From the NCBI RefSeq assembly GCF_900324475.1, contig NZ_LT992502.1, positions 2,418,001 through 2,482,000 on the forward strand: 64,000 nucleotides of DNA, given 5' to 3'. The notes beneath the pieces are model-generated. The model made no database searches, was not told the DNA's origin, and saw nothing but the letters and a program-made list of their open reading frames with translations. Every line of letters starts with the position of its first letter. Within the stretch, counting starts at the first letter, position 1. The DNA is from Enterobacter bugandensis (GTDB taxonomy: Bacteria; Pseudomonadota; Gammaproteobacteria; Enterobacterales; Enterobacteriaceae). Positions 1-64,000 of the stretch are shown here, in pieces. The position numbers were made by a program, and so were the translations under genes.

Positions 1-1611
1 CCATTTCGTCTGCCGCTGCTGACGGCGCTGATTCTGACGACAACTGCAGCCTGGTCCGCCGATGCGCCGGTCAAAGGCGGCACGCTGATTTATCTTGAAC
101 AACAGGCGCACACCAACCTCTATCCGCCTGCCGGCGGCTTCTACCCGAACGGCGGCATCCTGAACCAGATCACCGACAAACTGACGTGGCAAAATCCAAA
201 GACGCTGCAGGTCGAACCGTGGGTGGCCGAAAGCTGGACCACCAACGCTGATAAAACTGAATACACCTTTAAACTGCGTCCCGGTATTACCTTCTCCGAC
301 GGCACGCCGCTGGACGCCAACGCCGTAGCAAAAAACTTTGATACCTACGGTTTGGGCAATAAGGCGCAGCGCCTGCCGGTGTCAGAAGTGATCAATAACT
401 ACGATCGCAGCGAAGTGATCGACCCGCTGACCGTGAAGTTTTACTTCAAAAAACCGTCGCCGGGGTTCCTGCAGGGCACCGCCACGATTGGCTCGGGTCT
501 GGTCTCGCTCAGCACGCTGAAGCGCAACTTTGAAGAGCTGGGGGATGCCCGGCATATCATTGGCTCCGGCCCGTTTGTGGTGAAGGACGAGAAGCTGGGC
601 CGCGAAGTGACGCTCGAAGCCCGTAAGGACTACCAGTGGGGGCCCAAAAGCCTGACGCAACAGGGTCCAGCCAATCTGGATGGCATCAAGTTTATCGTCA
701 CCCAGGAAGACAGCGTGCGCGTCGGTGCCCTTCTGGCCGGTCAGGCTGACTTTATTCGCCAGGTGCAGGCGTATGACGAAAAGCAGGCGACAGACCAGGG
801 CTATAAAATCTACGCTGCCCCAACGCGCGGGGTGAACGACAGCATTAGCTTCCGCCCGGATAACCCGCTGGTCTCCGATATTCGCGTGCGCCAGGCGCTG
901 CTGCATGCCACGAATGCAAAGCAGGTGGTCGAGACCCTCTTCTCGGCCAACTATCCGCAGGCGAAGTCGGTGATTGCCGATTCCGCCGCAGGCTTTGTCG
1001 ATCTCAGCGACAAATTGACCTTTGATCCGGCAAAAGCCAACCAGCTGCTGGACGAGGCGGGCTGGAAAGCGGGCAGCGACGGGATCCGCGCCAAAGACGG
1101 CCAGCGGCTGGCGCTGACGGTATATGAATCCCTGCCGCAGCCGCAAAATAAAGAGGTGCTGCAGCTGGTTGCCCAGCAGTGGCGTCAGGTGGGCGTAGTG
1201 CTGAACGTAAAAGCCGGTGACGCTGGCAGCCGCACGCTGGATAACCTTGATCCACAGAAAACCCCGTTAACCGTCTCCGAAGTGGGCCGCGCCGATCCGG
1301 ACGTGGTGAAAAGCATGTTCTACCCGGCTAACCGCGACGCGCTGCTGCAAAAAGGCGGCTCCAGCGACAAGGTCAAAAACTTCCGTGACGACAAGCTGAA
1401 TGCGCTGCTGGTAAATATCTCCTCAGAGGTCGATCCGCAAAAACGCCTGCAGCTGACCGGCGATGCCCAGCGCTACCTGCTGGATAACGCCTACGTCATT
1501 CCGATTTTCGAGGAGCCGCAGGTCTTTGCTGGTGCGCCGTGGCTGAAAGGCGTCAATTTTGAAGCGGTCGGCCGCCCGTCGTTCTACGGCGCGTGGATTG
1601 AGAAACACTAA
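1..1611 (+). CDS. ABC transporter periplasmic substrate-binding protein, KPN_01854-like (5' end missing)
   Basis: Peptide/opine-type (SBP family 5) periplasmic binding protein that should deliver ligand to the two permeases and the ATPase encoded directly downstream. The reading frame is open from base 1, so the start codon lies outside the window. What is visible begins in the hydrophobic part of a signal peptide, with a likely cleavage after AAWSA before DAPVKGG, followed by a mature chain of about 516 residues, normal for the family. Typical family 5 features are seen: the TYTFKLRPGITFSDGTPL stretch, DIRVRQALLHA, and the C-terminal AYVIPIFEE region. Together with the monooxygenase and AhpD-like genes downstream it matches the gene set named after Klebsiella KPN_01854. 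The ligand is unknown. The stop is followed 10 bases later by the next start, so it heads or lies within an operon. Confidence 0.88.
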   Translation, partial: PFRLPLLTALILTTTAAWSADAPVKGGTLIYLEQQAHTNLYPPAGGFYPNGGILNQITDKLTWQNPKTLQVEPWVAESWTTNADKTEYTFKLRPGITFSDGTPLDANAVAKNFDTYGLGNKAQRLPVSEVINNYDRSEVIDPLTVKFYFKKPSPGFLQGTATIGSGLVSLSTLKRNFEELGDARHIIGSGPFVVKDEKLGREVTLEARKDYQWGPKSLTQQGPANLDGIKFIVTQEDSVRVGALLAGQADFIRQVQAYDEKQATDQGYKIYAAPTRGVNDSISFRPDNPLVSDIRVRQALLHATNAKQVVETLFSANYPQAKSVIADSAAGFVDLSDKLTFDPAKANQLLDEAGWKAGSDGIRAKDGQRLALTVYESLPQPQNKEVLQLVAQQWRQVGVVLNVKAGDAGSRTLDNLDPQKTPLTVSEVGRADPDVVKSMFYPANRDALLQKGGSSDKVKNFRDDKLNALLVNISSEVDPQKRLQLTGDAQRYLLDNAYVIPIFEEPQVFAGAPWLKGVNFEAVGRPSFYGAWIEKH

Positions 1612-1621
1612 GGAGCTGACG

Positions 1622-2566
1622 ATGCGCCACGCACTTCTTCAACGTCTTGGGCACGGGCTGCTGGTGCTGTGGGCCGCCTTTACCCTCTCGTTCGTGTTGC
1701 TCCAGGTGCTGCCTGGCGACGCGGTGCTGATTAAATTTCAGAACCCGGACCTGGGCCTAAGCCCGGCGCAAATCGAGGAGATGCGCGTGGCCTACGGCGC
1801 GGACAGCCCGCTGTGGCAGCAATACGGCCACACGCTGCTGGCGATGCTGCGCGGAGATTTCGGCTATTCATTACAGGCAGGGGTGCCGGTCAGCGAGCTG
1901 ATTGCCAGCAATCTGCCGGATACCCTGAGCCTCGCCCTGCCCGCTTTTTTACTCGCGGTCCTGCTGGCGTTTGCGCTGGCCTTTGCGTCGCGTCTGCCGG
2001 GTCTGCGCTGGCTGAGTAATACCCTCCAGTCTCTGCCGGTTCTGTTTATCTCCTTACCCACGTTCTGGCTGGGGATTGCCCTCATTCAGCTTTTTTCTTT
2101 TCAGTTGCGGCTGATCCCGGTGATTAATCCGACGCCGCTGCAGGGGCTGATCCTGCCGATCGTGACCGTCGCGATCCCGATCTCCGCCCCGCTGGCGCAA
2201 ATTCTGATGCGCAGCCTGGACCAGGTGGCGACGCAGCCGTTTGTCGCCGTCGCCCGCGCCAAAGGGCTGAGTGAAACCGCCGTCCTGTGGCGTCACGTCA
2301 CCGGCAACGCGCTGCTGCCGGTACTCAATATTGCCGGGCTACTTCTGGGCGAACTGATTGCCGGAGCGCTGATCACCGAAACCGTATTTGGCCGCAGCGG
2401 GCTCGGGCAGCTGACCCAGCAGGCGGTGAACAACCAGGACATCGCCGTGCTTCAGGCGGTGGTCATGATTTCCGCTCTCGGCTTTGTCCTGATCAATCTG
2501 CTGGTGGACCTGCTGATGCCGCTGCTGGATCCCCGTCTGCAAACCGTTACCGGAGGTGCATCATGA
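1622..2566 (+). CDS. ABC transporter inner-membrane permease, DppB/OppB type
   Basis: First permease subunit of the peptide-type importer, 314 residues, about six membrane segments, with the binding-protein-dependent transport domain from about residue 95. The N-terminal pattern (first helix with LWAAFTLSFVLLQVLPGD, then a periplasmic loop) is that of DppB/OppB/NikB proteins. The cytoplasmic EAA-type loop that contacts the ATPase is seen at VAVARAKGLSETAVLWRHV. The start at 1622 is preceded by an AAGGAG-type ribosome site 10 bases after the upstream stop; a longer in-frame extension into the upstream gene was rejected. The last codons overlap the second permease start by four bases (ATGA), indicating translational coupling. 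The substrate cannot be read from the sequence. Confidence 0.9.
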   Translation: MRHALLQRLGHGLLVLWAAFTLSFVLLQVLPGDAVLIKFQNPDLGLSPAQIEEMRVAYGADSPLWQQYGHTLLAMLRGDFGYSLQAGVPVSELIASNLPDTLSLALPAFLLAVLLAFALAFASRLPGLRWLSNTLQSLPVLFISLPTFWLGIALIQLFSFQLRLIPVINPTPLQGLILPIVTVAIPISAPLAQILMRSLDQVATQPFVAVARAKGLSETAVLWRHVTGNALLPVLNIAGLLLGELIAGALITETVFGRSGLGQLTQQAVNNQDIAVLQAVVMISALGFVLINLLVDLLMPLLDPRLQTVTGGAS

Positions 2567-3414
2567 GCCTGGTCGATTACGCTGCCGCCGCGCGAAAACG
2601 CGTTCCCGGCTGGCAGGGCGTCGCGTGGCAGCCGGGACTGTGGCTGGCGTGGGCGGTGATTATTCTCGCGATTTTTGCTGCCGTAGCCCCCGGCCTGTTA
2701 ACCCACTACAGCCCGATTGAGGGCATCGCCGGAGCGCAACGTCTGGCACCGCAGGCGGGCCACTGGCTCGGCACCGATCAGCTTGGCCGCGATGTTTACG
2801 CGCGTATTGTGTATGGTGCGTCCCACTCCCTGAGCGCAGCGCTCGCTGCCGTCACGATGGGACTGGTGGTGGGCACCGGTCTGGGGGTTGTCGCCGGGGC
2901 GTTCGCGGGACGCGTCGAGTCTTTCCTGATGCGTTTTGTCGACGTGCTGCTGTCCATTCCGTCTCTGCTGCTCTCGCTGACGGTCATTATTCTGCTCGGG
3001 TTTGGCACCGTTAACGCCGCCATTGCCGTCGGCGTGGCCTCCATCGCCAGCTTCGCCCGCCTCGCGCGCGGTGAAGTGGTGCGCATCCGCCATACGGATT
3101 ATGTCGAGGCGGCGTTTGGCAGCGGTGGGACGTTCCTGGCGGTCCTGTGGCGACACATCCTGCCCAACGCCTTAACCGCCGTCCTCGCCTTTGCCACGCT
3201 GCAGTTTGGTCAGGCCATTCTGGCGCTTTCCACGCTGAGCTTTCTCGGCTACGGCACCCCGCCGCCCGTTCCGGAATGGGGCTTATTGATTGCCGAAGGC
3301 CGTAACTATCTCTCTACCGCCTGGTGGTTAACTACCTTCCCCGGCGTGGTCGTCATCGCCGTCGTGCTTGCCACCAACCGTATCAGCCAACAGTTCAGCG
3401 GAGGCCTGAAATGA
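2563..3414 (+). CDS. ABC transporter inner-membrane permease, DppC/OppC type
   Basis: Second permease subunit, 283 residues. The N-terminal helix and the loop with HWLGTDQLGRDVYARIVYG are diagnostic of the DppC/OppC/NikC half. The coupling loop VEAAFGSGGTFLAVLWRHILPN sits near residue 195. Start ATG 2563 overlaps the previous stop (ATGA) and has a GGAGG site just upstream; its own stop overlaps the start of the ATPase gene in the same way. The three genes are therefore translationally coupled. It forms the heterodimeric pore with the permease encoded immediately upstream. Confidence 0.9.
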   Translation: MSLVDYAAAARKRVPGWQGVAWQPGLWLAWAVIILAIFAAVAPGLLTHYSPIEGIAGAQRLAPQAGHWLGTDQLGRDVYARIVYGASHSLSAALAAVTMGLVVGTGLGVVAGAFAGRVESFLMRFVDVLLSIPSLLLSLTVIILLGFGTVNAAIAVGVASIASFARLARGEVVRIRHTDYVEAAFGSGGTFLAVLWRHILPNALTAVLAFATLQFGQAILALSTLSFLGYGTPPPVPEWGLLIAEGRNYLSTAWWLTTFPGVVVIAVVLATNRISQQFSGGLK

Positions 3415-5018
3415 CCGTACTCTCGGTAGAAAACCTGACCATCAGCTACCGTACCGCGCGCCAGTGGCGCGAGGTGGTGCATAACGTCAGCTTCACCCTC
3501 CGTCGGGGGGAAATGCTGGCCTTTGTCGGCGAATCCGGCTCAGGCAAAACCACCACGGCACAGGCGATTATCGGTCTGCTGGCGGATAACGCCCGACGCG
3601 ATGCCGGGAAAATCGTGCTCAACGGCGAGGAGATTAGCCGGTGGTCAGCGAAGCGTCTCGATACCCTTCGCGGCGCGCGAATCAGCCTGGTTCCGCAGGA
3701 TCCGGGTAATTCACTCAACCCGGTTAAGACGATCGGCGTACAGGTCGGGGAAATTATTCAGCAGCACCAAAAGGTAACGGCACTCCAGCGCGACGCGCAG
3801 GTGCTCGCCCTGCTGAAAAAGGTCGGCCTGAGCCATCCCGAACAGCGCATGAAGCAGTATCCGCATCAGCTCTCCGGCGGGATGAAACAGCGCGTGCTGA
3901 TTGCCATCGCCATTGCCCTGCGCCCGGACGTGATCGTCGCCGATGAGCCCACCAGCGCGCTGGACGTGACGGTGCAAAAACGCATTCTCGATCTGCTGGA
4001 TATCCTGCGCCGGGAATCGGGTACTGCGGTTCTGTTTGTCACTCACGATCTGGCGCTGGCCGCGCAGCGCGCGGACAGGCTGCTGGTGTTTCGCAACGGT
4101 GAGGTTCAGGAGCACGGCGACACCGCCGACATTGTCCGCACCCCGCAGCACGCCTACACCCGCCAGCTGTTGAGCGATCTCCTGGGCCAGCGCCTGACCA
4201 TCGCCCCGGTAGCTGGCCTTCCGCTGGCGTCACCGGCCATTCGCGCCCGCGCCATCAGCAAACGGTTCTCGCTGGGCAAAGGTCATCACCTTCAGGCGCT
4301 GGATCGGGTGACGTTTGACGTCAGGCGCGGCAGCACGCATGCGCTGGTCGGGGAATCCGGCTCCGGGAAAACCACCCTCGCCCGTATTTTGCTGGGTTTT
4401 GAACAGGCGGACAGCGGACAGGTCATTATTGATGATATTGATGCCACCGACCTCAGCCGCGAGGCCCGCCGCCAGCTGCGCCAGAAGATCCAGTTTGTCT
4501 ACCAGAACCCGTTCGCCTCTCTCGACCCGCGTCAAACCCTGTTTGACATCATCGAAGAGCCGCTGAAGAACTTTGCTCGCCTCAGCAAGGCGGAGCGCAA
4601 GGTCCGGGTGGAGACCGTGGCGCAGCGGGTTGCCCTGCCCGTCGAACTCCTGACCCGCACCGCAAGGGAGCTTTCAGGCGGGCAGCGCCAGCGCGTAGCC
4701 ATCACCCGGGCGCTGATCCTGGAGCCGACTATTCTGGTGCTGGACGAGGCCACCTCCGCGCTGGACGTCACCGTACAGGCGCAGATTCTGGCTCTGCTTC
4801 AGCAGCTGCAGCAGCAACTGGGATTAACCTACCTGTTCATCACGCACGATCTCTCTACCGTTCGCTGTATCGCCCACAGCGTCACGGTGCTGCGCAGCGG
4901 TCAGGTAGTCGAACATGGTGACGTCGAGACCTTATTCACGTCGCCGCAGAACGACTATACCCGCGAGCTGATTGCCGCCATTCCCCATTTTTCACCCGCT
5001 ACGGAGGAGTTCGCATGA
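3411..5018 (+). CDS. ABC transporter ATPase, two nucleotide-binding domains fused (DppD-DppF type)
   Basis: Cytoplasmic ATPase of the importer, 535 residues, about twice the normal subunit length because two ATPase domains are fused head to tail. Domain 1 (about 1-260) has Walker A GESGSGKTT, signature LSGGMKQR and Walker B VIVADEPTSALD. Domain 2 (about 280-525) has a second GESGSGKTT, signature LSGGQRQR and ILVLDEATSALD. Each domain is followed by the oligopeptide C-terminal extension. A single protein replaces the usual D and F subunits, as in YejF or GsiA. Start 3411 overlaps the previous stop; the end overlaps the monooxygenase start at 5015, so the oxidoreductase is in the same transcript. 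Confidence 0.92.
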   Translation: MTVLSVENLTISYRTARQWREVVHNVSFTLRRGEMLAFVGESGSGKTTTAQAIIGLLADNARRDAGKIVLNGEEISRWSAKRLDTLRGARISLVPQDPGNSLNPVKTIGVQVGEIIQQHQKVTALQRDAQVLALLKKVGLSHPEQRMKQYPHQLSGGMKQRVLIAIAIALRPDVIVADEPTSALDVTVQKRILDLLDILRRESGTAVLFVTHDLALAAQRADRLLVFRNGEVQEHGDTADIVRTPQHAYTRQLLSDLLGQRLTIAPVAGLPLASPAIRARAISKRFSLGKGHHLQALDRVTFDVRRGSTHALVGESGSGKTTLARILLGFEQADSGQVIIDDIDATDLSREARRQLRQKIQFVYQNPFASLDPRQTLFDIIEEPLKNFARLSKAERKVRVETVAQRVALPVELLTRTARELSGGQRQRVAITRALILEPTILVLDEATSALDVTVQAQILALLQQLQQQLGLTYLFITHDLSTVRCIAHSVTVLRSGQVVEHGDVETLFTSPQNDYTRELIAAIPHFSPATEEFA

Positions 5019-6004
5019 CGCGAAAACGCCTGGGATTTTTCACCCGCCTGCTTGACGACGCCACGCCGAAGGAACGCTATCGTCTGGCAACCGAACAGAT
5101 CCGCCACGCCGAACGCCACGGTTTTGACAGCGCCTGGATCGCGCAGCACCACTTCCACGAAAGTGAAGGCGGCCTGCCGTCGCCGCTGCTGTTTCTGGCC
5201 CACGTTGCGGCGCATACCGAAACCATCCGCCTGGGGACGGCCATCATTACCCTGCCGATGGAAAACCCGCTGCGCGTGGCGGAAGATGCGGCGGTGCTGG
5301 ATTTACTCGCCGATGGACGTCTCGAAGTCGGTTTTGGTTCGGGCGGCACGCCGACCTCTTTCCTGCCGTTCGGACTGACGTTTGAACAGCGCGGCGCGGC
5401 CTTTGCTGACCATTTGCATGTGATTCAGAGCGCCTGGCGCGGGGATTCGCTCACCCATCCGGATAATCACCTTTACCCGCCAGCGCCACAGCTGGCTGAA
5501 CGGATCTGGATTGCCACCTTTTCCGTCGACGGTGCCGTTCGCGCCGCGCGGGCCGGACACGGTTTGATGCTCTCCCGCACGCAGCCGCGCCCGGCAGACC
5601 AGTTGGATTTGACGCTCGACGCGATCCAGAACCCGATTGTGGATGCCTACCTTGAGGCACTGCCTGCGGGCATTGCGCCGCGTATTCTGGCCTCCCGCAC
5701 GGCGTTCGTCGCCGACAGCGATGACTACGCGCTGAAGGTCGCCACGCCGGGTCTTACCAGGCAGGCCCAGCAGCATCGCGCTACCGGACACGCGGTTAAA
5801 GGTGACACCGTCACAGATTTTCGTCGCCAGTTCGACGCCCATATCGGTTCGCCAGATACGGTGCTGCGTTCACTGCATGCGGACTCCGTTCTCAGGCGCG
5901 CCACGGATATCTCGTTCCAGGTTCATTCGGTCGAGCCCACCCATCGCGACACGCTGCGATCCATCGAACTGATCGCCGAACATATTGCCCCCTATATACG
6001 TTGA
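5015..6004 (+). CDS. FMN-dependent luciferase-like monooxygenase, KPN_01858-like
   Basis: Bacterial-luciferase-like (LLM) flavin oxidoreductase of 329 residues, cytoplasmic TIM barrel expected to use reduced FMN and O2. The family hallmarks are present: HGFDSAWIAQHHF near residue 33, TETIRLGTAIITLPMENPLRVAEDAAVLD, and LEVGFGSGG near residue 105. It is translationally coupled to the transporter ATPase (four-base overlap), so its substrate is probably what the transporter brings in. It corresponds to the putative monooxygenase family named after KPN_01858, which always accompanies this type of ABC system. Whether it oxidises, desulphurises or cleaves a C-N bond is not visible. Function beyond the LLM class is inference. 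Confidence 0.85.
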   Translation: MTRKRLGFFTRLLDDATPKERYRLATEQIRHAERHGFDSAWIAQHHFHESEGGLPSPLLFLAHVAAHTETIRLGTAIITLPMENPLRVAEDAAVLDLLADGRLEVGFGSGGTPTSFLPFGLTFEQRGAAFADHLHVIQSAWRGDSLTHPDNHLYPPAPQLAERIWIATFSVDGAVRAARAGHGLMLSRTQPRPADQLDLTLDAIQNPIVDAYLEALPAGIAPRILASRTAFVADSDDYALKVATPGLTRQAQQHRATGHAVKGDTVTDFRRQFDAHIGSPDTVLRSLHADSVLRRATDISFQVHSVEPTHRDTLRSIELIAEHIAPYIR

Positions 6005-6014
6005 GGAGATACCT

Positions 6015-7106
6015 ATGTCATTAAGTAAGGACATTCTCGCCGAGCTGGCGGAAATTAAACCCGGTTCCCCTCTGGCAGAGGCGCGCGCCACGCGGGACGC
6101 CGCCACGCGCCACGCACAGGGCAGCTACGAAATCTTATTTACCCAGCAGGATAGCGATTTTGCGCTCGACGAGCGCTTCGCCGTCGCGGCAAAAGTCGCC
6201 AGGTGGCACAACGCGGAGGCGCTGGCCGCGCACTATGCGGGGTTTGGCCTGGCCGACCCAACATCCGAACGCCTGACCCCTGCGCTGCACTTCGCGCGCC
6301 TGCTGACGTTCTCTCCCGTCGAAGCCACGCCGTCCGCGTTGACGGCGCTGACCCGGGCGGGCTGGAGCAAGGAAGGCATTGTTACCCTGGCGCAGCTTGT
6401 TGCGTTTGTCAGCTTTCAGAGCCGACTCGTCGCCGGGCTGCGGCTGCTAAATGACAAGCCGGTGGTGGCAAGCGATGCGCCGGTGGCGGCAGGCATCTGG
6501 CATACAACCGCAACCACGGTCTCCGGGAAGACGGCTCCCGTCGCGTTCACCCAGCAGGAGCTGGGCTGGGAGCCGTGGATCGACGCCAAACCGCTGGCTG
6601 ATTTTCGTGATGACGAGATTGCGATCCTGGCGAAGTTTGGCCACACCGATTCCGACTATTTCCGCCTGCTGGGGCGCAACCTGCCGGTGCTTGAACAGCG
6701 CACGCTAACGGATAAAGGAATTTTTTATACACCGGGGGGATTACCGCGCGCCGAGCGCGAGCTGGCCGCAACGGTAGCCAGTAAAATCAACGGCTGCATC
6801 TACTGCGCCTCTGTCCATGCGCGTAAAGCCAGCCAGCTGTCAAAGGATGATGCTGCGGTAGAGGCTCTGCTGGCCGTGCGTCCGGGACGATCCCTGAGTG
6901 AGGGGCAATCTGCGCGCTGGCAGGCGGAAATTAATTTTGCGGCGGCGCTGTCGGTTACCCCGCCTGCCGCCACGCCGCTGAACCTTGCCGCTCTGGAAAA
7001 AGAGGGGCTGGACACCTTAGCCCAGCTGGACCTGGTGCAGTCCGCCGCGTTCTTCGCCTGGGCCAACCGCCTGATGCTGACGCTGGGTGAGCCCTGGCTT
7101 GCCTGA
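6015..7106 (+). CDS. Fused CMD-domain / alkylhydroperoxidase AhpD-like protein (Avi_7170 + Avi_7169 types)
   Basis: Cytoplasmic protein of 363 residues made of two AhpD/carboxymuconolactone-decarboxylase-like halves. The first (about 1-185) contains the fold signature GWSKEGIVTLAQLVAFVSFQ but no CxxC. The second (about 190-363) has the redox motif INGCIYCASVHA near residue 265 and a second QLDLVQSAAFFAWANRLML repeat of the helix signature. In other bacteria these halves are separate neighbouring genes (families named Avi_7170 and Avi_7169). Start 6015 follows a TGAGGAG site 10 bases after the monooxygenase stop. It probably handles a peroxide or reactive thiol/carbonyl product of the monooxygenase; this role is inference. 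A GC-rich inverted repeat just past the stop (about 7115-7140) may end the transcript. Confidence 0.8.
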   Translation: MSLSKDILAELAEIKPGSPLAEARATRDAATRHAQGSYEILFTQQDSDFALDERFAVAAKVARWHNAEALAAHYAGFGLADPTSERLTPALHFARLLTFSPVEATPSALTALTRAGWSKEGIVTLAQLVAFVSFQSRLVAGLRLLNDKPVVASDAPVAAGIWHTTATTVSGKTAPVAFTQQELGWEPWIDAKPLADFRDDEIAILAKFGHTDSDYFRLLGRNLPVLEQRTLTDKGIFYTPGGLPRAERELAATVASKINGCIYCASVHARKASQLSKDDAAVEALLAVRPGRSLSEGQSARWQAEINFAAALSVTPPAATPLNLAALEKEGLDTLAQLDLVQSAAFFAWANRLMLTLGEPWLA

Positions 7107-7112
7107 ATGCAA

Positions 7113-8288
7113 TCAGGCTAGCGCGCGAGCGTTAGCCTGAGCCTGTCTGGCCCGCAGGTAACCGTAGATCAACAATGCACTCATGGCCGAGAACGAGAGG
7201 AACGCCGCAGGCAGTGTGACGTAGCGCCAGCTAAAGCCGAGGGTAATCATCATCCCACCAAAGTACGCCCCGATCGCGCTGCCGAGATTAAACGCCATCT
7301 GCCCTCCGGCCGCCCCCAGCATCTCACCGCCCTTCGCATTTTGCAGAAGCAAAATTTGCAGCGGTGCAGAGAGCGCAAACAGCCCGGCACAGCAGATAAA
7401 GCCCATCACCAGCGAGGCCGTTTTCAGTTCGCCCAGGGCGAAAAGCAGCAGCAGCGAGGCGACAATCACCATATCGGTGATGGCCGCAATGCGCAGCGGG
7501 CTAAAGCGCCCCGAGAGTTTGCCGCTCAGCAGATTGCCCAAGACCATGCCAAGGCCCATCAGCATCATGATGGCCGTCATCATCCCTTCGGAAAAGCCAG
7601 AAACGTTGACCATAAACGGCTTAACGAAGCTGAACCACGCGAACACGCCAGCATTGCCAAACATGGTGGCGGCAAAAATCAGCCAGGGTTCCGGTTTCTT
7701 CAGGAAGTGGAACTGCTCGGACAATTTGATTTCTGATTTGTCATGGATATCCGGCACCCAGAGCAGAACCGAGAGGATAACCAGCGCGTCGAACGCAGCA
7801 ATCAGGAAAAAGGTATAGCGCCAGCTGAACTGGTGCCCCAGCCAGGTGCCGAGCGGGACGCCCACCAGGTTGGCCACGGTCATCCCGGCGATCATCCCGG
7901 CCACCGCGACCGTCACCTTCCCGGGTGGCGCAATTTTAGAGAGGATAATCGCCCCGACGCCAAAAATGGCCCCGTGCGGAAAACCGGAGATCAAACGCCC
8001 CAGCGCTAGCCAGAAATACGACGTAGAAAACGTAAACAGGGCATTTCCGACTGCGCACATGGCAACCAGAAACAGCAGCGTCGTTTTTAACGAGAACTTG
8101 CCGGAGAACAGCGCCACAATCGGCGCGCCAATCACCACGCCGAACGCATAAAACGAGATCATATTCCCGGCGGAGGGAATCGAAATACCGGTGTCATGCG
8201 CCAGCTCGGTTAACACCCCCATAATGCCAAATTCAGCCATACCCAGGCCAAATGTGCCAAGCGCCAACGAAAATATTGTCTTTTTCAT
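7113..8288 (-). CDS. araJ: AraJ-like MFS transporter
   Basis: Major facilitator superfamily protein of 391 residues with 12 predicted helices in the inner membrane. The start MKKTIFSLALGTFGLGMAEF and the segment LSAPLQILLLQNAKGG match E. coli AraJ almost residue for residue across the whole length. AraJ belongs to the drug:H+ antiporter group (sugar-efflux-like); in E. coli it is arabinose-inducible and its physiological substrate is uncertain. Here it is convergent with the upstream operon and not near ara genes, so arabinose control should not be assumed. E. coli araJ is elsewhere on the chromosome, making this copy a position difference. Confidence 0.85.
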   Translation of the reverse strand: MKKTIFSLALGTFGLGMAEFGIMGVLTELAHDTGISIPSAGNMISFYAFGVVIGAPIVALFSGKFSLKTTLLFLVAMCAVGNALFTFSTSYFWLALGRLISGFPHGAIFGVGAIILSKIAPPGKVTVAVAGMIAGMTVANLVGVPLGTWLGHQFSWRYTFFLIAAFDALVILSVLLWVPDIHDKSEIKLSEQFHFLKKPEPWLIFAATMFGNAGVFAWFSFVKPFMVNVSGFSEGMMTAIMMLMGLGMVLGNLLSGKLSGRFSPLRIAAITDMVIVASLLLLFALGELKTASLVMGFICCAGLFALSAPLQILLLQNAKGGEMLGAAGGQMAFNLGSAIGAYFGGMMITLGFSWRYVTLPAAFLSFSAMSALLIYGYLRARQAQANARALA

Positions 8289-8424
8289 GCCTCAACCACC
8301 GGTTAATCAATCGCGAGGGCATTATTAAATAATCTTGTATGGTGAGCCAGTTCAAATCAGCTGGCTGACACATTAATCCATTAATTCAGGAGTTTTCTCC
8401 AACCGCGACACGGGGGAATGGAAA

Positions 8425-8455
8425 ACAAAAAGCCCTGGCAGGTGTCAGAGCTTTA
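8425..8455 (-). terminator. Probable rho-independent terminator of the DUF3828 lipoprotein gene
   Basis: On the minus strand an AAAGC-CTG stem pairs across a loop with CAG-GCTTT and is followed by TTTTTG, 20 bases after the stop of the gene at 8476. The stem is imperfect (two mismatched or bulged bases). Confidence 0.5.
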
Positions 8456-8475
8456 AAGGGTTTAAGGTCTGGCTT

Positions 8476-8982
8476 TTACGGTGTGCTTTCTTCCGCTGCT
8501 TTAGCGCGTGTAATAGCGCCAGCATTGAATATTGGGTGCTCGTAATTGTTCGTTACGTCACGAACGCGATAGATTTTCCATGCATCATCTTCACGACGAA
8601 GAAATACCTCAAGGTGGATGCTTCTCCCGTTACCCACCCCTTCAATAACCTGGACAACTTCACCGTTTAAAAATGGCCTGGCGTTTTCCACTCGTAACGC
8701 CGGTATCCATTCACGAGAGTAATCTTGGGTATACGTAAAATAGTCAGACTCTATTAACTCTTGTTCAAAGATTTCCTGAATAGCATTGATGCGAGCAATA
8801 GTATCAGCAGAAACATATTTGCGCAGTTCATCGGCAGGATAAGGCCTGGCTTCATCGCTGCCGAATGCAGAAAGATAGGATTTATAAAATGATACAGTAG
8901 CGTCTTGTGCGCTACGTCCTTGATTGGCAGCCGAACTACAGCTCACCAGCAACATAACGAATGATAAAAATATCCTTTTCAT
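8476..8982 (-). CDS. DUF3828 (YbjP/YqhG-like) putative lipoprotein, possibly an orphan immunity protein
   Basis: Small exported protein of 168 residues. The N-terminus MKRIFLSFVMLLVSC is a short lipoprotein signal with lipobox LVSC (Cys15), so a membrane-anchored periplasmic protein is expected. The rest follows the DUF3828 pattern: FYKSYLSAF near residue 32, a KYVSADT segment, DYF..TQDYSREW in the middle and a C-terminal DAWKIYRVRDV. A second DUF3828-type protein is encoded at 37989. Its start codon directly abuts the stop of a 28-codon remnant (8983-9069) that resembles the N-terminus of the 37989 product. DUF3828 proteins include E. coli YbjP and YqhG, of unknown function. A role as immunity protein for a lost secreted amidase is inference from this arrangement. 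Confidence 0.75.
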   Translation of the reverse strand: MKRIFLSFVMLLVSCSSAANQGRSAQDATVSFYKSYLSAFGSDEARPYPADELRKYVSADTIARINAIQEIFEQELIESDYFTYTQDYSREWIPALRVENARPFLNGEVVQVIEGVGNGRSIHLEVFLRREDDAWKIYRVRDVTNNYEHPIFNAGAITRAKAAEESTP

Positions 8983-9069
8983 CTATGCATCCATAGCACG
9001 TTCATTACGAGAGCGCCCCAGAGCATGTGAGCGGAGATACGAAACCGCAGCGTCTTTATTCCAACTCAT
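8983..9069 (-). pseudogene. 28-codon remnant of a small cysteine-amidase-like effector N-terminus
   Basis: Reading frame ATG 9069 to TAG 8983 preceded by a good AAGGAAC ribosome site. It encodes MSWNKDAAVSYLRSHALGRS followed by eight more residues. The first 15 residues match the start of the protein at 37989 (MTWNKDGAISYAKSHA), where the conserved text continues into STGYCAHYV, a typical catalytic-Cys context of NlpC/P60-like amidases. Here the frame ends before any catalytic region, and its stop touches the start of the DUF3828 lipoprotein gene. This looks like an effector gene with its body deleted. Too short to be functional as an enzyme; it may only serve to translate the downstream gene. 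Confidence 0.55.
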
Positions 9070-9315
9070 TCTTAGTTCCTTTTAGTAAATAAGAATGAAT
9101 CATTACATTAACCACACACAAACAGTGGTATTAAAAATGCTTTTATTACATCCGCGGCGTTCTAATAGTGGAACGGGTGCTAAGCACCTGCGTAAATACC
9201 TCAGTAACTTCTTAAAAAAGCATTGTGATAAAAACAATACGCATAATAACAAGTGGATTACACTTCATAGTGCGGCCTCGCTTTTTCCACGCCGGACAAC
9301 CTGAGGATGACAATC
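9070..9315. other. Intergenic region without a convincing gene
   Basis: About 245 AT-richer bases between the effector remnant and ppk2. A 69-codon open frame (9095-9304, +) was examined: it has no ribosome site, no recognisable motif and ends against the ppk2 start. The region should hold divergent promoters for the lipoprotein gene and ppk2, but no strong -35/-10 pair could be singled out. Confidence 0.4.
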
Positions 9316-10134
9316 ATGGGAAGCAAAAAGAAAACCCCTGTCGCTGTTGATGTCGCATCGAATGCCCCCCTTAAGACCAAAGAGTATGAAAAAGAGCTCC
9401 GCCGCCTGCACGTCGAACTGGTTAAGCTCCAGCAGTGGGTCGTCGCCAAAGGGTTAAAAGTGTGTATTGTTTTTGAAGGACGCGATGGTGCCGGCAAAGG
9501 CGGCACCATTAAAGCGATCACCGAGCGCGTCAGCCCCCGCGTGTTTCGCGTTGTTGCGCTTCCTGCCCCAACGGATAAAGAGAAAAGCCAGCTCTACTTC
9601 CAGCGCTATGTGCCTCACCTGCCCTCGGCGGGCGAAATCGTGATCTTCGATCGCAGCTGGTACAACCGCGCGGGCGTGGAGCGGGTGATGGGGTTCTGCA
9701 CGGAGGAACAGGCGGAGAAATTTTTGGACGGCGCGCCGGTTATGGAAAAAGCGATGGTTGATGCCGGGATTATCTTGCTGAAGTACTGGCTGGAGGTGAC
9801 GCCGAAAGAGCAGGAGCGGCGCCTGCGCGACCGCATTAACGATGGGCGTAAGATCTGGAAGCTGTCGCCGATGGATATTAAATCCTTTAACCTCTGGGAC
9901 GAGTACACCCGCGCGCGCGACGCCATGTTTGAAGCCACTGACACCGCCTGGGCACCGTGGTTTGTCGCGCGTTCTGAAGATAAAAAACGCGTGCGTCTGA
10001 ATATTATTTCGCATCTGCTTTCGCAGATCCCGTATAAAGAAATTCACGTCGACAAGGTGGATTTACCGAAGCGCAAAATCGGCAAAGTTAAACCCACAAA
10101 ATACCCGTTCCGGTATGTAGAGGAGCGATTCTGA
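9316..10134 (+). CDS. ppk2: Polyphosphate kinase 2 (PPK2), class I-like
   Basis: Cytoplasmic kinase of 272 residues that transfers phosphate between inorganic polyphosphate and nucleoside diphosphates. Walker A is EGRDGAGKGGTIK (about residue 56), Walker B is IVIFDRSWYNRAGVERVM (about 112-129), and the lid region RINDGRKIWKLSPMD lies near 175. The single-domain length matches class I PPK2. The ATG at 9307 touches the TGAGGA ribosome site, while ATG 9316 (MGSKKK) lies eight bases after it and is the better start. It is monocistronic, between the lipoprotein locus and ccdAB. It is distinct from the housekeeping Ppk1. Direction (NTP synthesis or polyP synthesis) cannot be read from sequence. Confidence 0.92.
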   Translation: MGSKKKTPVAVDVASNAPLKTKEYEKELRRLHVELVKLQQWVVAKGLKVCIVFEGRDGAGKGGTIKAITERVSPRVFRVVALPAPTDKEKSQLYFQRYVPHLPSAGEIVIFDRSWYNRAGVERVMGFCTEEQAEKFLDGAPVMEKAMVDAGIILLKYWLEVTPKEQERRLRDRINDGRKIWKLSPMDIKSFNLWDEYTRARDAMFEATDTAWAPWFVARSEDKKRVRLNIISHLLSQIPYKEIHVDKVDLPKRKIGKVKPTKYPFRYVEERF

Positions 10135-10236
10135 TATAATTGGAAGGCGGCTCGCAGAATATAGATTACCAGGGGATACAGTATTGTTTTTTGTTGGCGG
10201 CGGTTGAAAATGACCGCACCAACAAAGGAGATAACG

Positions 10237-10425
10237 ATGAAACATACCACAGAAGCAGAGCTGGGCCAGAACATCACATCGCGTAAGCCCTTGTGTCATG
10301 CAGAACAAAACTCAACCAGGCGGCGGCAGCCATCAGAAGAGGATCGTGCATTTATACGGGCAATGAATGATTTTGTGGAGAAACACGGAACCATCACTGA
10401 TGATGAGTTTTTCAGGGTGCTTTAA
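10237..10425 (+). CDS. ccdA: CcdA-family antitoxin
   Basis: Antitoxin of 62 residues. The C-terminal half (SEEDRAFIRAMNDFVEKHG then TDDEFF) has the flexible toxin-wrapping pattern of CcdA (compare FIEMNGSFADE in F plasmid CcdA). The N-terminal half, which in CcdA is the ribbon-helix-helix DNA-binding part, is poorly conserved here. Start ATG 10237 has an AAAGGAG site 5 bases upstream; the TTG 10204 and ATG 10210 starts lack one. Its stop overlaps the toxin start (TAATG), the usual antitoxin-first coupling. The pair is chromosomal and may stabilise this accessory segment. Confidence 0.75.
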   Translation: MKHTTEAELGQNITSRKPLCHAEQNSTRRRQPSEEDRAFIRAMNDFVEKHGTITDDEFFRVL

Positions 10426-10748
10426 TGCTGAGACAATTTAATGTTTACCGTAATACATCTGCGGCTACACGGGACAAACTTCCCTATTATATGCTCATTC
10501 AGGATGATTGTTATGATGATCTTGCCACACGCGTAATTGTACCGCTCGCGAGAAATAATAAGTTGCCGTTATGGCAAAGCCATCTGGCTCCGGGGATAAA
10601 TATCGACTTTGAAACGTTTCTGATTTATTCACCGATGATAACAAACATTAACAACAATAAAATCAACCCTAAAGACTTTGTTTGTAATTTACGCAACGCA
10701 CGTCATGACGTTATAGCGGCAATTGATCGTTTATTGACTAACACATGA
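10425..10748 (+). CDS. ccdB: CcdB-family toxin (DNA gyrase poison)
   Basis: Protein of 107 residues in the CcdB/MazF-like fold. Landmarks are the start QFNVYRNT (FKVY in F CcdB), YYMLIQDDCYDDLATRVIVPLA and the C-terminal helix DVIAAIDRLL. CcdB traps GyrA in the cleavage complex; the key C-terminal residues of the F toxin (Trp99, Gly100, Ile101) are not conserved here, where the tail is DRLLTNT, so activity could be altered or lost. It starts in a one-base overlap with the antitoxin stop. Downstream lies a REP element and the convergent fdn operon end. Confidence 0.8.
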   Translation: MLRQFNVYRNTSAATRDKLPYYMLIQDDCYDDLATRVIVPLARNNKLPLWQSHLAPGINIDFETFLIYSPMITNINNNKINPKDFVCNLRNARHDVIAAIDRLLTNT

Positions 10749-10750
10749 AG

Positions 10751-10777
10751 GCCCGCGCAAGCGCAGCGCCGCCGGGC
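10751..10777. repeat. REP-like palindrome between ccdB and fdnI
   Basis: GCCCG at the left pairs with CGGGC at the right around a GC-rich centre, the form of enterobacterial REP/BIME units. It lies between two convergent genes. Confidence 0.55.
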
Positions 10778-10796
10778 AGAGCCGACGGCGCAGGTC

Positions 10797-11453
10797 TTAC
10801 TTCATCCCTTCCGTACTTTCCTGTTTCGCCTCCAGCCGTTCCACATCACGATACCAGCGCGGGTGATGTTTCTGCGCCCAGCGGCGGCTCACCTTCCCTT
10901 CAATCATCCCTTTGATCGACCCTTTTACCCAGAACGCCATATACATATGGATCAGGATGGCATGAATCAGGATGATGGCAGACGTCGCGTGAATTAGCAG
11001 CGCGTAACGCACCACCTGGATCGGGAAGTACTGTGCAAAATACGGACGCCAGATCATCACCCCGGTCACCAGCAGCACAAAAATCATGCTCATGATGGTC
11101 CAGAACATCATCTTCTGTCCGGCATTGTATTTCCCCACCTTCGCGACTTTATGCTCGTTACCCTTCAGGACTTCGACAATCCCTTTCACCCACGGAATGT
11201 CCTGCTTGTCTGGGATGTTGTGGTGCACGAAACGCACGAACATAAACATCAGCACCACGAAAATCAGCACGCCGAAGAACGGGTGCAGAATGCGCCCCAT
11301 TTGTGGCGTCCCGAAGGTTTCCGTAAGCCACTGTAGCGTCGGGAAAAAGAACGAAATGCCGGATACCGCCACCAGGAAGAAGCAAATGACCACCGTCCAG
11401 TGACAGGCGCGATCGACAAATTTGGTGCGCACTATCATTTTCGACTTACTCAT
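10797..11453 (-). CDS. fdnI: Formate dehydrogenase N, cytochrome b556 gamma subunit
   Basis: Inner-membrane dihaem cytochrome subunit, 218 residues, that takes electrons from FdnH and reduces menaquinone near the cytoplasmic face. Four transmembrane helices are visible, with haem-ligand histidines in [25 protein letters not shown] and [10 protein letters not shown]. The start chosen ([12 protein letters not shown], 11453) aligns with E. coli FdnI; a seven-residue longer form starting at 11474 lacks support. It overlaps the fdnH stop by eight bases. Identity to E. coli FdnI is very high, except for a diverged C-terminus. Confidence 0.96.
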
Positions 11454-12330
11454 GATGCTCCTCCTCGTCGTCATCCGCCTCTTTATTCGGGCCGATACCG
11501 ATGTAGTGATAAATCAGCCCCGCAAAGGTCGCGATAAAGCCCGCCGCTGAGAGCGGTTTAAGCGCCCCTTTCCACAGGTTGATGGAGGTATCGATCGCCG
11601 GATCTTTCGGCAGGTTGTGATACAGCTCCGGCTGGTCGTTGTGATGCAGCACATACATCACGTGCGTGCCACCCACGCCCTGCGGGTTGTAAATGCCCGC
11701 CTTGTCGTAGCCGCGCGCTTTCAGCTTATCCACGCGCTCTTGCGCCACGTCGAGCATCTCTTTTTTGCTGCCGAAGTGGATAGCCCCGGTCGGACAGGTT
11801 TTCACACAGGCAGGCTCCTGCCCGACGCTGACGCGGTCCACGCACAGGGTGCATTTGTATACCCGGTTATCCTCTTTATTGAGGCGCGGGATATTAAACG
11901 GACAGCCCGCGATGCAGTAGCCGCAGCCGATACAGTTGTCCTGCTGGAAGTCGACGATGCCGTTGGCGTACTGAATTATCGCACCGGCAGACGGACACGC
12001 CTTCAGGCAGCCCGGATCTTCACAGTGCATACAGCCGTCCTTGCGGATCAGCCACTCCAGCCTGCCGTTCTGGTCGGTTTCGCTAAAGCGCATCACCGTC
12101 CAGGATTTGGCGCTCAGATCCGCCGGGTTATCGTAAACCCCGACGCAGTGCCCCACCTCGTCGCGGATATCGTTCCACTCCGAACAGGCCACCTGGCAGG
12201 CCTTACAGCCCACGCAGGAGGAGACGTCGATAAGCTTGGCGACTTCAGCCTTGTAGTCCCGCGCGCGAGGCGCGGGAGTGATCGGGTTAGTCGCGGAGCG
12301 TTTAATAATGTCTTGTGTTTCCATCGCCAT
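11446..12330 (-). CDS. fdnH: Formate dehydrogenase N, iron-sulphur beta subunit
   Basis: Periplasmic electron-transfer subunit with one C-terminal membrane anchor, 294 residues. Four 4Fe-4S cysteine groups are present: [35 protein letters not shown] and [15 protein letters not shown]. The anchor helix is [21 protein letters not shown], ending in an acidic tail. It passes electrons from the FdnG molybdopterin/4Fe-4S centre to FdnI haems. It lies 11 bases after fdnG and overlaps fdnI, all one operon. Confidence 0.97.
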
Positions 12331-12341
12331 TTAATCGCTCC

Positions 12342-15300
12342 TTACGCTTTCTCGATGTTGACCAGAAACGCTTTGTACTCCGGCGTTTGCGAGTTGGAAT
12401 CGCCGACGTTTGGCGTCAGGGTATTGGCGATATAACCTTTCTGCGCCACCCCTTCAAAGCCCCAGTGCAGCGGAATACCGACGGTTTCCACCTGCTGGCC
12501 GTGCACGTTCAGACTTTGCAAACGACGGGTCACCACCGCCACGGCGCGAATAAAGCCGCGCTTGCTGCTCACCTTGACGCGATCGCCGTTGGCAATGCCT
12601 TTCGCCTTCGCCAGCGTTTCGCTTATCTCCACAAACTGTTCCGGCTGCGCGATGGCGTTAAGCCGCGCGTGCTTGGTCCAGGTATGGAAATGCTCGGTCA
12701 GGCGGTAGGTCGTCCCCACGTACGGGAATTTGTCCTTTTTGCCTAAGCGCAGCACGTCCTCTTCGTAGATGCGCACCACCGGGCTTGAGACCACGTTCGG
12801 GTGCAGCGGGTTGGTCCCCAGCGGCGTTTCCATCGGCTCGTAGTGTTCCGGGAACGGCCCTTCTGCCAGCTTGTTGAGGGCGAACAGGCGCCCCAGCCCT
12901 TCCGGCTGCATGATGAATGGCCCGGTGTTGCTGCCCGGCGCGGCGGTGTTGTAGTCCGGAATGTCGTTCCCCGTCCACTTCGCCCCGTTCCACTGGATCA
13001 GCATCCGTTTCGGATCCCACGGCTTACCGTTCACGTCGGCGGACGCGCGGTTGTACAGCACGCGACGGTTCAGCGGCCACGCCCATGCCCAGCCCAGCGT
13101 GTTGCCCAGGCCTGACGGGTCAGCGTTATCGCGGTTCGCCATCTGGTTACCCTGCTCCGTCCAGCTGCCGGTGTAGATCCAGCAGGACGATGCCGTGGTA
13201 CCGTCGTCACGCAGCAGCGCAAAGCTGTTCAGCAGCTGGCCTTTCTTCGCCACCAGGCTACCGTTGGCGTCGTAGAGATCCGCCAGCGCCACGCCGTTGT
13301 TCTCTTTCGCGACTTCCTCAGACTCAGGACGATCCGGCTGCTTGTAGTGCCAGCTCATCTTCAGCAGCGGCTCAGCGCCTTTGCCGCCTTCGGTGCGGTA
13401 CATTTCGCGCAGACGATGATAAATGCCGGCCAGGATTTCGCCGTCGTTACGCGCTTCGCCCGGTGCGTCCTGCCCTTTCCAGTGCCACTGCAGCCAGCGG
13501 CCGGAGTTGGCAATAGAGCCGTCTTCTTCTGCAAAGCAGGTGGACGGCAGGCGGAACACTTCGGTCTGAATCGACGCCGGATCGACATCGTTAGATTCCC
13601 CGTGGTTCTGCCAGAAGGTGGAGGTCTCGGTCACCAGCGGATCGATAACCACCATGTACTTCAGCTTGCTCAGGCTGCGCACGACTTTGTTTTTATCCGG
13701 GAATGACGCCACCGGGTTAAAGCCCTGGCAGATATAACCGGTGACGTCGCCCTTATCCATCATGTTGAAATACTTAATGACGTCGTAAGCCTGGTCCCAC
13801 TTGGGCAGCCACTCAAAGCCCCAGTCGTTCTCCTTCTGCGCCGCGTCGCCGTAGAAGGATTTCATCAGGCTGACGTAGAACTTCGGATAGTTGCTCCAGT
13901 AGTTCACCTGGTCCGGCAGCGTTGCTTTTGGCGTATTAGCTTCAAGATACGCTTGCAGACTGGCCTGCTTTTCCGACGGCAGCGTCAGGTAGCCCGGCAG
14001 GCTGGTGGAGAGCAGACCGAGATCGGTTAAGCCCTGAATGTTAGAGTGGCCTCGAAGAGCGTTCACGCCGCCGCCGGCCATGCCCATGTTGCCGAGCAGC
14101 AGCTGGATCATTGCCATGGTGCGGATGTTCTGCGCCCCAACGGTGTGCTGTGTCCAGCCCAGCGCATACAGGAACGTGGTGGTTCTGTCAGCGGCGCTGG
14201 TGGAAGCCAGCACTTCACACACCTTCAGGAAATCGGCTTTTGGCGTTCCGCAGATGTTTTCAACAACGTCCGGCGTGTAGCGGGAAACGTGCTGCTTCAG
14301 CAAATTCCACACGCAGCGCGGATCGGTCAGGGTGTCGTCGCGTTTCGCGTAGCCGTTTTCGTCGAACTGGTAGTTCCAGGACGATTTATCGTACTGACGT
14401 TTTTCCGCGTCATAGCCGCTGAACAGGCCATCTTCAAAGGCGAAATCATCCCGCACCAACAGGCTGGCGTTGGTGTAGTGCTTAACGTATTCCGCGTTGA
14501 TTTTGTTGTTTTCAATCAGGTACAGCAGCACGCCGGAAAGGAACGTAATGTCCGTACCGGAGCGGATCGGCGCATAGATATCGGCCACCGATGCCGTACG
14601 CGTAAAGCGCGGATCGACGACGATAAGCGTCGCATCGTTGTTGTTTTTCGCTTCCATCGCCCAGCGGAATCCCACCGGATGGGCTTCAGCGGCGTTACCG
14701 CCCATCACCACCACGACGTTTGCGTTTTTAATATCAACCCAGTGGTTGGTCATCGCACCGCGACCAAATGTTGGAGCAAGACTTGCTACCGTTGGTCCGT
14801 GTCAGACGCGCGCCTGGTTGTCTACCGCCAGCATGCCGAGAGAGCGCACAAATTTTTGCGTCAGCATGCCGGTTTCATTGCTTGCCGCAGATGCACACAG
14901 CATCCCGGTAGAGAGCCAGCGGTTGACCGTCACGCCCTGCTCGTTCTTTTCAATAAAGTTGGCGTCACGGTCAGCTTTCATCAGTTTTGCAATACGGGAG
15001 AACGCCTCATCCCAGGAGATACGCTGCCATTTGTCGGAGCCCGGCGCGCGGTATTCCGGGTAGCGGAGGCGGTTTTCGCTGTGGACATAGTCCAGCAGTC
15101 CCGCCCCTTTCGGGCACAGCGCCCCACGGCTCACCGGATGATCCGGATCCCCTTCAATATGGTAAATCGCTTCTCTGGCGTTCTTCGCGCCATCGCCCAG
15201 GCTATACATCAATAGCCCACAACCCACGGAGCAGTATGTGCAGGTGTTACGGATCTCTTTCGCACGCAGCAGCTTATAGTTGCGTGCCTGAGCCAGCGCC

Positions 15301-15389
15301 ATTTTGGGAGCAAATCCCAGCATTGCGGCTGTGGTTCCGGCCATACCGCCCGCGCAGATTTTGAAAAATTGTCTGCGGCTGACGTCCAT
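12342..15389 (-). CDS. fdnG: Formate dehydrogenase N, molybdopterin selenoprotein alpha subunit
   Basis: Catalytic subunit oxidising formate to CO2 in the periplasm during nitrate respiration; 1015 residues, the same as E. coli FdnG. The N-terminus MDVSRRQFFKICAGG carries a twin-arginine signal. The 4Fe-4S ligands are in CTYCSVGCGLLMY. An in-frame TGA at 14802-14804 is codon 196, the known selenocysteine position (context NQARV-Sec-HGPT), and is followed by a SECIS-like hairpin. Apart from this TGA the frame is open through the C-terminal molydopterin-dinucleotide binding domain, ending in KAFLVNIEKA. The 15389 start matches E. coli; an upstream extension to 15434 was rejected. Read without recoding, this gene would look broken; it is not. 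Confidence 0.97.
14773..14804 (-). promoter_or_regulatory. Selenocysteine codon and bacterial SECIS hairpin in fdnG
   Basis: The UGA codon (14804-14802) is followed 11 bases later by a short stem GG-U-AGCA / UGCU-CC closed by a loop containing AGUC, with a bulged U in the 5' arm. This has the shape recognised by SelB in E. coli fdhF and fdnG mRNAs. Seen in the sequence; function is from established knowledge of the family. Confidence 0.85.
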
Positions 15390-15451
15390 TGTTGTCCTCG
15401 TTATCTGATAAGACTTCGCGCCGCAAACTAACATTAAAGCCCCTGTTTTTT

Positions 15452-15465
15452 TTGCGTCAAATCAA
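15452..15465 (-). promoter_or_regulatory. Putative FNR site of the fdnG promoter
   Basis: On the fdnG strand the sequence TTGATTTGACGCAA fits TTGAT-N4-ATCAA with two mismatches in the right half. It lies 63-76 bases before the fdnG start codon, with a TAATGT-like -10 about 25 bases downstream, the expected geometry for an FNR-activated promoter. Confidence 0.6.
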
Positions 15466-15512
15466 GGTCGCCTGACGTCGCCCCCTTAATAGTCACCGCT
15501 GCCGCGTTTGAA

Positions 15513-15528
15513 TACCCCTTAAGGGTTA
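15513..15528. promoter_or_regulatory. NarL/NarP 7-2-7 binding site upstream of fdnG
   Basis: TACCCCT-TA-AGGGTTA is an inverted pair of NarL heptamers with a 2-base spacer, the arrangement bound by phospho-NarL and NarP. Its centre is 62 bases upstream of the putative FNR site, consistent with nitrate activation of fdnGHI. It also lies about 83 bases before yddG on the other strand. Confidence 0.75.
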
Positions 15529-15610
15529 AACACGTAAGAGAATAATTCGCGACAGGGTCAGAATTAATGCTATACATTTTCCCTTTGATTTTATTAGCGA
15601 TGAAAACGTA

Positions 15611-16489
15611 ATGGACAGAAAGAGAGCAACGCTCACGGGACTGGCGGCGATACTGCTATGGAGCACAATGGTGGGCCTGATTCGCAGCGTAAGCGAGGGG
15701 CTGGGGCCCGTCGGCGGCGCGGCGATGATTTACACCCTCAGTGGGTTATTGTGCCTGGTAACGGTAGGATTTCCTGATATTAAACGTTTTTCACCCGGGT
15801 ATCTTATTGCAGGCAGCGTACTGTTTGTCAGTTATGAAATTTGTCTGGCGCTGTCGTTAGGCTATGCCGCCACGCGAGCGCAGGCCATAGAAGTCGGTAT
15901 GGTTAATTATCTCTGGCCGAGCCTGACGATCGTCTTTGCTATTTTATTCAACGGACAGAAATCAACGCTGTGGGTCGTCCCCGGTTTAGCTATCGCTCTG
16001 CTCGGCGTGTGTTGGGTATTAGGAGGTGAGCAAGGATTACACATTGATGAAATAATCCGCAATGTCGTCTCTAATCCCCTTAGCTATACGCTTGCTTTTG
16101 CCGGAGCATTTATCTGGGCCGCCTACTGCACCGTAACCGCCAAATTTGCCAAAGGGCAAAACGGTATTACCCTCTTTGTTTTGCTCACTGCGCTGAGCCT
16201 GTGGGTGAAATATACCATTAGCGATCAGCCAGAAATGGTGTTCAGCTTTCCGGTTATCGTGAAGCTCGTTATGTGCGGCATTGCGCTTGGGTTTGGCTAT
16301 GCGGCATGGAATATTGGCATTCTGCACGGTAACGTCACGGTGCTGGCTGCCGTATCCTATTTTACTCCCGTGCTCTCCGCCGCGCTTGCAGCCGTGCTGC
16401 TAAGCTCGCCCCTCTCTTTTTCGTTCTGGCAGGGCGCGCTGATGGTCTGCGCCGGGTCATTGCTCTGCTGGTACGCTACACGAAAATAG
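15611..16489 (+). CDS. yddG: Aromatic amino acid exporter YddG (DMT/EamA family)
   Basis: Inner-membrane exporter of 292 residues with ten predicted helices and two EamA repeats. The sequence matches YddG throughout (start MDRKRATLTGLAAILLWSTM, repeat-end AWNIGILHGNVTVLAAVSYFTP). The family exports aromatic amino acids and, in Salmonella, methyl viologen together with the neighbouring OmpD porin. It is divergent from fdnG and followed by the porin gene, the Salmonella order. The ATG at 15611 is preceded by a weak ribosome site. Confidence 0.95.
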   Translation: MDRKRATLTGLAAILLWSTMVGLIRSVSEGLGPVGGAAMIYTLSGLLCLVTVGFPDIKRFSPGYLIAGSVLFVSYEICLALSLGYAATRAQAIEVGMVNYLWPSLTIVFAILFNGQKSTLWVVPGLAIALLGVCWVLGGEQGLHIDEIIRNVVSNPLSYTLAFAGAFIWAAYCTVTAKFAKGQNGITLFVLLTALSLWVKYTISDQPEMVFSFPVIVKLVMCGIALGFGYAAWNIGILHGNVTVLAAVSYFTPVLSAALAAVLLSSPLSFSFWQGALMVCAGSLLCWYATRK

Positions 16490-16965
16490 GGTTCAGATTT
16501 ATGCCGGGTTCGATTAAATCCGGCAGAAAAATTAACATAAATTTAATATGTGATCACATCGTAATATATTAATCAGAACATTAGTGCATTTGTTGATGTT
16601 CTGTTTATATTAGCTTCCTTCGTCAATTCCCCCGACATCAAATTGACATAACCTGACACCGCTGCGTAACTACTTCCCTGCGAATATTACCGCTGTTAAT
16701 AACACGAAATGCAATAATATTCGCCATCATGGTTGCCAAAAAAATAAACTCACCCTGATTAAATAATCGCCACAACATTTTATTCAGCCGTCATTAACCC
16801 GATCTCGATCACACTAAATGAAATTATTACTCATATTTTGAAACTTATTATTGAAAGACAACTACAAGATTTTTAAAAATAGCACGCCGTTGACGAACAG
16901 CCTCGTTTAGAAATCGTTCGCGATGGTTCAGGAAATACTGAAAAAAATTATAAGGAATATTTAAG
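16490..16965. promoter_or_regulatory. Long AT-rich leader of the porin gene with putative OmpR-type sites
   Basis: There is no open frame of interest in these 476 bases. A GCCGG/CCGGC hairpin lies just after yddG (about 16502-16525). A perfect 12-base palindrome ATGTGATCACAT is at 16548-16559; it lacks the spacer of a CRP site. ATATTTTGAAACTTATTATTG near 16833-16853 resembles OmpR boxes of ompC/ompF-type promoters. The porin ribosome site AAGGAAT is at about 16951. Regulator assignments are inference. Confidence 0.4.
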
Positions 16966-18075
16966 ATGAAACTTAAATTAGTTGCAGTGGCAGTCACTTC
17001 CATGTTGGCAGCAGGCGTTGTAAACGCAGCTGAGATTTATAACAAAGACGGTAACAAGCTGGATCTGTACGGTAAAGTGACAGGTCTGCACTATTTCTCT
17101 GATGACGCAGGCGCAGACGGCGATAAAACCTACATGCGTATCGGCTTCAAGGGTGAAACCCAGGTTAACGACCAGCTGTCCGGTTACGGCCAGTGGGAAT
17201 ACCAGATTCAGGGTAACAAGGACGAAGGCGACAACCAGTCCTGGACCCGTGTGGCCTTCGCAGGTCTGAAGTTCGCTGAAGCCGGTTCATTCGATTACGG
17301 TCGTAACTACGGCGTGATTTACGACGTGACCTCCTGGACCGACGTTCTGCCAGAATTCGGCGGTGACACCTACGGTGCCGACAACTTCCTGCAGTCTCGT
17401 GCAAACGGCGTGGCAACTTACCGTAACCAGGACTTCTTCGGTCTGGTTGACGGCCTGAACTTTGCCCTGCAGTACCAGGGTAAAAACGGCAGCGTAAGCG
17501 GTGAAAACACCAGCGGCCGCAGCCTGCTGAACCAGAACGGCGACGGCTACGGCGCGTCCCTGACTTACGATCTGGGTGAAGGCTTCAGCGTCGGTGGTGC
17601 AATGTCTTCCTCTCGCCGTACCGCTGACCAGAATGCGGCTGGCGTATACGGTGAAGGCGACCGCGCTGAAGTGTACAGCGGCGGCGTGAAGTACGACGCG
17701 AACAACGTTTACCTCGCGGCGCAGTACTCTCAGACCTATAACGCAACCCGTTTCGGCACCTCTAACGGTAACCGCAGCGACATCTACGGCTTTGCAAACA
17801 AGGCGCAAAACTTCGAAGTTGTGGCTCAGTATCAGTTCGACTTTGGCCTGCGTCCATCCATCGCCTACCTGCAGTCTAAAGGTAAAGACATCGAGAACTT
17901 CGGCGACCAGGATCTGGTTAAATACATTGATGTCGGCACCACCTACTATTTTAACAAAAACATGTCCACCTACGTGGATTACAAAATCAACCTGCTGGAC
18001 GACAACCAGTTCACTCGCCAGGCAGGTATCGGTACCGACAACATCGTTGCGCTGGGTCTGACCTACCAGTTCTAA
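16966..18075 (+). CDS. ompD: OmpC/OmpD-family outer-membrane general porin
   Basis: Trimeric 16-strand beta-barrel porin of 369 residues for passive diffusion of small hydrophilic solutes. The signal peptide ends VVNAA before [15 protein letters not shown], the standard start of mature enterobacterial porins. The loop 3 region PEFGGDTYG and the terminal strand VALGLTYQF with C-terminal Phe are present. Its place next to yddG equals that of Salmonella ompD (nmpC), which suggests orthology, but the external loops differ and the protein could equally be called OmpN- or OmpC-like. A strong terminator follows 16 bases after the stop. Confidence 0.85.
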
Positions 18076-18090
18076 GATTTGTCAGTACAA

Positions 18091-18118
18091 AAGCCAGCGT
18101 AACACGCTGGCTTTTTTT
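18091..18118 (+). terminator. Rho-independent terminator of the porin gene
   Basis: Perfect stem GCCAGCGT / ACGCTGGC with a 3-base loop followed by seven T residues. Confidence 0.9.
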
Positions 18119-18129
18119 ATCTTCCGCTT

Positions 18130-19074
18130 TTACCCGACAGACAACTCCCCGCCTGCCGCCCGACGCAGCCAGGTTTGCAGCAGCTTGCCGTCTTCGGTCA
18201 TTTCTGAATCTGAGCGCACGCAGAGGTAATAATCGCGCCCGTCATCAATCGGTAAGTCAAATATCTTGACCAGCTCGCCGCTCTCAAGATATGGCGCAAT
18301 CAGCGGCTCACGCATGAGCGCACATCCCAGCCCTGCCTGAACGCCCGCCAGCGTCAACAGCCCGTCTTCAAACAGCGGGCCGCTGCGCCGGAGTGGACGT
18401 TTTACCCCCTGCAACAAAAACCACTGCGTCCAGCTCGTACGCTCTTCATCGTGCAGCAGCGGCATTTGCAGCAGCTGTTCAGGCGTGTCGATATGGCCAT
18501 GTACGCGCAAAAACGCGCGGCTGCACACCGGCACCATCTGGCCGGAAATCAGCTTTTCACTCTGATACCCCGCCCACTGCCCGTTACCAAAACGAATCGA
18601 CATATCCGACGCGTCGCTCAGATAGTTACGGTGATTGGCATACACCACATTGATCTCGGTTTGCGGATTGGCGCGCATGAACGCAGGCAAGCGCGGGATA
18701 AACCACCCCATACCAAAAAGCGGAATCAGGCTGATGGTGACCTGACGCGTTTGCGCCTGCTCCGCCAGGTGCTCCGTCGCCTGGCGCAACACGTTAAAGG
18801 CCGCTCGGATCGAGCGGTAATATTCCCGCCCGTGCTGGCTCAGCACCAGCCTGCGTCCCTGACGTTCCGTGAGCGGCATTTGCAGGTATCCTTCGAGTAC
18901 CTTGAGCTGATGGCTGACGGCCGACGGAGAGATATCCAGCTCCTGCGCGGCCAGCGTGACGCTCCCCAGCCTGGCGATGGCCTCGAATGCACGTACGGCC
19001 CGAAGCGGCGGATCGTTTGCCAGGCGGCTCTCTGCAAACGCCGTCAGGCTCACCAATTGTTCTGTTTTATTCAT
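18130..19074 (-). CDS. LysR-family regulator (GcvA-like), divergent from the ATC operon
   Basis: LysR-type transcriptional regulator of 314 residues. The winged helix-turn-helix (about residues 23-82) contains LGSVTLAAQELDISPSAVSHQ; the effector-binding domain follows with LRHEERTSW-like and GLGCALMREPL segments typical of the GcvA subgroup. It is transcribed divergently from the ABC/ATC hydrolase operon starting at 19245, the usual setting for a local activator that senses the imported compound or its product. The effector is unknown. The GcvA resemblance concerns fold only. Confidence 0.88.
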   Translation of the reverse strand: MNKTEQLVSLTAFAESRLANDPPLRAVRAFEAIARLGSVTLAAQELDISPSAVSHQLKVLEGYLQMPLTERQGRRLVLSQHGREYYRSIRAAFNVLRQATEHLAEQAQTRQVTISLIPLFGMGWFIPRLPAFMRANPQTEINVVYANHRNYLSDASDMSIRFGNGQWAGYQSEKLISGQMVPVCSRAFLRVHGHIDTPEQLLQMPLLHDEERTSWTQWFLLQGVKRPLRRSGPLFEDGLLTLAGVQAGLGCALMREPLIAPYLESGELVKIFDLPIDDGRDYYLCVRSDSEMTEDGKLLQTWLRRAAGGELSVG

Positions 19075-19151
19075 ATGTTGATTTCTTTAGGCTTTTTACC
19101 CAAAAGCAGGCATTAACTATTTTCATTTAAATCATAAACATAAAACAATAT

Positions 19152-19171
19152 TTATTTATCATAAGAAATAA
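19152..19171. promoter_or_regulatory. Putative LysR operator between the regulator and the ATC operon
   Basis: TTATTT-N8-AAATAA inverted repeat within the AT-rich divergent intergenic region (19075-19244), roughly 75-95 bases from either start codon. The symmetry and placement fit an LTTR box; nothing else supports it. Confidence 0.4.
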
Positions 19172-19244
19172 TAGATGCGTATTTTACAATTTTATTCATT
19201 TATTGGATGGTAGCCGCAGAACGAGCACTTTGCGGGAACAGACG

Positions 19245-20195
19245 TTGGATACACTCATACAACAACTGATCAACGGTGTGATGCTGGGAAGCATCTACGC
19301 GCTGATCGCGCTGGGCTATACCATGGTGTATGGCATTTTGCGCATTATTAACTTTGCCCACGGCGATATTCTGATGGTCGGCGCGCTCACCACGCTCTCC
19401 GCCATTAACGCCCTGAATACCACCTTCCTGCATATGCCGCTGCTGTTGCAGCTCGGCGTTGCCCTGATGATTGCCATGGCCGTGTGCGCCCTACTGGCCA
19501 TGGCCGTGGAGCGCTTTGCCTACCGTCGACTGCGCAACGCTCCGCGCCTGGCGCCGCTGATCTCGGGTATCGGCGTCTCCGTCCTGCTGCAAACCGTGGC
19601 GATGATTATCTGGACGCGCAACCCGCTGATGTTTCCGCAGATCTTGCCCATGGATCCGATTACCGTGACGTCAGGAAGTGAAATGCACCCTCCCGCCATC
19701 GTGACCGTTACCGGTATTGTCACCGTGGCGCTGGCGCTGGCGGTGATGACCGGGCTCTGGCTGCTGGTGGAATACACCCGCCTGGGGCGCGGCATGCGCG
19801 CCGTGGCGGAAAACCCGCGCGTGGCCACGCTGATGGGGGTTAACCCAAACGCCATTATCACCCTGACGTTTGCCATTGGCGGGGCGTTTGCCGCGCTGGC
19901 AGGCGTAATGATGGCCAGCAACTACGGTAACGCCAGCTTCTCGATGGGCTTTTTACCCGGGATCAAGGCCTTTACCGCCGCCGTGCTGGGGGGCATTGGC
20001 AACATTCGGGGTGCCATGATTGGCGGCATCCTGCTCGGCATTATCGAAGCGTTGGGCGCAGGCTACCTGGGTGAACTGACCCACGGTGTATTTGGCAGCA
20101 ACTATCAGGATGTCTTTGCCTTTATGGTGCTGATCCTGGTGCTGGTCTTCCGTCCGGCTGGCCTGCTGGGCGAGCGCGTAGCGCACAGGGCGTAA
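19245..20195 (+). CDS. Branched-chain-type ABC transporter permease, LivH-like
   Basis: First permease of a hydrophobic amino acid (HAAT) importer, 316 residues. The start segment LINGVMLGSIYALIALGYTMVYGILRIINFAHGD is diagnostic of LivH. The preferred start is TTG 19245 (MDTLIQQL), with GGGAA about eight bases upstream; the longer frame from TTG 19203 is not supported by conservation. It is the first gene of a seven-gene unit with gaps of only a few bases. The operon ends in two hydrolases acting on cysteine precursors, so a cyclic or carbamoylated amino acid is a likelier ligand than leucine. Confidence 0.88.
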   Translation: MDTLIQQLINGVMLGSIYALIALGYTMVYGILRIINFAHGDILMVGALTTLSAINALNTTFLHMPLLLQLGVALMIAMAVCALLAMAVERFAYRRLRNAPRLAPLISGIGVSVLLQTVAMIIWTRNPLMFPQILPMDPITVTSGSEMHPPAIVTVTGIVTVALALAVMTGLWLLVEYTRLGRGMRAVAENPRVATLMGVNPNAIITLTFAIGGAFAALAGVMMASNYGNASFSMGFLPGIKAFTAAVLGGIGNIRGAMIGGILLGIIEALGAGYLGELTHGVFGSNYQDVFAFMVLILVLVFRPAGLLGERVAHRA

Positions 20196-20203
20196 GGAAT
20201 ACC

Positions 20204-21310
20204 ATGACAACACTTCAAATTCAGGCCCCGGCGACGACGCGCAAATTCTGGTCAGGTATGAGCCTGTTCTGCCTCGCGCTGCTGATTGCACCCGTGGTGG
20301 CCACGCAGCTCGGCGGCAACTACTGGGTGCGCGTTATCGACTTCGCCCTGCTCTACATCATGCTGGCGCTCGGGCTCAATATTGTGGTCGGCTATACCGG
20401 CCTGCTGGACATGGGCTTTATCGCCTTTTACGCCGTCGGCGCCTACCTCGCGGCACTGATGGCCTCCCCACACCTGCTGGAGGTGTTTCCGATCCTCAGC
20501 GTCTGGTTCCCGGACGGGCTGCACACCTCGTATCTGCTTATTATTCCGCTGGCGGCCCTCGTGGCGGCAGTCTGCGGGATTTTACTCGGTGCGCCCACGC
20601 TGAAGCTGCGCGGGGACTACCTGGCGATAGTGACCCTCGGCTTTGGCGAAATTATCCGCATCCTGATGCGCAACCTCGACCGTCCGGTAAACATCACCAA
20701 CGGCGCAAAGGGCATTACCGGGGTGGATACGCTGAACCTGTTCGGCCTGAAGTTTAGCGGCGTCTACCACTGGTTTGGTTTCAAAGTGCCCGCCCTGTGG
20801 CTGTGGTACTACCTGCTGATGCTGGTGATTGTAGCGATTATTTTTGTCTGCCTGCGCCTGCAGCATTCCCGTATTGGCCGCGCCTGGCACGCCATCCGCG
20901 AGGATGAAGACGTGGCCCGCGCGATGGGCATCAACGTGCGTAACTATAAGCTGCTCGCCTTTGCGATGGGTGCCTCCTTTGGCGGCATAGCAGGTGCGCT
21001 TTTCGGCGCGTTTCAGGGCTTTGTCTCCCCGGAATCCTTCACGCTGCAGGAGTCCATTGCCGTACTGGCGATGGTGGTGCTGGGCGGTATGGGGCACATA
21101 CCGGGCGTGATCCTGGGCGCGGTACTGCTTACCGCCCTGCCGGAACTGCTGCGCAGCCAGGCAGCGCCGGTTCAGCAGGCGCTGTTCGGTACGGTACTGA
21201 TTGACCCGGAAGTGCTGCGCCAGCTGTTTTACGGTCTGGCACTGGTGCTGGTCATGCTGCTGCGCCCGTCAGGCCTCTGGCCGGTACGCCACAAGGGGAT
21301 GAAGGCATGA
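20204..21310 (+). CDS. Branched-chain-type ABC transporter permease, LivM-like
   Basis: Second permease subunit, 368 residues, about ten helices. The LivM signatures LNIVVGYTGLLDMGFIAFYAVGAYLAA and RIGRAWHAIREDEDVARAMGI are present, the latter being the cytoplasmic coupling segment. It starts eight bases after the LivH-like stop and its stop overlaps the LivG-like start by four bases. It pairs with the preceding gene to form the membrane channel. Confidence 0.9.
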   Translation: MTTLQIQAPATTRKFWSGMSLFCLALLIAPVVATQLGGNYWVRVIDFALLYIMLALGLNIVVGYTGLLDMGFIAFYAVGAYLAALMASPHLLEVFPILSVWFPDGLHTSYLLIIPLAALVAAVCGILLGAPTLKLRGDYLAIVTLGFGEIIRILMRNLDRPVNITNGAKGITGVDTLNLFGLKFSGVYHWFGFKVPALWLWYYLLMLVIVAIIFVCLRLQHSRIGRAWHAIREDEDVARAMGINVRNYKLLAFAMGASFGGIAGALFGAFQGFVSPESFTLQESIAVLAMVVLGGMGHIPGVILGAVLLTALPELLRSQAAPVQQALFGTVLIDPEVLRQLFYGLALVLVMLLRPSGLWPVRHKGMKA

Positions 21311-22074
21311 GCCTGTTAACCGTACGCAACATGTCAAAACGCTTCGGCGGGCTGACTGCCGTAGATGACGTTTCGATTACCGTGAACAGAGGGGAAATCT
21401 ACGGGCTGATTGGCCCCAACGGCGCGGGAAAAACCACCTGCTTTAACCTGATCACCGGGCTTTATCCGGCGGACAGCGGTGAGTTTTCGATTGCCGATAA
21501 GCCCTACTTCCCAAAGCACATAGAGAAAGTCACCGCCGCCGGGATTGCCCGCACCTTTCAGAACGTGCGCCTCTTCAACGAGATGTCGGTGCTGGAAAAC
21601 GTGATGGTGGGCCGCCACGTGCGCACCCGTAACGGCCTGTGGGCCGCGCTGAGCCGCCATAAACGCGCCCGCGACGAAGAGAAGCAGACCCGCGAGCTGG
21701 CCTGGCACTGGCTGGACTATACCGGCATTGCGCAGTTCGCCCACTATCGCGCCTGCGATCTGGCCTATGGTCATCAGCGTCGCCTTGAAATCGCCCGCGC
21801 GCTGGCGACGGATCCGCTGCTGCTGGCGCTGGACGAGCCCGCCGCAGGAATGAACGCGGCGGAAAAAGTGGCGCTCGGCGAGCTGCTCATCCGCATCCGC
21901 GATGACGGCAAAACCCTGCTGATGATTGAACATGACGTCAAGCTGGTGATGGGCATCTGCGATCGCCTGACGGTGCTTGATTACGGTAAAACGCTCGCCA
22001 GCGGTACGCCGGAAAGCGTGCGGCGCGACCCGGCAGTGATCGCCGCCTGGCTTGGAGGTAACGCCCATGACTGA
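21307..22074 (+). CDS. Branched-chain-type ABC transporter ATPase, LivG-like
   Basis: ATP-binding subunit of 255 residues. Walker A GPNGAGKTT (about 39-47), Q-loop in ARTFQNVRLF, signature region LAYGHQRRLEIARAL and Walker B LLALDEPAAGMN are all present. The signature LAYGHQ is the LivG variant of LSGGQ. Coupled to the permease upstream (ATGA overlap) and to LivF downstream (eight-base overlap). Confidence 0.92.
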   Translation: MSLLTVRNMSKRFGGLTAVDDVSITVNRGEIYGLIGPNGAGKTTCFNLITGLYPADSGEFSIADKPYFPKHIEKVTAAGIARTFQNVRLFNEMSVLENVMVGRHVRTRNGLWAALSRHKRARDEEKQTRELAWHWLDYTGIAQFAHYRACDLAYGHQRRLEIARALATDPLLLALDEPAAGMNAAEKVALGELLIRIRDDGKTLLMIEHDVKLVMGICDRLTVLDYGKTLASGTPESVRRDPAVIAAWLGGNAHD

Positions 22075-22786
22075 ATTACTGAAGGTAGAACGTCTGGACG
22101 TGCATTACGGCGGCATTCAGGCCGTACGCGATGTCTCCTTTACCCTGCACGAGGGCGAACAGGCTACGCTGATCGGCGCTAACGGCGCGGGGAAAAGCTC
22201 CACCGTGCGCGCCATTACCGGGCTGGAAAGCTTTAGCGGCAGTATTGAATTCAACGGTAAGCCGGTCCGTAAACAGAGCCCGGAGACCCTGCTTCGTGAC
22301 GGGCTGGTCATGGTCCCGGAGGGCCGCGGGATCTTCTCCCGCATGACGGTACTGGAAAACCTGCAGATGGGCGCCTGGCTAAGACGTGACACTGTCACCA
22401 TTAAGCGCGAGATGAACGAGATTTTCGAACGTTTCCCGCGTCTGGGCGAGCGCCAGCATCAGCTTGCCGGGCTGCTGTCCGGCGGCGAGCAACAGCTGCT
22501 GGCCCTTAACCGCGCCCTCCTCAGCCGCCCGCGCCTGCTGATCCTCGACGAGCCGTCGATGGGCCTTGCCCCGAAGATGGTCGAGAACATATTTGCCGTT
22601 ATCGCCGGGCTGCGCGAGCGCGGCGTCGCCCTGCTGCTGATCGAACAAAACGCCCGGCTCGCGCTGGAAGTGACCGACAGCGCATGGGTGATGGACAGCG
22701 GCAGCATTGTTCATCATGGCGAATCGACAGCACTGCTTCACGACGACCAGATTGCACACATTTATTTGGGCGAAATGCCCGTTTAA
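22067..22786 (+). CDS. Branched-chain-type ABC transporter ATPase, LivF-like
   Basis: Second ATP-binding subunit, 239 residues. Walker A GANGAGKSS, signature LLSGGEQQLLALNRAL and Walker B LLILDEPSMGLAP follow the LivF pattern. The start ATG 22067 (MTELLKVERLD) has a GGAGG site six to ten bases upstream and overlaps the LivG-like gene. It forms a heterodimer with the preceding ATPase. Confidence 0.92.
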   Translation: MTELLKVERLDVHYGGIQAVRDVSFTLHEGEQATLIGANGAGKSSTVRAITGLESFSGSIEFNGKPVRKQSPETLLRDGLVMVPEGRGIFSRMTVLENLQMGAWLRRDTVTIKREMNEIFERFPRLGERQHQLAGLLSGGEQQLLALNRALLSRPRLLILDEPSMGLAPKMVENIFAVIAGLRERGVALLLIEQNARLALEVTDSAWVMDSGSIVHHGESTALLHDDQIAHIYLGEMPV

Positions 22787-22814
22787 CCACATCAGCCAAC
22801 ATCAGGGAAATACA

Positions 22815-23972
22815 ATGAAAACAGTAAAAATCAGTGCGCTCAGCGCCGCTATTCTGCTCGGCGGTCTTGCCTCAACGTCCTCGTGGGCCGCCGACGGCGA
22901 AACCGTGGTTATCGGTCTGGCAGGCCCGCTCACCGGCCCGTCCGCCCGTATCGGGAAAGATCTGCAGAACGGCGCGCAGCTGGCCATCGACGACATTAAC
23001 AAGCAGCAGCCGACCATCGGCGGCAAAGCGGTCACCTTCAAACTGCAGTCCGAAGACGATCAGTCTGACCCGCGCACTGCCGTAGCCGTCGCGCAGCGTC
23101 TGGTGGACAGCGATGTGGCGGGCGTGGTCGGCCACTGGAACACCGGCACCAGCATTCCAGCGGCCCGCGTTTATCACGATGCCGGCATCGCCCAGGTGGC
23201 ACCGGTCGCGACCGGTCACGCCTATACGCAACAAGGTTTTGATACCAGCTTCCGCGTGATGGGACACGACGATGACGGCGGCCAGCTCGCCGGTCAGTAC
23301 GCGGTTAACACCCTGAAAGCCAAACGCATTGCGGTAATCGACGACCGTACCGCCTTCGGTCAGGGGCTTGCAGACCAGTTTATTAAATCGCTGGAAGCCC
23401 AGGGCGTGAAAATTGTCGACCGTCAGTACGTGGATGACAAAACGGTCGATTTCAGCGCCGTGCTGACCGCCATCCGCAGTAAAAACGCCGATCTGATCTT
23501 CTTCGGCGGCGTCGACAGCCAGGCCGCACCGCTGGCTCGCCGCATTAAACAGCTGGGCATGAATGCCACGCTGATGGGCGCAGGCGGATTCGTCAGCCAG
23601 ACGTTCCTGAAGCTGGCGCAGAAAGAAGGCGAAGGCGTTGTGGCGCTGGAGCCGGGCCTGCCCGTTGACCAGATGCCGGGTGGAAAGGCATTCGAACAGG
23701 CCTACCAGGCCCGCTACCACACCCATATCGAACTGCACGCCCCGTTCGCCTATGACGCCACCCGCGTGCTGGTTGCGGCGATGGAAAAAGCAGACTCCGT
23801 TGAGCCATCAGACTATCTGCCCGCCCTGCGCGCCATCAGCTATTCCGGCGTTACCGGACAGATCGCGTTTGATAAAGAGGGCAACCTGAAATCGCCGTCG
23901 TTCACGGTCTATAAGGTTGTCGACGGCAAATGGCAGCCGCAGACCGTGCTGGGCGGCGCAAAAGCGAAGTAA
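22815..23972 (+). CDS. LivK-type periplasmic substrate-binding protein
   Basis: Exported binding protein of 385 residues; signal peptide MKTVKISALSAAILLGG with cleavage near SWA before ADGETVVIG. The type I fold signatures are IGLAGPLTGPSARIGKDLQNGAQLAIDD-like text near residues 33-60, VVGHWNTGTSIPA and DLIFFGGVDSQAAPLARR. Start ATG 22815 follows an AGGGAAA site. It is the receptor of the transporter encoded just upstream. Position between the ATPases and the two hydrolases argues that the ligand is an ATC-like cysteine precursor, but specificity residues cannot be assigned from sequence alone. Confidence 0.9.
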   Translation: MKTVKISALSAAILLGGLASTSSWAADGETVVIGLAGPLTGPSARIGKDLQNGAQLAIDDINKQQPTIGGKAVTFKLQSEDDQSDPRTAVAVAQRLVDSDVAGVVGHWNTGTSIPAARVYHDAGIAQVAPVATGHAYTQQGFDTSFRVMGHDDDGGQLAGQYAVNTLKAKRIAVIDDRTAFGQGLADQFIKSLEAQGVKIVDRQYVDDKTVDFSAVLTAIRSKNADLIFFGGVDSQAAPLARRIKQLGMNATLMGAGGFVSQTFLKLAQKEGEGVVALEPGLPVDQMPGGKAFEQAYQARYHTHIELHAPFAYDATRVLVAAMEKADSVEPSDYLPALRAISYSGVTGQIAFDKEGNLKSPSFTVYKVVDGKWQPQTVLGGAKAK

Positions 23973-23989
23973 CGCAGCGAGGCAATGTG

Positions 23990-24472
23990 ATGAGTGATAA
24001 TAATGAGCTGGGCATTCTCGCCCGCCGCAAAATTGAAGCTGAAATTATTAAGCCAATTTATGAAATCCTGGTGCGCGAGATAGGGAAAGCCCGCGCCCAG
24101 GCGGTGATTGGCGAAGCCATTGAGCAGGCCGCGATTGATGCTGGTAAAGGGTTTGCCAGCAAAGAACCCAACGGCGCGAACATCAAGAGCTTTATCGCCC
24201 TGCAGTATCTGTGGGAGAAAGATAACGCCCTGGACGTGAAGGTGATCGACGCTGACGACCAGCAGTACAACTACAACGTAACCCGCTGTCGCTACGCGGA
24301 GATGTACCACGAGATGGGGCTGGGCGAGATTGGTCATCTGCTCTCCTGCGCGCGCGATGAGAAATTCATCGTTGGCTATGCGCCGGACGTAGAGCTAACC
24401 CGCACCACGACCATTATGCAGGGCGGTGCGTGCTGTGATTTCCGCTACCGCAGCGGTAAGGACAAGCCATGA
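23990..24472 (+). CDS. L-2-amino-thiazoline-4-carboxylate (ATC) hydrolase family protein
   Basis: Cytoplasmic protein of 160 residues that fits the ATC hydrolase family (Pseudomonas AtcB), which opens the thiazoline ring of L-ATC to give N-carbamoyl-L-cysteine. Landmarks are the helical N-terminus with GKARAQAVIGEAIEQAA, the YNVTRCRYAEMYHEMGLGEIGHLLSC segment (split here for length) and TRTTTIMQGGACCDFRYR near the end; the conserved Cys and His residues of the last two motifs are present. The next gene encodes an N-carbamoyl amino acid amidohydrolase-type protein and overlaps it by four bases, reproducing the AtcB-AtcC order of function. Family assignment rests on motif recall, not on a search. 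Confidence 0.82.
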   Translation: MSDNNELGILARRKIEAEIIKPIYEILVREIGKARAQAVIGEAIEQAAIDAGKGFASKEPNGANIKSFIALQYLWEKDNALDVKVIDADDQQYNYNVTRCRYAEMYHEMGLGEIGHLLSCARDEKFIVGYAPDVELTRTTTIMQGGACCDFRYRSGKDKP

Positions 24473-25695
24473 TCCGCGTCAACGCCGAACGGCTGTGGTC
24501 AACGCTTGAGATGATGGCGCAGATCGGCGGCACGCCCGCCGGTGGCGTCACCCGTCTGGCACTGAGCGAGGAAGATCGTATTGCGCGTAACCTGCTGCGC
24601 GACTGGGCGCTGGACGCCGGTTTTACCTGTGACGTCGACAGCATGGGCAATATGTTTATCCGCCGCGCGGGGAAAAACCCGCAACTCGCGCCGGTCATGA
24701 CCGGTTCGCACGTGGATACCCAGCCGCTGGGAGGGAACTACGACGGGGTTTACGGCGTGCTGGCCGGGCTGGAGCTGCTGCGCACCCTCAATGACCATCA
24801 CCTTGAGACGGAGCGTGACATCGTGCTGGTCAACTGGACCAACGAAGAAGGCGCGCGCTTTGCGCCAGCCATGCTCGCTTCAGGGGTCTGGACGGGGCAA
24901 TTTAGCGAAGCATACGCCCACGCCCGCGCGGATAGCGACGGTATCAGCGTGGGTGAAGCGCTGGAAAGCATCGGCTACCGGGGTGAAGCCCCTGCCCGCG
25001 CGTTTCCGGTTCACGCCTGCTACGAGCTGCACATCGAACAGGGCCCGATTCTGGAAGACGAAGCCCTGGATATCGGGTTAGTCCGCGCGGCAATGGGCCA
25101 GCGCTGGTTTACCCTGACGCTGGACGGGTTTGCCGCCCACGCGGGCACTACGCCGATGCACAGCCGACGCGATGCGCTGACCGCGTTCTCGGAGCTGGCG
25201 CTGAAGGTGGAGGAGATTGGCTATCGGCACGCGCCGGACGGACGTGCGACCATCGGTATGGCGCAGGTTACGCCAAACTCGCGCAACGTCGTGCCGTCTC
25301 GGGTGGTCTGCAGCGTGGAGTTTCGTCATCCGGCGCTGACGGCACTGGAAGCCATGGAGGCGGCGCTGCATAAGGTGGCTGAAAGCCTGAGCCTGCGCGG
25401 GGTGGCGGCTGTCGTTGAACGCATTTTTGACTACGCCCCCATCGCTTTTGATGCCGAATGTCTGGCCCGCACGGAGAAGGCCGTGGCGGAACTGGGCTAC
25501 TCGGCGAAACCGATGGTCTCCGGCGCGGGACATGACGCCTGCTATGTCAGTAAAATTGCCCCTGCCAGCATGATTTTTATCCCCTGCGTGAAGGGCATCA
25601 GCCATAACGAAGCGGAAAGGATCCTGCCAGAGTGGTCGGAGAAAGGGGCGAACGTGCTGTTGCACAGCGTCCTGTCCGCGGCCCAGGAAAAATAA
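24469..25695 (+). CDS. M20-family N-carbamoyl-L-amino acid amidohydrolase (AtcC-like)
   Basis: Zn-dependent amidohydrolase of 408 residues in the hydantoinase/carbamoylase branch of M20. Metal-binding residues are visible: His81 in GSHVDTQP, Asp92 in GGNYDGVYG, Glu126-Glu127 in WTNEEGARF, His188 in ELHIEQGP and His379 in GISHNEAE. The dimerisation-domain motif GFAAHAGTTPM is present. With the ATC hydrolase upstream it should release CO2 and ammonia from N-carbamoyl-L-cysteine to give L-cysteine; allantoate or ureidopropionate amidohydrolases belong to the same fold and remain possible. It is the last gene of the operon, followed by a REP element. Confidence 0.85.
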   Translation: MIRVNAERLWSTLEMMAQIGGTPAGGVTRLALSEEDRIARNLLRDWALDAGFTCDVDSMGNMFIRRAGKNPQLAPVMTGSHVDTQPLGGNYDGVYGVLAGLELLRTLNDHHLETERDIVLVNWTNEEGARFAPAMLASGVWTGQFSEAYAHARADSDGISVGEALESIGYRGEAPARAFPVHACYELHIEQGPILEDEALDIGLVRAAMGQRWFTLTLDGFAAHAGTTPMHSRRDALTAFSELALKVEEIGYRHAPDGRATIGMAQVTPNSRNVVPSRVVCSVEFRHPALTALEAMEAALHKVAESLSLRGVAAVVERIFDYAPIAFDAECLARTEKAVAELGYSAKPMVSGAGHDACYVSKIAPASMIFIPCVKGISHNEAERILPEWSEKGANVLLHSVLSAAQEK

Positions 25696-25726
25696 ACCGG
25701 GTGGCGCGGCTCGGACAACCGCGCCC

Positions 25727-25760
25727 GTAGGCCCGGTAAGCGCAGCGCCACCGGGCGTGT
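25727..25760. repeat. REP element between the ATC operon and smvA
   Basis: GTAGGCCCGGTAAGCGCAGC continuing to GCCACCGGGC, a classical REP palindrome. It lies between the 3' ends of two convergent units. Confidence 0.8.
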
Positions 25761-25761
25761 T

Positions 25762-27249
25762 TTAAGGCTTCGGCACCTTCGCCAGGCTAAACCAGATCCC
25801 CACTGCCAGCAACAGCAGCATTCCGCCCGCACTCCCCAGCGCCACGCTGTGGGAGGTAATAAACGCACTTTTCGCCGCCTCAATCACCGGCTCCGCGAGG
25901 GACGGCGTCAGCTCCTGCGCCACCTTCATCGCTTCACCAATGGATGACGAGGCTTTATCGACGAGCGAGGCATTCAGCCCCTGCGGCAGGTCAATGGACG
26001 CCGAGAAGCTGCGGGTCAACAGCAGACCGAAAATGGCGATCCCCAGCCCGGCGCCCAGTTCATAGGACATGGTTTCAATCGCTCCTGCGGCAGCGGCTTT
26101 CTCCTTCGGCGCGGCAGCCATAATGGCGGAGGTCGAGGCCAGCAGCGCGCTTGCGGCGCTAAAGCCAAGCAGCACCATCAGCCCCCACGCCTGCCACTGC
26201 TGCGTACTGAAGTCGAGCATCGACAGGCCGATGAAGCTGACGGCGCTGAGCCCCATCCCCCCGGCAGCGACAATGCGCAGCCCCAGGCGGCCCACCAGCA
26301 CACCGGCAATCGGCCCGCTGAATCCGCTTGCCACCATCACCGGGAGCATAAACATGCCCGCCTCGAACGGCGTAAAGCCGTGGACAAACTGTAGCTCCTG
26401 CGCCATCAGCAGCTCAAACCCGACCAGGGCAATCATGGCGGTCATCGCCATTACCACGCCGCTCAGAATGATGCGATGGCAGAACAGGCGCATATCGATC
26501 ATCGGCACGCGGGCGCGCAGCTGGATGCGCACAAAAATAAACAGCATTACGGCACCCGTGAGCAAGGTACACGCCACCAGCCACGGCGACATAACGCCTT
26601 TTAGCGCGGTTTTGGCACTGTAGACCAGCAGCAAAATCGCCACAATCAGCATGATGGCATGACTGATATTCAGCGGCTGCTCCGGTCGGCCCTGCTGACG
26701 GGGCACAAAACGCGCGGCCAGCGACACCACTACCAGCACAATCGGCACGTTGATTAAAAACACCGATCCCCAGTAAAAATGCTCGAGCAACATACCGCCA
26801 ATCAGCGGACCAAACGCCGCCCCGCCGGAACCCACTGCCGCCCAGACGCCGAGCGCGATGTTGCGATCTTTCGCGTCGGTAAACAGCGTGCGGATCCCCG
26901 CAAGCGTAGCCGGAATGATCATTGCCGCACCGATCGCCAGCGAGGCGCGCGCCGCTATCAGCCACCCTGCCGACGGTGCAAACGCGGCCGCCAGGGACGA
27001 CAGGCCAAACAGCGTGCTGCCGATCATCAGCAAGCGTTTAAAGCCAATGCGGTCACCCAGGGCACCCATCGGCAGCACCATCCCCGCCATCACCAGCGAG
27101 TAAATATCAATGATCCACAACAATTCGTTACCGCTGGCACCCAGCGTCATGCTCAATGTCGGCGCCGCCACGTGCAGCACCGTCGCGTCAATCGCCACCG
27201 GGATGTACACCAGCACGATAATTACTAACGCTAACCACTGACGAAACAT
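25762..27249 (-). CDS. smvA: SmvA methyl viologen / cationic biocide efflux MFS transporter
   Basis: DHA2-family (14-helix) major facilitator exporter of 495 residues in the inner membrane. It matches Salmonella SmvA over its whole length, including VAIDATVLHVAAPTLS, LWIIDIYSLVMAGMVLPMG and the motif ALGDRIGFKRLL. It extrudes quaternary ammonium-type compounds; in Klebsiella and related species raised smvA expression lowers chlorhexidine and octenidine susceptibility. The start MFRQWLAL (27249), with AAAGGAA upstream, aligns with SmvA; the longer frame to 27279 runs into the operator. It is divergent from the TetR gene smvR, its likely repressor. Confidence 0.94.
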   Translation of the reverse strand: MFRQWLALVIIVLVYIPVAIDATVLHVAAPTLSMTLGASGNELLWIIDIYSLVMAGMVLPMGALGDRIGFKRLLMIGSTLFGLSSLAAAFAPSAGWLIAARASLAIGAAMIIPATLAGIRTLFTDAKDRNIALGVWAAVGSGGAAFGPLIGGMLLEHFYWGSVFLINVPIVLVVVSLAARFVPRQQGRPEQPLNISHAIMLIVAILLLVYSAKTALKGVMSPWLVACTLLTGAVMLFIFVRIQLRARVPMIDMRLFCHRIILSGVVMAMTAMIALVGFELLMAQELQFVHGFTPFEAGMFMLPVMVASGFSGPIAGVLVGRLGLRIVAAGGMGLSAVSFIGLSMLDFSTQQWQAWGLMVLLGFSAASALLASTSAIMAAAPKEKAAAAGAIETMSYELGAGLGIAIFGLLLTRSFSASIDLPQGLNASLVDKASSSIGEAMKVAQELTPSLAEPVIEAAKSAFITSHSVALGSAGGMLLLLAVGIWFSLAKVPKP

Positions 27250-27272
27250 AAATTTCCTTTTCATTTTAAACA

Positions 27273-27286
27273 TGGACACATGTCCA
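27273..27286. promoter_or_regulatory. Putative SmvR operator in the smvA-smvR intergenic region
   Basis: Perfect inverted repeat TGGACA-CA-TGTCCA, 24 bases before the smvA start and 80 before smvR. A further TGTCCA half-site lies at 27316-27321. Palindromes of this type between divergent efflux and TetR genes are usual operators. Confidence 0.65.
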
Positions 27287-27366
27287 GAATCCGATCCTAC
27301 GTAAAGTTGAACGACTGTCCAGCTTTTTGTTACACTCGTTTCGGTCTTATTGAGAGTAGAGAAAAA

Positions 27367-27942
27367 ATGCGCTATTTGAGCAAGGAAGAGCGGCGGGAAG
27401 CGATCTTACAGGCCGCGATGCGCGTGGCGCTGGCCGAGGGGCTGGCAGCCATGACGGTACGGCGCATTGCCGCAGAAGCGGGCGTCGCGACCGGGCAGGT
27501 CCACCACCACTTTGCCTCCGGCGGCGAGTTAAAATCGCTGGCGTTTGTGCGCGTGATCCGCGAGCTGCTGGATGCCGACGTGGTGGGTGAAAACGCGGGC
27601 TGGCGGGAACGGTTGCACAGCATGCTCGGCAGTGACGACGGTGGGCTTGAACCTTACATTCGCCTTTGGCGGGAAGCCCAAATTCTCGCCAGCCGTGATC
27701 CCGAGATCAAAGCGGCTTATGTCCTGACCATGGAGATGTGGCATCAGGAAACCGTGGCGATTATCCGCGCCGGGGCTGATGCCAACGCGTTCACGCTTAC
27801 CGATCGAGCGGAAAATATCGCATGGCGTTTAATAGGGCTGGTTTGTGGCCTGGATGGGATCACCGTATTAAATATGCCTGAAATGGACGATGCGGCATTT
27901 AATAAACATCTCGACAAACTTATCACGCTGGAATTGTTTTAA
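27367..27942 (+). CDS. smvR: TetR-family repressor SmvR
   Basis: TetR-type regulator of 191 residues. The helix-turn-helix (about 25-50) reads TVRRIAAEAGVATGQVHHHF; the ligand domain is all-helical. The start MRYLSKEERREAI at 27367 puts the HTH at the expected distance; the longer frame from 27280 begins inside the operator. It is divergent from smvA, the arrangement in which SmvR represses smvA in Klebsiella and Enterobacter; loss-of-function changes there raise biocide tolerance. The frame here is intact. A small hairpin follows the stop (27942-27959). Confidence 0.9.
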   Translation: MRYLSKEERREAILQAAMRVALAEGLAAMTVRRIAAEAGVATGQVHHHFASGGELKSLAFVRVIRELLDADVVGENAGWRERLHSMLGSDDGGLEPYIRLWREAQILASRDPEIKAAYVLTMEMWHQETVAIIRAGADANAFTLTDRAENIAWRLIGLVCGLDGITVLNMPEMDDAAFNKHLDKLITLELF

Positions 27943-27993
27943 TACTCCTTCAGGAGTATAAATTACGCAAAATGTTACAATTAGTAACACATT

Positions 27994-28038
27994 AAGCGAG
28001 CCCTTATTTTCATTCTAATCTCGGGGGTTCGCTTTTTT
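27994..28038 (+). terminator. Terminator between smvR and narU
   Basis: AGCGAGCCC pairs with GGGTTCGCT (one G-U) around a 20-base AT-rich loop, followed by six T residues. Confidence 0.7.
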
Positions 28039-28151
28039 ATCTATCCTTTCAGATGTATCCCAAAGCATCCCAAAAAACCAATAACACTTCTTTAATCATC
28101 TTTTTGTTTTTACTTCATTTTTCTCTCAAACATGGTAAGCAAGAGGGCGAT

Positions 28152-29537
28152 ATGTCGCAACAAAGTGATAAAAGTAATCCCCATCTGTTGAGTAACTGGA
28201 AACCTGAAAACGCGCAATTTTGGGAGAATAAAGGAAAACATATCGCACGAAGAAACCTATGGATTTCTGTAGCTTGCCTGCTATTAGCGTTTTGCGTGTG
28301 GATGTTATTTAGCGCCGTTGCGGTCAATCTGAATAAAGTCGGATTTAATTTCACCACCGATCAGCTTTTTATGCTAACGGCATTACCTTCACTCTCTGGC
28401 GCGATATTGCGCGTGCCCTACTCGTTTATGGTGCCAATATTTGGCGGACGCTACTGGACGGTATTGAGCACCGTTATCCTGATTATCCCCTGCGTCTGGC
28501 TGGGGATAGCCATTCAGGACACCGCGACACCTTACTGGGTCTTTATCGTGATTGCCCTGCTCTGCGGTTTTGCCGGGGCCAACTTTGCCTCCAGCATGGG
28601 TAACATCAGCTTCTTCTTCCCGAAGGCCAGACAGGGCAGCGCGCTGGGCATCAACGGCGGGCTGGGAAATCTGGGCGTCAGCGTGATGCAGCTGTTTGCT
28701 CCGCTGGTGATTTTCCTGCCAATGTTTACCTTCCTCGGCGTGCACGGCGTACCGCAGGAGGATGGCTCAACGATGTGGCTGGCCAATGCGGCCTGGGTCT
28801 GGGCGCCGCTGCTGCTGCTGGCAACCCTTGCGGCGTTTTTTGGCATGAACGATATCGCCAGCTCTAAAGCCTCTATCGCCAGCCAGCTGCCGGTACTGAA
28901 GCGCTTTCACCTCTGGCTGCTGAGCCTGCTTTATCTTGCTACCTTCGGCTCGTTTATCGGCTTCTCGGCGGGCTTTGCCATGCTGTCGAAAACCCAGTTC
29001 CCGGACGTGAACATCCTTCACCTCGCTTTCTTTGGCCCCCTGATCGGCGCACTGGCGCGTTCGGCGGGCGGGATGGTCTCTGACAGGCTGGGCGGCGTGC
29101 GCGTCACGCTGATTAACTTCGTCTTTATGGCTATCTTCAGCGCCCTGATCTTCCTGACGCTCCCCGGCTCTGGCTCCGGCAGCTTTATCGCCTTCTACCT
29201 GGTCTTTATGGGCCTGTTCCTCACCGCCGGGCTGGGCAGCGGTTCGACCTTCCAGATGATCGCGATTATCTTTCGCCAAATCACCCTCGACCGCGTCAAA
29301 AAGCAGGGCGGCACGGAGGAGCAGGCGCAGCATGAAGCGGTGACGGAGACCGCCGCCGCGCTGGGCTTTATCTCCGCCATCGGTGCCGTTGGCGGGTTCT
29401 TTATCCCTAAGGCGTTCGGCACATCGCTGGCAATGACCGGTTCGCCGGTTGGGGCCATGAAGGTCTTCCTCGTGTTTTACATCGTCTGCGTGTTCGTCAC
29501 CTGGCTGGTGTATGGCCGTAAATCCTCAAAAAAATAA
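28152..29537 (+). CDS. narU: Nitrate/nitrite transporter NarU
   Basis: NNP-family MFS transporter of 461 residues with 12 helices. It matches NarU of E. coli throughout: WKPENAQFWENKGKHIARRN, LLCGFAGANFASSMGNISFF and GSGSTFQMIAIIFRQIT. These include both nitrate-signature glycine-rich motifs. It mediates nitrate uptake and nitrate/nitrite exchange, favoured in slow-growing cells. The start at 28152 (MSQQSDKSN) has a GAGGG site; the longer frame from 28053 has no counterpart in the family. narZ follows 67 bases later across a hairpin. Confidence 0.95.
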   Translation: MSQQSDKSNPHLLSNWKPENAQFWENKGKHIARRNLWISVACLLLAFCVWMLFSAVAVNLNKVGFNFTTDQLFMLTALPSLSGAILRVPYSFMVPIFGGRYWTVLSTVILIIPCVWLGIAIQDTATPYWVFIVIALLCGFAGANFASSMGNISFFFPKARQGSALGINGGLGNLGVSVMQLFAPLVIFLPMFTFLGVHGVPQEDGSTMWLANAAWVWAPLLLLATLAAFFGMNDIASSKASIASQLPVLKRFHLWLLSLLYLATFGSFIGFSAGFAMLSKTQFPDVNILHLAFFGPLIGALARSAGGMVSDRLGGVRVTLINFVFMAIFSALIFLTLPGSGSGSFIAFYLVFMGLFLTAGLGSGSTFQMIAIIFRQITLDRVKKQGGTEEQAQHEAVTETAAALGFISAIGAVGGFFIPKAFGTSLAMTGSPVGAMKVFLVFYIVCVFVTWLVYGRKSSKK

Positions 29538-29550
29538 AAACTACATCTTC

Positions 29551-29579
29551 GCCGGAGCGTGATGCATCGCACTCCGGCC
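29551..29579 (+). promoter_or_regulatory. Stable hairpin between narU and narZ
   Basis: GCCGGAG-GTG/CGC-CTCCGGC stem-loop without a T run, 25 bases upstream of the narZ start. It could be a processing or partial termination element that sets narU/narZ stoichiometry. Confidence 0.4.
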
Positions 29580-29604
29580 ATGCTATCGAAGCAGGAGAAA
29601 TGTC

Positions 29605-32600
29605 ATGAGCAAACTGCTGGACCGCTTCCGTTACTTCAAAACAAAAGGCGACAGTTTCGCCGATGGGCACGGGCAGGTGTATCACACCAACCGCGACTGG
29701 GAGGACAGCTACCGCCAGCGCTGGCAGTTCGACAAGATTGTGCGATCCACCCACGGGGTAAACTGTACCGGCTCCTGTAGCTGGAAGATTTATGTCAAAA
29801 ACGGCCTGGTGACCTGGGAAACCCAGCAGACCGACTACCCCCGCACCCGCCCTGACCTGCCCAATCACGAGCCGCGCGGCTGCCCGCGAGGCGCAAGCTA
29901 CTCCTGGTACCTCTACAGCGCCAACCGCCTTAAGTACCCGCTGGTGCGCCGCAGGCTGATTGAGCTCTGGCGCGAGGCGCTGGCGCAGCATACCGATCCG
30001 GTTCTGGCCTGGGATGCCATCCAGAACGATCCGCAAAAGGCGCAAAGCTACAGGAAGGCGCGGGGTAAAGGCGGGTTTATCCGCTCAAACTGGAAAGAGC
30101 TGAACCAGCTGATCGCCGCCGCTAACGTCTGGACCATCAAAAACTACGGCCCGGACCGCGTGGCCGGTTTTTCGCCTATTCCGGCGATGTCGATGGTCTC
30201 CTACGCTGCCGGAACGCGCTATCTTTCCCTGCTGGGCGGCACCTGCCTGAGCTTCTACGACTGGTACTGCGACCTGCCGCCGGCGTCGCCGATGACCTGG
30301 GGCGAGCAGACCGACGTGCCGGAGTCCGCCGACTGGTACAACTCCAGCTATATCATTGCCTGGGGCTCGAACGTGCCGCAGACGCGTACTCCGGACGCCC
30401 ACTTCTTTACCGAGGTGCGCTACAAAGGCACCAAGACCGTTGCGATTACGCCGGACTTCTCGGAGGTCGCCAAGCTCAGCGACCAGTGGCTGTCCCCCAA
30501 ACAAGGCACCGACAGCGCCCTCGCCATGGCGATGGGCCACGTCATCCTCAAAGAGTTCCACCTCGATAACCCGAGCGATTACTTCCTTAACTACTGCCGC
30601 CGCTACACCGACATGCCGATGCTCGTGCTGCTGGACGAGCAGGCTGACGGCCGCGTGGTGCCTGGGCGTATGCTGCGCGCCTCGGACCTTGTCGACGGGC
30701 TGGGGGAAGCCAATAACCCAGAGTGGAAGACCGTCGCCTTCGATATCGCCGGTAACCTGGTGGTGCCAAATGGCTCGATCGGCTTCCGCTGGGGGGAAAA
30801 AGGCAAATGGAACCTGGAGCCTCAGGCTGCGGGCCATGAAACAGAACTCACACTCTCCCTGCTGATTACCCACGACAGCGTGGCGGACGTCGCCTTCCCC
30901 TACTTTGGCGGCAACGAAAACCCGCATTTTCGCAGCGTGAAGCAGGAGCCGGTGCTGACGCGCCGCGTGCCGAGCAAAACCCTGACGCTCGCCGACGGCA
31001 GCCAGAAACGAGTGGTCAGCGTTTACGATCTGGTGCTGGCGAACTACGGTCTCGATCGCGGCCTGGAAGACAGTAACGCCGCAGACAGCTATGACCAGAT
31101 CAAAGCCTACACGCCCGCCTGGGGCGAGCAGATCACCGGCGTGCCCGCGTACCTGATCGAAAAAATTGCCCGCGAGTTCGCCGACACGGCGCACAAAACG
31201 CACGGTCGCTCGATGATCATTCTGGGTGCCGGGGTAAACCACTGGTACCACATGGACATGAACTACCGTGGGATGATCAATATGCTGGTCTTCTGCGGTT
31301 GCGTCGGGCAGAGCGGCGGCGGCTGGTCCCACTATGTCGGCCAGGAGAAGCTGCGCCCGCAAACCGGCTGGCTGCCGCTGGCCTTCGCGCTGGACTGGAA
31401 CCGCCCGCCGCGCCAGATGAACAGCACCTCGTTCTTCTACAACCACGCCAGCCAGTGGCGCTACGAGAAGCTCACCGCGCAGGAGCTGCTCTCCCCGCTG
31501 GCGGACGCGTCGAAGTTCACCGGACATCTGATCGACTTTAACGTTCGCGCCGAGCGCATGGGCTGGCTGCCGTCGGCCCCGCAGCTCAACCTCAACCCGC
31601 TGCACGTCAAGGCGCGTGCGGACGCGGCGGGCATGACGCCGCAGGAGTACACCGTTCAGGCGTTGAAATCGGGCGATATCCGCTTCGCCTGCGAACAGCC
31701 GGACAACGGCAAGAACCACCCGCGCAACCTGTTCGTCTGGCGCTCTAACCTGCTCGGCTCGTCCGGGAAAGGCCACGAGTACATGCTGAAATACCTGCTC
31801 GGCACCGAGAGCGGCATTCAGGGTGAAGATTTAGGCTCAACGGATGACGTGAAGCCTGAAGAGGTGGAGTGGCAAACCGCCGCCATCGAGGGCAAACTCG
31901 ACCTGCTGGTGACGCTCGATTTTCGCATGTCCAGCACCTGCCTGTTCTCCGATATCGTCCTGCCGACCGCCACCTGGTATGAAAAGGACGACATGAATAC
32001 CTCGGACATGCACCCGTTTATTCATCCGCTTTCCGCCGCCGTTGACCCGGCGTGGGAATCGCGCAGCGACTGGGAGATCTACAAAGGCATCGCCAAAGTC
32101 TTCTCCGAGGTGTGCGTTGGCCATCTGGGCACAGAAACCGACGTGGTGCTCCAGCCGCTGCAGCATGACTCCCCGGCGGAGCTGTCGCAGCCGTTTGATA
32201 TTCAGGACTGGCACAAAGGGGAATGTGACCTGATCCCTGGCAAAACGGCGCCGAACATCGCGGTGGTGGAGCGTAACTACCCGGAAACTTACGAACGCTT
32301 CACCGCCCTCGGCCCGCTGATGGACAAGCTCGGCAACGGCGGGAAAGGCATTTCGTGGAATACGCAGAACGAGGTCGATTTCCTCGGCAAGCTGAACTAC
32401 GTCAAGCTCGACGGCCCGGCGAAAGGCCGCCCGCGCATTGAAACCGCCATTGACGCCTCGGAGGTGATCCTCGCCCTCGCCCCGGAAACTAATGGACAGG
32501 TGGCGGTGAAGGCCTGGGAAGCGCTCGGGGAACTGACCGGGCGCGACCACACCCATCTGGCGCTGAACAAGGAAGATGAGAAAATCCGCTTCCGCGACAT

Positions 32601-33343
32601 TCAGGCGCAGCCGCGCAAAATCATCTCCAGCCCGACGTGGTCCGGCCTTGAGAGCGAGCACGTCTCCTATAACGCGGGCTATACCAACGTCCACGAGCTG
32701 ATCCCGTGGCGCACGCTGTCTGGTCGCCAGCAGCTGTATCAGGATCATCCGTGGATGCGCGCCTCGGGGAGAGCCTGGTGGCTATCGCCCACCGATTGAT
32801 ACCCGCAGCGTGACCCACATGCGCGAGATCCCGCCGAACGGCTTCCCGGAAAAAGCGCTGAACTTCCTGACGCCGCACCAGAAATGGGGCATCCACTCCA
32901 CCTACAGCGAAAACCTGCTGATGCAGACCCTGTCGCGCGGGGGGCCCATCGTCTGGATCAGCGAAACCGACGCCCGCGAGCTAGGCATAGAGGACAACGA
33001 CTGGATCGAAGCCTTCAACGCCAACGGCGCCCTCACCGCCCGCGCGGTGGTCAGCCAGCGCGTGCCGCCAGGCATGACCATGATGTACCACGCCCAGGAG
33101 CGCATCCTGAACATTCCGGGGTCAGAAGTGACCGGACGGCGCGGCGGGATCCACAACTCGGTCACCCGCGTCTGCCCAAAACCGACGCACATGATCGGCG
33201 GCTATGCCCAGCTGGCGTACAGCTTCAACTATTACGGCACGGTCGGCTCGAACCGCGACGAGTTCATCATGATCCGCAAAATGAAAAACATTAACTGGCT
33301 GGATGGCGAAGGTCGGGATCAGGTACAGGAGGCGAAAAAATGA
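29605..33343 (+). pseudogene. narZ: Nitrate reductase Z alpha subunit, frameshifted near the 3' end
   Basis: Molybdopterin catalytic subunit of the second membrane-bound nitrate reductase, cytoplasmic side. Residues 1-1053 or so follow NarZ/NarG exactly, with the 4Fe-4S ligands in HGVNCTGSCSWK and CPRGASYSWYL regions and the Mo-bis-MGD domain. At about 32764 the frame breaks: after HPWMRA the frame continues out of phase and stops at 32799. The remaining 180 residues (RPPIDTRSV through QVQEAKK) resume in the +2 frame. Aligned with the E. coli protein (AFGESLVAYRPPID), two single T residues are missing, one in the Phe codon near 32764 and one in GCTTAT near 32783. Together they would truncate NarZ by about 190 residues, removing part of the MGD-binding domain. 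Either a true lesion or two sequencing errors in short T runs. Confidence 0.85.
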
Positions 33344-34884
33344 AAATACGCTCACAGGTTGGCATGGTTCTGAATCTCGATAAATGCATCGGCTGCCATA
33401 CCTGCTCGGTCACCTGCAAGAACGTCTGGACCGGGCGCGAAGGGATGGAGTATGCGTGGTTTAACAACGTGGAGACCAAACCGGGGATTGGCTACCCGAA
33501 AAACTGGGAGGATCAGGAGGAGTGGCAAGGCGGATGGATCCGCGGCATACACGGCAAGCTGACGCCGCGCCTCGGCGGCAAAATGGGCGTGCTGTCGAAG
33601 ATTTTCGCCAACCCCGTCCTGCCGCAGATTGACGATTATTACGAACCCTTCACCTTTGACTATCAGGATCTGCACCGCGCGCCGGAGGGGGATCACCTCC
33701 CTACCGCGCGCCCCCGCTCGCTGATCGACGGTAAGCGGATGGACAAAATCGTCTGGGGGCCAAACTGGGAGGAACTGCTGGGCGGCGAGTTCGAAAAGCG
33801 CGCCCGCGACCGCAACTTCCAGAAGATCCAGAAGGAGATGTACGGCCAGTTTGAAAACACCTTCATGATGTATCTGCCGCGCCTGTGCGAGCACTGCCTG
33901 AACCCGAGCTGCGTGGCCACCTGCCCGAGCGGCGCGATCTACAAGCGCGAAGAGGACGGCATTGTGCTGATCGACCAGGATAAATGTCGCGGCTGGCGCC
34001 TGTGCATCAGCGGATGCCCGTACAAGAAAATTTACTTCAACTGGAAAAGCGGCAAGTCAGAAAAATGCATCTTCTGCTACCCGCGCATTGAGTCCGGCCA
34101 GCCGACTGTCTGCTCGGAAACCTGCGTCGGACGCATCCGTTATCTCGGCGTGCTGCTCTACGACGCGGACCGTATTGAAGAGGCCGCCAGCACCGAGCAT
34201 GAAACCGATCTGTACGAGCGCCAGTGCGACGTGTTCCTCAACCCAAACGATCCGGCGGTGATTGAGGAAGCGCTGAAACAGGGCATTCCACAGAACGTGA
34301 TTGATGCCGCCCAGCGTTCGCCAGTCTACAAGATGGCGATGGACTGGAAGCTGGCCCTGCCGCTGCATCCGGAATACCGCACCCTGCCGATGGTCTGGTA
34401 CGTGCCGCCGCTGTCGCCGATTCAGTCCTACGCGGATGCGGGCGGCCTGCCGCAGAGTGACGGCGTCCTGCCTGCCGTGGAAAGCCTGCGCATTCCGGTG
34501 CAGTACCTGGCAAACATGCTCAGCGCGGGCGATACCGGCCCGGTGCTGCGTGCCCTGAAGCGCATGATGGCGATGCGTCACTATAAACGCTCCCAGACCG
34601 TGGAAGGCGTGACCGATACCCGCGCCATTGAGGAAGTGGGCCTGACCGAAGCGCAGGTTGAGGAGATGTACCGCTATCTCGCCATCGCTAACTACGAAGA
34701 CCGCTTCGTGATCCCGACCAGCCACCGCGAAATGGCGCGCGACGCCTTCCCGGAGAAAAACGGCTGCGGCTTCACCTTTGGCGACGGCTGCCACGGCTCC
34801 GACACCAAATTCAACCTCTTCAACAGCAGCCGCATCGACGCGATTAACATCACCGAGGTGCGCGAACACGGGGAGGGAGAATAA
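33340..34884 (+). CDS. narY: Nitrate reductase Z beta subunit
   Basis: Iron-sulphur electron-transfer subunit, 514 residues, the same length as E. coli NarY. Cysteine clusters are CIGCHTCSVTCK near residue 16, CEHCLNPSCVATC near 184, CRGWRLCISGCPYKK near 217 and CIFCYPRIESGQPTVCSETC near 244. The Trp in CRGW replaces a Cys and marks the 3Fe-4S centre; it is normal. The start overlaps the narZ stop by four bases, so translation of narY normally follows narZ; early termination in the frameshifted narZ could reduce it. Confidence 0.96.
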   Translation: MKIRSQVGMVLNLDKCIGCHTCSVTCKNVWTGREGMEYAWFNNVETKPGIGYPKNWEDQEEWQGGWIRGIHGKLTPRLGGKMGVLSKIFANPVLPQIDDYYEPFTFDYQDLHRAPEGDHLPTARPRSLIDGKRMDKIVWGPNWEELLGGEFEKRARDRNFQKIQKEMYGQFENTFMMYLPRLCEHCLNPSCVATCPSGAIYKREEDGIVLIDQDKCRGWRLCISGCPYKKIYFNWKSGKSEKCIFCYPRIESGQPTVCSETCVGRIRYLGVLLYDADRIEEAASTEHETDLYERQCDVFLNPNDPAVIEEALKQGIPQNVIDAAQRSPVYKMAMDWKLALPLHPEYRTLPMVWYVPPLSPIQSYADAGGLPQSDGVLPAVESLRIPVQYLANMLSAGDTGPVLRALKRMMAMRHYKRSQTVEGVTDTRAIEEVGLTEAQVEEMYRYLAIANYEDRFVIPTSHREMARDAFPEKNGCGFTFGDGCHGSDTKFNLFNSSRIDAINITEVREHGEGE

Positions 34885-35579
34885 TGCAGATCCTTAAAAT
34901 CATCGCGCTGCTGATTGAGTATCCCGATGAGCTGCTGTGGGAAAACCGCGATGAGGCGCTTTCCCTGGTTGAGCAGGACGCGCCCATGCTGCTGCCGTTT
35001 GCCCGGCAGCACCTGAGCGCCCCGCTGCTGGATAAACAGGCCGAATGGTGCGAAGTGTTTGAACGCGGGCGCGCAACGTCGCTGCTGCTGTTCGAGCACG
35101 TTCACGCCGAGTCCCGCGATCGTGGTCAGGCGATGGTCGATCTGATGAGCCAGTATGAGAAAGCCGGGCTGGAGCTGGACTGCCGCGAGCTGCCCGACTA
35201 TCTGCCGCTCTACCTGGAATACCTAAGCCTCGTCACCGACGACGAGGCGCGTGAAGGATTGCAAAATGTCGCGCCGATCCTTGCGCTGATTGGTGGTCGC
35301 CTCAAGCAGCGCGGCGTGGCGCATTACCAGCTGTTTGACGCCCTGCTGACGATGGCCGGTACACGGCTTTCCAGCGACAGCGTGGCGAAGCAGGTGTCCG
35401 GTGAAAAACGGGATGATACCCGTCAGGCCCTGGACGCCGTATGGGAAGAGGAACAGGTGAAGTTTATCGAAGACAACGCCACATCGTGCGACAGTTCGCC
35501 GATGCAGCAATATCAACGACGCTTTAGCCAGGACGTTGCGCCGCAGTACGTAGACGTCAGCGCCGGAGGCCCAAAATGA
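34884..35579 (+). CDS. narW: Nitrate reductase Z molybdenum cofactor assembly chaperone
   Basis: NarJ-family system-specific chaperone of 231 residues, soluble, all-helical. It inserts the molybdenum cofactor into apo-NarZ and is not part of the final enzyme. Recognised by the start [19 protein letters not shown] and the [15 protein letters not shown] segment near residue 101. The start shares a base with the narY stop and the end overlaps narV by four bases, consistent with one polycistronic unit. Confidence 0.95.
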
Positions 35580-36256
35580 CGTATTACCTGAACGTGTTTT
35601 TCTATGATATTTACCCGTATATCTGTGCTACCGTTTTTTTCCTCGGCAGCTGGCTGCGCTACGACTACGGGCAGTACACCTGGCGGGCCTCATCGAGCCA
35701 GATGCTCAGCAAGCGCGGGATGAACTGGGCCTCTAACCTGTTTCATATCGGGATTCTGGGGATCTTCTTCGGGCACCTGTTCGGCATGTTAACCCCGCAC
35801 TGGATGTACGCCTGGTTTTTACCCGTCGCGGTTAAACAGCAGTTGGCCATGATTGCGGGAGGCATTTGCGGCGTACTGACGCTGATTGGTGGGTCAATGC
35901 TGCTGATCCGCCGCCTCTTCAACCAGCGGGTACGCGCCACGTCCACCACGCCGGATATTATCATCATGAGTATCCTGCTGCTTCAGTGCATCCTGGGGCT
36001 GTCGACCATTCCTTTCTCCGCGCAATATCCTGACGGAAGCGAGATGATGAAGCTGGTCGGCTGGGCGCAGGGGATCGTAACGTTTAAGGGGGGCTCGTCG
36101 GAGATGTTGAGCGGCGTCGCGCCGATCTTCCGCGTGCATCTGGTGCTGGGGATGACGATCTTCCTCATCTTCCCGTTCACCCGTCTGGTACACGTGTGGA
36201 GCGCGCCGTTTGAGTACTTTACCCGTCGGTATCAGGTGGTGAGATCGCGCCGTTGA
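35576..36256 (+). CDS. narV: Nitrate reductase Z gamma subunit (cytochrome b)
   Basis: Inner-membrane dihaem b subunit, 226 residues and five helices, that oxidises quinol at the periplasmic face and feeds NarY. Haem ligand histidines are in [13 protein letters not shown] (helix II) and in [11 protein letters not shown] and [10 protein letters not shown] (helix V). It is the last gene of the nar unit and is followed by paired REP elements. Confidence 0.96.
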
Positions 36257-36260
36257 TTTT

Positions 36261-36336
36261 GTCGGGTGGCGGCTTCGCCTTACCCGACCTACGTTCACAC
36301 TCCCGTAGGCCCGGTAAGGCGTAGCCGTCACCGGGC
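36261..36336. repeat. Pair of REP elements (BIME) between narV and nhoA
   Basis: First unit 36261-36288: GTCGGGTGGC with GCCTTACCCGAC. Second unit 36305-36336: GTAGGCCCGGTAAGGCG with GTCACCGGGC. They lie between convergent genes and may stabilise both 3' ends. Confidence 0.85.
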
Positions 36337-37181
36337 TATTTCCCTGCCTGCGGATGCGTATCAAACCCCGCCATCACTGCCGTCAGCTCGGCCAGTGTAA
36401 AGCCGTGCTTCGGATCATCAACGCCAAGGCCAAACCGCTCCTGCATCAGCTTATACAGCGCCTCCGCATCCGGCAAATGGATCTGCTCCTCCACGTGACC
36501 GTTCTGCCAGTGGGTAAAGTTGAAGTTAGTCAGCGTCAGCTTGCCGCCGTCCGGCAGGTGGCGACACATCAGCAGATGATGACGAAAATGGGACTGCGGC
36601 CAGTGCGCCGACCAGAAGTTCCCCATCACGTAATCGCTGAAATACTGCGTCGTCAGGTCAAAGTGGTACATCGACTGCCAGTGCTCGTGGTGACGGAACT
36701 GTAATACCCAGTCGTTACCCTCGCTCAGAAGACGGTACATGCCGTGCGGGGTTTCCTGTTCCTCGTTGGCGAGCAGGCGAATCGGCGCCGTCAGCGTCTG
36801 TCCACCAAACCCCACGTCGGCAATCCAGCGCTCGCCGTTCAGCTCAACCAGCAGCAGGCGGTGCGTGCGCGGCGGCATCTGCGATGGATTTGCCAGTACG
36901 ACCCGCCCCAGCACGCTGCGCACGTTAAACCCGACTTCACGCAACACGCGCTCGAAAAGGCCGTTTTGCTCAAAGCAATATCCTCCGCGTCGCGCCGTCA
37001 CCAGCTTGTCGACCAGACATTGATCGTCAAGATGGATTTCGCGCGGCAGGACGACATCAATATTTTCGAACGGGATCGCACAGTTGTGGTGTAAATGCAG
37101 CGCGCGCAGGGTTTCGATATCAACCCGTGTCGGTTGCGCCCACCCAATGCGGGCAAAATAGTCAGTCAGAAAGGGGGACAT
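36336..37181 (-). CDS. nhoA: Arylamine N-acetyltransferase / N-hydroxyarylamine O-acetyltransferase
   Basis: Cytoplasmic acetyl-CoA-dependent enzyme of 281 residues, the same length as E. coli NhoA. The catalytic triad is visible: Cys69 in RRGGYCFEQN, His107 in PPRTHRLLLVE and Asp122 in WIADVGFGG. It acetylates arylamines and activates N-hydroxyarylamines. Located next to yddH as in E. coli; yddE, which lies between nhoA and narV in E. coli, is absent here. Confidence 0.95.
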   Translation of the reverse strand: MSPFLTDYFARIGWAQPTRVDIETLRALHLHHNCAIPFENIDVVLPREIHLDDQCLVDKLVTARRGGYCFEQNGLFERVLREVGFNVRSVLGRVVLANPSQMPPRTHRLLLVELNGERWIADVGFGGQTLTAPIRLLANEEQETPHGMYRLLSEGNDWVLQFRHHEHWQSMYHFDLTTQYFSDYVMGNFWSAHWPQSHFRHHLLMCRHLPDGGKLTLTNFNFTHWQNGHVEEQIHLPDAEALYKLMQERFGLGVDDPKHGFTLAELTAVMAGFDTHPQAGK

Positions 37182-37289
37182 ACATCATTTTCCTTTGATT
37201 GTGATGTTCTGTTTATAAACTAATTTTACGCACTCACTTTGATTTACGTGCTTTTTCGTCATACTCATCGTTACAGATGAGGAGATCCT

Positions 37290-37862
37290 ATGAGCCACTT
37301 TCGCCCTGTTGAATTACGTCATGCCAGCCGTCTGCTGAACCACGGCCCTACCGTGCTGATCACCAGCCGCGATGAAACCCTGGACAGACGTAACGTTATG
37401 GCCGCCGCATGGTCAATGCCCGTTGAGTTTGAACCGCCGCGCATCGCGATTGTGGTGGATAAAAGTACCTGGTCACGTGAGCTGATTGAGCACAGCGGGA
37501 AGTTTGGCATCGTCATCCCCGGCGTGGCGGCAGCTAACTGGACATACGCTGTCGGCAGCGTCAGCGGGCGCGACGAGGACAAATTCAACTGCTACGGGAT
37601 CCCGGTCGTGAACGGCCCTGAGCTCGGGCTGCCGGTGATTGAAGAAAAATGTCTGGCGTGGATGGAGTGCCGATTACTTCCCGTCACCTCTGCGGCAGAG
37701 AAATACGACACGCTGTTTGGAGAAGTGGTTTCAGCGGCAGCCGATGAGCGCGCGTTTGTCGCCGGGCGCTGGCAGTTTGACGGGGATAAGTTGAATACCC
37801 TGCATCATTTAGGGGCTGGGACGTTTGTGGCGAGCGGAAAGATGGTGAAGGCGCTGGATTGA
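37290..37862 (+). CDS. yddH: YddH-like flavin reductase family protein
   Basis: Protein of 190 residues with the FMN-binding split-barrel fold of flavin reductases. The line LLNHGPTVLITSRDE, then NVMAAAWSMPVEFEPPRIAIVVDKSTW-type text (residues 35-62) and DKFNCYGIPV match E. coli YddH closely. Such proteins bind FMN and often reduce it for two-component monooxygenases; no physiological partner is known. Divergent from nhoA; the ribosome site GAGGAG is six bases before the ATG. With two luciferase-like monooxygenases within 13 kb it could be a reductase donor, which is speculation. Confidence 0.9.
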   Translation: MSHFRPVELRHASRLLNHGPTVLITSRDETLDRRNVMAAAWSMPVEFEPPRIAIVVDKSTWSRELIEHSGKFGIVIPGVAAANWTYAVGSVSGRDEDKFNCYGIPVVNGPELGLPVIEEKCLAWMECRLLPVTSAAEKYDTLFGEVVSAAADERAFVAGRWQFDGDKLNTLHHLGAGTFVASGKMVKALD

Positions 37863-37988
37863 TTTCCTAAATTATATCCTACTGAATTATAGCGAATTTC
37901 TATGGCATTTTATGTTTACTATTGCGTTCTAAAACGGAGGATATTTCCTGAGTTGCAGCATTAGCACTCTCGCGTTAAGGAAATATCA

Positions 37989-38483
37989 ATGACATGGAAT
38001 AAAGATGGCGCAATCTCATATGCTAAATCACACGCCCAACCGAAGAGCACGGGGTATTGTGCTCACTACGTCTTTTTCCTTCTTGCCCTGTCTCCGCTCG
38101 CGGTCGCTGAAAGCGCCAATGCCCCAGGGCTGGCAGCGCTAAAATTCAATCAGTGGTATATGGCTCAGCTAAATGAGGACAAACCGCCCGTTCTGAATCC
38201 AGACATCATGAATGAATACGTTGCGTCAGGGACAATTAATGCAATTAAAGAAATGTACTCAGGAGAAAGTAACGAAAAAGACATGCCCGATACGGATATG
38301 TTCATCAAATCACAGGATTGGGATGAGGACTGGAATCAGATAACCATCCTGCACTCTGATTTTGACGCCGTTTGCACAACCGTTTATATCGCGTTTGGTA
38401 AGAAGCAAGATCACGTTGTTGCAGATTGTCTTATTGAAGAACAAGGGAAATGGAAAGTCCGCTCGGCAACGCTAATTAAATAA
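37989..38483 (+). CDS. In-frame fusion of an effector-like N-terminus to a DUF3828 protein
   Basis: Protein of 164 residues. Residues 1-28 (MTWNKDGAISYAKSHAQPKS then TGYCAHYV) look like the first helix and catalytic-Cys motif of a small NlpC/P60-type amidase. Residues 29-40 (FFLLALSPLAVA) are instead the hydrophobic core of a signal peptide ending before ESANAPG. The rest is a DUF3828 domain (LKFNQWYMAQL, NEYVASGTINAIKEM, KSQDWDEDWNQI, KWKVRSATLI). This suggests a deletion that fused the beginning of an effector gene to its downstream immunity-like gene. The ribosome site AAGGAAAT is well placed. Whether the fused product is exported or functional is unknown. Compare 8476-9069. Confidence 0.65.
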   Translation: MTWNKDGAISYAKSHAQPKSTGYCAHYVFFLLALSPLAVAESANAPGLAALKFNQWYMAQLNEDKPPVLNPDIMNEYVASGTINAIKEMYSGESNEKDMPDTDMFIKSQDWDEDWNQITILHSDFDAVCTTVYIAFGKKQDHVVADCLIEEQGKWKVRSATLIK

Positions 38484-38504
38484 CATGGGTAATCTCCGTG
38501 TCGT

Positions 38505-38541
38505 AAAAAAAGCACATGGTAGCCCACCGACTACCATGTGC
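38505..38541 (-). terminator. Terminator of the EF-G paralog gene
   Basis: Perfect 11-base stem GCACATGGTAG / CTACCATGTGC followed on the minus strand by seven T residues. On the plus strand it could also end the DUF3828 fusion transcript. Confidence 0.9.
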
Positions 38542-38551
38542 AATTAATTAA

Positions 38552-40651
38552 CTACTTCGCACGCCGCGCAATAATCTCATCCGCCACATTTCGCGGTGCC
38601 TCTGCAAAATGATGGAACTCCATCGTGTACGTCGCGCGTCCCTGGGACATCGAGCGCAGCGTGGTGGCGTAGCCAAACATCTCGGCCAGCGGCACATCGG
38701 CGCGGATAATCTGGCTTCCGTACTGCTCCGCCATTCCCTGCACCATGCCGCGGCGGGAAGAGAGATCGCCCATGATGTTCCCGGCGTACTCTTCCGGCGT
38801 TTCCACTTCCACGTGCATGATCGGCTCAAGGATCACCGGATCCGCCCTGCGAGCGCCCTCCTTGAAGCCGAGGATCGCCGCCATGCGGAACGCCATCTCC
38901 GAGGAGTCGACGTCGTGATACGAGCCAAACGTCAGCGTCGCCTTAACATCGACGACCGGATAGCCCGCCAGCACGCCGCTGTTCATCGCTTCCCGCAGCC
39001 CTTTCTCCACGGACGGGATATACTCGCGCGGCACCACACCGCCCTTGGTGGCATCTTCAAATACAAAGCCACTTCCGGGCTCCAGCGGCTCCAGGCTCAG
39101 GACCACATGACCGTACTGCCCTTTCCCGCCGGACTGTCGGACAAATTTCCCTTCAATATCCTTCACCGCCTTGCGCAGGGTTTCCCGGTAGGTTACCTGC
39201 GGACGACCAATGTTCGCCTCGACGCCAAACTCACGCTTCATGCGGTCGACGATAATCTCGAGGTGTAGCTCACCCATCCCGGAGATAATGGTCTGACCGG
39301 ACTCCTCGTCAGTGTGCAGGCGGAAAGACGGGTCTTCCGCCGCCAGACGCTGCAGCGCAATGCCCATTTTCTCCTGATCGCCTTTGGTTTTCGGCTCAAT
39401 CGCCAGCGAGATCACCGGATCCGGGAACTCCATGCGCTCAAGCGTAATGACGGCGTTCGGATCGGTGAGCGTGTCACCGGTGGTCACGTCCTTCAGCCCC
39501 ACGCAGGCCGCGATATCGCCCGCGCGCAGTTCGTCCACCTCATGGCGATCGTTGGCATGCATCAGCACGATGCGCCCGATGCGCTCTTTCTTCTCTTTCA
39601 CCGGGTTATAGACCGCGTCGCCTTTGCGCAGCACGCCAGAGTAGACCCGGATAAAGGTCAGCTGCCCGACGTACGGGTCGCTCATCAGCTTGAACGCCAG
39701 CGCCGAGAACGGCTCATCATCACTCGGATGACGCTCCGCGTGCTGCCCTTTTTCATCCACGCCGTCAATGGCTGGCACGTCAAGCGGCGACGGCATCAGC
39801 TCAATCACCGCATCCAGCATGCGCTGCACGCCTTTGTTTTTAAAGGCGCTGCCGCACAGCATCGGCTGGATTTCGCCCGAGATAGTGCGAATGCGCAGCC
39901 CCTGGATAATTTCCGCCTCCGTCAGGTCGCCCGTTTCCAGGTATTTGTCCATCAGTTCATCGCTGGCTTCCGCCGCCGCGGAGACCATTTTTTCCCGCCA
40001 CTCCTGGGCGGTACTGACTAAATCGTCCGGCACGGGGGCATAGGTAAACACCATACCCTGCGTCGCATCGTCCCACAGAATGGTGCGCATCTTGATGAGA
40101 TCCACCACGCCGGTGAAATGATCTTCGGCACCCACCGGGATGACAATCGGCACCGGATTGGCCTTCAGGCGCTCCTGCATCATCCGCACGACGCGGAAGA
40201 AATCGGCACCCGGACGGTCCATTTTGTTGACGAAGGCCAGACGCGGTACGTGATATTTATTGGCCTGACGCCAGACGGTTTCCGACTGCGGCTGCACGCC
40301 ACCCACGGAGTCATACACCATCACCGCGCCGTCGAGCACGCGCATGGAACGCTCCACCTCGATGGTGAAGTCCACGTGCCCCGGGGTGTCGATGATGTTG
40401 ATCCGGTGCGGCTCAAAGCCTCTGTCCATGCCTGGCCAGAAGCAGCTGACCGCCGCGGACGTAATGGTGATCCCGCGCTCTTGCTCCTGCGCCATCCAGT
40501 CGGTGGTTGCCGCGCCATCGTGTACTTCACCTAACTTGTGGCTCATCCCGGTATAAAACAGGATGCGCTCAGTGGTGGTGGTTTTACCGGCATCGATATG
40601 CGCGGAGATACCGATGTTGCGATAACGTTCGAGAGGAATGGGTCGGGGCAT
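38552..40651 (-). CDS. Second elongation factor G (FusA paralog)
   Basis: Complete translational GTPase of 699 residues, slightly shorter than the housekeeping FusA (704). G1 [16 protein letters not shown]3 DTPGHVDF and G4 NKMDRPGA are intact, as are the switch I text [10 protein letters not shown] and the domain IV loop [11 protein letters not shown] and [14 protein letters not shown]. It is not within a str operon (no rpsL, rpsG or tuf nearby) and has its own terminator and a divergent ArsR-type gene. Sequence differences from FusA are spread throughout. Possible roles are an alternative translocase or ribosome-recycling factor under a particular stress, or a fusidic-acid-insensitive backup; none can be chosen from sequence. 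Confidence 0.9.
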
Positions 40652-40719
40652 GATATTTCCTTAGTCACTATGACGTGTTTGTGACGACCGGGATGGTCGT
40701 GCATTGGTTCGTTTGCTAT

Positions 40720-40731
40720 AATAGTCCTATT
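40720..40731. promoter_or_regulatory. Putative operator between the EF-G paralog and the ArsR-type gene
   Basis: AATAG-TC-CTATT inverted repeat overlapping a TATAAT hexamer at 40717-40722, in a 160-base AT-rich divergent region. ATAATA and TATTAT half-sites recur within 30 bases. Its position makes it a candidate binding site for the adjacent regulator. Confidence 0.45.
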
Positions 40732-40811
40732 GTACGAGTATTATCGAACTATTTTTTAAGGGTTGACCTATTGTTGATATAGCTCAATCTGACATCACGC
40801 GCAGGAAAACG

Positions 40812-41126
40812 ATGATCCCTAACCACCCTGAAACTGAACAAATACTGCTGGAAAATGTGCTGTTTGCCCTCGGCAACCCGCTCCGGCTATCGATTATTCG
40901 CCGGCTCGCCGACGGCAGCGAACTCAGCTGTAACGCGCTGCGCCCGGAAGATGTGGTGAAGTCCACGATGACCCACCACTGGCGCGTGTTGCGCGACAGT
41001 GGGGTCATCTGGCAGCGTCCGCAGGGACGAGAAAATATGATTTCACTGCGTCGGGAGGATCTGGATGCCCGTTTTCCCGGGCTGATGGAAATACTGCTAA
41101 AGGTCAAAAGCGCTGCCGGAAACTAG
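40812..41126 (+). CDS. ArsR-type winged-helix regulator
   Basis: Small DNA-binding protein of 104 residues. The winged helix spans about 12-85, with ALGNPLRLSIIRRLADGSELSC and the recognition helix KSTMTHHWRVLRDSGVI followed by a wing with GRENMISLR. No obvious metal-site cysteine pair (CxC) of ArsR/SmtB sensors is seen, apart from a single Cys in the ELSCNAL helix, so it probably senses something other than arsenite or cadmium. Divergent from the EF-G paralog, it is the likely repressor of that gene. Confidence 0.85.
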   Translation: MIPNHPETEQILLENVLFALGNPLRLSIIRRLADGSELSCNALRPEDVVKSTMTHHWRVLRDSGVIWQRPQGRENMISLRREDLDARFPGLMEILLKVKSAAGN

Positions 41127-41151
41127 CTCCAGCAGCCTTTTGCGTGGCGTT

Positions 41152-42153
41152 TTAGTGCTGCATGCCCGACTGCTGCGAGAATTCATCGTCGGTTAAGCCA
41201 GCCCGAGGGGGCGCGGAGATTTTTTTACGGGCATATCTGTCCGGCACGCCCTCAGGACGCGTCTTGAAACGACGGTGCAGCCACATATACTGCTCCGGCG
41301 CCATCAGCACCGCGCGCTCGATCGCCCGGTTCATCTGGGTTGCAACAGACTCTTTATCCGCACCCTGCAATGACGCGCTGATATCTTCAAGAATAATCAG
41401 CTCGTACCCTGTACCGTCCTCTCTGCGGCGTGGCACAAACGGAATAACCGCAGGCTTAGCGCTTTTGACCAGCATATAGCTGCCCGCCGTCGTGGCGGCA
41501 TCCGGGACGGCGAAGAATGGCGCAAACACGCTGTTGGCTTTGCCATAGTCATGATCCGGCGCGTACCAGAGAATTTCATTCTGCTTCAGGGCACGGATCA
41601 TGCCTTTTAAATCATGACGATCCAGCATGGTTTTATTCGAACGCAGACGACCGCGCGTTTGTAGCCAGTCCAGGAGCGCATTATTGTTGGGACGATAAAC
41701 CCCAATACCGGGGTTAAGCATGCCAAATATCCGCGCGCCCAGCTCAAGCGTCAGAAAATGCATGCCAACCAGCACCACGCCCTTTCCCTGCGCCCTGGCC
41801 TGCTCCATATGTTCGTAACCGCGCACGGTAAAGCATTTACGCACCCGCCATTCAGGCCAGAACCACGCCATGCCGGTTTCGATAACCCCCATTCCCACGG
41901 ATTCAAAATTTCGCTGCAGCAAAGATTCACGCGCTTGTGCTTCCATCTGCGGGAAGCACAGTTCCAGATTACGGCGGGCAATCTCGACACGGCGCGGTAG
42001 AAGGCGCATGGCTAAACGGCCCAGAGCGTGTCCGAGTCTGAACAACAGCGGGTAAGGCAGCAGCATGATAAGCCACAGGGCGGCGATGCCTGTCCAGCTT
42101 AGCCAGTATCGCGGGTGGAAAAAAGCAGGTGAAAACCGGGGTAATTTTGTCAT
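41152..42153 (-). CDS. LpxL/LpxP-family lipid A acyltransferase paralog
   Basis: Inner-membrane-associated late acyltransferase of 333 residues. The family catalytic HX4E motif is seen as [10 protein letters not shown]; other landmarks are [47 protein letters not shown] and [18 protein letters not shown]. It resembles LpxL (laurate transfer to Kdo2-lipid IVA) more than LpxP (palmitoleate). It carries a C-terminal extension of about 26 residues after the normal LpxL end. The gene is not in the usual lpxL or lpxP contexts, so it is likely an additional copy. Acyl chain preference cannot be inferred. Confidence 0.85.
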
Positions 42154-42312
42154 GAGAAAATTATCCTTTAATGTGACTGTCCTTAATTGATTCTGTTGTC
42201 GATCTTTCCTAAGGATTGATTAAATGTCGGTCATGAACGTTAAGTGTAACGGATCAGATAAAACTTAGTTTTATCGTTTTTTGCGAAAAGAAGGCGTAAG
42301 CGGCAGGAGAAA

Positions 42313-42338
42313 CCGGGTAAGACGATGACCTCACCCGG
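42313..42338. repeat. REP-like palindrome downstream of pptA
   Basis: CCGGGTAAG pairs with CTCACCCGG around a short centre; located eight bases past the pptA stop on the minus strand and probably marks its transcript end. Confidence 0.5.
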
Positions 42339-42345
42339 CGAAAGA

Positions 42346-42576
42346 TTACATTGAATACCCGGGCTTTTTAATCAACTCGTCCAGCTTCGGTCCGATTTCG
42401 GTATCCCAGACCTGTGCCTTCCAGTCTTCCGGGTTTACCTGGTTCAACGCCACCGATACTGAACCGTCTTTGCTGTTGAAATGGCGAATTATCACCTCGG
42501 CGATATCTGCCGCCAGCGCGTTTTTTTGCTCGTCGTTAAGATCGCGGGGAAAACATTTGATATCTACGTGTGGCAT
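42346..42576 (-). CDS. pptA: PptA-like 4-oxalocrotonate tautomerase family protein
   Basis: Small tautomerase of 76 residues, close to E. coli PptA (YdcE). Translation starts at 42576 so that the mature protein begins with the catalytic Pro1 (after Met removal) of [12 protein letters not shown]; an 11-residue longer frame would bury this proline and is rejected. The C-terminus LIKKPGYSM matches PptA. It acts on enol/keto substrates such as phenylpyruvate in vitro; its natural substrate is unknown. It lies 37 bases after yncG on the same strand, possibly in the same transcript. Confidence 0.92.
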
Positions 42577-42613
42577 ATGCAGGCTTCCTGTTATGTGTGA
42601 GCAATCCACGTTA

Positions 42614-43231
42614 TCAGATAATGTTGTTTGCCTTTAACACCTTGTGCAGTTCCGGCAGCTGACACACGGTATCCGCAATCGCCGTAAGCTTCGGCGTATT
42701 TGTCGCAAACCACTCATGGCGAGGCCCCCAGGTGCGCGCCACCGCAATATACACATCCAGCAGCGTCAGCCGTTCACCCAGCGCAAACGGCGCGGCCTTA
42801 AGCTGATTTTCAAACCACAGATAGAGGGATTTCCGGTACTCAATGCAGTTTTTCTGCAGCTGTTCCGGCGCATCAGGCACCCAGCGTTCGGGATAATCGG
42901 CATAGGTAAAGGTGGGATAGACGTTCGCCACAAACCAGATAAGCAGACGCTGAAACTGCTGACGCTCGGCCTGCCCCACGGGCGGGGCGAGATCGGGACA
43001 ACGGTCGAGCACCATCAGAGCAATCGCCGCCGTTTCGGTCATGATGGCGCCATTTTCCAGCTCCAGCGTGGGCACCTGGCACAGCGGGTTGAGTTTTTGC
43101 AGCAGTTCACGCTGCGGGCCGGGCTGGTCAAACCCGTCAACGTTCACAAATTGATAAGGGATATCAGCCAGGGTCAGCATCACTTCACTGATTGCCGAGC
43201 CCCAGCCGGGTACGCCATAGAGTTTCATCAT
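42614..43231 (-). CDS. yncG: YncG-like glutathione S-transferase homolog
   Basis: Protein of 205 residues with the thioredoxin-like N-terminal domain (VYGV-type start [17 protein letters not shown], cis-Pro in [23 protein letters not shown]) and the all-helical GST C-terminal domain. It aligns with E. coli YncG along its length. GSTs conjugate or exchange glutathione on electrophiles; no substrate is known for YncG. It begins 41 bases after the last gene of the S-substituted-cysteine operon on the same strand, so read-through transcription is plausible. A GST would suit a pathway dealing with thiol adducts, though yncG also exists without that operon in E. coli. Confidence 0.9.
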
Positions 43232-43272
43232 GTTGCCCCCTCAGGAGTGAAAATCCTAAGTGTAGAGCACCA

Positions 43273-44160
43273 TTAGTAGGTTATCCCAGGCGGGTTGACC
43301 TCCGATTGCGCCACCGCTTCGCCCTGTTCGCCCCAGCGCGCCAGCACTTTCTGGTACTCTCCGCGCTCAATCGCCCCGTTCAGCGCGGCCTGCAGCGCGT
43401 ACACCAGCCCATTGCCTTTTTTGGTCGTGGTGGCGACATAAGCTTTTTTCGGACCTAAACCGACCACGCGGGTTTTGCCGGTGAGCGCCGCTTTGTAAGC
43501 TGAAACCGACTGAGGGCCAAAGAACACGTCCGCCCTGCCGGACTGGATATAGAGATTGCCCGAGGCATCGTCGTGGAGATAGACCGGCAGCGCAGGCGCT
43601 CGCCCCGCCTTTTTATTCTCTTCGTTCCAGCCCAGCAGGATGCGCTCCTGATTGGTGCCCGAGCCGACAATCACCTTTTTTCCGGCCAGATCTTCCGCGC
43701 TTTTGATTGATTGAATCTCGCTGGTGGACTTCACTGAAAACGCCAACGAATCGACGCGGTAGGTCGCAAAATCAAACTTCTCTTTACGCTGTTCGGTCAC
43801 CGCAATGTTCACCAGCGCCACGTCGTAGCGCCCGGAAGCGATGCCCAGCGGCCAGTCTTCCCACGCCGTTGGCACCAGCTTTAGCTTCAGCCCCAGGCTG
43901 CCCGCCAGCAGGCGGGCGATATCCGGGTCGCTGCCAATCCGCGTGCGGTTATCGCTGGCCAGCAGCGCCAGCGGCGGGGAGTTCAGCATCGAGACGGCGA
44001 CCGTCAGCGTACCCGGCTCAACGAATTTATAACCGGCGGGGATCTTCGCCACGGCCTGCCGATCCACCGTCACCGGCAGCGGCTGCTCGTTGGCTTTCAG
44101 ATCGATGCTGGCGTGGCTTGCCGTTGTGAAGACCAGCCCCGCCAGAAGTCCGTATTTCAT
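43273..44160 (-). CDS. Polar amino acid ABC transporter substrate-binding protein (second copy)
   Basis: Periplasmic SBP family 3 protein of 295 residues with a signal peptide (MKYGLLAGLVFTTASHA). Landmarks: GTLTVAVSMLNSPPLALL, WEDWPLGIASGRYDVALVNI, RKEKFDFATYRVDSLAF and VGSGTNQERILLGW. It shares the last three almost word for word with the product of 46382-47314, so the two are paralogs serving one transporter, as TcyJ and TcyK do in Bacillus. It follows the ATPase gene by nine bases and is the last core gene of the operon. Confidence 0.9.
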   Translation of the reverse strand: MKYGLLAGLVFTTASHASIDLKANEQPLPVTVDRQAVAKIPAGYKFVEPGTLTVAVSMLNSPPLALLASDNRTRIGSDPDIARLLAGSLGLKLKLVPTAWEDWPLGIASGRYDVALVNIAVTEQRKEKFDFATYRVDSLAFSVKSTSEIQSIKSAEDLAGKKVIVGSGTNQERILLGWNEENKKAGRAPALPVYLHDDASGNLYIQSGRADVFFGPQSVSAYKAALTGKTRVVGLGPKKAYVATTTKKGNGLVYALQAALNGAIERGEYQKVLARWGEQGEAVAQSEVNPPGITY

Positions 44161-44169
44161 CTGCGCTCC

Positions 44170-44943
44170 TTACAGCACTTTTGACAGGAACTGGCGCGTT
44201 CGCGCATGCGACGGACGGTTCAATACCGCGTCGCTGCTGCCCTGCTCCACGATTTTCCCGTCGACCATAAACACCACCTGATCCGCCACCTCGCGGGCAA
44301 AGCCGATCTCGTGGGTGACCACCACCAGCGTAGTGCCGGACCGGGCCAGTTTTTTGATCACGTCCAGCACCTCTCCCACCAGCTCCGGATCCAGCGCCGA
44401 GGTAGGTTCATCAAACAGCATCACGCGGGGGCGTAACGCCAGCGCGCGGGCAATCGCAATGCGCTGCTGCTGCCCGCCGGAGAGATGGCGAGACCAGGCA
44501 TCGGCTTTATCCCGTAGCCCAACCACGTCCAGCAGGCTGTACGCTCTTTCCACCGCCTCTTTTTTGCTGAGCTTCTTATGCGCGATGGGCGCCTCAATCA
44601 GGTTTTCCAGCACCGTAAGGTGAGGAAAGAGATTGAAGTTCTGAAACACATAGCCCACGTTGACGCGCTGCTTGAGGATCTCTTTCTCCTTCAGCTCATA
44701 GAGCTTGTCGCCCTGACGACGGTAGCCAATGTAGTCCCCGTCGATCTGAATAAAGCCTTCGTCGACGCGCTCCAGATGGTTAATGGTGCGCAGCAGCGTC
44801 GATTTGCCCGAGCCTGAGGGCCCGAGAATGACCGTCACGGAACCGGGCGGGATCTCAAGCGAAACGTTGTCGAGCGCCTTATGGCGACCAAAATACTTGC
44901 TGACGCCGGTAATCGAGATATGTCCTTCAGGAGAGGCTTGCAT
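44170..44943 (-). CDS. Polar amino acid ABC transporter ATPase (GlnQ/TcyN/YxeO type)
   Basis: Cytoplasmic ATP-binding subunit of 257 residues. Walker A GPSGSGKST, Q-loop GYVFQNFNLFPHLTV, signature HLSGGQQQRIAIARAL, Walker B VMLFDEPTSALDPE and H-loop VVVTHEIGFA are all intact. The insertion with KLYELKEKEILKQRV between Walker A and the Q-loop is typical of cystine/histidine-type transporters. The start at 44943 (MQASPEGHIS) overlaps the permease gene by 17 bases; the extended frame to 45051 is unlikely. Confidence 0.93.
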   Translation of the reverse strand: MQASPEGHISITGVSKYFGRHKALDNVSLEIPPGSVTVILGPSGSGKSTLLRTINHLERVDEGFIQIDGDYIGYRRQGDKLYELKEKEILKQRVNVGYVFQNFNLFPHLTVLENLIEAPIAHKKLSKKEAVERAYSLLDVVGLRDKADAWSRHLSGGQQQRIAIARALALRPRVMLFDEPTSALDPELVGEVLDVIKKLARSGTTLVVVTHEIGFAREVADQVVFMVDGKIVEQGSSDAVLNRPSHARTRQFLSKVL

Positions 44944-45853
44944 GGATAGGCTCCTGTGATGGCGTGGTGGTGACGGAACGGGTGCGACGGGCGGCGCGGT
45001 TCTGATTAACCGCAGAGCGGCGTTCGCTGCGGGCGAGTGCGCGTTCAACACCGTACTGAATAGCGGACAAGACGGTGGTAATCACCAGGTACCACGCGGC
45101 ACCGACCATCAGCAACGGGATCACCTCCTGCGTGCGGTTGTAGATCATCTGGATGGTATAGAACAGCTCCGGCATTGCCAGGACATAGACCATCGCCGTC
45201 CCCTTGGCGAGGCTGATAATTTCATTGAACCCGGACGGCAGAATGGTACGCAGCGCCTGAGGCAAAATGATGCGCACCGTACGTCGCCAGGCCGGCAGGC
45301 CAAGCGCGGCGGCCGCTTCATACTGGCCGTGATCCACCCCGAGGAAACCCCCGCGAATAATCTCTGCGGTGTAGGCGCTCTGCACCAGCGTCAGCCCCAC
45401 CACGGCGGTGGAGAACTGCCCGAGCACGTTAATGGTCTCAAAACTGCCCCAGCTAATGCTGGTGAACGGCACGCCGAGGGAGAGCGTGTCGTAGAGATAG
45501 GAAAAGTTGTAGAGAATGATCAGCACCACGATCAGCGGCAGCGAGCGAAACAGCCAGATATAGCCCCACGCCAGGCTGCTCAGCAGCCATGACGAGGAGA
45601 GTCTCGCCAGCGCCAGCATGCCGCCCAACACCACGCTCAGCGCGGTACCGATCAGGGTAAGCAGCAGAGTCTGCCCTACGCCTTCGAGAATAACCGGGTC
45701 GAAGAACCAGCGGGCAAACACCGCCCACTCCCAGCGCGGGTTGAAAGCGACGGACTGGATCACGATCGCCAGGACAAACAGCGCCACCGCGGCGCCGACG
45801 GTCCGCAGCGGATAACGCGCCGGGACCACCTTAATGGTTTCAACGTTGCTCAT
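44927..45853 (-). CDS. Polar amino acid ABC transporter permease (TcyL/YxeN type)
   Basis: Inner-membrane permease of 308 residues, longer than the usual 220 because of an N-terminal helix and loop and a basic C-terminal tail. The His/Glu/Gln/Arg/opine permease domain starts near residue 60 (ILEGVGQTLLLTLIGTALSV). The coupling motif is QYEAAAALGLPAWRRTVRIILPQALR. Start ATG 45853 (MSNVETIK) has a TGAGGA site seven bases upstream; ATG 45857-45859 is too close to it. A single permease gene implies a homodimer. Confidence 0.92.
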   Translation of the reverse strand: MSNVETIKVVPARYPLRTVGAAVALFVLAIVIQSVAFNPRWEWAVFARWFFDPVILEGVGQTLLLTLIGTALSVVLGGMLALARLSSSWLLSSLAWGYIWLFRSLPLIVVLIILYNFSYLYDTLSLGVPFTSISWGSFETINVLGQFSTAVVGLTLVQSAYTAEIIRGGFLGVDHGQYEAAAALGLPAWRRTVRIILPQALRTILPSGFNEIISLAKGTAMVYVLAMPELFYTIQMIYNRTQEVIPLLMVGAAWYLVITTVLSAIQYGVERALARSERRSAVNQNRAARRTRSVTTTPSQEPIHASLS

Positions 45854-45862
45854 CGTCATTCC

Positions 45863-46372
45863 TCATGCGGTTTTACTGAACGCTTCGCGTACCAGCGTTT
45901 TAGTGAAGCGCAGCCGACCATCAAACGGCGGCTGGCTGTACTCTTCCGGATCCCGGTTCAGATCAAACTGTGGCTGGTAGCCCTGGCTGAGATAGAGCCT
46001 GACCGCTTCCGGCTGGCGAAAACCGGTTGTCAGGTAGATCTGGCTGTAACCTGCCAGCACCGCCCTGCGCTCCAGCTCCTGCACTACGCGTCCGGCAAGC
46101 CCCTGCTGACGCAGGGTTTTGTCCGTCCAGATGCGCTTGATTTCCGCGGTGCGTTCGTCGAAGGGTTTGTACGCACCGGTGGCGATGATTTTTCCGTCAC
46201 GCTCCAGGACGATAAACAGCCCCTGCGGCGCTAAATACCACTCGGTGAGTTCCACTTCCGCGTCTTTAGAGAAGTAGTCACCGTAGCGGGCGGCATATTC
46301 ACCGAACAGCCCCTCGATAATGGGCTGAAGTTCGGCATCTTCCGGTGAAACGTCACGAAATTGTTCACGCAT
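45863..46372 (-). CDS. GNAT N-acetyltransferase of the S-substituted-cysteine operon (YxeL/SnaA-like role)
   Basis: GCN5-type acetyltransferase of 169 residues. The acetyl-CoA binding motif A is seen at AEIKRIWTDKTLRQQGLAGRVVQELE (R-Q-Q-G-L-A) around residues 76-101, followed by YLTTGFRQPEAVRLYLSQGY. In the Bacillus yxe and ytm operons an enzyme of this class acetylates the amino group of S-(2-succino)cysteine or S-alkylcysteine so that the flavin monooxygenase can act. Its place between the binding protein and permease genes, with GGAGG just before ATG 46372, supports that job by context; sequence alone gives only the superfamily. Confidence 0.82.
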   Translation of the reverse strand: MREQFRDVSPEDAELQPIIEGLFGEYAARYGDYFSKDAEVELTEWYLAPQGLFIVLERDGKIIATGAYKPFDERTAEIKRIWTDKTLRQQGLAGRVVQELERRAVLAGYSQIYLTTGFRQPEAVRLYLSQGYQPQFDLNRDPEEYSQPPFDGRLRFTKTLVREAFSKTA

Positions 46373-46381
46373 AGCGCCTCC

Positions 46382-47314
46382 TTAATCACCCAGGCCATCA
46401 GGATTCACTTCTGACTGCGGAATACGCTCAACGCCTTCCCCCCAGCGGTTCAGCACTTTGTCGTAATCGCCGTTTTTGATGACGCCGTTCAGCGCGGTTT
46501 GCACCGGCTCAACCAGCCCGCTGCCTTTCTTCAGCGTCACCGCAATGTGCGCCGCCTTCGGCCAGCCGCCGTCGACGCTACCCACCAGTTTGGTTTTCCC
46601 GTTCAGCGCCGCCTTCCATGCGCCAATCACGTTCGGGCCAAAGTAGGCATCCGCGCGCCCGGACTGGAGCGCCAGCGTTTGCGCCGCATCGTCTTTAGTG
46701 TAGATCGGCGTAAACGGTTTCAGCCCCTTCTTCAGGTTTTCAGCATTCCATGCCAGCAGGATGGCCTCCTGGTTGGTGCCGGAGCCGACGATAATCCGCA
46801 GCCCGGCGATGTCCTCAGCCTTCTGAAGCGATTCGATCGGGCTGGTCGATTTCACGTAGAAGCCGAGGGAGTCCTTACGGTAGGTAGCGAAATCAAACTT
46901 CTCTTTGCGCGCTTTGGTAACGGTAATGTTGCTGATGGCGGCATCGTATTTTCCGGACGCCACACCCAGCGGCCAGTCTTCCCACGACGTTGGCACCACG
47001 TTCAATTCAAGCCCGAGGCTGTCGGCCACCAGACGGGCGACGTCAACTTCACTCCCGAGCAGCGTTTTGTTGTCGTCGGAAAATACCGTCAGCGGCGGTT
47101 GATTGAGGCCCGCCACCGCCACGGTAAATTTCCCCGGCACGGCGAAGCGATAATCTTTCGGCAGCTGCGCCACTGCATCGCTGTTTTTGGCGGTATTGAT
47201 CGGCGTTTTATTGGCCTCGATGCTCACGCCGGTGCCGTTAATGTTCACATTCTCTGCCCAGACGGCAGGGGTAAAGGCCAGCGCGAGCGCCAGAATAAGC
47301 GATGTTTTTTGCAT
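46382..47314 (-). CDS. Polar amino acid ABC transporter substrate-binding protein (first copy)
   Basis: Periplasmic SBP family 3 protein of 310 residues; signal peptide MQKTSLILALALAFTPAVWA then ENVNING. It has GKFTVAVAGLNQPPLTVF, WEDWPLGVASGKYDAAISNI, RKEKFDFATYRKDSLGFYV and VGSGTNQEAILLAW. It is a paralog of the product at 43273. The family includes cystine and S-methylcysteine binders. It lies 14 bases after the YxeK/NtaA-like monooxygenase gene and nine before the GNAT gene. Confidence 0.9.
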   Translation of the reverse strand: MQKTSLILALALAFTPAVWAENVNINGTGVSIEANKTPINTAKNSDAVAQLPKDYRFAVPGKFTVAVAGLNQPPLTVFSDDNKTLLGSEVDVARLVADSLGLELNVVPTSWEDWPLGVASGKYDAAISNITVTKARKEKFDFATYRKDSLGFYVKSTSPIESLQKAEDIAGLRIIVGSGTNQEAILLAWNAENLKKGLKPFTPIYTKDDAAQTLALQSGRADAYFGPNVIGAWKAALNGKTKLVGSVDGGWPKAAHIAVTLKKGSGLVEPVQTALNGVIKNGDYDKVLNRWGEGVERIPQSEVNPDGLGD

Positions 47315-47328
47315 AGCGGAGTTCTCTT

Positions 47329-48645
47329 TTATTGTTGTGTGAACTGGTTTTTCGGTTGGTCTAAGCCAAGGCTTTCGCGCAGCGTGGTTCCCGGGTAGTC
47401 GGTGCGGAACAGGCCGCGGGCCTGTAAAACGGGCACCACCTGGTCAACAAAGCGCGGAAAGGTATCCGGCGTACCGCCCTGGATGATGAAGCCGTCTGCG
47501 GCATAGCCTTCAAACCAGGCCTGCAGACCGTCGGCGACCTCCTCCGGCGTGCCGGAAAAGCGCGGGCGCGGCGATGCGGCCTCAAGCGCCACCTGGCGCA
47601 GGGTTAAGTTGCGCTCGCGGGCATTTCGCTTAATTTCATCGGTGGTGCTGCGGAAGCTGTTTTTGCCTAAGTCACCGATATCCGGGAACGGCTCGTCGAG
47701 CGGATACTGGCTGAAATCGTGATGTTCAAAATAACGCCCGAGGTAATTGAGGGCATCGGTAACCGACACCAGCGCCGCCGTGGTTTGATACTGGTTTTCT
47801 ACGTCATCGGCGTCTTTACCGACAATCACGCTGACGCCCTGGAAGATATGTAAATCTGACGCGCGGCGGCCGTTTGTTTCCAGCTGCTGCTTCACGTCGC
47901 GGTAAAACGCTTTTGCCTCGTCGAGCGTTTCGTGATGAGTGAAAATGGCGTCGGCATGTTTTGCCGCCAGCTTTTTCCCGTCGTCCGACGCGCCCGCCTG
48001 AAAAACAATCGGACGCCCTTGCGGGGTGCGACCAATATTCAGCGGACCGGCGACCTGGAAGAAGTCACCGTGGTGATCGAGCGTATGCAGCCTGGCCGGG
48101 TCAAAAAACTGACCGTTCTCTTTGTTGCGGATAAACGCGTCGCCTTCCCAGGAGTCCCACAGCCCTTTCACCACGTCGAGATACTCATCCGCAATGCGAT
48201 AGCGCAGCGCATGCTCGGGGTGTTTTTCGCGCGAGAAGTTCTTTGCCGACCCTTCCAGCGGCGAAGTCACCACGTTCCAGCCCGCACGTCCGTTGCTCAG
48301 ATGATCGAGGCTGGCGAACTGGCGCGCTGTGGTAAAGGGTTCGCTGTAGGAGGTGGATAATGTTCCCACCAGCCCCAGCCGCGTGGTGATGCTTGCCAGC
48401 GCGGATAATACCGTTAACGGCTCAAAGCGGTTTAAAAAATGCGGAATGGATTTCTCATTTATATAAAGACCGTCGGCAACGAATAAAAAATCGAGTTTGC
48501 CCTCCTCCGCTTTTAACGCCGTCTCTTTTACAAATTCAAAATTAATGCTGGCATCCGCGACCGCCGCCGGATGACGCCAGGCGGACATATTGCCCGATGC
48601 ACCATGCAAAATGGTCCCAAGCCGCAGTTGACGATTTGCAGACAT
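47329..48645 (-). CDS. NtaA/SnaA/DszA-family FMN monooxygenase (YxeK/CmoJ-like)
   Basis: Reduced-FMN-dependent LLM-superfamily monooxygenase of 438 residues, the large (nitrilotriacetate/DszA) subtype. Signatures: [18 protein letters not shown] near the start, [28 protein letters not shown], and [43 protein letters not shown] (in part). Bacillus YxeK and CmoJ of this subtype oxygenate N-acetylated S-succino- or S-alkyl-cysteine and so cleave the C-S bond. The start [10 protein letters not shown] at 48645, after GAGAGG, is preferred to the frame from 48720, which overlaps the amidohydrolase gene. Confidence 0.88.
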
Positions 48646-48661
48646 ATTTACCTCTCCAGAA

Positions 48662-49783
48662 TTAAACGTGTTGCAGGGCTTTTTCCGCCAGCTGTGCAAA
48701 ATAGCGGGCTGCGGGCTCAATCAGGGCTTCGTCAGGATTAAACGCCGGGTGATGTAAACCATACGGGCTGTTGCTGCCGATGCTGACAAACGCGCCGGGA
48801 ACAGACTGCAGGTAGACCGCAAAATCTTCCCCGCCCATATGCAGTTCCGCGTGCCGGGTTTCATAACCGGCCTCACGCGCGACCGAGGTGGCGAAGTCGG
48901 CCCAGCGCTCGTCGTTCACCAGCGCGGTGGGCCCGGCATACCAGGTGATGTCGATCTGCGCGCTGAAGGCGCTGGCAAACCCGGCGGCGATTTCGCCCAC
49001 GCGGGCCTTCACGTTCTGCTGCACCTCCGTGCGGTGGGTGCGAAGCGTGCCCTCCAGCTCGACGCTTTCGGGCAGCACGTTCCAGGTGTTACCCCCTGCG
49101 ATGCGCGTCACGCTCAGCACCACCGAATCCAGCGTGTTGACGTTGCGGCTGGCGACGCTTTGCAGCGCCGTCACCAGCTGGCTCGCCAGCACAATGGCGT
49201 CGTTGCCTTCGTGCGGGCGGGCCGCATGTGCGCCCTTGCCGGTGATGCGGATCACGAAGCGATCGACGTTGGCATAAAACGGTCCGCCGCGGGTGGCGAA
49301 CTCACCGACCGGCAGGCCGGGCTCGTTGTGCATGCCGAAAATGGCGCTGACGTCACGCAGGGCACCGGCACGCACCATGCTCTTCGCACCGCCAAAGTTC
49401 TCTTCGGCAGGTTGAAACAGGATACGCACCCGGCCGTTAAGTGAGGCTTCCCGCTCTTTGAGCTTTAACGCGGCGCCGAGGATCACGCTGGTGTGGATAT
49501 CGTGTCCGCAGGCGTGCATCACGCCTGCATGCTGCGAGCTAAACGGCACGCCGCTGCGCTCTTCAATTGGCAGGGCATCAATGTCTGCCCGCAGCGCAAT
49601 CAGCTTGCTACCGGTTCCAATTTCCGCCACCAGCCCGGTCGGCAGATCGTAAGGCTGTGGGGGAATACCGGCATTCGTCAGCCACTGGCGCAGGCGCGCG
49701 GTGGTCTCCACTTCCTGGCCGGACAGCTCCGGGTTCCGGTGCAGCTCACGACGCCAGGCAATCAGTTGTTCGCCGAAGCTCAT
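48662..49783 (-). CDS. M20-family N-acyl-amino acid deacetylase (YxeP/SndA-like)
   Basis: Zn-dependent M20D amidohydrolase of 373 residues. Metal ligands are seen in [10 protein letters not shown] (Cys and His near residues 91-93), QPAEENFGG (Glu pair near 125), GMHNEPGLP (His near 151) and LHHPAFN near the end. The dimerisation domain carries [14 protein letters not shown]. In the Bacillus yxe/ytm pathways the equivalent enzyme removes the acetyl group from N-acetylcysteine after C-S cleavage, giving cysteine. It overlaps the preceding monooxygenase gene by four bases. Confidence 0.88.
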
Positions 49784-50781
49784 ACGGTGACCTCCCTGTT
49801 AAGACGCGCCTCAGCCAGCAGACGCAGAGACGCGACGCGCGTTGCCCCCTCCGCGACCGGCGTGTCGATGATAAATTCGTCAATGCCCCACTGTTCGTGC
49901 AGCGCGTTAAGCTGTTCCAGCACCGACTCAGCCGTGCCCGCCAGCAGCGACTGGGCCCGACGGGCAATGCGCACCGGCTCGCTCCCCGCCTGACGGGCAA
50001 AGGCGTAGGCCTGCTCCTCGCTGGCGACGGTTACGCGCTGGCCGTTTGCCAGCTCAACGCCCCACACTTCGACCTTCTGCGCCAGCGCGTCCGCTTCGGC
50101 CTGGGTCGGCGCGACAATCGCCTGCACCGCCACAATCACCTCCCGCGCGCTGTTCTTCCGCCAGATCGATACCACCTCGCGCAGCAGCTCCGGATCGCCG
50201 TTCAGGTGCGCGGCAAAGACGAAGTGCCAGTCGAGCGATGCGGCGAGCAGCGCGCTTTCGGTGCTGGCCCCCAGCAGGAAACCTTGTGCAGGGACCGGCG
50301 GCAACGGCGTGGCGCGAACGGCCTCTTCCGCCGACTGGTTTTCAGGGCGGATCCAGCGATCGAGCTGGGTCAGCTGTTCGGCAAAGCTGCCTTTTTCCTG
50401 TGGATGCAAGCCAGGCTGCAGCGCGCGGGTCGAGAGCGGTAGCCCACCGGGGGCTTTCCCGACGCCCAGATCCACGCGACCCGGCGCCAGCGCGGCCAGC
50501 ACGTTGAAGTTCTCGGCGACTTTATAAGGGCTGTAGTGTTGAAGCATTACGCCGCCGGATCCGACGCGAATGCGCTTGGTTTGCCCGAGGATCCAGGCAA
50601 TCAGCAGCTCCGGCGAAGGGCTAGCAAGATGGGGAGTGTTGTGGTGTTCGGCAATCCAGAAGCGGTGATAGCCCAGATTTTCTGCCTGTTGCGCCAGCGC
50701 TAACGTCCGCGCCAGCGCATCGGCAGCCGTTTCATTTTCAGCGATGGGGCTTTTATCCAGAATGCTGATTCGCCATGACAT
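49780..50781 (-). CDS. Luciferase-like FMN monooxygenase, group 1 (MsnO8/YtmO-like)
   Basis: LLM-class flavin oxidoreductase of 333 residues and first gene of the operon. It has the group 1 features SILDKSPI at the start, GYHRFWIAEHHN near residue 37, TKRIRVGSGGVMLQHYSPYKVAENF and LAPGRVDLGVGKAPGG. Relatives include E. coli YhbW and Bacillus YtmO (CmoO). A second, differently built monooxygenase is encoded two genes downstream, as in the ytm operon, where the two act at different steps of S-alkylcysteine breakdown. Reduced FMN must come from a reductase not encoded in the operon. Confidence 0.87.
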   Translation of the reverse strand: MSWRISILDKSPIAENETAADALARTLALAQQAENLGYHRFWIAEHHNTPHLASPSPELLIAWILGQTKRIRVGSGGVMLQHYSPYKVAENFNVLAALAPGRVDLGVGKAPGGLPLSTRALQPGLHPQEKGSFAEQLTQLDRWIRPENQSAEEAVRATPLPPVPAQGFLLGASTESALLAASLDWHFVFAAHLNGDPELLREVVSIWRKNSAREVIVAVQAIVAPTQAEADALAQKVEVWGVELANGQRVTVASEEQAYAFARQAGSEPVRIARRAQSLLAGTAESVLEQLNALHEQWGIDEFIIDTPVAEGATRVASLRLLAEARLNREVTV

Positions 50782-50891
50782 GTTGCGTTCTCGTTTGACT
50801 TAACATGTCGACATTATTAAAGGCGTATTTCACCACTGAGAAACAATTAATTTACATTTGGTTTGCCGGAAATCAGATATATAAAACCCTA

Positions 50892-51431
50892 CTAAGAATA
50901 AGATTTTAAGGCGGCAATCAGCGTTTCCGCCTGCCCGCGGCGGGTAATATGGACGAAGCGGATATGCCCATATTGCGGGTTTTGCAGATCGGCTTCATAA
51001 CGCGTGCGGTTGTTACGCCACGTTTTCATCGTCCAGATGAGAATCGACTCTTTACTGAAGAACGCGCGCCGGAAACTCTCTTTGTTCCCGGTTCCGGGCC
51101 AAAGCTCGTGTTTATGCCAGGCCCGTTTGATTGCCCTGTTGACGGCCTGCCAGAGGGTGCGGACAAACCCATAATCCACCCACACGACAACGTCTACATT
51201 ACGCCATTTAACGGGCCGCGTGCGGTTATAGTTGCCGTCGAGTACCCAGTCTGGCGACGCCTGTAGCACCTGCTCAAGCTTTTCCTGAAACTCATCGTCC
51301 GGCGTTCCCTGCCATTCGGGTCGCCAGTAGAGTCTGTCCATCTCGATATAGGGAATAGCCAGTTCGGTCGCAATCTGCTTCGCCAGCGTGCTTTTTCCAC
51401 TTCCGCTGGTTCCGATCACGTTAATTTTCAC
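50892..51431 (-). CDS. P-loop NTPase, FlaR / adenylate-kinase-like
   Basis: Small cytoplasmic P-loop kinase-like protein of 179 residues. Walker A GTSGSGKST lies at residues 7-15, followed by YIEMDRLYWRPEWQG and VLDGNYNRTR, the pattern of FlaR-type topology-modulation proteins and shikimate/adenylate-kinase-like AAA proteins. The GTG start at 51431 has GGGAGG six bases upstream and places the first beta strand (KINVIG) at the N-terminus. It precedes the sulphur operon by 110 bases on the same strand. Physiological substrate unknown. Confidence 0.8.
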   Translation of the reverse strand: MKINVIGTSGSGKSTLAKQIATELAIPYIEMDRLYWRPEWQGTPDDEFQEKLEQVLQASPDWVLDGNYNRTRPVKWRNVDVVVWVDYGFVRTLWQAVNRAIKRAWHKHELWPGTGNKESFRRAFFSKESILIWTMKTWRNNRTRYEADLQNPQYGHIRFVHITRRGQAETLIAALKSYS

Positions 51432-51493
51432 CTCAGCCTCCCTGTATTTACGAAAATGAGACCGAATCATAACGTTTTCATTCTGTTAACGAA

Positions 51494-51637
51494 ATGCTTC
51501 CTGGTATTACCGCGGCGGTGTTATTCTCCTGTCTGGCAGTCTATTTATTCCCTGAGAAACGTCTGCAGCTGGCCAGTCTGGTGCTGCTGTTTGATCAACC
51601 GCGCCTGCAGCAGGCGATTGCCGTTTTTGGCGGTTAG
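51494..51637 (+). other. 47-codon open frame, possible gene remnant
   Basis: ATG 51494 to TAG 51635-51637 encodes a hydrophobic peptide (MLPGITAAVLFSCLAVYLFP then a leucine-rich stretch ending IAVFGG). It looks like the last helices of a transporter, but it has no ribosome site and ends just inside the cupin gene on the other strand. It could be a residue of a deleted membrane-protein gene. Not recognised. Confidence 0.25.
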
Positions 51638-52032
51638 CCGTTCGGGTACTGTTCGTCGGTCACTTTTTCCAGCCACGTTACCGGGCTGCCGTTTACCGCT
51701 TCGGCGATGGCGATATGCGTCATCGCCGTTTGCGCACTTGCGCCGTGCCAGTGCTTCACGCCGGGTGGGATCCAGGCGATATCGCCCTGATTCAGGATTT
51801 CCGCCTCTTCGCCCCACGCCTGTAACCAGCCGCGCCCCTGCGTCACAATCAGCGTTTGTCCCAGGGGATGCGTATGCCAGGCCGTGCGCGCCCCCGGCTC
51901 AAAGGTCACGGTTGCCCCGCCGACGCTGGCAGGTTCGCTCGCCTGAAAGGGCGCGTCAATGCGAACAGCGCCGGTAAACCAGGCCTCCGGGCCCGTTGCT
52001 GAAGGTAATGAACCGCTGCGGATAATTTTCAT
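51634..52032 (-). CDS. Cupin-domain protein ((R)-mandelonitrile-lyase-like)
   Basis: Single-domain beta-barrel cupin of 132 residues. Cupin motif 1 is [21 protein letters not shown] and motif 2 is [17 protein letters not shown], with the usual metal-binding His residues. Close relatives are annotated carboxymuconolactone-associated or mandelonitrile-lyase-like cupins. Start ATG 52032 follows AAGGAGCAAAAG; the extended frame to 52077 is unlikely. It is divergent from a LysR gene that probably controls it. The substrate is unknown. Confidence 0.85.
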
Positions 52033-52116
52033 CTTTTGCTCCTTGTTGACTGTTGCGTTAACAGTAGCGCAAAGCATTCTGGAGCATTAGGGTACATAAT
52101 GAGATAGAACACATGA

Positions 52117-53028
<912 letters not shown>

Positions 53029-53068
53029 AAATTTATACCATCTGGTAATAATTAAGGGAATCTGATGA

Positions 53069-53369
53069 TTAAATAAACAACGTCGCGATTGTTTTGACTA
53101 AAAACTCATCACGATTCAGCGCGTTGTAAACCTTGTCTGCTCTGACCACACGATTTCCTTCGACGTGCATCACTTTCGGCACGGTTATATTTTGCGTCGC
53201 TTATCAATTGCAGGTAGGATGCCTCGCCATGTTTCGCCTTATCCATACGCAGAATGACTGGGAAGGCGGCATGTGTTTGCGCAGAAGCAATCGTTTGTAT
53301 TGCGCTCTGCCAGGCAGGACTATCACGATAATGGTTCAGACAGGCAAACAGGTAACTCAATGAAAACAA
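53069..53369 (-). pseudogene. Decayed, frameshifted small gene overlapping the ansP 5' end
   Basis: The 331 bases between the LysR gene and ansP hold a protein-like minus-strand frame: SAIQTIASAQTHAAFPVILR then MDKAKHGEASYLQLISDAKY. Near 53190 the sense continues in another frame as TVPKVMHVEGNRVVRADKVY then NALNRDEFLVKTIATLFI and a TAA at 53069. One indel would join them. No family is recognised; the 5' end lies over the ansP start and has no clear start codon other than TTG 53369. It could be a relic, or chance coding-like text. Confidence 0.3.
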
Positions 53370-54856
53370 GCAATAAAAGCGCAGCCGATCATCACGCTGC
53401 GAAACGTCGCTGGTTGAACTCCCACGAAGAGGGCTACCACAAAGCGATGGGCAACCGTCAGGTTCAAATGATCGCCATCGGCGGCGCTATCGGAACGGGT
53501 CTATTTTTAGGTGCTGGCGCGCGTCTGCAGATGGCGGGCCCGGCTCTCGCCCTGGTCTATCTGGTGTGCGGGATCTTCTCTTTCTTCATTCTTCGCGCGC
53601 TGGGTGAACTGGTACTGCATCGCCCTTCCAGCGGAAGCTTCGTCTCTTACGCCCGAGAATTCCTCGGTGAAAAAGCCGCCTACGTGGCAGGCTGGATGTA
53701 CTTCGTCAACTGGGCGATGACCGGTATCGTCGATATCACCGCCGTTGCGCTGTATATGCACTACTGGGGCGCGTTCGGTGATGTGCCGCAGTGGGTCTTT
53801 GCCCTTGGCGCGCTGGCGATCGTCGGCACCATGAACATGATCGGCGTGAAGTGGTTCGCCGAGATGGAGTTTTGGTTTGCGCTGGTCAAAGTGCTCGCTA
53901 TTGTGATTTTCCTTGTGGTCGGTACCGTCTTCCTCGGCAGCGGCAAGCCGCTGGATGGCAATGCTACCGGCTTCCACCTGATAACCGATAACGGCGGTTT
54001 CTTCCCGCACGGTCTGCTGCCTGCGCTGGTTCTGGTGCAGGGCGTGGTCTTTGCCTTTGCCTCTATTGAGCTGGTCGGTACCGCTGCGGGCGAATGTAAA
54101 GACCCACAAACGATGGTGCCAAAAGCGATTAACAGCGTGATCTGGCGTATCGGTCTGTTCTACGTCGGCTCCGTGGTGCTGCTGGTTCTGTTGCTGCCGT
54201 GGAACGCCTATCAGGCCGGCCAGAGCCCGTTCGTCACCTTCTTCTCGAAGCTCGGCGTGCCTTACGTGGGCAGTATCATGAACATCGTGGTGCTGACGGC
54301 GGCGCTCTCCAGCCTGAACTCCGGTCTTTACTCTACCGGGCGTATCCTGCGCTCCATGTCGATGGGCGGTTCAGCGCCGAAGTTCATGTCGAAGATGAGC
54401 AAGCAGCACGTGCCTTACGCGGGCATTCTGGCCACGCTGGTGGTGTACGTCTTCGGCGTATTCCTGAACTATCTGGTGCCGTCTCAGGTCTTTGAGATCG
54501 TTCTGAACGTGGCCGCACTCGGCATTATCGCTTCCTGGGCCTTTATCGTGGTCTGCCAGATGCGTCTGCGTAAAGCCATTAAAGAAGGCAAAGCCGCAGA
54601 TATCAGCTTCAAGCTGCCGGGCGCACCTGTGACCTCCTGGCTCACCCTGCTCTTCCTGTTCAGCGTGCTGGTGCTGATGGCGTTCGACTACCCGAACGGC
54701 ACCTATACCATCGCCACCATCCCGCTGCTGGCCGTGCTGCTGATCGCTGGCTGGTTCGGCGTGCGTAAGCGCGTTCACGAAATTCACAGCACCGCACCGG
54801 TTCATCCAGACGATGAAAAACACGACGCGCCGCTGGTGGAAGAGACCTCGCGTTAA
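53360..54856 (+). CDS. ansP: L-asparagine permease
   Basis: APC-superfamily amino acid transporter (AAT family) of 498 residues with 12 helices, proton-driven uptake of L-asparagine. It matches E. coli AnsP from HAAKRRWLN-HEEGYHKAMGN onward; the family signature MIAIGGAIGTGLFLGAGARLQ starts near residue 33 (split by length rule). Start ATG 53360 with AGGTAA upstream fits the conserved N-terminus; the frame from 53273 adds 29 unrelated residues. A strong bidirectional terminator separates it from yncE. Confidence 0.95.
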   Translation: MKTSNKSAADHHAAKRRWLNSHEEGYHKAMGNRQVQMIAIGGAIGTGLFLGAGARLQMAGPALALVYLVCGIFSFFILRALGELVLHRPSSGSFVSYAREFLGEKAAYVAGWMYFVNWAMTGIVDITAVALYMHYWGAFGDVPQWVFALGALAIVGTMNMIGVKWFAEMEFWFALVKVLAIVIFLVVGTVFLGSGKPLDGNATGFHLITDNGGFFPHGLLPALVLVQGVVFAFASIELVGTAAGECKDPQTMVPKAINSVIWRIGLFYVGSVVLLVLLLPWNAYQAGQSPFVTFFSKLGVPYVGSIMNIVVLTAALSSLNSGLYSTGRILRSMSMGGSAPKFMSKMSKQHVPYAGILATLVVYVFGVFLNYLVPSQVFEIVLNVAALGIIASWAFIVVCQMRLRKAIKEGKAADISFKLPGAPVTSWLTLLFLFSVLVLMAFDYPNGTYTIATIPLLAVLLIAGWFGVRKRVHEIHSTAPVHPDDEKHDAPLVEETSR

Positions 54857-54872
54857 GCATCACACAGGCATT

Positions 54873-54906
54873 AAAAAGGGAAGGCATATGCCTTCCCTTT
54901 TTTTTT
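54873..54906. terminator. Bidirectional terminator between ansP and yncE
   Basis: Perfect palindrome AAAAAGGGAAGGCA / TGCCTTCCCTTTTT with T runs on both strands; serves two convergent genes. Confidence 0.93.
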
Positions 54907-54907
54907 A

Positions 54908-55969
54908 TTACAGCGCGATACGAATCACATCGTCAGGCTGGGTCGCTTCCTGCTGGCGGGTAGATTTTTGCTTCACCGTCACGTAAAGCGTTTTGCCATC
55001 CGCAGAGAGCGCCAGGCTGTTCGGGTAGACCGGCGTATCGAACGTTTTCGTCACTTTGTAGGTCTTCGCGTCAATCACGCTCACCTTGCCGGCCTCACGG
55101 TGCGTCACGTAGGCTTCATTGCGAGCCGGATTAAACAGAACGGCCAGGGATTCAGGCGCGGCGATTTTCTCGATCACGCTGCCGTCTTTCAGGCTCACCG
55201 CCAGCACTTCCGGCTGTTTTGAATCGGTCAGGAACGCGCGCTGACCGGCGGTGTCCAGGCTCAGGTTCAGATAGAAGTGCTCTTTTCCGTCGTCCTGCAC
55301 TTTTTTGCGGCTCAGGATTTTGTTGGTGGCGGTATCAATGGTGACCAGCTCACCGTCTGCATTGGTGGTGTACAGGCGTTTCGCCTTTGCATCCAGCGCC
55401 AGACCGGTACTGTATGTGCCGGTATTGGCAATGGTCTCTTTCAGCTTCAGCGTTGCGCCATCCACGACCCAAATCACGCTCTCTTTGCCGACACCGGTGA
55501 TGTAAATCGTGTTGCTCGCGTCATCCGCCACCAGCTGGCGCGGCTGCAGCGGCTTGACGGTTTCACTGCGCTGGCGGCTATCAAGCACCAGTCGGCCTTT
55601 CACGTCGCCCGTTTTCGCATCAATGGCCGTCACCGCGCCGTTGATCGTATTACCCAGCCACAGGGTTTGCGTCGCGCCGTCAAGGGTGGCGCCAAACGGT
55701 TTGAGATCGCTATGAATGGCCTGCGTCACCTCCAGCGTAGCAGGATCGAGGCGATAGATAACGCCACCCTTGTCGAGTTTACGGCTTTGCGACGTCGCAA
55801 CCCACAGCGCGTTCTCCTGCTGGCTGACCGCCATTTCATAGGCACCTTTACCCACCGCTTTACGCAGCATCTCTTCGGCGGCATGCGCCTGGAAGGTTCC
55901 GGCAAACAGTAAAGCGGCAGACAGCAGAGACGTACTCAGGCGTGGCGAGCACAGATGGCGTAAAGACAT
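54908..55969 (-). CDS. yncE: YncE, periplasmic seven-bladed beta-propeller protein
   Basis: Exported protein of 353 residues with a Sec signal peptide (MSLRHLCSPRLSTSLLSAAL, cleavage near AHA before AEEMLRK). The chain is a YVTN-type repeat propeller, seen in repeats such as AVTAIDAKTGDVKGRLV, KVSVIDAKTYKVTKTFD and NSLALSADGKTLYVTVK. It matches E. coli YncE, which binds single-stranded DNA in vitro and is repressed by Fur. The start 55969 aligns with E. coli; the frame to 56008 adds 13 residues. It is divergent from the TonB-dependent receptor pqqU and shares a Fur-box region with it. Confidence 0.95.
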   Translation of the reverse strand: MSLRHLCSPRLSTSLLSAALLFAGTFQAHAAEEMLRKAVGKGAYEMAVSQQENALWVATSQSRKLDKGGVIYRLDPATLEVTQAIHSDLKPFGATLDGATQTLWLGNTINGAVTAIDAKTGDVKGRLVLDSRQRSETVKPLQPRQLVADDASNTIYITGVGKESVIWVVDGATLKLKETIANTGTYSTGLALDAKAKRLYTTNADGELVTIDTATNKILSRKKVQDDGKEHFYLNLSLDTAGQRAFLTDSKQPEVLAVSLKDGSVIEKIAAPESLAVLFNPARNEAYVTHREAGKVSVIDAKTYKVTKTFDTPVYPNSLALSADGKTLYVTVKQKSTRQQEATQPDDVIRIAL

Positions 55970-56044
55970 AACAATTCCTTTTTTGAAAATTGGGGGTACT
56001 GCAGACATCGCTTCCGGCTGGCAACGTCATGGCATTGCCGTTTT

Positions 56045-56067
56045 GATAATGAGAATAGTAATCATTA
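56045..56067. promoter_or_regulatory. Putative Fur box between yncE and pqqU
   Basis: GATAATGAGAATAGTAATCA followed by TTA is a near-consensus Fur 19-mer with overlapping 6-1-6 units. It lies 76 bases before yncE and 146 before pqqU, consistent with iron repression of yncE. Confidence 0.75.
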
Positions 56068-56156
56068 ATAAGTTAAAAGTGGAGTTTTTCTTTTCCCTAT
56101 TGCCTTTCATTAACGCAATGTGCGGTTATAGTTTTCAAAACATTTACAAAACCTTT

Positions 56157-56174
56157 AACATGTATGGACATGTT
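56157..56174. promoter_or_regulatory. Perfect 18-base palindrome upstream of pqqU
   Basis: AACATGT-ATGG-ACATGTT, 39 bases before the pqqU start codon. The 7-base arms around a 4-base spacer fit a dimeric regulator; the binding protein is not known. The GntR-type regulator McbR encoded just beyond pqqU is one candidate. Confidence 0.55.
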
Positions 56175-56212
56175 CCATTTGGTTCGTTTATACATCACAA
56201 CCGGTTTTACTC

Positions 56213-58327
56213 ATGAAAATCATATCTGCCCGTAAGGCATCTCTCCCGCTGCTGCTGGTTCCCGTTGTTTTTGCGCCTCTAAGCGCGATGAGCGCAGAGG
56301 AACAGACCATGATCGTCAGCGCCACGCCGCAAACCGTATCAGAGCTTGATACTCCGGCGGCGGTCAGCGTCGTGAATGGCGAGGATATGCGCCACGCTGC
56401 GCCGCGCATTAATCTCTCCGAATCGCTTGGCAGCGTTCCGGGACTACAGATTCAGAACCGTCAGAACTATGCTCAGGATCTCCAGCTTTCGATGCGCGGG
56501 TTTGGTGCCCGCTCAACGTTTGGCGTGCGCGGCATTCGCATGTACGTCGACGGTATTCCAGCCACCATGCCGGACGGACAGGGCCAGACCTCCAACATCG
56601 ATCTCTCCAGCATTGACAGCGTTGAGGTGCTGCGCGGTCCCTTCTCCGCCCTGTATGGCAACGCCTCTGGCGGCGTGATTAACATCAATACGCAAACCGG
56701 GCAGCAGCCGCCGACCATCGAGGCAAGCAGCTATTACGGCAGTTACGGGACTTGGCGCTACGGCATGAAAGCCACCGGCGCAATGGGCGATGGTACCCAT
56801 GCCGGCGACGTGGATTACACCGTATCCACCACTCGCTTCACCACTAAAGGCTACCGCGACCACAGCGGCGCGCGGAAGAATCTCGCTAATGCCAAACTGG
56901 GCGTACGCATTGACGATGCCAGCAAGCTAACGCTGATTTTTAACAGCGTGGACATGAAAGCCAACGATCCGGGCGGGCTGAGCTATCAGGAGTGGCAGGA
57001 TAACCCGCGTCAGTCCCCGCGCGGCGATCAGTACAACACGCGCAAGACCATCAAGCAGACTCAGGCGGGGCTGCGTTACGACCGCCAGCTTAGCGCTCAG
57101 GACGATCTCAGCGTGATGATGTACGCCGGCGAGCGTGAAATGACCCAGTACCAGTCGATTCCCTACCAGCCGCAGCTGAGGCCTTCTCACTCCGGCGGCG
57201 TGATCGATATGCAGCGTCATTATCAGGGGGTTGATACCCGCTGGACGCACCGCGGCGAGCTGCTGGTGCCGGTCACCTTCACCACCGGTCTGAACTATGA
57301 AAACATGAGTGAAGATCGTCGCGGGTACGAGAACTTCGTGATGAACAACGGCGTGCCGGACTACGGCGTGAAGGGTGATAAACGCCGGAACGAACGTAAC
57401 CTGATGTGGAACGTCGACCCTTACCTGCAGACCAGCTGGCAGCTGACGCAGAAACTGTCCGTGGATGCGGGCGTGCGTTATAGCTCGGTCTGGTTTGATT
57501 CTAACGACCATTACGTTACGCCGGGCAACGGCGACGACAGCGGTGACGCGAGCTATCACAAGTGGCTCCCGGCGGGCTCCGTGAAGTATGCGGTGACGGA
57601 CGCGTGGAACCTCTACGCTGCCGCAGGGCGTGGGTTCGAAACGCCAACCATCAACGAGCTTTCGTATCGCGCCGATAACCAGGGCGGCCTGAATATCGGC
57701 CTGCAGCCTTCCACGAACAACACGTATGAGGTGGGCAGCAAAACCCGCATTGGCAATGGCCTGCTGACGGCAGCGCTGTTCCGCACCGATACGGATGACG
57801 AGATCGTGGTGGATGCCAGCTCTGGTGGCCGCACAAGCTATAAAAATGCCGGAAAGACCCGCCGTCAGGGAGTCGAAGTGTCTCTCGATCAGCAGTTTGC
57901 TGAGAACTGGAAGCTGAAAATGGCGTGGACCTACCTTGATGCCACCTACCGGACCAACGTCTGCGGCGACGCGGACTGTAACGGTAACCGTATGCCGGGC
58001 ATTGCCCGCAATATGGGCTATGCGTCCTTTGGCTGGCAGCCTGAAGAGGGCTGGTACGCGGGCTCGGACGTGCGCTACATGAGCGATATCATGGCCGACG
58101 ACGAGAACACGGCGAAAGCGCCATCGTACACGGTGGTCGGGCTGAATACCGGGTATAAATTCAACTACGGCAACTGGGGGATGGACGTCTTTGGCCGCGT
58201 AGATAACCTGTTCGACAAAGAGTACGTTGGCTCGGTTATTGTCAACGAATCCAACGGGCGTTATTACGAGCCAGCGCCTGGCCGTAACTACGGTGTGGGT
58301 CTGTCGGTGTCTTATCGATTCGAGTAA
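56213..58327 (+). CDS. pqqU: TonB-dependent outer-membrane receptor PqqU (YncD)
   Basis: TonB-dependent 22-strand barrel of 704 residues. The signal peptide ends APLSAMSA before EEQTMIVSATP, whose QTMIVSA is the TonB box. The plug domain has GSVPGLQIQNRQ, SMRGFGARSTFGVRGIR and EVLRGPFSALYGNASGGVIN. The barrel ends in GVGLSVSYRFE. It matches E. coli YncD, recently identified as the importer of the redox cofactor pyrroloquinoline quinone and used as a phage receptor. Enterobacteria here lack PQQ synthesis genes in view, so scavenging is the expected role. Confidence 0.95.
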   Translation: MKIISARKASLPLLLVPVVFAPLSAMSAEEQTMIVSATPQTVSELDTPAAVSVVNGEDMRHAAPRINLSESLGSVPGLQIQNRQNYAQDLQLSMRGFGARSTFGVRGIRMYVDGIPATMPDGQGQTSNIDLSSIDSVEVLRGPFSALYGNASGGVININTQTGQQPPTIEASSYYGSYGTWRYGMKATGAMGDGTHAGDVDYTVSTTRFTTKGYRDHSGARKNLANAKLGVRIDDASKLTLIFNSVDMKANDPGGLSYQEWQDNPRQSPRGDQYNTRKTIKQTQAGLRYDRQLSAQDDLSVMMYAGEREMTQYQSIPYQPQLRPSHSGGVIDMQRHYQGVDTRWTHRGELLVPVTFTTGLNYENMSEDRRGYENFVMNNGVPDYGVKGDKRRNERNLMWNVDPYLQTSWQLTQKLSVDAGVRYSSVWFDSNDHYVTPGNGDDSGDASYHKWLPAGSVKYAVTDAWNLYAAAGRGFETPTINELSYRADNQGGLNIGLQPSTNNTYEVGSKTRIGNGLLTAALFRTDTDDEIVVDASSGGRTSYKNAGKTRRQGVEVSLDQQFAENWKLKMAWTYLDATYRTNVCGDADCNGNRMPGIARNMGYASFGWQPEEGWYAGSDVRYMSDIMADDENTAKAPSYTVVGLNTGYKFNYGNWGMDVFGRVDNLFDKEYVGSVIVNESNGRYYEPAPGRNYGVGLSVSYRFE

Positions 58328-58365
58328 CAAATAAGTAAAGTTTATTTTATACCGAAAATAACGAT

Positions 58366-58388
58366 CCTGATGGCAAAATGCCATCAGG
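58366..58388. terminator. Hairpin between pqqU and mcbR
   Basis: Perfect stem CCTGATGGCA / TGCCATCAGG with an AAA loop between two convergent genes. There is no strong T run, so it may act as a weak terminator or 3' stabiliser. Confidence 0.55.
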
Positions 58389-58446
58389 AGTTATTCACCA
58401 GATAAATAAATAGACGCGGTATATAGTCGCTCTGTTAAATTATCTC

Positions 58447-59121
58447 TCAGTTAAAATATTGTCGCTGTAAAAGCGTATTCGCTTCATCAATCGATTTTTC
58501 AATCGCCTTCTGGCTGGCGTCGACATCCCGGCGTTCCAGGGCTGAAAGCAGTTCGTCATAGTGATACGTCGCTTCCTTAATGTCATTAAGCTCCTGGTGC
58601 AGATAGTTAATGCAAGGCCCGATGCGCACCCATAGCTGTTCAATTAATGCATTCAGCGTGGGCATTTCCGCGTACTGATAAAGCGTAAAGCGGAAGATGC
58701 GATTTGCCTGCAATGCCTGCTGAACGTTCCCGTTGCGCATGGCCTCATGAAACGCTTCCGACAATTTGCGCAACGTCTCGATCTTTTGGTCAGACATATT
58801 CTGACAGGCTGCGGCAACCGCCATGGGTTCAAGCTGCTTGCGAATAGCGTTGATTTCGTTATAACGGTCCAGCGTCACCTCCGGCACCAGAAATGCCTGT
58901 GCCGGCGTGGCATGTAATGCCCCTGCTGACACCAGACGCAGTAGCGCCTCGCGCACTGGGGTAATGCTGGTTCCTAATTTATCGGCGATCTCTTTCGTAA
59001 TCAGTCGTGCACCCGGTTTAAGGGAGCCTGTAATTAACGCTCCTTTCAAACTGAGTTCAACTTGCATGGTAAGACTGATCCTTTGGGCTTTTTCTAAGTG
59101 ATCCAAATCAAGCATGTTCAA
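58447..59121 (-). CDS. mcbR: McbR (YncC), GntR/FCD-family regulator
   Basis: FadR-type GntR regulator of 224 residues. The N-terminal winged helix has ITGSLKPGARLITKEIADKL and TSITPVREALLRLVSAGAL; the C-terminal FCD domain is all-helical, with the possible metal/ligand positions in NEINAIRKQLEP and the IEQLWVRIGPCINYL region. It is moderately similar to E. coli McbR, which controls mcbA and yciGFE and so colanic acid and biofilm. Position between pqqU and curA agrees with E. coli. Its targets here may differ. Confidence 0.85.
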   Translation of the reverse strand: MNMLDLDHLEKAQRISLTMQVELSLKGALITGSLKPGARLITKEIADKLGTSITPVREALLRLVSAGALHATPAQAFLVPEVTLDRYNEINAIRKQLEPMAVAAACQNMSDQKIETLRKLSEAFHEAMRNGNVQQALQANRIFRFTLYQYAEMPTLNALIEQLWVRIGPCINYLHQELNDIKEATYHYDELLSALERRDVDASQKAIEKSIDEANTLLQRQYFN

Positions 59122-59342
59122 TTCCTGTAGCTAAAACTTAATGCTATTTTTAAACGCCAGTTTTAATAAAACGACGCTGGTCCGATATATCCTGTATCGT
59201 CATGCCTGGTGGTGGGAAGTACATAAAACAGCAAAAAATGCAAAATGTGTTTTTTTTATCGGTTTCGGGCTCATCCGGGATGATGGCGCGAAAAGCCATG
59301 TCCGTTAATTAAAGACAATATATCGTATCTTCACAAATAAAT

Positions 59343-59362
59343 ATGGCGGGAAACCCCGCCAT
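59343..59362 (-). terminator. Hairpin downstream of curA
   Basis: ATGGCGGG / CCCGCCAT stem, nine bases past the curA stop on the minus strand, followed by ATATTTATTTG. Probable transcript end. Confidence 0.6.
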
Positions 59363-59370
59363 AGTGCCTT

Positions 59371-60411
59371 TTATTTATTGTCACCCGCGACGCGAATCAC
59401 GACTTTACCGAAGTTTTTTCCTTCCAGCAGGCCAATCAGCGCTTCAGGCGCGTTTTCCAGCCCGTCCGTCACCTGTTCACGATAGTGAATTTTACCCTCC
59501 TGCACCCAGCGCCCCATCTCTTCCTGAAACTCATGAATGCGATGGCCGTAGTCCTGGGCAATGATAAAGCCCTGCATCCGGATGCGTTTCTTCAGAATAG
59601 TGCCCATCAGAAGCGGCAAACGGTCCGGTCCGTCAGGCAGCCCCGTTGCATTGTAGCCGCTCACCAGGCCACACACCGGCACGCGCGCGGAGGTATTCAG
59701 CAGCGGCAGCACGGCGTCAAACACTTTCCCGCCGACGTTTTCAAAGTAGACATCAATGCCTTTCGGGCAGGCGCGTTTCAGCTGCTCAGCGAAATCCGCC
59801 GCGTGGTGATCGAGACACACGTCAAACCCAAGAACCTCAACGGCGTGGCGGCATTTTTCTGCCCCACCGGCTACCCCGACCACGCGACAGCCTTTAATTT
59901 TACCGATCTGCCCGACGGTCGCCCCAACCGGGCCCGTCGCGGCGGCGACCACCAGCGTTTCACCCGCTTTCGGTTGTCCGATATCCAGCAACCCCATATA
60001 GGCGGTAAAGCCCGGCATCCCAAGAATGCCCAGCGCCCAGGAGGGATGGGTGGGATTATCGCCCAGTTTGACCAGGCCGCTGCCGTCCGAAAGCGCGTAC
60101 TCCTGCCAGCCGCTGTAGCTCAGCACCCATTCACCCGCTTTAAAGTCGGGGTGGTTTGACTGCTCAACGCGGCTAACTGTTCCCCCTACCATCACCGCAC
60201 CAATCTCAACCGGCGGAGAATAGGATGGCGCATCGCTCATGCGGCCCCGCATGTAAGGGTCCAGCGACAGCCAGACGGTGCGAAGCAGCAGCTGCCCCGC
60301 CTGAGGGGCAGGAACGGGCTGCTCTTCCAGACGAAAATTCTCCGCCACCGGCGCGCCCTGTGGGCGAGAGGCCAGCACCCAGCGGCGGTTTTGCGAAACA
60401 GATTGATTCAT
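59371..60411 (-). CDS. curA: NADPH-dependent curcumin/dihydrocurcumin reductase (MDR superfamily)
   Basis: Zinc-independent medium-chain reductase of 346 residues, matching E. coli CurA (YncB). The N-terminus has RRWVLASRPQGAP and SLDPYMRGRM; the Rossmann nucleotide-binding motif is AAATGPVGATVGQIGKIKG (near residue 152). It reduces the double bonds of curcumin and other alpha,beta-unsaturated ketones. The start 60411 (MNQSVSQNRRW) matches E. coli, with GGAGAA upstream; the frame to 60432 adds seven residues. Confidence 0.95.
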   Translation of the reverse strand: MNQSVSQNRRWVLASRPQGAPVAENFRLEEQPVPAPQAGQLLLRTVWLSLDPYMRGRMSDAPSYSPPVEIGAVMVGGTVSRVEQSNHPDFKAGEWVLSYSGWQEYALSDGSGLVKLGDNPTHPSWALGILGMPGFTAYMGLLDIGQPKAGETLVVAAATGPVGATVGQIGKIKGCRVVGVAGGAEKCRHAVEVLGFDVCLDHHAADFAEQLKRACPKGIDVYFENVGGKVFDAVLPLLNTSARVPVCGLVSGYNATGLPDGPDRLPLLMGTILKKRIRMQGFIIAQDYGHRIHEFQEEMGRWVQEGKIHYREQVTDGLENAPEALIGLLEGKNFGKVVIRVAGDNK

Positions 60412-60476
60412 CGGATTCTCCTTCTGGTACAAATGTCATTACAGCCTGGCTCACGATCGGCATTATCGCCTTAACA

Positions 60477-61052
60477 TTACGAGGCAGACTGGTTAAGCCG
60501 GACCACAAGATAGATGCAGGTTTCGTTCGTCTCGTTGATAAAACGGCAGTCGTTTGGCGGCCCCAGCTCCAGACAGTCTCCGGCCTTCATCTCGTGGCGA
60601 GTATCGCCCTCCTGAAATACCAGCTCGCCGGACTGCAGCCAGATCAGCTGCCGCGCGAGCGCGTAGGAGGACGCCGGCATCGGGACGTCGCTCCCCGCGG
60701 GTAACTCAATCTGAACGAGGTCGATAGGCAGATCGGTACGGGGAGAAACGTGGCGACGAAGGTAGTGGGTTTGCGGATCGCGCCAGACGGGCTGGTTCGC
60801 CAGGCGCAGGAGTTTTCCCTCCTGCATCTCGGCTCTGGCAATCAGGGTCGACATGCTGATCCCAAACGCGCCTGACAGGCGGGCAAGCAAGGTTGCCGTC
60901 GGGCTGCTGTCGCCGCGCTCTATCTTGTGGATCATGGCGCGAGATACGCCTGCCCGCTCGGCCAGCTCGCTAAGAGACCAGCCGCGTGATTCACGTTCGA
61001 GGCGAATTCTGGCGCTAATACGCTGATTCATTGTGTCTGTTATTGTGTTCAT
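60477..61052 (-). CDS. XRE-cupin transcriptional regulator
   Basis: Regulator of 191 residues with an N-terminal HTH_3 domain (SLSELAERAGVSRAMIHKIE, about 26-45) and a C-terminal cupin sensor domain (LPAGSDVPMPASSYALAR, GELVFQEGDTRHEMKAGDCL in part). The type resembles PuuR and SutR (YdcN). In E. coli curA and mnaT are adjacent, so this gene is an insertion or was lost there. It is divergent from mnaT-ydcZ and is their likely regulator. An inverted repeat lies six bases before its start. Confidence 0.87.
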   Translation of the reverse strand: MNTITDTMNQRISARIRLERESRGWSLSELAERAGVSRAMIHKIERGDSSPTATLLARLSGAFGISMSTLIARAEMQEGKLLRLANQPVWRDPQTHYLRRHVSPRTDLPIDLVQIELPAGSDVPMPASSYALARQLIWLQSGELVFQEGDTRHEMKAGDCLELGPPNDCRFINETNETCIYLVVRLNQSAS

Positions 61053-61057
61053 AACGT

Positions 61058-61073
61058 CATACTAAAGCGTATG
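61058..61073. promoter_or_regulatory. Putative operator of the XRE-cupin regulator
   Basis: CATAC-N6-GTATG inverted repeat directly upstream of the regulator start codon. A related pair, CTATAG-N7-CTATAG (61145-61163), lies just before mnaT. Together they suggest autoregulation and control of mnaT-ydcZ. Confidence 0.5.
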
Positions 61074-61187
61074 AAGGCCGTTTCAATGGGGCTCATAATC
61101 ATTCTCACGTAGCGCTCTGACGATACAGTTGTGTAATATCATATCTATAGCGTAATACTATAGTAAACAACATACAGAGGTTTAATC

Positions 61188-61706
61188 ATGATCGTTCGTC
61201 ACGCCTGTAAAGAAGACTGCGCTGCGATAGGAGAGATCTATAACCATGCGGTGCTGCATACTGCCGCGATCTGGAACGATAAAACCGTTGATACCGATAA
61301 CCGAATCGCCTGGTTCGAGGCCCGCACGCTCGCGGGTTACCCGGTTCTGGTGGCTGAGGAAAATGGTGTGGTTACCGGGTACGCCTCTTTCGGCGACTGG
61401 CGCGCCTTCGACGGCTTTCGTCACACGGTTGAGCATTCGGTGTATGTCCATCCGGAGCATCAGGGTAAAGGCATTGGCCGCACGTTAATGAAAGCGCTGA
61501 TCAACGAGGCCCGCGCCATCGGCAAACACGTGATGGTGGCCGGCATTGAAGCGCAAAATAAGGCCTCGATTCACCTTCACGAAACGCTCGGTTTTGTGAC
61601 CACGGGGCAGATGCCGCAGGTGGGAACCAAGTTTGGCCGCTGGCTGGACTTAACTTTTATGCAGCTGCAGCTGGACGAGCGCAGCGACCCGGACGCAATC
61701 CCATGA
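61188..61706 (+). CDS. mnaT: MnaT (YncA), methionine/amino acid N-acetyltransferase
   Basis: GNAT acetyltransferase of 172 residues, nearly identical in pattern to E. coli MnaT. The acetyl-CoA motif is HPEHQGKGIGRTLMKALI (R/Q-x-x-G-x-G/A) and the phosphinothricin-acetyltransferase-like text is IYNHAVLHTAAIWND and VGTKFGRWLDLTFMQLQL. It acetylates methionine and toxic analogues such as methionine sulfoximine and sulfone, and has been linked to toxic N-terminal amino acid detoxification. It overlaps ydcZ by four bases. Confidence 0.95.
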   Translation: MIVRHACKEDCAAIGEIYNHAVLHTAAIWNDKTVDTDNRIAWFEARTLAGYPVLVAEENGVVTGYASFGDWRAFDGFRHTVEHSVYVHPEHQGKGIGRTLMKALINEARAIGKHVMVAGIEAQNKASIHLHETLGFVTTGQMPQVGTKFGRWLDLTFMQLQLDERSDPDAIP

Positions 61707-62152
61707 ATCAGTCGCTGACGCTGGCGTTCCTGGTGGCGGCGGGGATCGGTCTGGTGGTGCAAAACACCTTAATGGTGCGTATCACCCAGTCCTCCTCCAC
61801 CATTCTTATCGCAATGCTGCTCAACTCCCTGGTCGGCATTGTGCTGTTTGTCAGCATTCTGCTGCTGAAGCAGGGCTTCGCCGGGTTCAGTGAGCTGGCC
61901 GCAACGGTGCGCTGGTGGACGCTGATCCCGGGGCTGCTGGGGTCGTTTTTTGTGTTTGCCAGCATCAGCGGCTACCAGAACGTGGGCGCGGCAACGACCA
62001 TCGCGGTGCTGGTCGCAAGCCAGCTGATTGGCGGGCTGGTCCTTGACGTGCTGAGAAGCCATGGCATTCCCCTGCGCGCGCTGATCGGCCCGGTATGCGG
62101 CGCGGTGATGCTGGTCGTCGGGGCCTGGCTGGTAGCGCGACGCCAGTTTTGA
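61703..62152 (+). CDS. ydcZ: YdcZ, small DMT-family (DUF606) membrane protein
   Basis: Inner-membrane protein of 149 residues with five predicted helices (for example LAFLVAAGIGLVVQNTLMV and TIAVLVASQLIGGLVLDVL). It corresponds to E. coli YdcZ of the DUF606/EamA-half group, half-size transporters that may dimerise. The start overlaps the mnaT stop, so the pair is co-translated; an exporter for an acetylated product is a possible role, inferred from context only. Confidence 0.92.
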   Translation: MNQSLTLAFLVAAGIGLVVQNTLMVRITQSSSTILIAMLLNSLVGIVLFVSILLLKQGFAGFSELAATVRWWTLIPGLLGSFFVFASISGYQNVGAATTIAVLVASQLIGGLVLDVLRSHGIPLRALIGPVCGAVMLVVGAWLVARRQF

Positions 62153-62386
62153 TTACAGTATGGTGCCGCCCTTGGTCAGCTGTTCCTGGCGTGCGTCCAT
62201 CTCCTCTTTGTGCTGCTTACCGTGGTGCGAAATCGCGGTACGCAGACGCTGCTGTTGGGCGTAACGGTCTTCACGGCTGAGATCGGCATCATCGCTCAAT
62301 GCAATCAGCAGTTCGTTCATATGGGCGATGACGCTCTCTTCGATGGCGGCATCCACGCGGGCGATAACTTCGTTTAAATGTGACAT
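62153..62386 (-). CDS. ydcY: YdcY, conserved DUF2526 protein
   Basis: Small soluble protein of 77 residues, strongly helical, nearly identical to E. coli YdcY (MSHLNEVIARVDAAIEESVI at the start and EQLTKGGTIL at the end). Function unknown. Start 62386 (MSHLNEV) after AAGGAGTGACA; two residues longer is possible. Its stop abuts the ydcZ stop (convergent, no gap). Confidence 0.95.
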   Translation of the reverse strand: MSHLNEVIARVDAAIEESVIAHMNELLIALSDDADLSREDRYAQQQRLRTAISHHGKQHKEEMDARQEQLTKGGTIL

Positions 62387-62401
62387 TGTCACTCCTTGTT
62401 T

Positions 62402-62434
62402 TTGCCGGGTGGTGGCTTACGCCTCACCCGGCAA
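62402..62434. repeat. REP element upstream of ydcY
   Basis: TTGCCGGGTGGTGGC with GCCTCACCCGGCAA, a REP palindrome seven bases past the stop of the DppA-like gene. Confidence 0.8.
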
Positions 62435-62441
62435 TAAATGC

Positions 62442-64000
62442 TTAGTTCAGCTTCGCTTTAGAGAAATCGCTGCCCATCAGGCTCACGCTGTATCCGGTCA
62501 CGTTGCTGCGGCTTGCAAAGAACGTTTTGCCGTTTGCCAGCGCGATCCACGGTGCCTGCTGGTAGAAAATCTCCTGCGCCTGGCCGTACAGTTTCGCACG
62601 CTCGGCCGGATCGCTGGTCAGCTTCGCTTTTTGCACCAGGGCATCATAACCCTTATCGCACCAGCGCGCGGCGTTTGACCCGGTTTTAATGCTGTTGCAG
62701 CCCAGCAGCACATCGGCAAAGTTGTCCGGGTCACCGTTATCGGACATCCAGCCGAACAGCGCGGAGTCGTGCTCGCCTTTGCGCATCCCGGAGAGGTATT
62801 CGCCCCACTCATAGGAGACAATTTTGGCCTTCACGCCGACTTTCGCCCAGTCGCTCTGGATCATCTCCGCGATACGACGCGAGTTAGGGTTATACGGACG
62901 CTGAACCGGCATTGACCACAGCGTGACCTCTGCGCCCTTCTCCAGCCCGGCCTGCTTCAGCAGCGCTTTTGCTTTATCAGGATCGTAGCTGTAGTCCTGC
63001 AGATCTTTATTAAAGCCCAGCATATTTGGCGGGATCGGCGATTTTGCCACCGTACCGGAGCCCATAAAGACCGCATTAACGATAGCCTTCTTGTCGGTCG
63101 CGTAGTTCAGGGCCTGACGCACCAGCACGTTATCGAACGGCTTTTTCTCGGTGTTAAACGCCAGATAGCCGACGTTCAGCGCATCGACAGAGTGCAGCGT
63201 CAGGTCTTTGTTCTTTTTAATCACGTCAAACTGAACCGGAGACGGCGCAGGAATAATCTGACACTCGTTGGTCTGCAATTTCGCCAGGCGGGTTTCCACG
63301 TTTGGCGTGATGGAGAAGATAAGATGTTTGGTCGGCACCTCGCCATCCCAGTAGTTCGGATTAGCGACGTAGCGGATCAGCGAGTCCACCTTGTACTGCT
63401 GGAGCACATAGGGCCCGGTACCGATCGGCCAGGTATCTACGTTCTCAGGCGTGCCTTTTTTCAGCATCTCATCGGCGTATTCGGCGGAGAGGATCGACGC
63501 GAAATCCATTCCCCAGTCGGCCAGGAACGCGGCGTTGGGTTCACTCAGGGTGAACTGGACGTGATAATCGTCGACCTTTTTAACGTCCTGAATCAGCTTA
63601 TCGAGCCCGACATCGTTGAAGTATTCGTAGTTGCCCTGGGACACATTATGGTATGGGTGTTTAGGGTCTTTCTGACGCATCACCGAGAAAATAACGTCAT
63701 CGGCGTTAAAGTCGCGCGTCGGCTTGAAGTATTTGTTGCTGTTGAACTTCACCCCTTTGCGCAGGGTAAAGGTATAGGTCTTGCCGTCCGGTGAAATCGT
63801 CCAGGATTCCGCCAGTGACGGGACCGGGGTATTTTTCACCGGGTCGAAATTGATCAGGCGGTTGTACAGAACCTGAGAGCTGGCCACGAACGACGGGCCG
63901 GAGCTGGCGATTTGCGGGTTGAACGACTCTGGCGATGCCTCGGAGCAGTAAATAAGGGTGTCGTTGTTTGCCGCCCATGCGGCACCGGCTGGTAAAAGAG
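62442..64000 (-). CDS. DppA-like dipeptide-binding periplasmic protein paralog (5' end missing)
   Basis: SBP family 5 periplasmic protein; about 519 codons are visible and the frame is open to the window edge. The visible N-terminus is the end of a signal peptide (LLPAGAAWA before ANNDTLIYCSEASPESFNPQ), so only some 15-20 residues are missing. It aligns with DppA throughout: ESWTISPDGKTYTFTLRKGV, NEYEYFND-like YEYFNDVGLDKLI, PIGTGPYVLQQY, DNVLVRQALNYATDKKAIV and EWGEYLSGMRKGEHD. Identity is moderate, so it is a paralog of DppA and not the dpp operon copy. No permease or ATPase gene is seen before the gene's end at 62442, so it is either an orphan receptor using the Dpp system, or the transporter genes lie outside the window upstream. 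Confidence 0.88.
   Translation of the reverse strand, partial: LLPAGAAWAANNDTLIYCSEASPESFNPQIASSGPSFVASSQVLYNRLINFDPVKNTPVPSLAESWTISPDGKTYTFTLRKGVKFNSNKYFKPTRDFNADDVIFSVMRQKDPKHPYHNVSQGNYEYFNDVGLDKLIQDVKKVDDYHVQFTLSEPNAAFLADWGMDFASILSAEYADEMLKKGTPENVDTWPIGTGPYVLQQYKVDSLIRYVANPNYWDGEVPTKHLIFSITPNVETRLAKLQTNECQIIPAPSPVQFDVIKKNKDLTLHSVDALNVGYLAFNTEKKPFDNVLVRQALNYATDKKAIVNAVFMGSGTVAKSPIPPNMLGFNKDLQDYSYDPDKAKALLKQAGLEKGAEVTLWSMPVQRPYNPNSRRIAEMIQSDWAKVGVKAKIVSYEWGEYLSGMRKGEHDSALFGWMSDNGDPDNFADVLLGCNSIKTGSNAARWCDKGYDALVQKAKLTSDPAERAKLYGQAQEIFYQQAPWIALANGKTFFASRSNVTGYSVSLMGSDFSKAKLN

Follow-up and report, generated by a model that had tools for sequence, protein, structure and literature searches.

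A probable cmo/ytm-type operon for the salvage of S-substituted cysteines in Enterobacter bugandensis and other Enterobacterales

Organization and distribution of the operon

The window, namely the whole stretch of 64,000 nucleotides analysed here, harbors an eight-gene operon on the minus strand at 43273-50781 (Table 1), with spacings between neighbouring genes of –17 to +16 bases. From 5′ to 3′, these are –4 between the LLM (MsnO8) monooxygenase and M20 genes, 16 between M20 and the NtaA-type monooxygenase, 14 between the latter and binding protein 1, 9 between binding protein 1 and GNAT, 3 between GNAT and the permease, –17 between the permease and the ATPase, and 9 between the ATPase and binding protein 2. 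The starts of the NtaA-type and ATPase genes were taken as ATG 48645 and ATG 44943, respectively, since the TTG 48720 and GTG 45051 given by the ORF tool look too far upstream. The block is flanked by yncG and ansP, which are adjacent in E. coli K-12 with 266 bases between them. The first-pass annotation had described eight close-packed minus-strand genes in this order, placed between yncG and ansP without counterpart in E. coli, and both observations were confirmed; the interval that it assigned to them, 42614-50781, holds all eight genes, but its low end adds yncG (42614-43231), a glutathione transferase (GST) gene 41 bases downstream of the operon, whose own end is at 43273.

The operon is widespread in Enterobacterales. 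Its gene set recurred in the 80 relatives retained from the scan, which indicates that the arrangement is not due to chance: the permease, GNAT and CmoJ-type genes were found together in all 80 loci, the CmoO-type gene in 79 and the M20 gene in 77. Binding protein 2 was missing from 17 of 78 relatives (the 80 loci minus L043 and L095, both cut by contig ends). Among 5426 E. coli genomes, none matched the CmoJ gene of the operon, and a PHROGs search with one protein gave no match.

Table 1. Genes and promoter elements of the operon in the window
Feature	Position	Strand	Basis and proposed role
CmoO-type (MsnO8 family, LLM group 1) flavin monooxygenase	49780..50781	-	TIGR03558; proposed sulfoxidation of N-acetyl-S-alkylcysteine
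M20 amidohydrolase	48662..49783	-	TIGR01891; proposed N-acetylcysteine deacetylase
CmoJ/YtnJ-type flavin monooxygenase (NtaA/DmoA family)	47329..48645	-	YtnJ likeness and clade; proposed sulfoxide C-S cleavage
Binding protein 1 (SBP family 3)	46382..47314	-	PF00497
GNAT N-acetyltransferase	45863..46372	-	PF00583; proposed N-acetylation of S-substituted cysteine
ABC permease, single	44927..45859	-	PF00528; best NCBIfam match PRK15100, below cut-off
ABC ATPase	44170..44943	-	Best NCBIfam match TcyN model, 301 bits versus cut-off 406
Binding protein 2, paralogue of binding protein 1	43273..44160	-	PF00497
Conserved promoter core AAATGTAAATTAATTGTTTC	50840..50859	-	78 bases before first ATG
Conserved upstream block, consensus GCTTATCTAATTTTTAGCTAACC	50860..50882	-	Resembles elements before ssuE/tauA; candidate Cbl/CysB site

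The two monooxygenases

The operon had been assigned to a "yxe/ytm type", of which the ytm/cmo side stands and the yxe side does not. The NtaA-type enzyme shares 58% identity with B. subtilis YtnJ/CmoJ and lies inside the same clade with support of 99/98, whereas three scm-locus enzymes, used in this tree as stand-ins for B. subtilis YxeK, are 43-46% identical to it and were placed outside. It also matched the B. subtilis YtnJ chains 1yw1 and 1tvl and MoxC 6ask (575 bits), and its closest relative of solved structure is 58% identical. Judged from its sequence, this enzyme is a CmoJ-clade predicted sulfoxide C-S monooxygenase, and not a YxeK-type one.

The CmoO-type protein matched TIGR03558 with 347 bits (cut-off 167) and shares 40.5% identity with Listeria CmoO/YtmO in an alignment of 328 aa; Listeria CmoO scored it at 230 bits, versus 150-171 for four YhbW copies. 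A tree of the family, in which the Tatumella row is a wrong paralogue, did not separate CmoO from YhbW. In B. subtilis, CmoO forms the sulfoxide that CmoJ then cleaves (PMC10863075). Since the NtaA-type enzyme belongs to the CmoJ clade, the two monooxygenases of the window most likely act, by analogy, one after the other in a single pathway, CmoO producing the sulfoxide and CmoJ cleaving it. The presence of both would thus not by itself be a sign of a different substrate range, as had been supposed in the first-pass annotation. CmoO and CmoJ genes are likewise found together in Listeria (with GNAT), Niallia and Paraburkholderia, as well as in Phyllobacterium and Agrobacterium, both with GNAT and M20.

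Acetyltransferase, deacetylase and importer

The M20 protein matched TIGR01891 with 373 bits, showed 47% identity over 369 aa with the YxeP chain 1ysj and 50-53% with the M20 proteins of two scm-type loci, and contains HACGHD, PAEE, HNEPG and HHPAF, which we take to be its metal site. The GNAT is 25% identical to that of the Listeria ytmI operon and 48-53% identical to those of the rhizobial and Paraburkholderia operons. On the Bacillus side, pairwise identity of M20 and GNAT does not discriminate the cmo from the scm type. N-acetylcysteine deacetylase activity has been reported for B. subtilis YtnL (PMC12757645).

The functional set described for Bacillus was recovered in the window as far as import, N-acetylation, oxygenation and deacetylation are concerned, but not as regards a Tcy importer: the operon has one permease only, while Tcy-type importers have two, and its binding proteins are about 24% identical to those of Listeria. 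The ATPase is 50% identical to Listeria TcyN, the two binding proteins are 57% identical to each other, and binding protein 1 matched models for the binding of cystine and of basic amino acids, but weakly and below their cut-offs. We treat the importer as a swapped module, and not as what defines the pathway.

Sulphur-poor proteins and the promoter region

Together, the eight operon proteins (2477 residues) have a single Cys and 15 internal Met, less than the 1.04% Cys and 2.63% Met of the 47 other ORFs of the window (Fisher p 2e-9 and 1e-12, respectively). The tau and ssu proteins of E. coli K-12 are similarly poor in both residues, YhbW and YncG (4 Cys and 4 Met in 205 aa) are not, and the Cys/Met content of scm M20 proteins is as low as that of the operon proteins. 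Nor is a low content confined to the operon, since it is also seen in two neighbouring proteins, an adenylate-kinase-like one (0 Cys and 2 Met in 192 residues) and YncE (1 and 3 in 366).

Of 80 regions upstream of the first gene, 74 (the window and 73 of 79 loci) contain the core AAATGTAAATTAATTGTTTC with up to four substitutions, 71 of them exactly at –78. In four genomes, its matches with 0-2 mismatches were the four operon promoters, and allowing up to three mismatches added two; the backwards control pattern gave seven matches in the same genomes, so the rarity of the core alone proves little. In the upstream regions of seven E. coli sulphur genes, the core scored highest (6.3) on the minus strand before ssuE; this was the top of the 67 kb, but even the weakest operon site scored 22.5, and the match was not counted.

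A search of 67 kb of E. coli sequence with the upstream block GCTTATCTAATTTTTAGCTAACC gave its highest-scoring match ahead of tauA, and the best plus-strand match before ssuE was placed at –125 to –127 in six of six species, which none of 1000 permuted matrices reproduced. Of 1000 shuffled ssuE regions, 118 equalled the real score in E. hormaechei, 466 in Pantoea and 73 in E. coli. The tauA match was good in only Pantoea among five genomes, being also clear in E. coli, and the reversed matrix summed higher than the real one on tauA (53.0 versus 47.3). The block suggests control by Cbl/CysB as candidate regulator, and together with the low Cys/Met content it provides two lines that would tie the operon to sulphur starvation.

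Proposed pathway

The salvage of S-substituted cysteines, already proposed in the first-pass annotation, is supported by the gene set and by the CmoJ clade, and the operon is very probably a cmo/ytm-type sulphur-starvation operon with this function. It would most likely represent an enteric version of the chemistry known from Bacillus, with its own importer and control region. The following scheme, including its substrate, catalytic steps, source of flavin and regulator, is inferred. Uptake of S-substituted cysteines would be through the ABC importer of amino-acid type, whose two binding proteins would be alternatives, and the GNAT enzyme would N-acetylate them; the CmoO-type monooxygenase would convert the thioether into a sulfoxide, which the CmoJ-type monooxygenase would cleave into N-acetylcysteine sulfenic acid and an aldehyde. 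The sulfenic acid may be reduced by general cell thiols or thioredoxin/glutaredoxin, and the M20 enzyme would then release free cysteine. A Cbl/CysB-type activator probably turns on transcription at low sulphate.

Reduced FMN would come from a reductase encoded elsewhere, most likely SsuE. Neither an SsuE-type reductase gene nor one for a CmoI glutaredoxin was detected by tblastn (E 1e-3) in the 80 loci or in the window, which speaks against the cmo/ytm reading, as do the low GNAT identity, the M20 likeness to scm-type enzymes and the other importer subtype. Of the 80 loci, 23 hold a YddH-type flavin reductase gene, which lies outside the operon; the reductase of the window (37290-37862) has 3 Cys and 4 internal Met and is not sulphur-poor, and E. 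coli retains YddH without the operon, so that it is a weak candidate for a dedicated flavin reductase.

A broader and rather doubtful proposal is that many Enterobacteriaceae other than E. coli possess a Cbl-switched pathway that draws on the mercapturates, cysteine conjugates and plant cysteine sulfoxides of gut, urine and plant tissue to recover cysteine, and which would be a third organosulphur arm beside tau and ssu, supplied with flavin by SsuE and lost in the model E. coli.

Alternative explanations

It is unlikely that the system is devoted to the import and use of mercapturates (N-acetyl-S-conjugates) or plant cysteine sulfoxides instead of free S-alkylcysteines, with the GNAT serving conjugates made in the cell. 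Both window binding proteins present Pro at the position where the HisJ/GlnH family has an Asp that presumably holds the alpha-amino group of the ligand. Moreover, N-acetyl sulfoxides are substrates of CmoJ (PMC10863075). The Pro was nevertheless dropped as a sign of N-acetylated ligands, because it does not discriminate: the Listeria binding protein likewise has no such Asp, and the transporter of the Listeria ytmI operon imports free cystine and cysteine (PMC9239247).

A yxe/scm-type operon, in which S-(2-succino)cysteine is cleaved directly by a YxeK-type enzyme, would share the functional classes and the M20 likeness given above, and CmoJ is homologous in sequence to YxeK (PMC10863075). 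The position of the window enzyme within the CmoJ clade makes this quite improbable, as does the CmoO-type gene, which is not used in the published scm pathway. In addition, no YxeQ-like (MmgE/PrpD) gene was detected by tblastn (E 1e-3) in the window, as first noted, or in the DNA flanking the 80 relatives, which extended to at most 10 kb on either side and was shorter in five loci, and no 2SL lyase gene was found near these relatives. Furthermore, the Pantoea SOD02 plasmid carries a window-type operon and, elsewhere, a separate GNAT, M20, MmgE/PrpD and another LLM enzyme.

That the importer acts mainly on cystine or other disulphides, with oxygenases directed to another substrate, would agree with the sub-cut-off best matches of ATPase and permease to cystine-type models and with the transport reported for Listeria; it is very improbable in view of the joint conservation of permease and enzyme genes, and the subtype of the window importer differs from Tcy.

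Least credible of all is a role in detoxifying conjugates of electrophiles with cysteine, with the adjacent YncG as partner, for although binding protein 2 and a GST share one locus in 36 of 80 relatives (within 170 bases in 21 of those), no GST of this kind was found in 33 of the 80 loci or among the annotated neighbours of the copy on the Pantoea plasmid, yncG is retained in E. coli although the operon is absent there, and the Cys/Met content of YncG is ordinary. The GST-less plasmid copy and relatives, together with this content, led us to reject YncG as a ninth member, and yncG is probably not part of the operon unit.

Comparison with known systems

If salvage by the proposed pathway holds true, many common enteric bacteria (Enterobacter, Klebsiella, Citrobacter, Kosakonia and Pantoea) have a route for recovering cysteine that has until now been elucidated in Bacillus, and it would be overlooked because E. 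coli, the usual model, is without it. It would represent a sulphur source in gut and plant habitats that can be tested directly, would extend the starvation response of tau and ssu by a third member likewise open to test, and would supply candidate enzymes for Pummerer-type cleavage driven by flavin in hosts amenable to genetics. No enteric cmo operon was among the literature matches listed, which does not establish its absence from print.

The operon order in B. subtilis is ytmI-tcyJKLMN-cmoO(ytmO)-cmoI(ytnI)-cmoJ(ytnJ)-ribR-ytnL. The ytmI operons of B. subtilis and Listeria share with the window GNAT, importer, a CmoO-type enzyme and CmoJ (56-58% identical), and that of B. subtilis also the N-acetylcysteine deacetylase. 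They differ in having two permeases, and the Listeria binding proteins in being about 24% identical to those of the window; the window operon begins with the CmoO gene, unlike them, and its promoter also differs from those of Bacilli. The Listeria and Niallia loci carry CmoI and an SsuE-type reductase, which were not found near window-type operons, and in Listeria the operon is immediately preceded by a LysR gene, a position without such a gene in the window. The cmo pathway has been described as spread in soil bacteria (PMC10863075). The B. subtilis yxe/scm operon is alike in its acetylate-cleave-deacetylate logic, GNAT, importer and M20 (PMC9706529), but differs in its cleaving enzyme, of another clade, and in having YxeQ, while the window has a CmoO-type enzyme.

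The rhizobial operons L105 and L106 have the order MsnO8-CmoJ-M20-GNAT-fused permease/ATPase-SBP, and the Paraburkholderia cluster L107 is without M20. These loci resemble the window in CmoJ and CmoO (48-58% identical) and in importer subtype (ATPase part 68-73%), but differ in the fusion of permease and ATPase and in gene order. Finally, the tau and ssu systems of E. coli have sulfonates as substrates and importers of other subtypes, and resemble the window operon in their sulphur-poor proteins and perhaps in the promoter block, with ssu also sharing FMN-dependent C-S cleavage.

Operon Organization and Pathway Assignment

The eight genes lie on the minus strand with intergenic spacings of –17 to +16 bases, and yncG, encoding a glutathione transferase (GST), follows 41 bases beyond the operon end. 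The eight-gene operon proposed by the first-pass annotation stands, while the interval given there also took in yncG, the operon itself ending at 43273. Among 29 fetched loci compared, the nearest by DNA were those of Enterobacter, such as E. chuandaensis (L023; 92.1% identity over 18.5 kb) and E. vonholyi (L021; 90.5%), which points to an Enterobacter-like host.

Coordinates and gene content of the operon and of the loci compared with it
Feature	Record	Position (strand)	Content
Operon	Window	50781–43273 (–)	In order: CmoO-type MsnO8 monooxygenase, M20 amidohydrolase, NtaA/DmoA-family monooxygenase, binding protein 1, GNAT, permease, ATPase, binding protein 2
YddH-type flavin reductase	Window	37290–37862 (+)	Outside the operon
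E. chuandaensis operon end	L023	14476–14570	No binding protein 2; ATPase, then GST
cmo-type loci	Listeria L101, Niallia L102		CmoO, CmoI, CmoJ, FMN reductase
scm-type locus	Niallia L110	4859–11573	2SL-like lyase together with YxeK-like LLM enzyme
scm-type locus, 2SL type	Pantoea piersonii plasmid, L112	4694–10101	Lyase, annotated purB, replacing the LLM enzyme
scm-type locus	Pantoea SOD02, L113		GNAT, M20, MmgE/PrpD; LLM enzyme nearby

The best match of the NtaA-family protein was to the solved chains of B. subtilis YtnJ (575 bits), which we take to be CmoJ. Loci of both kinds, cmo (S-alkylcysteine) and scm (S-(2-succino)cysteine), were fetched to tell them apart, the scm-locus enzymes serving as stand-ins for B. 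subtilis YxeK. In a tree of 35 rows of our choosing, the window protein, YtnJ and Listeria CmoJ fell within one 28-row group (support 99/98), with the three scm-locus enzymes outside it; long-branch warnings concerned the scm enzymes, the outgroup and several distant members of the CmoJ group, and the window was not among them. The Pantoea SOD02 plasmid carries the window-type operon and an scm-type locus at separate places, and Pantoea X85 likewise has the operon plus an LLM enzyme that shares 98% identity with that of the scm type.

In Ewingella and Pantoea (L104, L007), ABC transporter genes adjoin a second CmoJ paralogue (68–71% identical to that of the window); in Ewingella, MsnO8 and GNAT genes accompany it and the importer belongs to another type. 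One CmoJ copy (G197) has a single in-frame TAG. The pairing of a 2SL-like lyase with a YxeK-like enzyme in one locus is described as rare in PMC9706529.

CmoO, M20 and GNAT were less decisive for the operon type. Listeria CmoO scored 230 bits against the window MsnO8 protein vs 150–171 against four copies of YhbW, whose position the tree does not fix. The window M20 is 47% identical to YxeP and 50–53% identical to the M20 proteins of two scm-type loci, and fits either pathway, since in B. subtilis ScmP, YhaA and YtnL each deacetylate N-acetylcysteine (PMC12757645). The window GNAT is 25% identical to that of Listeria and 48–53% identical to rhizobial and Paraburkholderia GNATs. A 700-residue protein (P0007) joins M20 and luciferase-like domains, as if the neighboring genes 2 and 3 had been merged.

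Conservation and Distribution

Scanning of genome contigs yielded 174 relatives, and in the best 80, which were kept, CmoJ, binding protein 1, GNAT and permease were each present in 80, CmoO and ATPase each in 79, M20 in 77 and binding protein 2 in 61. The ordered listing revealed the full set in 58/80 loci, 16 without binding protein 2 and two, from Tatumella, without M20, the remaining four being only partly read because contig ends shift their coordinates. Since neither ansP (near the operon in 54/80) nor GST (47/80) was found in 23 loci, the operon also occurs outside this neighborhood. In a wider family sample, 117 of 392 genomes matched at E 1e-100 or better, and 78 had a copy at 75% identity or above. 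A 5.37 Mb K. pneumoniae record (L001, CP125156.1), labelled plasmid, looks like a chromosome, and the MsnO8 gene of its operon matches in two separate frames.

Across 5426 E. coli genomes, megablast of the 7.7-kb operon returned only two short matches, in hisP, and blastn with short words gave no match to the CmoJ gene; in K-12, ansP and yncG are adjacent. These results fit a loss of the operon in E. coli; gain in other lineages may be the explanation instead.

Proposed Pathway and Flavin Supply

The operon probably works by substrate import, N-acetylation, sulfoxidation by CmoO, cleavage by CmoJ of the sulfoxide C–S bond, which would release a sulfenic acid and an aldehyde, then reduction, and finally deacetylation to cysteine. 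The CmoO/CmoJ chemistry has been published for B. subtilis with S-benzylcysteine as substrate (PMC10863075), and in its light the two monooxygenases, which the first-pass annotation took to indicate that the substrate range differs, are more simply understood as successive steps.

Neither an SsuE-type reductase nor a CmoI-type glutaredoxin was detected in the window or in the DNA around the 80 relatives by tblastn with Listeria queries at E 1e-3, a search that could miss diverged homologues. A YddH-type flavin reductase occurs outside the operon in 23/80 loci and in the window, where it is 85% identical to E. coli YddH and represents a weak candidate for FMNH2 supply. SsuE is a candidate supplier of reduced flavin, because the Listeria operon starts with an SsuE-type reductase gene and ssuE scored above the family cut-off in all five enteric genomes examined.

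Sulfur Content of the Proteins

Across 2477 residues, the eight proteins have a single Cys (0.04%), located in the HACGHD motif of M20, and 15 internal Met (0.61%). The corresponding values are 1.04% and 2.63% for 47 further long window ORFs that do not overlap, some of which may not be genes (Fisher p 2e-9 and 1e-12). Over the 80 loci, operon proteins had 0.18% Cys and 0.65% Met vs 0.88% and 2.54% in the flanks. K-12 tauABCD (1 Cys, 12 internal Met in 1133 aa) and ssuEADCB (1 and 16 in 1409 aa) are alike in this respect; K-12 cysP and cysA are also low, with gsi, cysU, cysW and tcyP showing this to a lesser degree. In Listeria, CmoJ and CmoO have a similarly low content, in keeping with a shared role. 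YncG, YddH and the four YhbW copies (1–3 Cys, 11–13 Met each) are not sulfur-poor. The signal has limits: the M20 proteins of scm-type loci match that of the window in sulfur poverty, and outside the operon the neighboring adenylate-kinase-like protein (0 Cys, 2 Met in 192) and YncE (1 Cys, 3 Met in 366) are sulfur-poor too.

Upstream Region

The putative promoter core AAATGTAAATTAATTGTTTC was found before the first ATG, with at most four substitutions, in 74/80 regions (window and 73/79 loci; 30 non-redundant), at exactly –78 in 71 of them; the six regions lacking it came from Pluralibacter, Pantoea and Tatumella, two each. A second conserved block, with consensus GCTTATCTAATTTTTAGCTAACC, lies just upstream. 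Cbl activates ssu and tau; among the papers listed in a literature search, none evidently described its site. When this block was scanned on both strands of eight E. coli regions (67 kb; seven picked for sulfur genes), the top match, 116 bases before tauA, scored 18.1 bits and so falls among the operon sites, the lowest of which scores 14.1. Because about 4% of all scanned places belong to the seven upstream stretches, this match alone is moderate evidence. Upstream of ssuE, the best plus-strand match was at –125 to –127 in 6/6 species, which are not six independent cases because these regions are homologous, and, with both strands considered, E. hormaechei and E. coli each have a minus-strand place that scores a little better.

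With 1000 column-permuted matrices, none placed all six ssuE matches at one place and one reached their summed score, while eight reached the tauA sum and two the tauA maximum. Other results count against the match. Letter shuffles of single ssuE regions (1000 each) reached the real score 10 times in Klebsiella, 2 in E. vonholyi, 118 in E. hormaechei, 11 in Buttiauxella, 466 in Pantoea and 73 in E. coli. Klebsiella, Buttiauxella and the two Enterobacter species gave weak tauA matches, and over tauA the reversed matrix summed higher than the real one (53.0 vs 47.3). We moderately favor the reading that this block is probably a site of the Cbl/CysB type.

Comparison With Known Systems

The pathway type of this operon is already known. 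Among the matches listed in a literature search that left most subscription journals outside, none dealt with CmoJ in Enterobacterales. The enteric operon differs from the known type in its importer, its missing accessory genes and its control.
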